Positions 1 through 33,678 of a stretch of DNA of 33,678 nucleotides are shown one piece after another. The first letter of the stretch is position 1. Every line of letters starts with the position of its first letter. This stretch comes from Pseudomonadales bacterium. Its GTDB lineage: Bacteria; Pseudomonadota; Gammaproteobacteria; Pseudomonadales; Azotimanducaceae. The stretch is from assembly GCA_007130155.1 (NCBI GenBank), contig SLTB01000281.1:1-33678 (forward strand), read 5' to 3'. The notes beneath the pieces are model-generated. The model ran no database searches. It had not been told where the DNA came from and saw only the letters and a program-made list of their open reading frames with translations. Position numbers and translations under genes: made by a program.

Positions 1-51
1 TCTTGCCAACCTTTTGCGACACCCTCCAAGTCCGCTCCCACTGGGAGACGC

Positions 52-660
52 TCAGCCCCCGAACAGCTTGGCTGCAGCCGGGCGCGACAGGCAGCGGCCA
101 AGCCAGGCTTCGAGGCGCGGCCAGGCTGAGATGTCGATCTTGGCCATGCGGATCCACATGAGGATCGCTGCCACATTCAGGTCTGCCACCGTGAAACGGT
201 CACCGAGCAGCCATGCATGATTGCCCAGGTGGGCGTCGATGACCTTGAAAGGCCGCTCAAGCTGGGCGACGCAGGCCTGGGCCTTGTCCTGATTCTTCGT
301 CACGCCAAAGAGGCCCAGACTCAGCACCAGGGCATCCAGCAGGGCCTTCTCGCATTCGGTGATGGCCCAGAAGCTCCACTGGATGGCACCCGCCTCCTCG
401 GCCAGATCCCGCGGCGCCAGCTCACCGCCATACTTGCGCGCCAGGTAGAGATTGATGGCCATGGATTCCCAGACGATCAAGCCGTCGTCGTCGATGGCGG
501 GAACGCGCCCATTGGGATTCACCGACAGGAATTCTGGTCGCTGCGCCTCTTCCTGATAGTGGGTGGGGATGTTCTCGTACTGCAGGCCGAGTTCCTCCGC
601 CATCCACAACACGCGGACGGTACGACTTGCGGGCGTCCCATAGATCTTCAACGTTGCCAT
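52..660 (-). CDS. Glutathione S-transferase family protein
   Basis: A 202-residue protein of normal length for a bacterial cytosolic GST, expected to conjugate or reduce electrophiles and peroxides with glutathione. The N-terminal thioredoxin-fold half carries the glutathione-site pattern TPASRTVRVLW near residues 7-17, where the Ser or the next Arg is the usual activating region. It also has the NPNGRVPAI cis-proline loop and the ESMAINLYLARKY segment that binds the gamma-glutamyl part. The C-terminal helical half ends with FTVADLNVAAILMW, the GST_C signature. The start at 660 was chosen because MATLKIYG begins the fold; a longer open frame upstream has no family similarity. A GGAG lies about 10 bases upstream. 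It is a single gene, and the substrate is unknown. Confidence 0.93.
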   Translation of the reverse strand: MATLKIYGTPASRTVRVLWMAEELGLQYENIPTHYQEEAQRPEFLSVNPNGRVPAIDDDGLIVWESMAINLYLARKYGGELAPRDLAEEAGAIQWSFWAITECEKALLDALVLSLGLFGVTKNQDKAQACVAQLERPFKVIDAHLGNHAWLLGDRFTVADLNVAAILMWIRMAKIDISAWPRLEAWLGRCLSRPAAAKLFGG

Positions 661-740
661 ACTCGAACTGCTCCGTGGTTGATTCGCGTTGTCCGGGTGC
701 AGCCGCTCATTACCGACTGCAACCACTTTTGCCTGACGCC

Positions 741-1553
741 TCAATCCAGGCGCACTGCCTGGACGTGCATCCAATCGAAGTTGCGGGCCCGACCCAGACT
801 GACCCAACCCTCCCGCTCCCAGCACTGCCACCAGGGCTCATAGGAGGGGCCGGCGAACGCTGCCTGATCCCGTCCCCACCGCAAGCGGTTACGATCCGGG
901 TCGAAATCGAAAGCAATGCCCCAGGCGTGAGTCGAGAGACTGCTGCCACCCCGCTTATTGCGGTGATTGTAGCCGCCACCGTAGCGATCCAGGCAAAGTT
1001 CCTGAATGCCGTCCTCACCATAGTGCTGCAGCACGGCTTCCAGCACCGTTCGCAGACTGTCGCGCACCTTCACGTGGCACTGGGTCCGGCTCACCTGGGT
1101 CCGCAGGTCCCAGGACAGACGCAGAGCATAGGGCAGTTCCAGCATCACCAGCTGGTCACCGGGAGCGCCGAAGAAGGCTTCGATCCCGCTTTCGCTGGGC
1201 CACCGGTGCGGATTGGCCGAGGGCACCGGTTGATCCCGCCAGGGCGTCTCAGGCACACCATGTCGCTGCAAATGCAGAAGCTGCTCCGTGGCGAACTCGG
1301 TCTGGGGTCCCCAAAGGCCATCCAGCGGGCCCACTTCGAGCTCCGCCTGCCGACAGCGATACTGCAGATAGAGCACGGCCCGCCGGCGCGCCGACCAGTA
1401 CTGCCAGCCGGATGGCACTGTCTCACCGGCGGCCTGCAAAGCCGCCATCACCGCTGTATTGGTTCGCGGGCCACGCTGACCGTCCACCGCACCGGTCGCG
1501 AATCCGGCCTCATTGAGCAACTCCTGAAGCAGACGGGTCGTACTGACGTTCAT
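741..1553 (-). CDS. M15 family peptidase with N-terminal peptidoglycan-binding domain
   Basis: A 270-residue protein. Residues 1-45 look like a peptidoglycan-binding repeat (LLNEAGF, GAVDGQRGPRT, AVMAALQ), and a second VGPLDGLWGPQT-type repeat follows near residue 75. The C-terminal half is an M15 zinc peptidase (D,D- or L,D-carboxypeptidase, or phage-endolysin type). The motif STHAWGIAFDFD supplies His209 and Asp216, and FDWMHVQ supplies His263, matching the SxHxxGxAxD and DxxH zinc-site motifs. No signal peptide is visible, which resembles phage endolysins more than exported VanY enzymes. The start at 1553 follows AGGAGG with 5 bases of spacing; the frame is open further upstream. No holin or other phage gene is adjacent. 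The family call is firm; the cellular role (cell-wall turnover or a domesticated lysin) is inferred. Confidence 0.85.
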   Translation of the reverse strand: MNVSTTRLLQELLNEAGFATGAVDGQRGPRTNTAVMAALQAAGETVPSGWQYWSARRRAVLYLQYRCRQAELEVGPLDGLWGPQTEFATEQLLHLQRHGVPETPWRDQPVPSANPHRWPSESGIEAFFGAPGDQLVMLELPYALRLSWDLRTQVSRTQCHVKVRDSLRTVLEAVLQHYGEDGIQELCLDRYGGGYNHRNKRGGSSLSTHAWGIAFDFDPDRNRLRWGRDQAAFAGPSYEPWWQCWEREGWVSLGRARNFDWMHVQAVRLD

Positions 1554-1757
1554 CCTGGCCTCCTCGCCGCCCGGGGACACCTTTGTCGGGTATGCTGCCC
1601 GAGTGGGCATGCATCCGATCAGAGGGTAGCGCCAACGTAAGCCAGCTGCGACGCAGACTGTTCCTGCAGCTTGACCTCAACAGCGCCCCCGATGGTGGGT
1701 CTCGGTCCTGAACAGAATCATCATGGCGCTGACCCTCATCAGCGTGGCCTACGTGGT

Positions 1758-1853
1758 GAGGAGCGTAGTGGTGCTACGTGACGAAATGGGGCGATCGTAG
1801 CAGGCCGAAGTGGGGGCGTCGCAGCGCGTTCATGTTCTACCGCGCAGACTCCT
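1758..1853 (+). repeat. Repeat module X, copy A (left part missing)
   Basis: The sequence matches the right-hand 95 or so bases of module X at 29337-29502 and 30582-30746. It includes GAGCGTAGTGGTGCTACGTG and the terminal CCGCGCAGACTCCT at 1840-1853. The left 75 bases of the module, including the left terminal repeat, are absent. The module abuts the channel fragment coding for a first membrane helix. Confidence 0.8.
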
Positions 1854-1854
1854 A

Positions 1855-1935
1855 GCCCCCATATCTCACCGATCCACGACTGCGGACGCGGATCTACCGG
1901 CGAATCCTGCCGCTCCGCCGCTGCGGTTGCGCTGT
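1855..1935 (-). repeat. Repeat module Y, copy A (one end, inverted)
   Basis: This stretch starts with a variant of the Y terminus (CCCCCATATCTCACCGAT). It then follows the reverse complement of the right end of Y at 30918-30998, through CTGCGGAC, GGATCTACCGGCGAATCCTG and GCGGTTGCGCTGT. It is therefore a partial Y in the opposite orientation, relative to X, from copy C. It stops just before the surviving 3' part of the channel gene. Confidence 0.75.
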
Positions 1936-2126
1936 CTAGGGAAGGGCCCAACCCGAGCACTTCGGCAGCATCCCGCGGGCGCTGTGGTGGGGCGTGGCGA
2001 CTCTTAGCACCGTGGGCTACGGTGACGTCTTCCCCATCACGACCGTCGGCAGCATCTTCGCCGGGATCACCGCCCTGGACGCCGCAGGCATGGTCGCGAT
2101 GCCCGCGAGCATCCTTGCCGCAGCTT

Positions 2127-3365
2127 TCAGCGAGGCGTTCCAGCAGCGGCGGCAGAAAGCTGAACAAGCGGCGCAGGGTTCCGCAGACGATCCGAACTGA
2201 GCACCGTACGCGCCAGCAAAGCGGCACCGACGATCACGCACAGCACCATGACCCAACCGTTGGCAATGAAATCGCCCGAGAAGTCGCGGATGGCACCCCC
2301 ACTGAGCGGCGCCGCTGCACTTCCGAGCATGACAAAGGCCGGATGTGCGCCCGCCAGACGACCAGTGGGATCGACACGGGACAGCGCTCCGAGGGTGAAT
2401 GGCATCAGGGCGATGGGCATCATAGCGTAGAACGGACCCACCAGATAAAACTGCCAGGGCGTCGAGGCCGATGCCAGCAGCAGACCGAAGACAATGATGG
2501 CCAGCAGGATCAGCGTGACGGGAATGGCCGCTCGGTAGCGCGTACCCAGCCAACCTGCTGCCAGGGGGGCGACCACCCCGAAGGCACTGCCAAACAGGAA
2601 GACCACACCGATCACTTCGGCGGACAGCGGCACCGCCAATCCCACCTCGACGATGAACACCGCCAGCAGCGCGTGCCCGAAAAACAGAATGCCAAGCCCA
2701 AGCAGCGCCAGCCAACCGTAGATCGGCAAGGGACGGATGGCAGGCGCATCCGCGCGCGCCACCGGCACGGGTGGCGGCACCGGTGCCAGACGGATGAACA
2801 CCATGGCCAGCAGGGCGAAACCCAGGTACACCAGATAGAGGCCGTCCGCGGGACGCATGGCCATATCGCCGGACATCAGGTGCCACTTCAACGCCTGGGG
2901 CAGCAGCAATGCCAGCACCATGCCCATGACGCCCACGCAGCTGTTGATCACCCCGAAGGTGGTTTCAGGGGTCGTACTGCGCCCGGCGATGCTCATCACC
3001 GTGGCCACTACGGCCCCGGCCGCCGCCCCGGCGCAGGCCCGGGTGAGGTAAAGCACTTCGACGCTCGGCGCCAGGATCGTCGCCAGATTCGTGAGGACGA
3101 TGACCGACAGCGCAGTGGCATAAACGGTTCGGGGCCGAAGCCGGGGGGCAAGCTGGGAGAACAGCAGGGAGCTGAGTGCCACCGCAGCCATCTCGACGGT
3201 GGCCACCAGCCCGGCGGCCGCATTGGATATCTCGAAGGAACCGACGATGCCAGATATGTTGAAGGGCATGGCGATCAGGGCGCTGAATGACAACAGCATC
3301 AACGCCGTCAACGCCAACAGTCGCGGCCCCCTGATCTCGATTCGCTGATCTGCCGTCTCGCTCAC
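2127..3365 (-). CDS. MFS transporter
   Basis: A 412-residue, very hydrophobic protein with about 12 predicted membrane helices. These are arranged as two six-helix halves around a proline- and charge-rich loop (VPPPVPVARADAPAIRPLP, near residue 205). The general shape and length fit major facilitator exporters related to drug or metabolite efflux; no substrate-specific motif was recognised. The start is GTG 3365, with a weak purine-rich site (CAGGGG) very close upstream, so the exact start is uncertain. It is transcribed in the same direction as the RND operon, but the stem-loop at 3423-3448 and about 100 bases separate them. Its 3' end overlaps the channel remnant tail to tail. The transporter call is firm; the substrate is unknown. 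Confidence 0.85.
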   Translation of the reverse strand: MSETADQRIEIRGPRLLALTALMLLSFSALIAMPFNISGIVGSFEISNAAAGLVATVEMAAVALSSLLFSQLAPRLRPRTVYATALSVIVLTNLATILAPSVEVLYLTRACAGAAAGAVVATVMSIAGRSTTPETTFGVINSCVGVMGMVLALLLPQALKWHLMSGDMAMRPADGLYLVYLGFALLAMVFIRLAPVPPPVPVARADAPAIRPLPIYGWLALLGLGILFFGHALLAVFIVEVGLAVPLSAEVIGVVFLFGSAFGVVAPLAAGWLGTRYRAAIPVTLILLAIIVFGLLLASASTPWQFYLVGPFYAMMPIALMPFTLGALSRVDPTGRLAGAHPAFVMLGSAAAPLSGGAIRDFSGDFIANGWVMVLCVIVGAALLARTVLSSDRLRNPAPLVQLSAAAAGTPR

Positions 3366-3422
3366 ACCCCTGACCCGCCCCGCCCCATCGTCACCGGAGC
3401 ATAGGGGGCACCGGTCTACAAG

Positions 3423-3448
3423 TCACGCCTGCAGGAACACAGGCGTGA
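3423..3448 (-). terminator. Stem-loop downstream of the RND pump gene
   Basis: A perfect 9-bp stem TCACGCCTG / CAGGCGTGA with an 8-base loop lies 18 bases after the RND pump stop codon. There is no clear T run, so it is a plausible but not classic intrinsic terminator. It would also separate the pump operon from the MFS gene. Confidence 0.45.
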
Positions 3449-3466
3449 TGTCGACCGACAGAGAGG

Positions 3467-6400
3467 TCAGGTGGCGGGCAAGGAGCGCGGCGGCGGAGAG
3501 GCGCCAGTCGCCGCGGCACCAGCGAAGGCCTCATCGTCTCTGCGGTGGAAGATCACGTAGATCACCGGAATCACCAGCAGGGTGATGAACACCGCGCCGA
3601 GGAGCCCGCCGATCACCGACCGGGCCATGGGAGCCTGGGCCTCGGCACCCTCACCAATGCCCAGGGCCAGGGGCAGCATGGCAAAGGTGGTGGTGAGCGT
3701 GGTCATCAGCACCGGCCGCAAACGACGGCGCCCGGCCTCGAGCACCGCATCGTAGAGCTTGAACCCGCGAACGCGCTGGAGCTGGGCCGTCTGATCCACG
3801 ATCAGGATCGAATTGTTCACCACGATGCCCACCAGCATGATGATGCCGATCATGGACTGAAGGTTGAACGTCGTGCCGGTGATGAACAGCATCACCGTAA
3901 CGCCAATGATGGACAGGGGGACCGTGAACATGACGATCAGCGGGTCTCGCAGCGATTCGTAGAGGGAAGCCAGCACCATGTAGACCAGCAGCACCGCCAT
4001 GATCATGGCGAGGCCGAGTTCCGAGAAGGCCTCTTGCTGATCCTCGAACTGACCGGACAGGAGCAGGTCGTATCCATCGGGCACCGCAATTTCACGCAAA
4101 GCCGACTGCACGTCTGCCGCCACAGACCCAAGGTCACGCCCACTGATGTTGGCGTAGATCACAGCCAGGCGCTGCTGATTCTTGCGATCGATCTGCTGTG
4201 GGCCGATCTCCTCCTCGATGCGCACCACGTTGCGCAGAGCTATGGGCTGACCATCCGTCAGGCTCGGCACGGTGAGGTTGAGAATGTCTGACTGGGAAAA
4301 GCGTTCCGCATCCCGGACCTGCAGGCGAATCCTGTACTCGCGACCGTCCTCGGTGAAATCACCGGCCCGGACGCCACCGATGGCGGACTCCAGCGTCCGC
4401 GCCACCCGCTGCACGGAAAGGTCGAGGTCCGCCGCCCGGTCCCGATCAATGCGTAACAGTTCCTGAGGCACGCCCACCTCACGGCTGGCACGGGTATCGG
4501 TGACACCGTCGACCTGCTCCACGCGCGCGCGCACATCGGCTGCCAACGCCTCGAGACGACGGAGGTCGAACCCTCGGATCTCGATCTCCAGCGGCTCGCC
4601 GCCCTGTCCCGCAGTTCCCATACGCAGCAGGAAGAGTCCCTGCCCCTCCCGGGCGCGGATGGTGGCGCCGGGAATGTCAGCGAGCAGCGGTCGCAGCGCT
4701 GCCGCGATCTCGGCACTGCTGCGCGACCGCTCTGTGACCCCCACCAGGGAGATCCGCAGCTGGCCCCGGTTGCTGCCGCCGCGAAAACCGGATGAACCGA
4801 ACTGGGTGTAGCTCGACGTCAGCTCAGGGATCTCCGGCAGGACGATGGCCTCGACCTTCCGCATGGTCCGGTCGAGAACTTCCAGACGCGTCCCCGGCTC
4901 CATCTCCACGTCGATCCGTACTTCGCTTTCGTCCGCCGGCGGCATGAATTCAGCGCCGATGCGGGGAATCAGTAGCAGCGCCAGCACGAAAATCATGGCG
5001 GTGGCGATCAGCGTCTCGGTCTTGTTGCGCAGCAGTGTCTCGAGCAGACGCCGATAGGCCAGCTCGAGCCGCTCGAACTGCTCACCCATCCAATGGGCGA
5101 GCTGCTTGAGCGGATGAAAGCCTGTGGGCACCGGTTGATCGTCCGGCTCCAGAATCCGCGACGCCAACATGGGCACGATGGTGAGGGCGGCCACCAGTGA
5201 GCACACCAGGGCGAAGCTCACCGTGTAGGCGAGCTGCCTGAACATCTCGCCGCTGATGCCCTCACCGAACACCAGGGGCGCGAAAATCACCAGTGTCGTC
5301 ACCGTACTGGCAATGATGGCCGGCCCCACCTGGGACGTGCCCTCGATCGCAGCACGAGTCCTGTCGGAGGTTTCCTCCTTGCGGACCCGGGAAATGTTCT
5401 CCAGCACCACGATGGCATTGTCCACCATCAGTCCGACGCCCAGAGCGAGTCCACCGAGGGTCATGAGATTGATGGTGAAACCACCGAAGTAAATCAGGGC
5501 GAATGTGGTGACGATGGACGTGGGAATGGCCACGGCCACCACCAGCGTGCCGCGGATGCTGCGCAGGAATATCAGAAGTACCAGCACCGCCAGGACGCCT
5601 CCATAAAGAATGGTTCGCGTCAGGTTGTCGATGGAATTCTGGATGTACTGTGACTGGTCGATGATGGGAAAAGCGCGGATCTCAGGGAAATCCCGCCCCA
5701 CGCGCTCCATCTCCGCCTGGACCTGGGATGCCACCTCAACCGTATTGCTGCCGGCCTGCTTGCGCACGGCGATGCGCACGCCCGGCTGCTGATTGATCCT
5801 GACGATCCGTGTTTCCCGTTCATGGGTATCGACCACGTCGGCAATCTGGCCGAGGCGGACGTTGCCGCCCTGGCGCCGGACCACCACGAGATTGCGAAGC
5901 TGATCGAGATTGTCGAACTTGCCCGGGGTCCGTACCGAAACATCCAGACGGCCACGCTGCACTTCCCCGGCAGGCACCGCCACGTTGGCTTCCTGGATGG
6001 CGGTACGCACCCGGTCCAGAGGCAGATCGAGGGCTTGCAGCCTGGCCGGGTCCACCCGAACCTGGATCTCACGCTCCAGACCACCCCAGACGTCCAGCGC
6101 CGCAACACCGGGGATGCGCTCGATGCGATAGCTGATCTGCTCGTCGATCAGACGGCGCAGCGCCAGCGGGTCGAGGCGACTCTCCACGCCGAAAATGACG
6201 ATGGGAAATGACGCCGGATCGAACTTCCGCAGTTGCGGCCGATCAGCGTCGTCAGGAAGCGAATTGACGATGCGATCAAGGCGGTCACGAATGTCATTCG
6301 CGGCCACGTCGAGATCCACGCCCCACTGGAAGGTGATGCGCACCTGGCTGCTGCCTTCCGAGGACACCGAGGTGAGCGTCTCGATGCCGGCAACGGTGGA

Positions 6401-6613
6401 AACCGCCTCCTCGACCCGGCGGGTGATGGTTTCCTCGACTTCTTCAGGTGCCGCATTCTCGTAAGTCGTCACGACGCTGAGGGTTGGAAAAGTGACGTCC
6501 GGCATCAGGTCGATGGGCAGCCGGGTCATGGAGAACGCGCCCACCAGCACGGCGATCAAGGCCATCATGGTGGTGAAGACGGGACGACTTACGGTGAGAT
6601 GTGCCAGCTTCAT
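3467..6613 (-). CDS. RND efflux transporter, permease subunit (HAE1/AcrB-like)
   Basis: A 1048-residue inner-membrane pump of the usual length for the AcrB/HAE1 class, expected to export hydrophobic or amphiphilic compounds with an adaptor and an outer-membrane channel. The N-terminus [17 protein letters not shown] begins the first helix, and large periplasmic porter loops and a second helix bundle follow in the standard duplicated layout. TM4 carries [13 protein letters not shown] with Asp398-Asn399, where AcrB has Asp-Asp. TM10 carries [12 protein letters not shown] with Asn933, at the place of AcrB Lys940. The proton-relay set therefore differs from AcrB, although such variants exist in the superfamily. 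It starts 14 bases after the adaptor gene in one operon. No TolC-type gene is nearby, so the outer-membrane partner is presumably encoded elsewhere. Confidence 0.95.
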
Positions 6614-6627
6614 CGACGTTGCTCCAC

Positions 6628-7836
6628 TCAGCCCGCGAATCCATCGGAAGACACCAGGCGAATCTTGGAGCCATCGCTGAGCCGGTGCTGACCGAGCGTG
6701 ACGACCCGACCATCGATCTGAGGCTCGAGAATCTGCACGAGGTCCTCGGTCCGGACTCCCTCCACAACGGGGATCCAGCGCACCTCGGCTTCATTGCCTT
6801 CGAAATCGTCATCCACCAGGAAGACACCAATTTGCCCGCCGTGGCGGGTGATGGCGTCCCGTGGCACGACCAGCGCGTTTTCGATCTCTTCCACGTCCAC
6901 TTCGACGTTGACGAAAAACCCAGGGCTGAGACGACGCTCTTCGTTCTCGATCCGAATTTCTACCCGTGCCTGACGGGAATCCTCCCGCAGCAGCGGCGCG
7001 ATGCGTTCGACCCTGCCTTCGAACTCTTCTCCGGGACGTGCATCACTGCGGACACGAGTGACCTGTCCAACGCGCAGGCGGGCGAAGTCGCGATCGGTAA
7101 CAAAAGTCACCGCCCGCAAGGCATCGAGATCAATCACGGAGATGATCGGATCATTGGCCGATATGTTGGCCCCCTCGTCAACGAATCGCTCGCCGACGTA
7201 GCGCAAGTTGTCGCCGCCGCGACCATTCCACTCCGCCCGAACCCGCGTGTAGGACAGCCGCACTTCGGCACCCCGCAGCGCCGCTTGACGCTGTGCCAGC
7301 TGGGCCTGGACAACCCGCACATTGGCGGCGGCCGCATCCGCCTCAGAGCGGGCCAGGTCGTACTCGGATTCGGAGGCCAGATTGCGGCGGCGCAGATCGG
7401 CAACTCTGTCATAGGAGCGACGACGCACCGCCAGCTGCGCCTCGGCATCTTCCAACTGGGCCTGTGACACCTCCACCGCAGCGCGCTGTTCGGCGACTGC
7501 CTGCACGAACTCCTCATCATCGAGCTGCGCGATGACTTGACCACGCTCGACCTGATCGCCGATGTCGACCATCAGGCTGCGCAAACGCCCTCCGGCCTTC
7601 GAGGCCAACATGAACTGACTGCCGGATTGCAGGGTACCGGTGTAGAGAGCCACGTCGGTGATGCTACGGCGGACCACTGGCCCAGTCTCGACGGCGACGA
7701 CTTGAACCCCACCCCGACCGCCCCGCATATCGGCAGCACCGGACACGGGTCCCCCGTCCGATGGCCACATCAACCATGCCACCACCAGGAAAACGGCCAC
7801 TGCGCCAAGACTTACCATCAAGCGCTTGCTGATCAT
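6628..7836 (-). CDS. RND efflux periplasmic adaptor subunit (membrane fusion protein)
   Basis: A 402-residue adaptor that bridges the RND pump and an outer-membrane channel. An N-terminal membrane anchor (MVSLGAVAVFLVVAWLMW) is followed by a glycine-rich linker. A split lipoyl/barrel-sandwich domain (GGRLRSLMVDIGDQVERGQVIAQLD) encloses a long alpha-hairpin with heptad-like AEAQLAVRRRSYDRVADLRRR and AAANVRVVQAQLAQRQAAL segments. Beta-barrel and membrane-proximal domains complete the protein. The start at 7836 was chosen because the hydrophobic anchor begins there and GGGAA sits 5 bases upstream; the longer open frame upstream is Cys/Pro-rich and crosses a tandem repeat. It is the first gene of the efflux operon, directly ahead of the pump. 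Confidence 0.93.
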   Translation of the reverse strand: MISKRLMVSLGAVAVFLVVAWLMWPSDGGPVSGAADMRGGRGGVQVVAVETGPVVRRSITDVALYTGTLQSGSQFMLASKAGGRLRSLMVDIGDQVERGQVIAQLDDEEFVQAVAEQRAAVEVSQAQLEDAEAQLAVRRRSYDRVADLRRRNLASESEYDLARSEADAAAANVRVVQAQLAQRQAALRGAEVRLSYTRVRAEWNGRGGDNLRYVGERFVDEGANISANDPIISVIDLDALRAVTFVTDRDFARLRVGQVTRVRSDARPGEEFEGRVERIAPLLREDSRQARVEIRIENEERRLSPGFFVNVEVDVEEIENALVVPRDAITRHGGQIGVFLVDDDFEGNEAEVRWIPVVEGVRTEDLVQILEPQIDGRVVTLGQHRLSDGSKIRLVSSDGFAG

Positions 7837-8286
7837 TGGATTCCCATACCGATGCGAAAGCCCGCGCAGTGGACAGGCGCTATTCGACAATCCTGGATCG
7901 CCAGGGTTCCTGAAGCTGCTATTGCCCAATGGACACGCGGGACACGCGGGACACGCGGACGAATGCAGAAGCATGCACACTTCTGGCCAAGACCCTGCGT
8001 CATCCACACTATTTCTTGGCGAACGCGACCACTGCAGCCTCCAACCCACGTATCGTCACCATTATAGCCAAGGGACAGCAGCACAGCAGACGACGGCAGG
8101 TTGACCGAGGATCGCCATCGAAGCGTCATGCCCGGCCAACCCTGCTCCCCAGCGGTGCACCTTGACGGCAAGCGCACCAGGATGGATCGTGTGGTCAAAG
8201 GCCCGTCGGGGCCGCCTAGTGGATGGGCCTGAGCAAAGGTCAAGGACCGACTTTTTCAGCAAACTGCCAACGAAGAGGAACAGGTC
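7837..8286. other. 450-bp intergenic region between divergent genes
   Basis: The region lies between the efflux operon (leftward) and the small secreted protein (rightward), so it should hold both promoters. No clear sigma-70 boxes or regulator gene were found. It contains the 9-bp tandem repeat at 7931-7957. A GC-rich palindrome (GGCCCGTCGGGGCC) sits near 8199. Open frames through this region have compositionally odd products and no recognisable domain. Confidence 0.5.
7931..7957. repeat. 9-bp tandem repeat, three units
   Basis: GGACACGCG is repeated three times without a mismatch, followed by a partial GAC. It lies in the upstream region of the efflux operon, about 95 bases before the adaptor start. 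It could affect promoter spacing if it varies in number; nothing shows that it does. Confidence 0.85.
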
Positions 8287-8559
8287 ATGCAGAAGACTTT
8301 AACAGCGCTGATTGCCACCTTGATGGTCGTAATGTTCTCAGGACCCGCCTTCGGCAGCGGCTGCCCTGGCGAAATGGCCAAGATCGACCAACGCCTTGCA
8401 GCAGGCCCCATGCTCGATGCCGAAGTGCTCGACGAAGTGGTGTCATTGCGCACGGAGGGTGAAGCGATGCACCAGCAAGGGCAGCATGATGCTGCCATGG
8501 CTGCCCTCAAAGAAGCACTGGCGATCCTTGAGGAAGCCAACGGCCATCATCACCACTGA
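8287..8559 (+). CDS. Small exported protein with histidine tail
   Basis: A 90-residue protein with a clear signal peptide (MQKTLTALIATLMVVMFSGPAFG, likely cut after AFG) and a mature part of about 67 residues. The mature part has one Cys (SGCPGEMAKID) and two amphipathic helices, LDAEVLDEVVSLRTEGEAMHQ and HDAAMAALKEALAILEEA. The second resembles the end of a TPR hairpin. The C-terminus is GHHHH. Small proteobacterial proteins with this CP-x-MxxID / LRxEGExxHxxGxH layout are common but uncharacterised. An AGAGGA ribosome site precedes the ATG. The histidine tail could bind metal, but that is only inference. No co-transcribed partner is evident; a strong stem-loop follows at 8604. Confidence 0.75.
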   Translation: MQKTLTALIATLMVVMFSGPAFGSGCPGEMAKIDQRLAAGPMLDAEVLDEVVSLRTEGEAMHQQGQHDAAMAALKEALAILEEANGHHHH

Positions 8560-8603
8560 CCAGCGCAGGTCCATCGCCGGCCTGGCTTGGAGTGAAGTAC
8601 CTG

Positions 8604-8634
8604 CGGTCGGGTTGGGCATGGCCCGACCCGACCG
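8604..8634. terminator. Strong 14-bp stem-loop between the small secreted protein and the photolyase
   Basis: CGGTCGGGTTGGGC pairs with GCCCGACCCGACCG across the 3-base loop ATG, with a single G-T wobble. It lies 45 bases after one stop and 43 bases before the next start. It has no T tract, so it may be a terminator, a repeat-type palindrome or a regulatory site. Confidence 0.45.
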
Positions 8635-8676
8635 AAGGCGGAACCCTAAGGGCCCAAAGGTTGGAGCACACCAACG

Positions 8677-10215
8677 ATGCTGGAGCTCGTCCTGATTCTG
8701 GGCGATCAGCTCAGTCCCGTACTGCCCGCGCTGCGCGACGCCGAACCCAGCCGAACCCGTATTCTGATGGCGGAAGTGGCAGGCGAGGTCAGCTATGCGC
8801 CCCACCACGCCAAGAAACTGGCGTTCATCTTTTCGGCCATGCGCCATCGCGCCCAGAGCCTCTCCGATCAGGGCTTCGCGGTGGATTACATCACCCTCGA
8901 TGACCCGAACAACAGCGGCACGCTCAGCGGCGAACTCGAACGGGCGCTAAACCGCCATGGTCAAACAGCGTTGCGTATCACAGAGCCGGGAGAGTGGCGC
9001 GTCAAGGCGGAGATCGAGACCTGGGCCAGAGCAAGTGAAGCAGATCTCACCTGGATCGAAGATGACCGCTTCCTTTGCTCAAAGGCGCATTTTCGTCGCT
9101 GGGCCCAAGGTCGCAAGAGCCTGCGCATGGAACACTTCTACCGCATCATGCGTCGCCGCCACAGCCTGCTGATGGAGGCTGACGAACCCGCCGGGGGGCG
9201 CTGGAACTTCGACCCGGAAAACCGCGAGCCGCTGCCACCGCCTCTGGCACGGTCACCGATTCCAAAACCCATGCAGTTTCGACCAGACGTCGAAACCCAA
9301 GCCGTCATCGATCTGGTCCGCCATAGCTGCCCAGACGCTTTCGGAGACCTGGACCCGTTCTGGTTTGCGGTGACCCCGGCTCAGGCGAGACGGGCCTTCT
9401 CTCACTTCCTGCGCAAGTCACTGCCGCTGTTCGGCGACCACCAGGACGCCATGGCCAGCGGTGAGGATTTCATCTATCACGCCGTGATCAGCATCTATCT
9501 GAACGCCGGCCTCCTCGACCCGCTGGCGTGCTGCCGGGCGGCCGAAGACGCCTGGCGCGACGGCAGCGCCCCGCTCAATGCTGTCGAGGGTTTCATCCGG
9601 CAGATCCTCGGGTGGCGCGAGTTCATACGTGGCATCTACTGGCTTGCGATGCCCGATTACGCCGGGAGCAATGCACTCGAGGCTGACCTTCCCCTGCCTG
9701 ACTTCTACTGGAGCGGCGAAACGGGGATGCGTTGTGTGGCGGAGACCGTCGCCGGCATCCGCCGCAATGCCTACGCCCATCATATCCAGCGACTGATGGT
9801 CACGGGCAACTTCGCCCTGCTGGCCGGCCTTGAGCCGAAGGCGGTGTGCGATTGGTACTTGGGCGTCTTTGCCGATGCCTACGAGTGGGTCGAACTCCCC
9901 AACACCCTGGGCATGGCGCTGCACGGAGACGGTGGACTCTTCGCCTCCAAGCCCTACGCCGCCAGCGGGCGCTACATCCATCGCATGTCGGACTACTGCC
10001 AGGGTTGCCGCTACGACTCCGCTGACGCCACCGGCGAAACAGCCTGCCCCTTCAACTACCTGTACTGGGACTTCATCGCCCGTCACCGGCAGCGCTTCGA
10101 GAAGCATCCGCGCATGGCCATGATCTATCGCAATCTCAGCCGCCAGAAGCCCGAACGCGTCCAGCGCATGCGCGAGCTGGCGGCCAAAGCGAGGGCAGAC
10201 CTCGATGCCCTTTAG
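8677..10215 (+). CDS. Iron-sulfur (6-4) photolyase / cryptochrome, PhrB (FeS-BCP) type
   Basis: A 512-residue flavoprotein of the deoxyribodipyrimidine photolyase-related family. Members bind FAD, a lumazine-type antenna and a 4Fe-4S cluster, and PhrB of Agrobacterium repairs (6-4) photoproducts. The Rossmann antenna domain begins LELVLILGDQL. The FAD-domain signatures QILGWREFIRGIYW, HHIQRLMVTGNFALLAGL and ELPNTLGMALHGDGG are present. Cys353, Cys441, Cys444 and Cys457 have the spacing I recall for the four PhrB cluster ligands (350, 438, 441, 454). Other family motifs are KPYAASGRYIHRMSDYC and CPFNYLYWDF. The start at 8677 opens directly into the first strand. The stop codon TAG forms the first bases of a palindromic repeat at 10213. 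Light repair or photosensory function is inferred from the family. Confidence 0.93.
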   Translation: MLELVLILGDQLSPVLPALRDAEPSRTRILMAEVAGEVSYAPHHAKKLAFIFSAMRHRAQSLSDQGFAVDYITLDDPNNSGTLSGELERALNRHGQTALRITEPGEWRVKAEIETWARASEADLTWIEDDRFLCSKAHFRRWAQGRKSLRMEHFYRIMRRRHSLLMEADEPAGGRWNFDPENREPLPPPLARSPIPKPMQFRPDVETQAVIDLVRHSCPDAFGDLDPFWFAVTPAQARRAFSHFLRKSLPLFGDHQDAMASGEDFIYHAVISIYLNAGLLDPLACCRAAEDAWRDGSAPLNAVEGFIRQILGWREFIRGIYWLAMPDYAGSNALEADLPLPDFYWSGETGMRCVAETVAGIRRNAYAHHIQRLMVTGNFALLAGLEPKAVCDWYLGVFADAYEWVELPNTLGMALHGDGGLFASKPYAASGRYIHRMSDYCQGCRYDSADATGETACPFNYLYWDFIARHRQRFEKHPRMAMIYRNLSRQKPERVQRMRELAAKARADLDAL

Positions 10216-10266
10216 CCCGCAAATCTCACCGATGCGTGAAGCGAGGGCGTGGAGATTTGCGGGTTA
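10213..10266. repeat. Solo REP-like palindrome related to module Y ends
   Basis: A perfect 12-bp stem CCCGCAAATCTC (10216-10227) / GAGATTTGCGGG (10252-10263) has a 24-base loop reading ACCGATGCGTGAAGCGAGGG onward. The whole unit aligns with the first 46 or so bases of module Y at 29069 and 30749 (CCCGCATATCTCACCGATAC, GAAGCGA, GCG, GGAKAT). It begins inside the photolyase stop codon and could act as its terminator. The flanks also pair in part (TTTAG / TTAGC). Confidence 0.75.
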
Positions 10267-10429
10267 GCGGCCCAGCAACGGTGCGGGCGATGGGCGCTGT
10301 CAGGCACCCTGCAAATTCAATAGGTTGGCGGCTGTTGCAGGATAGCAGTCCACCAACGGGCCTGGCGTTGAATAGGAACTGCCGAGTTCTGGGGCATCGC
10401 CTCCCCACTGCATTGCGAGCTGCGTGGGC

Positions 10430-11296
10430 CTACTGCTCGCGCACCGCACCGCCCGCCGCCACCCAGGCCAGGCGGCGGGCCTCGGCCAGTTCATCGGCAT
10501 CAAGGCGCCGCTCGACTTCCTGAATCAGGGCCAGACTCTCGCTGGCTCCGTTCGCGGCGGCCAGATAGGCCCACTTCGCTGCCTGCACCAGGTCCCGTTC
10601 AGTTCCGGCGCCTTCGGCATACATTTCACCCAGACGCCACTGCACATCGGCCAGACCCGCCTGGGCCCCGACTTCGAAATAGCGCAATGCCAGCGCATGA
10701 TCCGACGCCATACCCAGACCTTCCCGGTAGATACGACCCAGATAATAGCTGCCGAGCATCAGGCCGTCCGCCAACGCTGCCTCGAACAGCATCAGCGCTT
10801 CGTCGATGCGCTTAAGATCGCCACCCATGACTTCGGCCAGCACCACCGATCCGAGCCCAAGCTTGGCCTCCGGATGTCCTGCGTCGATGGCATGCTCGAA
10901 CCAGGCCTCTGCCGCGGCCAGGTCGGCCTCCACCAGCCGGCCCTGCAGATGAATCCACGCCAACTTGGTGGCGTAGCCACTCTCACCCGCCAACACCCCG
11001 CGCGTGTACCAGTGGACGGCAGCCGAGCCGTCCACGGCGCCCAGAAGCCCCTCCTCGTGAAGCCAACCCAGGTTGAGCTTGGCGCGACTCTCACCCGCCG
11101 CCGCCGACGACTCGAACCAGTCCCGGGCATCCTCAAAACGCTTAAGGGCCACATGAGCGAGACCCAGCTCGAGCTGCTCTTCGCCAGACAGACCTTCCGC
11201 CTGCTCCATCGACCAGTCAGGGGGCTCAGAGGCCGCCCAGACAGGCATCGACAGCAACGACAGGAGTAAAACCAGGACGGTACGCGCTCGGGCCAT
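10430..11296 (-). CDS. Exported Sel1/TPR-like repeat protein
   Basis: A 288-residue protein with a signal peptide (MARARTVLVLLLSLLSMPVWAAS, likely cut after VWA). It then has about six helical repeats of Sel1 type: GLAHVALKRFEDARDWFESSAAAGESRAKLNLG, VDGSAAVHWYTRGVLAGESGYATKLA and similar units with the A-x-G-x-x-x-A-x-x-x-L-G rhythm. Such solenoids are protein-interaction scaffolds, here probably periplasmic. GGAAG precedes the start. It is divergent from tesB, sharing a 124-bp upstream region. No specific partner can be assigned. Confidence 0.85.
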   Translation of the reverse strand: MARARTVLVLLLSLLSMPVWAASEPPDWSMEQAEGLSGEEQLELGLAHVALKRFEDARDWFESSAAAGESRAKLNLGWLHEEGLLGAVDGSAAVHWYTRGVLAGESGYATKLAWIHLQGRLVEADLAAAEAWFEHAIDAGHPEAKLGLGSVVLAEVMGGDLKRIDEALMLFEAALADGLMLGSYYLGRIYREGLGMASDHALALRYFEVGAQAGLADVQWRLGEMYAEGAGTERDLVQAAKWAYLAAANGASESLALIQEVERRLDADELAEARRLAWVAAGGAVREQ

Positions 11297-11420
11297 GATG
11301 CTTCCAGAGACAGAAACCAGCGGCCATTATAGAGGCTCCGCCTCCCCCCAAGGATGACAACTCCGTGACAGTCGGCGTTTCAGCTATCATGCCCGCCCTT
11401 CAGATTCAGGGAAGTCCACC

Positions 11421-12275
11421 ATGAACCCAGTGCTGACCGAGATTCTGCGTCTGCTCGACGTGGAGAAGATCGAGGAGAACCTGTTCCGGGGCCACAACGA
11501 CCCCAACAGTCACCACGTCTTCGGCGGTCAGGTCCTCGCACAGGCCATCGCATCGGCCTATCGGACCATCGAGAGTGGGCGCATGCTGCATTCCCTGCAC
11601 GCCTACTTTCTGCGGCCGGGGGACTGGAACCTGCCCGTTCTCTACGAAGTGGACCGCATTCGCGATGGCAGAAGCTTCACCACGCGCCGAGTAGTGGCCA
11701 TCCAGCACGGCCGGGCCATCTTCAACCTGTCGTCGTCCTGGCAGGTGGCGGAAGAGGGACTCGAACATGAGGTGGTCATGCCGGACGTACCACCCCCGGA
11801 AGGTCTCGTCAGCGACCGGGACCGTTACGCTGAGATCGCCCTGACTCAACCCGAGGTGAAGCGATACGCGTTCCGTTTCGATGCTATTGACAGCCGGCAG
11901 GTGGAAGGCCTCCTGATGATGGACAACGAACCACATCCACCCTACAAGCACACCTGGGTGCGGGCAGCAGATCCCCTTCCGGACGATCCGGAAGTCCATC
12001 TGTGTTTCCTGGCCTACGTCTCCGACATGGACTTCATGAGTACGTCCCTGCTGCCCCATGGGCGCCGTCCCGGCCCAGACAACGGCATCCAGGGCGCGAG
12101 CCTCGATCACGCACTATGGTTCCACCGCCCGTTCCGCGCCGACGAGTGGCTGCTTTTCGCCAAGGAGAGCCCGTCGAGCAGCGGTGCCCGAGGATTCGTT
12201 CGCGGGACGTTCCACAATCGCGACGGCCACCTGATCGCCTCCACGATGCAGGAATGCCTGATCCGGCCCAGATGA
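11421..12275 (+). CDS. tesB: Acyl-CoA thioesterase II
   Basis: A 284-residue double-hotdog thioesterase, close to the 286 residues of E. coli TesB, which hydrolyses medium- and long-chain acyl-CoA to free fatty acid and CoA. The N-terminal hotdog has the motif HHVFGGQVLAQA and the C-terminal one LDHALWFHRPFRADEWLL. The catalytic triad positions can be placed by motif: Asp202 (VSDMDFM), Ser227 in place of the usual Thr (GASLDHALW) and Gln277 (TMQECLI). Ser for Thr is conservative and keeps the hydroxyl. A GGGAAG site precedes ATG 11421. It stands alone, convergent with the histidine kinase gene. Together with the fatty acyl-CoA reductase and CaiB-type genes in the window it fits acyl-CoA metabolism, but they are not in one operon. 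Confidence 0.95.
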   Translation: MNPVLTEILRLLDVEKIEENLFRGHNDPNSHHVFGGQVLAQAIASAYRTIESGRMLHSLHAYFLRPGDWNLPVLYEVDRIRDGRSFTTRRVVAIQHGRAIFNLSSSWQVAEEGLEHEVVMPDVPPPEGLVSDRDRYAEIALTQPEVKRYAFRFDAIDSRQVEGLLMMDNEPHPPYKHTWVRAADPLPDDPEVHLCFLAYVSDMDFMSTSLLPHGRRPGPDNGIQGASLDHALWFHRPFRADEWLLFAKESPSSSGARGFVRGTFHNRDGHLIASTMQECLIRPR

Positions 12276-12328
12276 TGGCAGGGCCATTCCGGAACAAGCG
12301 GCGCATCGCCCCTACCGCGGACGCGCCG

Positions 12329-14959
12329 CTACCCGGCATCCCCGACCGCGCCGACCCGGGTCAATTCGGCATCGAGTTCATCGAGGGTGAACGGCTTCTT
12401 GAGCACACCCGCGGCACCCTCCCCGAGCACGCGCTGCAGCACTGCCCCGCGATCAAACCCGGACATGAGTATCACGTGCAGGTCCGGGCGCAGTTCTCGC
12501 ATGGACCGGAAGACCTCATCGCCGGACATGCGTGGCATGGTCACATCCATGATGACCAGGTCAATGGCCCAAGGATCGCCGGCGAAGCGCTCAAGCGCCT
12601 CCTGTCCATCAGCCGCCAGCACCACCGTGTAACCCATTCGGATCAGGTTGCGCTCCAGGGTGTCCCTGATTCCCGGCTCGTCGTCCGCCACCAGAACACG
12701 ACCCTGCCTGAGACTGGCCGCCAGGGACGCCCGGGCTCGAGGCAGTGGCTTCGGCGCCACACAGGCCTGGGCCGCCTGTGAGATCGGCAGATAGAGCCCG
12801 AAGCATGAGCCTACTCCGGGCTTACTGCTGACCGTGATCGTCCCCCCATGCGCCTTGACGGCCCCATAGACCGAGGGCAATCCAAGCCCGGTACCCTGCC
12901 CCTTCGGCTTGGTCGTGAAGAACGGCACGAAAATGTGTTCGAGCGCTTCCGGCTCGATACCGCAGCCGTCGTCACGAACCTGCAGCAGCAGATAGGAACC
13001 CGACGCAAGTTCAGGATCGAGCAGCGTGGCCTCGCTCAGGGAAAGGTCCACCAATCCCGTGCTGACCTCGACCTCCCCGCCGCCGCTGAGCGCGTCGCGG
13101 GCGTTGATGCAGAGGTTGAGCAAGGCGTTGGAAAGCTGGGTTTCGTCACCGATCAGGCGAGAGTGGCGGGCTTCCAGCCGTACATTTACCCTGATGGTGC
13201 TATCGAGGGTCTGGCGGAACAGATCGACCATAGCCAGAACGACTTCGTGGATGTCCAGGGGACGCTTCTGCAGGGCGCCCTGCCGAGAGAACGTCAATAA
13301 TTTCCCCACCAGATCCGCCGCGCGCTGAGTCGTCTCCATGATCCGTGCCGCATACTGGCCCACATCGGCAGGCTTCTCGCGGACCAGATCGATGAGTTCG
13401 GTATAGCCCTGAATGCCGGCGAGCAGATTATTGAAGTCGTGGGCCACGCCACCGGCAAGCCGCCCGATACTTTCCAGACGCTGTGCCTGCTGCAGCTGTT
13501 CGAGCAGACGATAGCGCTCCTCCTCCACCTCCCGAATGGGCGTGAGATCCCTGATCGTGATCAGATAACAGCGCTCACTGTCCACCAGCAGGTGGCTGGA
13601 AGAACACAAGACCGCCAGTCTCGAACCGTCCTTGCGCAGCAGCTCGGATTCAAAGGCCTCGACCCGCTCGTTATCTAGAGCCAGCCTGCTGAAGCGACGG
13701 TAGTGCCCGGCATCGACCCAGAACTGCTCATGCTCGTTCCAGCGAGTTTTCAGTTCGTCGATGCTCCAACCGAACATGCGCTCGAGCGTCGCGTTGGCTT
13801 CGAGCAGGGCTCCATCCTGGCGGCGAACCAGCAACAGGGAATCCGGGCTCTGGTGGAATACCGAAGAGAACTTTGCCTCACTTTCCCGGAGCGCCCGTTC
13901 CACTTCCTGTTGACGGGTGACGTCGAGACCGAGCGAAGCCACATCGTGCCCCAGACCGGAAGCATCCCTCAGAGGGGTGTGGTACCACTGAATGACCACC
14001 TCCCGGCCATCCTCGGTGAGTTGCGCCACCCGCTTGCTACCATCGCTGGCGACTTGTGCCGCCGGATCCGAAAACGGTGAAAGGCGACCGTCGCGAGCAT
14101 CCTCAGGCACCAGTTCCCAGGCACTGCGCCCGAGGGCACGCGACCGGGACATGCCGAAGATGCGTTCGGCAGCACGATTCCAACTTCGGATACGTTGTGC
14201 GGTGTCGAGCACCACGGCGGCCAGAGGTGTATGTTCTAGGTGGCTGCGCAACTGCACTTCCGAGGCCCGCGCTTTGGCCTCGGCTTGACGGATCGCCGTC
14301 ACGTCAGCGCAGATGGCCGATAGCCGGACGGCATCTCCCACCCGCTCCGCATAGGCGGTGACCACCACGAAACGCTCCTGGCCACCTCGCGGCAACAAGG
14401 TGGTCTCGAAACTTCGGCGATCACCGGGAGCCAGGAAGCCGAGCACTGCCTCGACTCCCGCGCGGCGATCCTCAGGCAGCCAGTCGACAACCCTGGAGCC
14501 CATGACATCTGCCCGCGGCGGTGACCCTAGCATCTCCAGCCAGGGATCGTTGGCATCGAGAATGACAAGCTGGGCATCGGTGGCAACGAAGCCGGTCTTG
14601 GCGCCATCGAGGACGCGTGAAACTCGCAGATTACTTCGTTCCGCCTCGATTCTGGACGCCCGGAAGGCCAGCACCAGCGCCGAGGTCAGGATCAGCTGCA
14701 GCAGCATGAAGCCGCGCATCCCGCTCACCGGAGGATCACCACTGAGCAAGCCGGTGACAGAGAGACCAAGAATGGCCAGGATGGCCATCGCCATCACCCA
14801 GCGCAGCGGCAACCAGAGGCCGAGGATCACTGGCGTCGCATAAAGCGCAATGGCAAAAGGCAGCTCCTGAGCCAGCCGCAGGTCGGCAACCACCGCCAGC
14901 AGAAGCATGGTCAGCCCAATGCCCGCCCGATAGACATGCCCCGGTATGCGACCCGCCAT
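12329..14959 (-). CDS. Membrane hybrid histidine kinase with three PAS domains and a receiver
   Basis: An 876-residue sensor kinase. Residues 12-110 form about four membrane helices with little periplasmic loop. Three PAS domains follow (roughly 120-235, 245-365 and 370-490), the second with SWNRAAERIFG and the third with EANATLERMFGWS. The HisKA domain carries GGVAHDFNNLLAGIQGYTEL with His507 as phospho-acceptor. The HATPase domain has NLCINARDAL, DDGCGIEP and GQGTGLGLPSVYG. A C-terminal receiver (755-870) has VADDEPG, phospho-acceptor Asp805 (IMDVTMPRMSG) and the KKPF lysine. The start at 14959 follows GGAGG at about 6 bases; the upstream in-frame ATG lacks a ribosome site. No separate response regulator is adjacent, so the output is unknown. 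PAS domains suggest a redox, light or small-molecule signal. Confidence 0.92.
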   Translation of the reverse strand: MAGRIPGHVYRAGIGLTMLLLAVVADLRLAQELPFAIALYATPVILGLWLPLRWVMAMAILAILGLSVTGLLSGDPPVSGMRGFMLLQLILTSALVLAFRASRIEAERSNLRVSRVLDGAKTGFVATDAQLVILDANDPWLEMLGSPPRADVMGSRVVDWLPEDRRAGVEAVLGFLAPGDRRSFETTLLPRGGQERFVVVTAYAERVGDAVRLSAICADVTAIRQAEAKARASEVQLRSHLEHTPLAAVVLDTAQRIRSWNRAAERIFGMSRSRALGRSAWELVPEDARDGRLSPFSDPAAQVASDGSKRVAQLTEDGREVVIQWYHTPLRDASGLGHDVASLGLDVTRQQEVERALRESEAKFSSVFHQSPDSLLLVRRQDGALLEANATLERMFGWSIDELKTRWNEHEQFWVDAGHYRRFSRLALDNERVEAFESELLRKDGSRLAVLCSSSHLLVDSERCYLITIRDLTPIREVEEERYRLLEQLQQAQRLESIGRLAGGVAHDFNNLLAGIQGYTELIDLVREKPADVGQYAARIMETTQRAADLVGKLLTFSRQGALQKRPLDIHEVVLAMVDLFRQTLDSTIRVNVRLEARHSRLIGDETQLSNALLNLCINARDALSGGGEVEVSTGLVDLSLSEATLLDPELASGSYLLLQVRDDGCGIEPEALEHIFVPFFTTKPKGQGTGLGLPSVYGAVKAHGGTITVSSKPGVGSCFGLYLPISQAAQACVAPKPLPRARASLAASLRQGRVLVADDEPGIRDTLERNLIRMGYTVVLAADGQEALERFAGDPWAIDLVIMDVTMPRMSGDEVFRSMRELRPDLHVILMSGFDRGAVLQRVLGEGAAGVLKKPFTLDELDAELTRVGAVGDAG

Positions 14960-15031
14960 GCGCGCACCTCCGGTGCAAGCATAGTTGGCACCAGGCTGTT
15001 CTACCGCCCTGCGTGGCGATGATCGAGGGAA

Positions 15032-15053
15032 GGGGAAGGCCATCGCCTTCCCC
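15032..15053 (-). terminator. Stem-loop downstream of the peroxiredoxin gene
   Basis: A perfect 9-bp stem GGGGAAGGC / GCCTTCCCC with loop CATC lies 12 bases after the peroxiredoxin stop codon, with a pyrimidine-rich stretch beyond it on the minus strand. It separates peroxiredoxin from the kinase gene further along. Confidence 0.55.
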
Positions 15054-15065
15054 AATAGGCCGCGC

Positions 15066-15545
15066 TCAGAGCGCCTCGAGAATCGCTTCCGCCTTGCTGA
15101 CCTCGAACTTCCCAGGCGCCTCGACCGCCAGCATGCTCACCACGCCGTCGTCGACGATCATGGCGAAGCGCTGGGAGCGCACGCCAAGGCCAAAGGCCGA
15201 GGCATCGAATTCGAGACCCAGCGCACGGGCAAAATCCGCGTTCCAATCTGCCAGCATCAGCAGTTCCTCGGCATTCTTGTCCTTGCCCCAGCAGTCCATG
15301 ACGAAGGCATCATTGACCGACATGCAGGCAATGGTATCCACGCCCTTGGCCTTGATCTTGTCGGCCAGCGCCACGAATCCAGGCAGGTGCGCCTGGGAGC
15401 AAGTGGGGGTGAAGGCGCCGGGAACCGAGAACAGCACCACCTTCTTACCAGAAAAAATCTCCCCGCTACTGATGTCGGTCGGGCCCTTCTCGCCCATCAT
15501 CTTGATCGTGACGTCAGGGATGCGATCCCCTTCCTTAATGCTCAT
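15066..15545 (-). CDS. Peroxiredoxin, Prx5 type
   Basis: A 159-residue thiol peroxidase of the Prx5/redoxin family, which reduces hydrogen peroxide and organic hydroperoxides. The active-site loop PGAFTPTCS holds the peroxidatic Cys49 with the PxxxTxxC motif. Other family segments are FSGKKVVLFSVPG, DTIACMSVNDAFVMDCWG and the RSQRFAMIVDDG strand. Further Cys residues in ACMSV and DCWG could act as resolving or redox partners. The start at 15545 follows GGAG and begins with MSIKEGDRIPDVTI, the usual family start; the longer frame upstream is not supported. It is a single gene, ended by the stem-loop at 15032-15053. The reductant (glutathione or glutaredoxin) cannot be read from the sequence. 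Confidence 0.95.
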   Translation of the reverse strand: MSIKEGDRIPDVTIKMMGEKGPTDISSGEIFSGKKVVLFSVPGAFTPTCSQAHLPGFVALADKIKAKGVDTIACMSVNDAFVMDCWGKDKNAEELLMLADWNADFARALGLEFDASAFGLGVRSQRFAMIVDDGVVSMLAVEAPGKFEVSKAEAILEAL

Positions 15546-15938
15546 ATCAGACTCCAAGTGGGTGAAACAGGCCGAAAACTCGCCCGTCATCCGCGCCTTT
15601 AGGCTTACGCCTGCGCGAGCGACCGGCACCGCGCGCAAGGGTAGCCCGGCGCCCGGGACGAGTACAGGGCACCGAGTGTCGCGGATGACGGGCCATGCCG
15701 GCTATTGCCCATGATGGACAGCGGATGGAACGGTCAGGGCGCAGAGCCAGCTGCTGCAGCGATCCACCAACGCATTTCGCGCTATCGCGAAAGGAAGGGG
15801 CGCACCCTGCAGAGCCTCCTTACTTTTTCTGTGGGCGAGCCGCATGCGGATCACGCGGGTGCGCGCCGCGAGCCTGCCGACTGCCAGCAGTCGGCCCACA
15901 TATTTCAAGCTAAATCAGAGCGTTACGTCTTAACGCCG
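15546..15938. other. 393-bp intergenic region with palindromes
   Basis: No gene was recognised. The region contains a 7-bp palindromic stem TTTCGCG / CGCGAAA (15775-15792). It also contains a complex of inverted repeats between TGTGGGC (15830-15836) and GCCCACA (15894-15900), with an inner perfect 8-bp stem GCCGACTG / CAGTCGGC (15876-15895). The latter lies 44 bases after the NUDIX stop and could serve as its terminator, though it has no T run. The promoter of the peroxiredoxin gene should lie at the left edge. Confidence 0.5.
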
Positions 15939-16598
15939 TCAGGTCCAGGCGAAGTGGGGCTGCTCGAAGTGATCCACCCGGGTGTCGCGCTCCCGCAGCA
16001 GCACCTCGCGGAACTGATACAGCAGCGCCGCCGTGGGGGCGGCGATGGCACCCTCGCCGATGGGCATGCGCAGCACGGGCTGGTCGCTGCCTTCCTGCGG
16101 CTCGAGGCGGGGCGCGTCAGGACGCAGAAGTTCCAGCAGCGGAATTCGGTGGATGCTCGCCACCTCCCCCGGATTGGGCATGAGCTCCCTTGCCGCGCCG
16201 CCCCAGACCACCACAGGCGTCATCACGAATCCGGAGCGGGTGGTGAAATCATCGAGCCGACCGAGGATGGCATCCGGCCCGAGGGCGAGCCCCACCTCCT
16301 CTTCGAGTTCCCGCAGGGCACTCTCTTCCGGCGTCTCGCCGGGGTCGAGGCGGCCCCCGGGCAATGCCCACTGGCCCGCATGACGACGCAGGTGCTTGGC
16401 ACGTCGGGTCAGGATCAGCGCCGCCTCGCAGCGCCACGCGTCATGGACGGGAAGACCGTCGAGATCCGCACCAAAGCCCTGCTCCACCACGGTGAGCGTC
16501 ACTGCGGCGTGCAGGCGTTCATCGACAAGGTGCTGGCGCGCATCGAAGCGCCCGAGGCGCTGGCCAAACAACGACCGCAGATTGGAATCACAAATCAT
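15939..16598 (-). CDS. NUDIX hydrolase, CoA pyrophosphatase-like
   Basis: A 219-residue NUDIX enzyme. The Nudix box is complete: GRLDPGETPEESALRELEEE continuing VGL, matching G-x5-E-x7-RE-U-x-EE-x-G-U. Just before it, LILTRRAKHLRRHAGQ resembles the LLTxRxxxLRxHxGQ signature of CoA pyrophosphatases (the NudL group). That would split CoA or acyl-CoA into 3',5'-ADP and phosphopantetheine. The start at 16598 was chosen because MICDSNLRSLFGQRL fits the family start; an open frame extends about 100 codons upstream but is antisense to the methyltransferase gene. It is divergent from that gene, with start codons 66 bases apart. The NUDIX call is firm, the substrate moderately so. Confidence 0.88.
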   Translation of the reverse strand: MICDSNLRSLFGQRLGRFDARQHLVDERLHAAVTLTVVEQGFGADLDGLPVHDAWRCEAALILTRRAKHLRRHAGQWALPGGRLDPGETPEESALRELEEEVGLALGPDAILGRLDDFTTRSGFVMTPVVVWGGAARELMPNPGEVASIHRIPLLELLRPDAPRLEPQEGSDQPVLRMPIGEGAIAAPTAALLYQFREVLLRERDTRVDHFEQPHFAWT

Positions 16599-16664
16599 GG
16601 GCTGAAACACTTCGCAAAGCAGGACAGGGCCCACAGTATAGCCGGGCACAGGTGGAGCGTGACG

Positions 16665-17849
16665 ATGACAGCCAAGACCATGAGCACAGCGAGCCTCATA
16701 CAACACTGCATGTGGCTCGATGAATTGCTCGGCAACCACGGGCAGCTGTGGCGCAGCAATGTCTTCCGCGACCCCCAGCCTGCCTGGCTGGCTGAGCATC
16801 CACGCCTGGCAGCTGCCGTCCTGGACCTGAGCGAGGCTGAACTCGAGCACCTCGAGGCGGATCCGGAGGCTTTGCTCGAACTGCTCGGCCCCCATGTGCC
16901 GACCCTGCCCGCCACCCTCTCAGCCATCGAGCCCCCATGGGACCGCGCCGAGCTGCCAGGGGACATCCCGTTCGCGAACCTGCATGTCCCAGGCCGCAAG
17001 TGGGCACAGATCCGCCACTTCATGGCGGCGCTACCACCAGCCACCACTCCCGCTGTGGACTGGTGCGCTGGCAAAGGCCATCTCGGTCGCAGCGTCGCGC
17101 GCCTGCATGGACGTACCGTACGCTGCCTGGAGCGTGATCCAACGCTTTGCGCTGCCGGTGAAGGGCTGGCCGCCGGGTTGCCGGTGACCTTCGAGCGCTG
17201 CAATGTCCTCGATGAACCCACCCACCTTCAGCCCGGCGATACCGTGATGGCCTTGCATGCCTGCGGCGCGCTCCACGAACACCTGCTCGACCAGGCCGTG
17301 GCCACCGGCGTGGCCCGTGTCGACCTGGCACCCTGCTGCTACCACCTCACCACCCGCTGGCAGGCCCGAGCCGACAGCGCTGCGGATCCACGCTTTCATC
17401 TAGAGGACCTCCACTTGGCCGTGCAGGACCTAGTGACGGCACCGGCACGGGTGAGGCGCGCCAGGCTCAAGGAGCGCGCCTTCCGCGCCGCCTTCGATGA
17501 CCTGCAGCGACAACTGCGTGGCTACGACAGTTACCTGCCGCAGCCATCCGTCAAAGGTGCGGAGCGTCGGCTGGACTTCCCGGGGTTCTGTGCCCTGATG
17601 GCGCAGCACCACGGGCTCGAACTACCGCGAGCTGCCGACTTGTCGCCATGGCTGGAAAAGGGCTGGATCCGCGATGCCCGCAGCCGCCGCCTGGATTTGG
17701 CACGCCAGGGTTTCCGCCGCGCCCTGGAGCTGCGAATCGTGCTGGACCGGACGCTGTTTCTGGCAGAAGCGGGCTATGCCGTGAACCTGCGGCGCTTCTG
17801 TCTGCGGGCGCTGACCCCACGTAATCTGCTCATCGAAGCTTGGCGATGA
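16665..17849 (+). CDS. SAM-dependent methyltransferase, Methyltransf_32/GSTCD-like
   Basis: A 394-residue protein. After a helical N-terminal part of about 130 residues, a class I methyltransferase domain begins with AVDWCAGKGHLGRSVARL (SAM motif I) and ERDPTLC. It continues with VMALHACGALHEHLL and the distinctive LAPCCYHLT. The pairing of GKGHL, LHACG and CCYH resembles the Methyltransf_32 group that includes GSTCD- and METTL25-like proteins, whose bacterial substrates are not well defined. The start at 16665 (MTAKTM) follows GGAG by 7 bases; a second ATG lies at 16680. The frame stays open far upstream but only antisense to the NUDIX gene. It is probably regulated together with its divergent neighbour. 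Confidence 0.85.
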   Translation: MTAKTMSTASLIQHCMWLDELLGNHGQLWRSNVFRDPQPAWLAEHPRLAAAVLDLSEAELEHLEADPEALLELLGPHVPTLPATLSAIEPPWDRAELPGDIPFANLHVPGRKWAQIRHFMAALPPATTPAVDWCAGKGHLGRSVARLHGRTVRCLERDPTLCAAGEGLAAGLPVTFERCNVLDEPTHLQPGDTVMALHACGALHEHLLDQAVATGVARVDLAPCCYHLTTRWQARADSAADPRFHLEDLHLAVQDLVTAPARVRRARLKERAFRAAFDDLQRQLRGYDSYLPQPSVKGAERRLDFPGFCALMAQHHGLELPRAADLSPWLEKGWIRDARSRRLDLARQGFRRALELRIVLDRTLFLAEAGYAVNLRRFCLRALTPRNLLIEAWR

Positions 17850-17973
17850 GGGAGCCACTCGATCGCCGCGGCAGACTGCCAAGACAGAGTCTCGTGGGAG
17901 CACCCACCGAGGACGATCAGCGAAATCCGTTGCTGCACCCGTCTATCGCCCCCACTGCAGGATCCCACAACAT

Positions 17974-17992
17974 TTCCCCGTGGCGAGGGGAA
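17974..17992 (-). terminator. Stem-loop after glcF
   Basis: TTCCCC (17974-17979) pairs with GGGGAA (17987-17992) across a 7-base loop, 4 bases beyond the glcF stop codon on the minus strand. The T run is weak. It lies between the convergent methyltransferase and glc operon. Confidence 0.4.
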
Positions 17993-17996
17993 TGCA

Positions 17997-19226
17997 TCAA
18001 GCGGGGGGAGCGGCCTCGGCGAGCAGTTCCACCCAGTGCTTGACCCGGATCTCGGCGGCGCCTGCCATGTGCATCTGACACCCCACATTGGCCGTGACCA
18101 CCACTTCAGGCCCATGATGCATCAGAGCCGCGAGCTTGGCGTCCCGGAGCCGCTTGGAGAGGTCCTGTTGCAAAATGGCGTAGCTGCCTGCGGCGCCGCA
18201 GCAAAGATGACTGTCCGCCACGGGCACCCGAACGCAGCCAATACCGTCCAGCATTCGCTCCACGAGTCCGGTAATGCGCTGCCCATGCTGCAGCGTGCAC
18301 GGCGGATGCCACGCCACCCGCGGCGGGGGATCCGCCAGGCGCCAACTGCTGAGGTCCTCGGCTGCCAGAAACTCCGCCAGATCCCGGGTGCGGGCCGACA
18401 GGGCCTGAGCCCTTTGGGCGTATTCGGGCTCCTTGGCCAGGAGCACACCGTAGTCCCGCACCTGCACGCCGCAGCCACTGGCCGTCATCACCAGTGCCTC
18501 CGCACCAGCCTCGACCAAAGGCCACCAGGCATCCACATTGCGCCGGGCCATGGCCCGGGCTGCTTCGGGCTGCGCCATGTGCTGGGGCAGCGCACCACAA
18601 CAGCCTGCTGATACTGCCTCGACACCGCCAATACCCAGCCGGTTCAGGACCCGCTGCGTCGAGCGGTTGGTCGCCGGCGTCGCCAGACCCTGGATGCACC
18701 CGGCCAGCAGAATCACCTGCCTAGGGTAGGCTTTCTGATCGGCTGCCCGCCCGACACCGGTCTGCAGCAGCGGGACCAGATCGCGCAGCCTTTCGGGCAG
18801 CACCGGACGCAGCCCTTGCCCGAGGCGCAGGAAGGGGCGCATCCAGGCGGGTCGAGGCACCAGAGTGAGCAGCAGCCAGCGCAGCAGGCGCACGCGCCGA
18901 GGCCGCGGCACTTTGGCCTCGAGGTGTTCGCGGCCAATCTCCAGCAGTCGGCCATAACGGACACCGGAAGGACAGGTGGTCTCACAGGCACGACAGGTAA
19001 GGCAGCGATCGAGATGGTGCTGGGTGCTCGGGCCGGCCTCGTCCCGCTCCAACATTTCCTTGATCAACCAGATCCGGCCGCGGGGACCGTCCCGCTCGTC
19101 GCCCATCAGCTGGTAGGTGGGGCAGGTCGCGGTGCAGAACCCGCATTGAACGCAACTGCGCAGGATCTGATCCGCTTCCTGGCCAGCGTCCGTAGCGAGC
19201 AACTTCGCGTCGAGTCGGGTCTGCAT
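17997..19226 (-). CDS. glcF: Glycolate oxidase iron-sulfur subunit
   Basis: A 409-residue subunit that passes electrons from the GlcD/GlcE flavoproteins to the respiratory chain. Two ferredoxin-type 4Fe-4S motifs lie near the N-terminus: CVQCGFCTATCP (Cys25, 28, 31, 35) and CLTCRACETTCP (Cys75, 78, 81, 85). Two CCG-type cysteine-rich domains follow (SAGCCGALPQHM and DSHLCCGAAGSY), with the TASGCG and PPCTLQH segments. The length matches E. coli GlcF (407). AAGGAG lies 4 bases before the ATG and overlaps the stop region of glcE, so translation is probably coupled. It is the last gene of a glcD-glcE-glcF operon. Confidence 0.96.
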   Translation of the reverse strand: MQTRLDAKLLATDAGQEADQILRSCVQCGFCTATCPTYQLMGDERDGPRGRIWLIKEMLERDEAGPSTQHHLDRCLTCRACETTCPSGVRYGRLLEIGREHLEAKVPRPRRVRLLRWLLLTLVPRPAWMRPFLRLGQGLRPVLPERLRDLVPLLQTGVGRAADQKAYPRQVILLAGCIQGLATPATNRSTQRVLNRLGIGGVEAVSAGCCGALPQHMAQPEAARAMARRNVDAWWPLVEAGAEALVMTASGCGVQVRDYGVLLAKEPEYAQRAQALSARTRDLAEFLAAEDLSSWRLADPPPRVAWHPPCTLQHGQRITGLVERMLDGIGCVRVPVADSHLCCGAAGSYAILQQDLSKRLRDAKLAALMHHGPEVVVTANVGCQMHMAGAAEIRVKHWVELLAEAAPPA

Positions 19227-19234
19227 GGGACTCC

Positions 19235-20296
19235 TTAATACTCGCCCGGATAGAGCACGCCGGCATTGAACAGCCCTGCGGGGTCGAACACCGTTTTGAT
19301 CCGCTGCTGCAACTTCAGCTGGGCCGGAGGTAGTGTTGCCCTCTGCACGGTGGGCGCCAGTCGCATCGCATGACCACCCACAGCGGAGGCGGCCTCGAAC
19401 ACGCGTTCGGGCGCGGCGTCAGTGGAACACCAGCGCTGGGCACCGCCCCAGTCGAGCAGCCAGTTCGCGCTCAGCTCAGGCTGTGGCGCGGTGGCCGGCA
19501 CCGACAAACGCCAGAGGGGGCCGTCACCCTCGAACAGTGGAAGTTGTCGATCCCTGAGCCCGGCCCAGAAGTCCTCCGCCTCCGCAAAGGGTTCACCGCC
19601 CACGGCGGCCAGCGCGGCGGCCACCCCGACCTCGGAGCCTGCCAGGCGGACCCGCAGAAGCCCCCCCTGCCAGGCCATGGCCGTGATCGGCAACGGACGT
19701 CGACCTAATGTGGCCATGCGCTCGAAGGTCTGCCCGATGCCGAGCTCGAGCACCCGCGTCACGGTGGTCATCGGTCGCGGCAGCAGGCGCAGACTGACGT
19801 CGAGCAGAACGCCGAGGCTGCCCATGGCGCCCACGTTCAGCCGCGCGACGTCATAGCCCGCGACATTCTTCATGACCTGACCGCCAAAGCGGCCGATGCC
19901 ACCGCGCCCGTCGAGCAGGGTGATGCCGAGTACCGCGTCACGCACCGCGCCCTGCCAGGGACGCGCAGGCCCCGCGAGCCCGCTGGCCACGGCCCCACCG
20001 ATCGTGCTCGACGCGCCGAAGCGTGGCGGGTCGAAGGGCAGACACTGACCGGCCTCGGTCACTGCGGCTTCGAGCTCGGACAAAGGCGTGCCCGCTCGTG
20101 CCGTGACGACCAGCTCCGATGGTTCGAAGGCGACAATGCCCCGATGCCCCCCGACTTCCAGCACTTCGATGGCCTCATTACCGCAAGCCATGAGGGCCTG
20201 GCGGGTGCCGCCGCCACGAATGCGCAGGGGAGCCTCGGCCGCCACCGCAGCATTTACCCGCCCGCGCAAATCCTCGCTGAGATCCGCATCCACCAT
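19235..20296 (-). CDS. glcE: Glycolate oxidase FAD-binding subunit
   Basis: A 353-residue FAD-binding subunit that works with GlcD to oxidise glycolate to glyoxylate. The FAD-binding PCMH-type fold shows RIRGGGTRQ, VVTARAGTPLSELEAAV, FGASSTIGGAVASGLAGPARPWQGAVRD and GGQVMKNVAGYDVARL, all family hallmarks. The C-terminal end RIKTVFDPAGLFNAG is the common end motif of these oxidases. The ATG follows the TAG stop of glcD with no bases between, so translational coupling is expected. Length is like E. coli GlcE (350). Confidence 0.95.
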   Translation of the reverse strand: MVDADLSEDLRGRVNAAVAAEAPLRIRGGGTRQALMACGNEAIEVLEVGGHRGIVAFEPSELVVTARAGTPLSELEAAVTEAGQCLPFDPPRFGASSTIGGAVASGLAGPARPWQGAVRDAVLGITLLDGRGGIGRFGGQVMKNVAGYDVARLNVGAMGSLGVLLDVSLRLLPRPMTTVTRVLELGIGQTFERMATLGRRPLPITAMAWQGGLLRVRLAGSEVGVAAALAAVGGEPFAEAEDFWAGLRDRQLPLFEGDGPLWRLSVPATAPQPELSANWLLDWGGAQRWCSTDAAPERVFEAASAVGGHAMRLAPTVQRATLPPAQLKLQQRIKTVFDPAGLFNAGVLYPGEY

Positions 20297-21751
20297 CTAG
20301 AACCGCTCCAGTTCCGGATGTGGCAGTTTCCCGCCGTGAACGTGCATGCCGCCAAGCTCGGCGCAGCGCGCCAGGGTGGGCACGGCCTTGCCCGGGTTGA
20401 GCAAGCCCGCCGGATCGAAGGCGGCCTTCAGACCATGAAAACGTTCGAGCTCCACCGCCGTGAACTGCACGCACATCTGATCGATCTTCTCGATGCCGAC
20501 GCCATGCTCACCGGTAATGGTGCCACCCACCGCCACGCAGAGTTCGAGAATGCGTGCACCGAAGGCCTCGGCGCGCTCGAGCTCACCGGCTTGATTGGCA
20601 TCATAGAGAATCAGCGGATGCAGATTACCGTCACCGGCGTGAAAGACATTGGCGACCGCAAGACCGAACTCCTCCGAAAGTCCGCCAATCCCGGTGAGCA
20701 CCTCAGCCAGATGACGCCGGGGGATGGTCCCGTCCATGCAGTAATAATCGGGAGCAATCCGCCCGACAGCCGGGAATGCAGCCTTGCGCCCCGCCCAGAG
20801 CCGGGCCCGCTCTGCAGGGTCCGACGCCACGCGAATGTCGCCGGCGCCAGCAGCGCGCAGGATTTCAGTGACCCGTTCCACCTGCGCGGCCACTTCCTCA
20901 GGTTCGCCATCGAGTTCACAGAGCAGGATGGCCGCCGCATCCCGGGGATAGCCGGCATGCACGAAATCCTCGGCGGCTTCGATGGCCAGCCGATCCATCA
21001 TCTCCATGCCGGCAGGCAGAATGCCGCGGCTGATCACCGTGCTTACCGCATCGCCCGCCGCAGCCACCGAGTCGAAGGCCGCCAGCAGCACCTGTACGGA
21101 AGCCGCCACCGGCAACAGTCGCACCGTGACCTCCACCACCACCCCGAGCAGGCCTTCGGAACCGGTGACCAGGGCCAGCAGATCGAGGCCGGGACTGTCC
21201 AGCGCACAGCCGCCGAGTTCCAGCAGTTCACCATCCACCGTCACCAGCTTCACGCCCAGCAGATTGTGGACAGTGAGTCCGTATTTCAGACAGTGCACGC
21301 CCCCGGAGTTCTCGGCCACGTTACCGCCGATGGAGCAGGCAATCTGCGAGGACGGGTCGGGCGCGTAGTAAAGACCGTGGGGCGCTGCCGCCTCGGAGAT
21401 GGCCAGATTGCGCACCCCGGGCTCCAGCCGGGCGCTGCGCCCCAGCGGATCGAGTTCCAGGATGCGATTCATGCGCGCCAGCACCAGCAGCACGCCAGCC
21501 TCATGGGGCAACGCCCCACCGGACAGCCCGGTGCCCGCGCCGCGCGCCACCACCGGAACGCCTTCGGCAGAACAGAGCGCCATGACCTGCTGCACCTGCT
21601 CGATGCTGCGCGGCAGCACCACCACCCGCGGCTGCTGCCGATACGCCGTCAGGGCATCCCCGGCATAGGGGCGCAGCGCCTCCTCGTCATCCACCACATC
21701 CTCTGCGGGCAGCACTTCGCGCAGGCGCGCGGCCAGTGTCTCGCGATCCAT
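20297..21751 (-). CDS. glcD: Glycolate oxidase catalytic subunit
   Basis: A 484-residue FAD-linked oxidase subunit. FAD-binding segments are VPVVARGAGTGLSGGALP, RLEPGVRNLAISEAA, DPSSQIACSIGGNVAENSGG and SEGLLGVVVEVTVRL. The C-terminal substrate domain includes VFHAGDGNLHPLIL and GGTITGEHGVGIEKID, as in GlcD and D-lactate dehydrogenase-like enzymes. The two accessory genes glcE and glcF behind it favour glycolate oxidase. The start at 21751 follows GAGGAG by 6 bases; the frame extends upstream but without similarity. It is the first gene of the operon, with no glcC-type regulator in the window. The start codon lies 126 bases from the divergent fatty acyl-CoA reductase gene, and the gap holds a run of nine A. 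Confidence 0.96.
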   Translation of the reverse strand: MDRETLAARLREVLPAEDVVDDEEALRPYAGDALTAYRQQPRVVVLPRSIEQVQQVMALCSAEGVPVVARGAGTGLSGGALPHEAGVLLVLARMNRILELDPLGRSARLEPGVRNLAISEAAAPHGLYYAPDPSSQIACSIGGNVAENSGGVHCLKYGLTVHNLLGVKLVTVDGELLELGGCALDSPGLDLLALVTGSEGLLGVVVEVTVRLLPVAASVQVLLAAFDSVAAAGDAVSTVISRGILPAGMEMMDRLAIEAAEDFVHAGYPRDAAAILLCELDGEPEEVAAQVERVTEILRAAGAGDIRVASDPAERARLWAGRKAAFPAVGRIAPDYYCMDGTIPRRHLAEVLTGIGGLSEEFGLAVANVFHAGDGNLHPLILYDANQAGELERAEAFGARILELCVAVGGTITGEHGVGIEKIDQMCVQFTAVELERFHGLKAAFDPAGLLNPGKAVPTLARCAELGGMHVHGGKLPHPELERF

Positions 21752-21877
21752 CCACAACTCCTCATAGCGCCCGTCAGTATGGCCCCGGCTCACGCGCCGG
21801 TCGAATGCTGCTAATCTCCAAAAAAAAACGTCGGCACCGCAACATGGGGGAGCCACTGTCATCTGGGGGGAACAACC
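21752..21877. promoter_or_regulatory. Divergent promoter region glcD / fatty acyl-CoA reductase
   Basis: The 126 bases between the two divergent start codons must hold both promoters. A run of nine A at 21820-21828 stands out in this GC-rich sequence and may bend DNA or contribute an UP-like element. No certain -35/-10 pair was identified. Confidence 0.4.
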
Positions 21878-23866
21878 ATGAGCTACTTCGTTACCGGTGC
21901 CACCGGCTTCGTCGGCATGCATCTGATCGATCGTCTACTGGCCCGCAAGGGGACAATCTACGTCCTCGTCCGGGCAGGCTCCAAGGCCCGATTCAAGCGC
22001 CTGGCGGAACGCTGGGGCGAACAGGCCAAGCGGGTGGTACCGGTCACCGGCGACCTCACCCGACCCGGTCTTGGCATTGCCCGCAAGGACCTCGAAACCA
22101 TGACCGGCAAGGTCCGCCAATTCTTCCATTGCGCCGCCATTTACGATTTGTCCAACGACGACGTCGAGGCTCAGCTGGCCGTCAACGTCGAGGGCACCCG
22201 CCACGCCGTAGAGCTGGCCGGCAAGCTCGACGTGCAGTGTTTCCACCACGTCAGCTCCATCGCCGCCGCTGGCGAGTACCGCGGCCATTTCCGCGAGGAC
22301 ATGTTCGACGAGTGGGCGCCCACCGACGACCCCTATTTCCGCAGCAAGCATGATTCGGAAACCGTGGTCCGTTATGAGAGCACCGTCCCCTGGCGCATCT
22401 ACCGGCCCGGCATCGTCGTCGGTCACTCCAAGACCGGCGAGATCTCCAAGATCGACGGCCCCTACTACCTGTTCAAGCTGATCCAGCGCCTGCGCCACGC
22501 CCTGCCGGCCTGGATGCCCCTCATCGGCATCGAGGGCGGCAAGCTCAACATCGTCCCGGTGGACTACGTCACCGCCGCCATGGACCACATTGCCCATACC
22601 CGTGGTCGCGACCGCAACACTTTTCACCTGGTGGCCCCGGAGCCGGTGTCCGTGGGCCGCATCATGAACATCTTTGCCGATGCCGCCCACGCCCCGGGCT
22701 TCTCCCTGCGCATCGACCATCGCCTGCTTGGCATGCTGCCCAAGGGGGTCATCGACCTGATCAGCAAGATGCCGCCAGTCAGGCGCATCGTCGACAGCCT
22801 GCTCGGCGATCTCGGCATCCCCCGGGAGCTGTTCCGCTACGTGAGCTTCGCCACGCTCTTTGATGACCGCGAGACCGCGAAAGCCCTTAAGGGTTCAGGC
22901 ATCCAATGCCCGGATCTGGCCGACTATGCGCCGGCGCTGTGGGACTACTGGGAGCGCAACCTGGATCCGGATCTGTTCCGGGACCGCAGCTTGAGCGGAC
23001 GCATCAAGGGTCGCGTGGTGCTGATCACCGGCGCCTCTTCGGGCATCGGCAAAGCCAGCGCTCTGCGTCTGGCCGCCGCTGGCGCCCAGGTTTTGTTGGT
23101 GGCACGAAGCCTGGAGAAGCTGGAGGAGACCCGCCGTGAGATCGAGTCCCACGGCGGCAAGGCCTGGATCTACAGTGCTGACGTCTCGGAACTCGAAAGC
23201 TGCGACAAACTGATCGAGAACGTACTCCAAGACCACGGCAAGGTGGATGTGCTGATCAACAACGCCGGCCGCTCGATCCGCCGCTCCCTGGAGCTGTCCT
23301 ACGACCGCTTCCACGACTTCGAGCGTACCATGCAGCTCAACTACTTCGGCAGCGTCCGCTTGGTAATGAACCTGCTGCCAAACATGATCGAAAGGCGCGA
23401 TGGCCAGATCATCAACGTCTCGTCCATCGGCGTACAAACCAACATGGCACGCTTCTCGGCCTACGTGGCCTCCAAGGCGGCACTCGATGCCTTCTCCCGC
23501 TGCGCCCAGACCGAGTTCCTCGACCGCAACATCACCTTCACCAACGTCTACATGCCGCTGGTGCGCACACCGATGATCGCGCCCACGGCCCACTACAAGT
23601 ACGTCCCGACCCTGTCGCCACAGGAGGCTGCCGACCTCATCGCCAAGGCCGTCCTCGAAAGGCCCAAGCAGGTTTCCACCCGCCTCGGCACCGCCGCGTC
23701 CGTGGCCTGGGCGCTGTGGCCGAAGGCCATGGACGTGATTCTGAACACCGGGTACAAGTTGTTTCCGGATTCCGCCGCCGCCCGGGGCGACGGCAAGGCC
23801 GGCGAAGAGGAAATGGCCCCGGAAGCCGCCGCCTTCGCTGCGCTTACCAAGGGGATTCACTGGTAA
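21878..23866 (+). CDS. Fatty acyl-CoA reductase (alcohol-forming), two-domain SDR
   Basis: A 662-residue fusion of two Rossmann reductase domains. The N-terminal extended-SDR domain has TGATGFVG (6-13) and active-site Tyr153/Lys157 (YFRSK), with the segments FHHVSSIAAAG, YRPGIVVGHSKTGE and IEGGKLNIVPVDYV. The C-terminal classical SDR domain has TGASSGIG (384-391), NNAGRSIRRSL and Tyr529/Lys533 (YVASK). Length, order and long stretches such as DYWERNLDPDLF and DRFHDFERTMQLNYFGS match, from memory, the Marinobacter enzyme Maqu_2220 (661 residues). That enzyme reduces fatty acyl-CoA through the aldehyde to the fatty alcohol with NADPH. A likely role is fatty alcohol supply for wax esters. No wax ester synthase gene is in the window. 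Confidence 0.92.
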   Translation: MSYFVTGATGFVGMHLIDRLLARKGTIYVLVRAGSKARFKRLAERWGEQAKRVVPVTGDLTRPGLGIARKDLETMTGKVRQFFHCAAIYDLSNDDVEAQLAVNVEGTRHAVELAGKLDVQCFHHVSSIAAAGEYRGHFREDMFDEWAPTDDPYFRSKHDSETVVRYESTVPWRIYRPGIVVGHSKTGEISKIDGPYYLFKLIQRLRHALPAWMPLIGIEGGKLNIVPVDYVTAAMDHIAHTRGRDRNTFHLVAPEPVSVGRIMNIFADAAHAPGFSLRIDHRLLGMLPKGVIDLISKMPPVRRIVDSLLGDLGIPRELFRYVSFATLFDDRETAKALKGSGIQCPDLADYAPALWDYWERNLDPDLFRDRSLSGRIKGRVVLITGASSGIGKASALRLAAAGAQVLLVARSLEKLEETRREIESHGGKAWIYSADVSELESCDKLIENVLQDHGKVDVLINNAGRSIRRSLELSYDRFHDFERTMQLNYFGSVRLVMNLLPNMIERRDGQIINVSSIGVQTNMARFSAYVASKAALDAFSRCAQTEFLDRNITFTNVYMPLVRTPMIAPTAHYKYVPTLSPQEAADLIAKAVLERPKQVSTRLGTAASVAWALWPKAMDVILNTGYKLFPDSAAARGDGKAGEEEMAPEAAAFAALTKGIHW

Positions 23867-23869
23867 CGA

Positions 23870-23925
23870 CGCCGCAAAGCGGCGCACTCGATGCGAGCGA
23901 CAACTCTCAGTGGGAACCCCCACTG
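23870..23925. terminator. Two small stem-loops after the fatty acyl-CoA reductase gene
   Basis: GCCGC-AAA-GCGGC (23871-23883) lies directly after the stop codon. CAGTGGG / CCCACTG (23908-23925) follows about 40 bases on. Either could end transcription from the left or from the convergent lipoprotein gene; neither has a clear T tract. Confidence 0.4.
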
Positions 23926-23999
23926 GGCGCGATCAACGCCGCCCGCCAGGCGCTGCGTCGATGTATCGTCCGCGCCGCAGACCCTCAACAAAGCCAGGC

Positions 24000-24344
24000 T
24001 CAATTCGCGCGGCCGTAGGTAGCCACCCGACCATCAGGCATCGTGAAAGTCAGCACATCATCCTCGATGCGCACCGGTGCCTCGATGGGATCACTGGTCA
24101 CCCGGGGTCCGCGGAGATCGAGCAGGATCCGGTCTGTGGCGAGAAACTCGTAGCGGCCTTCCAGGGCCATATCTTCGAATTGCAGCACCACGTTGCCCTC
24201 AGCGTCGAATTCGACCACCTCCGGACCGTCAATCTCCTCCCACTTGCCGACAATGGCCTGTTCGGCATCCATGTCACAACCTGATAACAAAACCGCCAGC
24301 ACTAGTCCTGACAGCGCACGCAGCAGGCTCGAAGATACAGCCAT
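24000..24344 (-). CDS. Small lipoprotein
   Basis: A 114-residue predicted lipoprotein. The signal peptide ends in the lipobox LLSGC (Cys near residue 23), so the mature part would be lipid-anchored. With Asp after the Cys (CDMD), retention in the inner membrane is possible by the E. coli +2 rule. The mature part is beta-rich: AIVGKWEEIDG, VVEFDAEGNVVLQFED, GRYEFLATDRILLDLRG, VLTFTMPDGRVATY. This resembles the small lipocalin-like or DUF-type 'GxW...F..dG' lipoproteins. GGAG lies 6 bases before the start. The function is not known. It is convergent with the fatty acyl-CoA reductase and divergent from the dihydroorotase gene. Confidence 0.8.
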   Translation of the reverse strand: MAVSSSLLRALSGLVLAVLLSGCDMDAEQAIVGKWEEIDGPEVVEFDAEGNVVLQFEDMALEGRYEFLATDRILLDLRGPRVTSDPIEAPVRIEDDVLTFTMPDGRVATYGRAN

Positions 24345-24492
24345 GAAAGACTCCAGCTGGGAATGGCCACTTGTGAGGGTAGCATCACCGTCTTCACGGC
24401 TTCATCCGCGCGGCTGCGCACCAAGCGCAGCAGCCAGTGCTTGATGGTAATCTCCGCCCCCTCCCCATTCCTTGCCAACGCGGAACCCTGCC

Positions 24493-25830
24493 ATGGCCAC
24501 GCTGCGCATCGTCAACGGCACCCTGATCAATGAGGGTCGGAAGATCGAAGCGGACATCCAGATTCGTGATGGCCGCATCGACGCCATCGCTGCCGATCTC
24601 GGCGGCAGGCCGGCGGACCGGGTCATCGATGCCTCGGGCATGCTGATCCTGCCGGGTATGATCGACGATCAGGTTCACTTCCGTGAGCCAGGCCTCACGC
24701 AGAAAGGCGATCTGGCCAGCGAATCCCGGGCGGCCGTGGCCGGCGGCATCACCAGCTTCATGGAAATGCCCAACACCGACCCTGCAACCACCGACAACGA
24801 AGCGCTGCGCGACAAGCATGCCCGTGCCCACAGCAAGTCCTTCGGCAACTGGGCGTTCTATCTGGGCGCCACCAACGACAATCTGGAGTCCATCAAGGCC
24901 GTGGACACCTCCCTGGCATGTGGGGTAAAGGTATTCATGGGCGCCTCAACCGGCAGCATGCTGGTGGACGATCCCGACGTGCTGGAAGCCATCTTCGCCT
25001 CATCGCCGCTGCTGGTGGCCACCCACTGCGAGGATACGCCCACCATCGAGGCCAACTACCAGCGCCTCACAAGCGACCTCACAGGCGAGTTTCTGCCCGA
25101 GCTGCACGCCGAAATCCGCTCCCGGGAGGCCTGCCTGAAATCCTCCACCCTGGCCGTGGAACTGGCCCGCCGGCATGGCACCCGCCTGCACGTCCTGCAC
25201 CTGACCACGGCGGACGAACTGACCCTGTTCGAACCCGGTCCCATCGAGCGCAAGCAGATCACCGTAGAAGCCTGCGTCCATCATCTTTTCTTCGACGCCA
25301 GCCACTACGCCCGCAAGGGCGCGCTGATCAAGTGCAATCCGGCCATCAAGCTGCCCAGCGACCGTCAGGCCCTGCTGGCCGCCGTGAACGACGATCGCAT
25401 CGACATCATCGCCACCGACCACGCGCCGCACACCGCGGAGGAAAAGGCCCGCCCCTTCCTGCAGGCGCCGGCTGGACTGCCCCTGGTGCAGCATGCGCTG
25501 CTGACCCTGCTCGAACACTGGCACGATGACACCTTCACCCTGGAACGCATTGTCCAGAAGACCGCCCATGCCCCGGCGCTGCGCTTCGGCATCAAGGAGC
25601 GCGGCTTCCTGCGGGAGGGCTACCACGCCGATCTGGTGATCGTGGACCCCCATACCACTACCGCCGTCCGCGACCAGACCCTGCTGTCCAAATGCGGCTG
25701 GTCGCCCTTCGAGGACGTCCGTTTCCGTTCCCGCATCCGCTGCACCATCGTCAACGGCGTCATCGCCTGGGAGAACGACCGGCTGGCCTCTGACAGCGCC
25801 GCCATGGCGCTCGAATTCGACCGCGGTTGA
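24493..25830 (+). CDS. pyrC: Dihydroorotase, class I-like
   Basis: A 445-residue amidohydrolase, the length of class I dihydroorotases, which close carbamoyl-aspartate to dihydroorotate in pyrimidine synthesis. Segments include GMIDDQVHFREPGLTQKGD, AAVAGGITSFMEMPNT, GVKVFMGASTGSML, ATHCEDTP, LHVLHLTTADE, KCNPAIK and IATDHAPHTAEEK with Asp309. Most class I enzymes have His-x-His at the first metal site, but here it is Gln60-x-His62. I recall the same DDQVHFREPG pattern in Bacteroidetes-type family members, so it is probably a natural subtype. The start at 24493 (MATLRIVNG) is the family start; an in-frame codon 21 bases upstream is possible. The methyltransferase gene follows after 6 bases. 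The symbol is tentative because another dihydroorotase may exist in the genome. Confidence 0.85.
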   Translation: MATLRIVNGTLINEGRKIEADIQIRDGRIDAIAADLGGRPADRVIDASGMLILPGMIDDQVHFREPGLTQKGDLASESRAAVAGGITSFMEMPNTDPATTDNEALRDKHARAHSKSFGNWAFYLGATNDNLESIKAVDTSLACGVKVFMGASTGSMLVDDPDVLEAIFASSPLLVATHCEDTPTIEANYQRLTSDLTGEFLPELHAEIRSREACLKSSTLAVELARRHGTRLHVLHLTTADELTLFEPGPIERKQITVEACVHHLFFDASHYARKGALIKCNPAIKLPSDRQALLAAVNDDRIDIIATDHAPHTAEEKARPFLQAPAGLPLVQHALLTLLEHWHDDTFTLERIVQKTAHAPALRFGIKERGFLREGYHADLVIVDPHTTTAVRDQTLLSKCGWSPFEDVRFRSRIRCTIVNGVIAWENDRLASDSAAMALEFDRG

Positions 25831-25836
25831 TCTGCC

Positions 25837-26586
25837 GTGAAATGGGACCCGGCAGGCTACGCGCGGCACGCCGGTTTCGTGGCCGAACTCGGCGTACCGC
25901 TGCTGGAACTGCTGGTCCCGCAAGCCGGTGAAGCCATTCTCGATGTGGGCTGCGGCGACGGGGCACTGACCGCCGAAGTGGCAGCCCTCGGCTGCGATGT
26001 CCTGGGCATCGACTCCAGCCCGGAGCAGGTCGCTGCCACGCGCACCAGGGGCATCGAGGCCAGAGTCCTCGACGCCCAGCAGCTCGAACATCAGCCCGAT
26101 CTCAACGGCCGCTTCCACGGCATCCTGTCCAACGCCGCCCTGCACTGGATGCCGGATCAGGCCGCTGTGGCCCGGGGGATGGCCCACGCCCTTGTGCCGG
26201 GAGGCCGCTGCGTGGCCGAACTCGGCGGCGCCGGTAATGTGGCCTGTGTCCGTGAGGGCCTGTTCGCCGCCCTCGAACAGCACGGCATCGACCCTCACCT
26301 CCGCAATCCCTGGACCTTCCCGAATCGCGACACCATGGCGGGCCACCTCGAAGGCGCCGGCTTCGCCATCGACATGCTCGAGCTGTTCCCGAGGCCGACG
26401 AAACTGCCAGGGGACATCAGCGGCTGGTTCGACACCTTCGCCGGCGTCTTTCTCGACGATCTTGCAACGGCTCTGCGGCGAAACGTCATCGACAGCGCCC
26501 GGGAACGACTCTCAGCAGATCTGTATTCGGCCGGAATCTGGACCCTGGACTACGTCCGCCTGCGCTTTCGCTGCCACCTGCCCTGA
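25837..26586 (+). CDS. Class I SAM-dependent methyltransferase
   Basis: A 249-residue methyltransferase with a complete domain: AILDVGCGDGALTAEVAAL (SAM motif I), GIDSSPEQV (motif II), LDAQQLEHQ, HGILSNAALHWMPD (motif IV) and ALVPGGRCVAELGG. The HWMPD segment resembles trans-aconitate or malonyl-ACP methyltransferase-like proteins, but the substrate cannot be assigned. It starts at GTG 25837, 6 bases after the dihydroorotase stop, so the two are probably one transcript. Confidence 0.88.
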   Translation: MKWDPAGYARHAGFVAELGVPLLELLVPQAGEAILDVGCGDGALTAEVAALGCDVLGIDSSPEQVAATRTRGIEARVLDAQQLEHQPDLNGRFHGILSNAALHWMPDQAAVARGMAHALVPGGRCVAELGGAGNVACVREGLFAALEQHGIDPHLRNPWTFPNRDTMAGHLEGAGFAIDMLELFPRPTKLPGDISGWFDTFAGVFLDDLATALRRNVIDSARERLSADLYSAGIWTLDYVRLRFRCHLP

Positions 26587-26640
26587 GCCAAGCAGCCGCC
26601 GCTCATGGGGCTTTTCGGTCACTGAGTATCTCGCAAGTGA

Positions 26641-26853
26641 TCGTTCCGGGCCTTGGTGAAATCGCACAAGTACACCGTGCGCCCACTCGAATGGTCCCCC
26701 AGGTACGCCATGATCATGGAAATCGATCGCGACCGAATCGCCAACAACCTCGCCGATCCGGCGGCGCGGCAAGCCCGGATCGAAGAGAGCCTCGCGTTCG
26801 AGCAGTCTCTGCCAAGCGAGGAAGGCAAGGCCATGATCGGGGAGATCCACTGA
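26641..26853 (+). pseudogene. Short coding-like fragment, possible 3' remnant of a lost gene
   Basis: An open frame after TGA 26640 reads SFRALVKSHKYTVRPLEW and continues through IMEIDRDRIANNLADPAARQ to a stop after KAMIGEIH. Codons are GC-ending, as in neighbouring genes, and the product looks like a natural soluble protein tail. It has no good start with a ribosome site (TTG and GTG occur at 26653 and 26656). I did not recognise the family. It may be a 3' gene remnant or a very small gene. Confidence 0.35.
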
Positions 26854-26947
26854 TACGAAGGCTTCTGCGGGAAACTGGCCCCTGGTCCACATCCACCCGT
26901 GCGCTCGCTGCCATCTACCCCGAGACAGAAAGACGCCGCAACATTGA

Positions 26948-26979
26948 TCGGACATCCAGAAACGGTTCTGGATGTCCGA
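26948..26979. repeat. Hairpin repeat H1, right of the cupin gene
   Basis: A perfect 14-bp stem TCGGACATCCAGAA / TTCTGGATGTCCGA with the 4-base loop ACGG lies 48 bases past the cupin stop codon. It shares the core GACATCCA...GAA...TTC...TGGATGTC with H2 at 27643-27686. It has no T tract. Confidence 0.75.
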
Positions 26980-27027
26980 AATTGCGGCCCTGCGATGCAC
27001 CAAAAGTTTCTGGGTACCACAAAGTTT

Positions 27028-27555
27028 CTATTCGCCCATCACCAGGGTATTGCTGCAGTCGGCACCAGTCTGCGCGCAACCATTGCGGTAGGCGGCCAGC
27101 ACAGTCCTCGCGTCGAGCACGCCGATGACCTTGCCGTCGGCGTCGATGTCGATGTTCGCGCCATAGATGGCGAACCACACCTCGGTGGCCTCGGTATTAT
27201 CCTCAGGCACAACGAGGGTATGCACCGCATGGGCGGGCTCGTAGAGGTAGGAGCCGGCAGTGTTACGCGTCTCTGGATACTCGCGGTAGTACCAACAACC
27301 GGAATGGGTGACGGCGAACACCTGGCCGGTGTGATAGTGGGTCGCCACGGCACAACCGGGTGGCCAACGTACGCGCAGCACCCACAAGCCCACGCTCAAG
27401 TCCACATGCAGGACCTGCAGCTCAGTACCGTCCTCACCTGACAGCCAGGGCAGGTCATCGCGACCGATATGCACGGTGCTGTCCTTGCCACCGCCAGCGA
27501 GCAGGCGAAAGCCATCTAAAGGAGAGGCGTTGAGGGGACTGCTGGGCTCGGCCAT
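27028..27555 (-). CDS. Cupin-domain protein, 2,4'-dihydroxyacetophenone dioxygenase / ChrR-like
   Basis: A 175-residue single-cupin protein. Metal-ligand motifs are visible: ATHYHTGQVFAVTHSGCWYY (cupin motif 1 with H-x-H) and GSYLYEPAHAVHTL (motif 2 with His). It then has TEVWFAIYGANIDIDADGKV, a typical end for the 2,4'-dihydroxyacetophenone dioxygenase-like group; the nearby ChrR-type cupins are the alternative. A role in aromatic cleavage is therefore only suggested. The start at 27555 follows GGAG by 7 bases. A GTG 29 codons upstream would add MDRRRGFLAATGSVLLL, a twin-arginine-like leader, but lacks a ribosome site. Hairpins H1 and H2 lie on either side of the gene. Confidence 0.8.
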   Translation of the reverse strand: MAEPSSPLNASPLDGFRLLAGGGKDSTVHIGRDDLPWLSGEDGTELQVLHVDLSVGLWVLRVRWPPGCAVATHYHTGQVFAVTHSGCWYYREYPETRNTAGSYLYEPAHAVHTLVVPEDNTEATEVWFAIYGANIDIDADGKVIGVLDARTVLAAYRNGCAQTGADCSNTLVMGE

Positions 27556-27642
27556 GGTTATGCTCCGTCGGGATCCGTGGCCGTTAGCGTACAACAGCAA
27601 CACAGACCCTGTAGCGGCCAGGAAGCCACGGCGACGATCCAC

Positions 27643-27686
27643 GGAATCTTAGACATCCACGAAAGTTCCTGGATGTCCAGAATTCC
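27643..27686. repeat. Hairpin repeat H2, upstream of the cupin gene
   Basis: Imperfect arms GGAATCTTAGACATCCA (27643-27659) and TGGATGTCCAGAATTCC (27670-27686) enclose a loop with an inner GAA/TTC pair. It is the same family as H1. It sits in the cupin-CaiB intergenic region. Confidence 0.7.
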
Positions 27687-27768
27687 GGGGGCTACGTGAC
27701 GGGATCGCGCCGGAGCGGGGTTTGCGGCAACATGCGCTCCGTTCATTGGCGCAGAATGAGGGAGTTCC

Positions 27769-28989
27769 ATGGCAGCACCACTCGACGGCATCACCGTGAT
27801 CGAGATCGACAACTGGATGGCCGCGCCGAGTGCCGCCGTCATTCTGGCGGATCTCGGTGCCGACGTGATCAAGGTGGAGCCGCTCACGGGCGATCCCATG
27901 CGCGGCATGGGCCGGCCGCCGAAGATCGACGACGAGCAGGCCAAGGCCTATGACTACGGCTTCGCCGTGGACAACCGCGGCAAGCGCTCCATCGCGGTGG
28001 ACCTCACCCGGGACACCGGCCAGGACCTGATTCGACGCCTGGTCGCCAAGGCCGATATCTTTCTCTGCAACCTGCTGATCAACCGTCAACAGAAATTCGG
28101 CCTCGACCCCGACACCCTGCTCGGCATCAACCCGCGCCTGGTGCACGCCACCCTCACCGGCTACGGCACCACGGGCCCCGAAGCCTGGCGCCCCGGCTAT
28201 GACGTCACCGCCTTCTTCGGCCGCTCCGGCATCTACGACGCCATGCGCGAGGGCGACGACGGCATCGTGCCCATGGCCCGCCCGGCCCAGGGCGACCACA
28301 CCACTGGGCTGGCCCTGGTGGGTGCCATTCTCGCGGCCCTGCGCCTCGCGGAACGCAGCGGTGAAGGACAGGTGGTGGAAACCTCACTGTTCGAGACCGC
28401 GGTGTGGACTCAGGCTACCGACTTTGCCACCACGGCGGTGGACCGGGCGCCCGTGCGACGCCGCCCCCGGAATCAGCAGCTCAGCGCCACCGCCAACCGC
28501 TATCCCTGCGGCGACGGCAACTGGATCGTCTTCAACATGCCCGAACCGAGCGCCTGGCCAAAGTTCTGCAAGGCCATCGGTCAGGAATCCTGGATCGAGG
28601 AAGAACGCTTCGCGAGTCCCCGCGAGCGCTTCCGCAACATGGGTGAGCTGGTGCCGCTCATCGACGCCGCGCTGGCCGCTAAATCCCGCGACGAATGGGG
28701 CCGCGTCTTCGACGAACACCGCATCATCTGGGGCCCGGTGCTCGGCCTGCACGAGGTGGCCAGCGACCCCCAGGCCGAGGCCATCGGCCTGTTTCCGGAA
28801 GTGGAGCACGCCGAAATCGGGCGCTATCGCACAGTGTCGGTACCCATGCGCTTCAAAACCGCAGACGTCGGGCCCCGCGGGCCGGCACCGAGGCTCGGCG
28901 AGCACACTCGCGGCGTGCTCGAAGCCGCGGGCTTCAGTGAGGCCGAAATAGCCGGTCTGCAGGCCGAAGGCGTCATCGGCAGCACTTGA
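27769..28989 (+). CDS. CaiB/BaiF family (class III) CoA-transferase
   Basis: A 406-residue CoA-transferase of normal family length, which moves CoA between acyl groups through an aspartyl-CoA thioester. Segments are LDGITVIEIDNWMAAPSAAV, LADLGADVIKVEP, NRGKRSIAVDL, NPRLVHATLTGYGTTGP and the catalytic-region Asp145 in RPGYDVTAFF. MARPAQGDHTTGLALVGAIL and GQVVETSLFETA follow. The C-terminal small domain has RYPCGDGNWIVF and GPVLGLHEVASDPQ. The ATG follows a GAGGGAG-type site. It is a single gene with no dehydrogenase or hydratase partner nearby, so the acyl substrate is unknown. Confidence 0.93.
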   Translation: MAAPLDGITVIEIDNWMAAPSAAVILADLGADVIKVEPLTGDPMRGMGRPPKIDDEQAKAYDYGFAVDNRGKRSIAVDLTRDTGQDLIRRLVAKADIFLCNLLINRQQKFGLDPDTLLGINPRLVHATLTGYGTTGPEAWRPGYDVTAFFGRSGIYDAMREGDDGIVPMARPAQGDHTTGLALVGAILAALRLAERSGEGQVVETSLFETAVWTQATDFATTAVDRAPVRRRPRNQQLSATANRYPCGDGNWIVFNMPEPSAWPKFCKAIGQESWIEEERFASPRERFRNMGELVPLIDAALAAKSRDEWGRVFDEHRIIWGPVLGLHEVASDPQAEAIGLFPEVEHAEIGRYRTVSVPMRFKTADVGPRGPAPRLGEHTRGVLEAAGFSEAEIAGLQAEGVIGST

Positions 28990-29050
28990 GCCGACCTGAA
29001 GCCATCATTCCGGACAATCTCTGGCGCCAAGCCAGCCTGACTCGCCCAAG

Positions 29051-29065
29051 GTGCCCCCAGGGCAC
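29051..29065 (+). terminator. Small stem-loop after the CoA-transferase gene
   Basis: GTGCCC-CCA-GGGCAC, a 6-bp GC-rich stem, lies 61 bases past the stop codon and 3 bases before repeat module Y. It has no T tract. Confidence 0.35.
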
Positions 29066-29068
29066 TAG

Positions 29069-29336
29069 TCCGCATATCTCACCGATACGCGAAGCGAGGG
29101 CGCGGATATGCCGGTAAAGACAAGGCGCGCGACAGTTCGGGCGCGCAGGCGTACTCGACAGTACGTCGAACGATTCGCCTGGAGCGAATCGGGTCGCACG
29201 CAGTGCGCCCGCAGGGTGCGCACCATGGATGGTGCGCAACAGCGCAACCGCACCGGCGGACCGGCGGACCGGCGGACCGGCAGGATTTGCCGGTAGCTCC
29301 GCGTCCGCAGCCGTGAATCGATGAGATTGGCGGGCC
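29069..29336 (+). repeat. Repeat module Y, copy B
   Basis: A 268-bp non-coding element bounded by near-inverted ends, CCGCATATCTCACCGAT at 29070 and ATCGATGAGATTGGCGGG near 29317-29334. By eye it has about ten mismatches to copy C over the first 190 bases. Internal perfect stems include CGATTCGC / GCGAATCG (29171-29191) and TGCGCACCAT / ATGGTGCGCA (29217-29238). A 9-bp unit (CGGACCGGC) is repeated about three times near 29256-29282, against one in copy C. Short open frames in it are not coding (see rejected items). Confidence 0.88.
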
Positions 29337-29502
29337 AGGAGTCTGCGCGGTAGGACTGGGCGCATGCGAGAAGTTCCTGCTTCGAGGCCGATTCGACACC
29401 CGATTGAGCAGCGTAGTGGTGCCAGGTGACGAAACGGGGGCGATCGTAGCGGGCCGAAGTGGGGGCGTCGCAGCGCGTTCACGTTCTGCCGCGCAGACTC
29501 CT
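29337..29502 (+). repeat. Repeat module X, copy B
   Basis: A 166-bp element with perfect 14-bp terminal inverted repeats AGGAGTCTGCGCGG (29337-29350) and CCGCGCAGACTCCT (29489-29502). The inner sequence CATGCGAGAAGTTCC, TTCGAGGCCGATTCGAC and GCGATCGTAGCGGGCC matches copy C in the same orientation. It begins directly at the end of module Y. Confidence 0.88.
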
Positions 29503-29559
29503 AGGACCCAACCTCTGAACCGTCCCACCCGCTCCGAAAGGGGCCAAAACGTGAGCAGG

Positions 29560-29565
29560 TACAAT
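29560..29565 (+). promoter_or_regulatory. Possible -10 box upstream of the SH3-domain gene
   Basis: TACAAT at 29560 is a good sigma-70 -10 hexamer in otherwise GC-rich DNA, about 115 bases before the start codon. No convincing -35 box sits 16-18 bases upstream, so this is weak. Confidence 0.25.
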
Positions 29566-29678
29566 AGCCAGCACTGTGACACCTTCGCTGTCTTCCCCTA
29601 TCCTCCACGCCCGGACACCGTCAGGATGCACCTTCACCCGACCAATCAGGCCGATGCCGACTCAGACACGCCGGAATC

Positions 29679-30392
29679 ATGACCCTTATGACACGCCAAT
29701 CCGCCATAGCCATCGCCGTAGTCCTGCTCACTGCAGTCGGCGCCGCAACGGTCTCCAGCGAGGCCAGCGCCGCGCCGCGTTGGGTCAACGACGAGATTCG
29801 CATCACTTTCCGAGCCGGGCCAGGAGACGAGTTCCGGATTATTCGCCACCTCAACACCGGCGCCCGACTGGAAACCGCCACCCCACCGGCGGATCGCTTC
29901 CCCGCAGCCAGCGTCGAAGGTTGGACCTATGTGCGCGATGCCACAGGCAACCAGGGCTGGGTGCGAGACCAGTATCTGGCCAACCAGCCACCTGCCCGGG
30001 TGCGCATCGACGCTGTACAGGCCGAGCGCGACAGTGCCCAGGAGCGGGTGTCAGCGCTGACTGCCGAGCTCTCTGAGACCCAGGGCGAGAATGCAGAACT
30101 CAGCCGGCAGTTGGAGCAGAGCCAAAGCCGCATCGCCGAGCTGGAGACCCGATTCGAAGCGGCGCGCGCGGGTTTCGAGCTGGTGGAGACCAATCAGGCA
30201 CTCGAGCAGACCATCGCGGAGCTCAGCCAGCACAATGATGCACTTCAGCGCGAGAACAAGGAGTTGAGCGACCGCAGCCTCAAGGAGTGGTTCCTGATCG
30301 GCGCAGGCGTCCTCGGCGCGGGCATCATCATGGGACTGATCCTGCCGAGCCTGCGCAAGCAGCGCAATCCATGGGGTAGCGGCGGCTTGTAA
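29679..30392 (+). CDS. TIGR04211-type SH3-domain membrane protein (YgiM-like)
   Basis: A 237-residue protein with a signal peptide (MTLMTRQSAIAIAVVLLTAV, cut after ASA near residue 31). A bacterial SH3 domain covers residues 33-100 (WVNDEIRITFRAGPGDEFRI, EGWTYVRDATGNQGWVRDQYL). A coiled coil follows (about 108-200: AERDSAQERVSALTAELSE, ENAELSRQLEQSQSRIAELE). A C-terminal membrane helix (WFLIGAGVLGAGIIMGLILP) ends in a basic tail (SLRKQRNPWG). This order matches E. coli YgiM and TIGR04211. It is expected in the inner membrane with its body in the periplasm, possibly contacting peptidoglycan. ATG codons at 29679 and 29688 are both possible. It is a single gene lying between two repeat clusters. 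Confidence 0.9.
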   Translation: MTLMTRQSAIAIAVVLLTAVGAATVSSEASAAPRWVNDEIRITFRAGPGDEFRIIRHLNTGARLETATPPADRFPAASVEGWTYVRDATGNQGWVRDQYLANQPPARVRIDAVQAERDSAQERVSALTAELSETQGENAELSRQLEQSQSRIAELETRFEAARAGFELVETNQALEQTIAELSQHNDALQRENKELSDRSLKEWFLIGAGVLGAGIIMGLILPSLRKQRNPWGSGGL

Positions 30393-30581
30393 CGACCCGG
30401 ATGCGGAGTCGGCGCTGACGCTGACGCTGACGCTGACGCGAAAGGAAACCTCCAGGCCCTCCGCCGCGTCAAGGTCATCGTCGGCGCTCTTCATCGCCCG
30501 CACTGCGGACCAACCCTGCCTGAGGGCATCGATCAGAACGCTGCCGGATGGCCTCTGTTCTCTCCTTCCGTCGGAAGTGAA
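30393..30581. other. Intergenic region with hexamer repeat and possible coding remnant
   Basis: After the SH3-domain gene come four GCTGAC units (30414-30437). On the minus strand, about 30545-30425 reads LIDALRQGWSAVRAMKSADD and DLDAAEGLEVSF. This looks protein-like and runs into the hexamer as VSVSVS. It has no start of its own before module X, so it could be a truncated gene or chance. Confidence 0.3.
30414..30437. repeat. Hexanucleotide tandem repeat (GCTGAC)x4
   Basis: Four perfect units of GCTGAC lie 21 bases after the SH3-domain gene's stop codon. It is a short repeat that could vary by slippage. Confidence 0.85.
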
Positions 30582-30746
30582 GCGAGTCTGCGCGGTAGAA
30601 CTGGGCGCATGCGAGACGTTCCCCATTCGAGGCCGATTCGACGTCCGGTTGATGAGCGTAGTGCTGCTACGTGACGAAATCGGGCGATCGGAGCGGGCCG
30701 AGGTGGGGACGTCACAGCGCTTTCACGTTCTGCCGCGCAGACTCCT
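30582..30746 (+). repeat. Repeat module X, copy C
   Basis: A 165-bp element with terminal inverted repeats GAGTCTGCGCGGTAGAAC (from 30584) and GTTCTGCCGCGCAGACTC (to 30744), one wobble apart. An inner hairpin CGTAG / CTACG occurs near 30657-30671. It is the same orientation as copy B, but here it precedes Y rather than following it. Confidence 0.88.
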
Positions 30747-30748
30747 AA

Positions 30749-30998
30749 CCCGCATATCTCACCGATACGCGAAGCGAAAGCGCGGAGATGCCGGCAAAGA
30801 CAAGGCGCGCGACAGTTCGGGCGCGCAGGCCTACTCGACAGTACGTCGACCGATTCGCCGGGAGCGAATTGCGTCGCACGCAGTGCGTCCGCAGGGTGCG
30901 CACCATGGATGGTGCGCAACAGCGCAACCGCACCGGCGGACCGGGAGGATTTGCCGGTATATCCGTGTCCGCAGCCATCAATCGGTGAGATATGCGGG
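30749..30998 (+). repeat. Repeat module Y, copy C
   Basis: A 250-bp element with perfect 18-bp terminal inverted repeats CCCGCATATCTCACCGAT (30749-30766) and ATCGGTGAGATATGCGGG (30981-30998), flanked on both sides by CTAA. Each end also carries a GGAKATRCCGG or GGATATACCGG segment that pairs back on its own terminus. The element therefore looks like two REP-like units, in inverted orientation, around a core. TGCGCACCAT / ATGGTGCGCA (30897-30918) is conserved with copy B. It lies just downstream of the TonB-receptor stop codon. Confidence 0.9.
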
Positions 30999-31078
30999 CT
31001 AAGCCTTCGGAGGTCTGCCATACACGTGGGCGGCACATCCCTGTGCCGCCCCAAGCACACCTCTTGCGCGTTACCTCC

Positions 31079-33475
31079 TCAGAAGTTCGCCTCGAGCTCG
31101 ACGCCCCAGGTATAACCTTGATTGACCGACCCGGGTGCGAACAACGGGAAGACCAGGGTCGCGACTTCAGTCCGCTTGCTGGTGATGTTGCGGCCGAAGA
31201 AGGTCAGGGAGTAGCGATCGTCATTGGTGTAGTAGCGCACGGAGGCGTTGAGGTTACCCCGTGAGCTGATGCGGCCGAGGCTGGCATTGAACAGATCGGA
31301 CTCGAATTCATCCACCCAATCGTACCTTGAATGCAGTTCCAGGAAGCCGCGCCACACTGGGTAGGTGAACGTTCCGCCGAGACCGAGCGTCCACTCCGGC
31401 GCCCTGCGTGGCTTGAGGAAACTGGCGTCCACGAGCTGAGTCTGATCACCCGGCAGGAAGGTCTCAAACTCGTCGAAACTCGCGTTCAGGTAGCCAATGG
31501 AGGTGAACAGGCTCAAGTAGTCGCTGGCGGCCCACTGCACTTCGAGCTCAGCACCCCAGTAGATCGCCGAGGCAACGTTATCGAAGATGGTGGCCACCGT
31601 ATTGGTGGAGGGGTCCACCTGGATCGACTGCTCCTGCTTGTCCTGGAAGTCGTTGTAAAACAGCGCAGCGTTGACAAGCAGTGTGTTGTCGAGCCACTGA
31701 CTCTTCAACCCCAGCTCCACGGTCTTGGCGAATTCCGGGTCGTACTGGTCGCGTTGGAAGTCCGCGATGTTCTGATTGACCCCGAAGAAGCCGCCGGAGT
31801 GGAAGCCCTCGGCATAGCTGATGTAGAGCATGACGTCATCGGTATACTTGTAAGACAGCCCAAGGCGCGGCGAGAATTCCTTCCAGCTGTTGTCCAGATC
31901 AGAGAACTCTTCGAAGTTACGCAGACGCGACCGCTCCACGGTCGTCAGGTAGGCCTGACCGGCCAGAAAATCCTTCTTCTCATACGTCCAGCGCAATCCG
32001 GCGTTCAGGCTCCAGCGCTCTGCGAATTCCACGTCGACCTGGGCGAAGGCCGCGAAGGCCTTGGTGTTCTGCGTCGAGAACAGGACCTGGGCGACGTCTT
32101 GCCCATACCCGGTAATAGGCCCCCCAATGTCGCAGCGCAGGGCACCCAGGAAACCCGCCAAGCAGGCCTCGATACCCGGGGTCGGGTTGACGCCGTCACC
32201 GATCAGGATACCTTGGGTCACAAAATTCCAGAACGAGCCACCCGTGATCCAGTCCTGGGTGTAATCACTCTCAAAATAGTAGAGCCCCGTGACAAAGGTG
32301 ACATTATCGTAGCTGCCTTCGAGGCGGAATTCCTGGCTGAACTGATCGAATTCGTTGTCACGGTCGATGGTAATGAAGTCCACGGCGGTTCCATCGAAGT
32401 CCGTGAGGCGCTCCTCCACCATGTCGCGATAACCGGTCACCGACACCAGGGTGAGGTTCTCGTTGAGCTGATACTGCATGTTGAGGGTTAAGGCATCGAC
32501 CTTGGTCCGACCCGGGTTGGCGAAGTTCGATTCCGATGTCTTCGGTATGTCGAGGCTGGTCCGGCACGCCCCGAACACCGTGCAGAGCAGGATCCCGCCG
32601 GAGAGGTCCGTCTCTCGAAGCGGATCCTCCGGCGGGGGGAACACCCCCGGGGCGAGGTTGAAGTTGGTATTGAAGGCGCCGATGTCGCTCCTGTCGTCGA
32701 AGCGCTCGGCAGTAAACAGCGCCTCGAAGCGGTCGGTCGGTGTGGCCAGCAGGGTCACGCCGTAGTTGCGGTAGTCCCGCTCTGGTTGGCGCTGGCCGGT
32801 GGTGGTGTTGAACATGAAGCCATCATCCTGGATCACCGTCCCGAAGAACTTGCCGGCGAGCTGATCCTCAATCAGCGGCGCGTTGAGGATGACGCGGCCC
32901 TCGCGCTGGTCATGCCGGCCTGCAGTGAGCCGGACACGTGCGCCGTACTCGCCTGTGGGACGAGAGCGCACCACGTTCACTACGCCGCCCACGGTGTTGC
33001 GCCCGAAAAGGGTGCCCTGGGGACCACGCAGAATCTCCACCCGCTCCAGATCGAAGTTCTCGAGGATCTGGCCAGCCAGCGAACCGAGATAGATGCCATC
33101 GATCATGACGCCAATGGGCGCATCGAAGGAATTATCATCGGTCCGGGTGGGGCTGATGCCGCGAATGGAAATATTGGCACCGCCGGCGCGACCGGGGTCC
33201 CGATCGATACGCACGTTGGGCGCGTAGGCATTGAGGTCCGACAGATCACGTACGGTAGGCCGCTGCAGTTCCGCCGACAGCGCGGTAACGGCGAGCGGAA
33301 CGTCCTGGGCCCGCTCCTCGCGCCGGCGGGCCGTGACGACGATCTCTTCAAGCCTTGCTGACGACCGCTCAGAACTTGGCTGGGCCGCTTGTGCCAAGGC
33401 CTCATTCGAAAACATGCCGAACAGCAGGGTACTGCCCAACGCCAAAGCGCCGAGACTCGCTTTCCTGGTAAACAT
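31079..33475 (-). CDS. TonB-dependent outer-membrane receptor
   Basis: A 798-residue outer-membrane receptor for energised uptake. The signal peptide is MFTRKASLGALALGSTLLFG with cleavage near ALA-QA (residue 28), followed by the TonB box EEIVVTA (43-49). The plug domain contains DVPLAVTALSAEL, NISIRGISPTRTDDNS, RVEILRGPQGTLFGRNTVGG and VNVVRSRP. A beta-barrel follows (YISYAEGFHSGGFFG, WGAELEVQW) and ends in aromatic NQGYTWGVELEANF, with the terminal Phe required for barrel assembly. The 'GRNTVGG' plug and the length match the large receptor group of marine and sphingomonad-like bacteria with unknown ligands; siderophores, terpenoids or oligosaccharides are possible. A GGAG-rich ribosome site precedes the ATG. 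There is no adjacent transporter or regulator gene. Confidence 0.95.
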   Translation of the reverse strand: MFTRKASLGALALGSTLLFGMFSNEALAQAAQPSSERSSARLEEIVVTARRREERAQDVPLAVTALSAELQRPTVRDLSDLNAYAPNVRIDRDPGRAGGANISIRGISPTRTDDNSFDAPIGVMIDGIYLGSLAGQILENFDLERVEILRGPQGTLFGRNTVGGVVNVVRSRPTGEYGARVRLTAGRHDQREGRVILNAPLIEDQLAGKFFGTVIQDDGFMFNTTTGQRQPERDYRNYGVTLLATPTDRFEALFTAERFDDRSDIGAFNTNFNLAPGVFPPPEDPLRETDLSGGILLCTVFGACRTSLDIPKTSESNFANPGRTKVDALTLNMQYQLNENLTLVSVTGYRDMVEERLTDFDGTAVDFITIDRDNEFDQFSQEFRLEGSYDNVTFVTGLYYFESDYTQDWITGGSFWNFVTQGILIGDGVNPTPGIEACLAGFLGALRCDIGGPITGYGQDVAQVLFSTQNTKAFAAFAQVDVEFAERWSLNAGLRWTYEKKDFLAGQAYLTTVERSRLRNFEEFSDLDNSWKEFSPRLGLSYKYTDDVMLYISYAEGFHSGGFFGVNQNIADFQRDQYDPEFAKTVELGLKSQWLDNTLLVNAALFYNDFQDKQEQSIQVDPSTNTVATIFDNVASAIYWGAELEVQWAASDYLSLFTSIGYLNASFDEFETFLPGDQTQLVDASFLKPRRAPEWTLGLGGTFTYPVWRGFLELHSRYDWVDEFESDLFNASLGRISSRGNLNASVRYYTNDDRYSLTFFGRNITSKRTEVATLVFPLFAPGSVNQGYTWGVELEANF

Positions 33476-33550
33476 GACTTCTCCCTCCCCGGGACAATCA
33501 TCGATGTATGTGAACTACTGTGCTTCGCTCCCTAACTCGATATTGCGGAC

Positions 33551-33580
33551 ATGCCCCCCCACTCCCATGACAGGGGTAGG
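33551..33580. promoter_or_regulatory. Candidate regulatory site upstream of the TonB receptor
   Basis: A run of seven C (33554-33560), then ACTCCCATGACAGGGGTAGG, forms an imperfect inverted C-run / G-run pattern about 80 bases before the receptor start. It looks like an operator for a dimeric regulator, but only by shape. The rest of the 200-bp end of the window shows no gene. Confidence 0.25.
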
Positions 33581-33678
33581 ATCGTCTTCGCCCGAGCGTG
33601 CCTATGGCTTTTGGCAAGGCTCTACTGGTCACTTCCGGGCTGCGTTGACCACCGTCTTTCACCGCTGTTAGAACATAA

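Follow-up and report, generated by a model that had tools for sequence, protein, structure and literature searches.

Neighbouring palindromic repeats of a Pseudomonadales bacterium very probably belong to two independent MITE families, of IS1182 and IS1380 type, that share target sites

Excerpts of the published accounts contain several systems that are close to the repeats analysed here. MITEs of the IS1182 family are tabulated for Methanosarcina acetivorans, with sizes of 160 and 169 bp and with ISMac2 as their partner (PMC3852290). The same IS family includes ISPse1 (1653 bp, IR 16/16, DR 4; PMC3281130) and ISPsy36, an element of 1666 bp with the target GGCC (PMC8027508), and the IS1380 family includes IS1247 (1672 bp, DR 5; PMC3281130). 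MITEPsy1 of Pseudomonas syringae is 100 nt long, has 18-nt inverted repeats and inserts at CTAG or YTAA, where it duplicates 4 nt (PMC3189936). A text search of the literature gave no occurrence of the 15-letter end of the repeat called Y below, and the excerpts of the literature on IS1380 or IS1182 together with MITEs, on CTAG or YTAR targets and on nested MITEs hold no description of X or Y. We regard X and Y as likely new elements of an ordinary type of bacterial mobile DNA, whose proximity likely has an ordinary cause.

The window, the whole stretch of 33,678 bp analysed here, is contig C100 of genome G000, an assembly of 4.12 Mb in 356 contigs. It contains two complete copies each of X and Y and one X-Y remnant, all given on the forward strand. 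Y copy 1 (29069-29334, 266 bp, 3 mismatches in the right inverted repeat), a putative IS1380-type MITE, follows a CTAG at 29065-29068. Its right end meets X copy 1, a putative IS1182-type MITE (about 29337-29502, inverted repeats GGAGTCTGCGCGGTAGGAC / GTTCTGCCGCGCAGACTCC), at a CCAG (29335-29338) that may be a decayed CTAG, and a CTAG marks the right end of this X (29501-29504). X copy 2 (about 30582-30747) starts with CGAGTCTGCGCGG. Its right end coincides with a CTAA (30745-30748) that is at the same time the left target-site copy of Y copy 2 (30749-30998, 250 bp), which has perfect 18-bp terminal inverted repeats and a CTAA as right target-site copy (30999-31002). The remnant comprises the 3' part of an X (about 1757-1853, left part absent), a CTAG junction (1852-1855) and a Y remnant (1856-1935), and a 48-bp mini-Y at 10216-10263 has TTAG on either side (10212-10215 and 10264-10267). 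The Y end was found 6 times in the window at up to 3 mismatches (0.07 expected), and the 16-base X end 5 times (0.51 expected). The two modules of the preliminary description are thus real, with ends above chance. The X-Y remnant directly precedes an ion-channel-like stretch; between 1757 and 2200 it is followed by an ion-channel domain with the motif TVGYGD (Pfam Ion_trans_2, E 4.6e-10), and it may have broken a channel gene.

Both repeats extend far beyond the window. The preliminary description had allowed for the repeats being confined to these copies, or being arbitrary parts of one larger duplicated locus, but we counted 182 Y-type and 38 X-type ends in G000, and the ends of X and Y are sharply defined. 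The Y end CCCGCATATCTCACCGAT accounts for 97+85 places at up to 3 mismatches, against 0 for the reversed control. We fetched 97 stretches around 100 of the 182 Y places, the 38 X-type places and some further similarity matches, and the results for Y rest on the 139 ends read in these loci. Pairing of ends in the fetched loci and the window gave 48 complete copies of 137-269 bp, which fall into two main size classes of about 176 and 250 bp; the difference is a middle block of roughly 75 bp. There were four short copies of 45-48 bp, two of them with identical flanks, and over all copies Y lengths range from 45 bp to 287 bp (locus L117). In Y copy 2 the middle block of about 75 bp lies around GGTGCGCACCATGGATGGTGCGCA (about 30848-30926) and has matches on its own in congeners, so that Y may harbour a third repeat family.

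Four-base flanks were identical in 25 of the 48 complete copies, and 24 of these 25 read YTAR, whereas the next four bases outward were identical in 0/48. CTAG, TTAG, CTAA or TTAA stood before 111 of the 139 Y ends in the fetched loci; the departures from YTAR include CTGG (8) and CCAG (3), each differing from CTAG by a single transition. Y is a transposable element that inserts at YTAR with a 4-bp duplication. It has the properties of a MITE, namely no transposase gene, a length well below 600 bp and many copies, and the short direct target duplication expected of an IS1380-derived MITE. Since YTAR is also the stated target of IS5 (PMC10359306), it does not identify the family of Y by itself; the ends do. 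At the X and Y borders of G000, CTAG often reads CCAG or CTGG, in some X copies mirrored at both ends, as if CTAGG tended to become CCAGG, perhaps through a Vsr-like bias.

A partner for Y was sought through long pairs of Y-type ends in related genomes. Locus L266 (positions 975-2737), from the gammaproteobacterial MAG RHO3_bin_19 (G058), holds a complete IS. It is 1763 bp long, lies between two TTAA and has Y-type ends, each with 1 mismatch in 15. Its ORF of 494 aa scored 403.7 bits with the IS1380 profile NF033539 (cut-off 180) and matched Pfam DDE_Tnp_1_4. Two elements of the window's own genus agree with it: in L295 (G005), the end CCCGCAAATCTCACCGAT follows a CTAG and begins 95 bp ahead of an IS1380-type ORF that is 63% identical to the L266 ORF over 371 residues, and in L296 (G001) a similar Y-type end stands behind TTAG and before an IS1380 match. 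The IS1380 matches of L295 and L296 are cut by contig ends and have one Y-type end each. Y thus has its terminal inverted repeats in common with transposase-bearing IS1380 elements, seen complete in L266 and at one end in L295 and L296.

Of the loci that a search for IS1380 transposases gave in 13 genomes, 30 (L293-L322) were inspected for Y-type ends. Such an end preceded the transposase match in L293 (the same place as L266), L295, L296, L297, L300 and L301. Among these, the G062 coordinates of L297 equal those of G001, hence L297 and L296 are one place, and two cases are weaker, L300 (G067) being a fragment with a stop and L301 (G004) having its Y-type end at 3 mismatches. The other IS1380 loci of this set (G066 and G058:C95, for example) had no Y-type end near the gene or were cut by contig ends. 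IS1380 relatives on viral contigs (47-49% identical) bear the more distant end CGCGGAAATCTCAC. Among the congeners, IS1380 was present in G001 and G005, as weaker fragments in G003 and G004, and absent from G002. In the G000 assembly itself the search returned no IS1380 transposase, only a 22-bit cross-match to an IS1182 gene, so the Y transposase of this genome would have been lost, left unassembled or borrowed.

Other long pairs of Y ends were set aside as autonomous versions of Y. The 1345 bp between the Y ends of L133 (6631-7975) hold a match to a group II intron maturase instead (24 bits, cut-off 23); CTAG stands outside both ends, and we take L133 for a Y that has received a piece of an intron. 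By eye, the open frames of L258 and L240 were not transposase-like, and no transposase-like frame was seen behind the Y end in L134, L150 and L162. IS701, with a gene beside Y in contig C50, was likewise set aside as the partner, since the Y end sits on IS1380 elements. That locus (L107, 70-1700) contains an IS701-family transposase gene (436.6 bits) next to a Y with an altered left end, with CTAA between them; a third family, IS701, may use the same borders as Y.

As far as the excerpts go, Y resembles MITEPsy1 in its small size, its 18-nt inverted repeats and its 4-nt duplication, Y lying at YTAR, but the ends of MITEPsy1 are unrelated and resemble ISPsy2, whereas those of Y match IS1380 (PMC3189936). 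In comparison with the IS1380 elements tabulated in PMC3281130, Y is gene-less and has a duplication of 4 bp, YTAR; L266, L295 and L296 belong to the IS1380 family.

The X end GGAGTCTGCGCGGTAGAAC was found at 16+22 = 38 places in G000, against 1+1 = 2 for the reversed control. Of these, at least 6 are ends of IS1182 copies or fragments and not of X (C198, C232, C284:25973, C321, C337 and C81:211, the last assigned by likeness). The IS1182 profile NF033551 had matches on two contigs of G000, with scores that stay under the family cut-off since the pieces are incomplete. On C321 a contig end truncates an IS1182 N-terminus, MPVSLRDW, and the X-type end GGATTCTGCGCGGTAGAAA starts 113 bp ahead of it. 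On C337 the end GGAGTCTGCGCCATAGAAC follows the transposase stop, at the IS1182 C-terminus, with its outer base 168 bp away; this gene is the sole long IS1182 copy and is split over two frames, with pieces of 190.2 and 158.8 bits against a cut-off of 270. The left ends in C198, C232 and C284 are the same as that of the IS1182-type copy. X and the IS1182-type ends have about the first 18 bp in common and little beyond. The terminal inverted repeats of X are therefore those of an IS1182-family element, whose transposase pieces score below the cut-off and whose gene is split. The preliminary description had modules without a transposase: this holds inside the modules, while transposase genes with matching ends, which it had proposed to look for, lie outside the window, on IS1380 elements for Y (L266, L295, L296) and on IS1182 pieces for X.

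It had also proposed a comparison with empty orthologous sites. This was successful for X at 3 of 10 places, where a congener had a match that ran across the insertion point and lacked X: L093 in G001, G002, G003 and G005, L095 in G004, and L087 in G001 (with a poorly aligned junction). Given these spanning matches, X is an insertion at the three sites, which are too diverged for reading a target duplication. For four X-Y composites, namely the two of the window and those of L051 and L061, no congener match spanned an empty site. CTAG flanks X on both sides in L013 (G000), L197 and L202 (both G001); in L051 and L094 the flanks are CCAG/CTGG, a pair in inverted and not in direct orientation, and other X copies are mixed. 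Since CTAG is palindromic, a 4-bp duplication, a TA duplication and an extended inverted repeat look alike at X.

According to the excerpts, X is similar to the MITEs of M. acetivorans in lacking a gene and in its size, tabulated there with an IS1182-family partner; those MITEs are archaeal and have another end sequence (PMC3852290), and a duplication is only putative for X. With IS1182 elements (PMC3281130, PMC8027508) X would have in common a 4-bp target, palindromic for ISPsy36, and X-type ends are borne by the IS1182 element of G000. Unlike ISPse1 and ISPsy36, X is gene-less and lies at CTAG-like sites.

The preliminary description had also considered a structured non-coding unit, and both repeats fold far better than their shuffles (Y: -140.6 kcal/mol, z -8.56; X: -97.1 kcal/mol, z -7.87). 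That X and Y form one structured RNA or regulatory DNA unit, held by selection and not mobile, is nevertheless very improbable and not needed: long inverted repeats fold like this by their very nature, target duplications are seen at Y, whose length also varies from copy to copy, and the window had no match to an Rfam family at gathering scores. More remote still is the idea that X and Y are REP or REPIN-type elements moved by a RAYT (Y1) transposase. They are palindromic, extragenic and present in many copies, as such elements are, but their ends match IS1380 elements (Y) and IS1182 elements (X), and Y has the YTAR duplication; REPs of RAYT type are not known to make such a target duplication.

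We thus consider it very probable that X and Y are two independent MITE families, of IS1182 and IS1380 type, that share targets. That non-autonomous elements with two distinct end sequences occur here was borne out, and the two end sequences imply two different enzymes, which by their likeness would be of IS1182 type for X and of IS1380 type for Y. Y would be a derivative of an IS1380-family IS that kept terminal repeats close to CCCGCATATCTCACCGAT and lost the gene; a DDE transposase of IS1380 type would have moved it in trans and inserted it at YTAR with duplication of the four bases. X would likewise derive from an IS1182-family IS, pieces of which are still in G000; it has kept the ends GGAGTCTGCGCGGTAGAA and is located at CTAG-like sites. 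As insertions of either family leave YTAR or CTAG at their borders, these borders could become targets for the other family, and X and Y would come to touch.

X and Y had been described as always adjacent, which is true within the window only. Over the fetched loci of G000, a Y end 2-3 bp away was seen at 7 of the 38 X-type ends, with 139 Y ends read in the same loci, and the remaining 31 had no Y end within 3 bp; this count leaves out the X copies C30:105-154 and C292:3013-3125. The seven junctions are the three of the window and those of L051, L061, L085 and L088, and one further Y end is 50 bp off. At the L085 junction the X end has 3 mismatches and was missed by the BLAST search with X. 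In L082 a Y is located inside an X. In 6 of the 7 junctions, the 3 bp between the ends form CTAG, CTAA or CCAG together with the G at which X starts, and in the six clear cases each of the two X ends was used three times.

Random placement would give 0.002-0.003 X-Y junctions instead of the 7 observed. A model in which Y inserts at YTAR and X at CTAG, the borders of the other family included, gave 1.9-2.9 junctions with all sites open and 6.3-9.5 with intergenic sites alone open (28%, that is 9 of 32 unmasked YTAR sites in one window, with reading frames chosen by hand). The seven junctions exceed the expectation for all YTAR sites (P 0.004-0.03). CTAG is scarce in these loci, with 68 occurrences in 209 kb after masking and, in unmasked loci, 135 against a Markov expectation of 251. 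Common use of a scarce target can thus account for the adjacency of X and Y, and the most likely cause is that both families insert at the same rare four-base target. The supposed paired system of two enzymes then gives way to a rule by which families that have a scarce target in common come to lie at one another's borders.

Co-mobilisation, or one composite element, had been the other suggestion. In the form that Y-X moves as one unit with CTAG outside, through one or both transposases, we judge it unlikely. The order Y (right arm), CCAG, X (left end) does recur in three blocks (window 29069-29502, L051 and L088), the window block has CTAG at both outer flanks, and the X copies of the three blocks group with the X of L061. 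The reverse order X-Y occurs as well, however (window 30582-30998, L061 and the remnant at 1757-1935), so that Y adjoins either X end, and in L082 one Y is inside an X. The outer flanks of L051 are CTAG/CTGG, and CCAG or its mirror CTGG is also found at X ends without Y (L094). The nearest relatives of the block Y copies are mostly solo copies, as judged from 42 Y compared in trees without support values. For the five Y beside X among these 42 from G000, the closest relatives were nearly all Y without X at their border; among the five neighbours listed for each, the exception was L061, with window copy 1 in third place. Joint travel and common ancestry of the components, which mark a composite, are thus not seen for X-Y, and 31 of the 38 X-type ends are without Y. 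The grouping of the X copies may arise if the better targets are young X copies whose borders are intact. With their same arrangement and CCAG junction, the three blocks keep alive, at low probability, a reading as a hybrid non-autonomous transposon with one IS1380-type and one IS1182-type end, able to move as one block between CTAG sites. If this improbable reading were true, two transposase families would share one element.

Y-type ends also occur in other bacteria. In public genomes, 57 stretches have an exact Y end that follows YTAR; 56 of them were gammaproteobacterial by title and 1 came from Thermoanaerobaculales. Neither a plasmid collection, queried with Y and with the L147 end, nor viral contigs, searched for exact patterns of the two ends, gave a match. 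The Y end family, large and widespread, could receive a name and an entry in IS databases. The genome of L141, an Ectothiorhodospiraceae MAG of 2.7 Mb (G067), has 276+283 Y-type ends when up to 3 mismatches are allowed (1+0 in the control); this is a very dense MITE expansion, although the genome has a single IS1380 match, a fragment with a stop. Outside the Gammaproteobacteria, the Thermoanaerobaculales MAG of L116 (G059) carries 43+27 Y-type ends, which may reflect horizontal spread, an old end sequence or mixing within the MAG.
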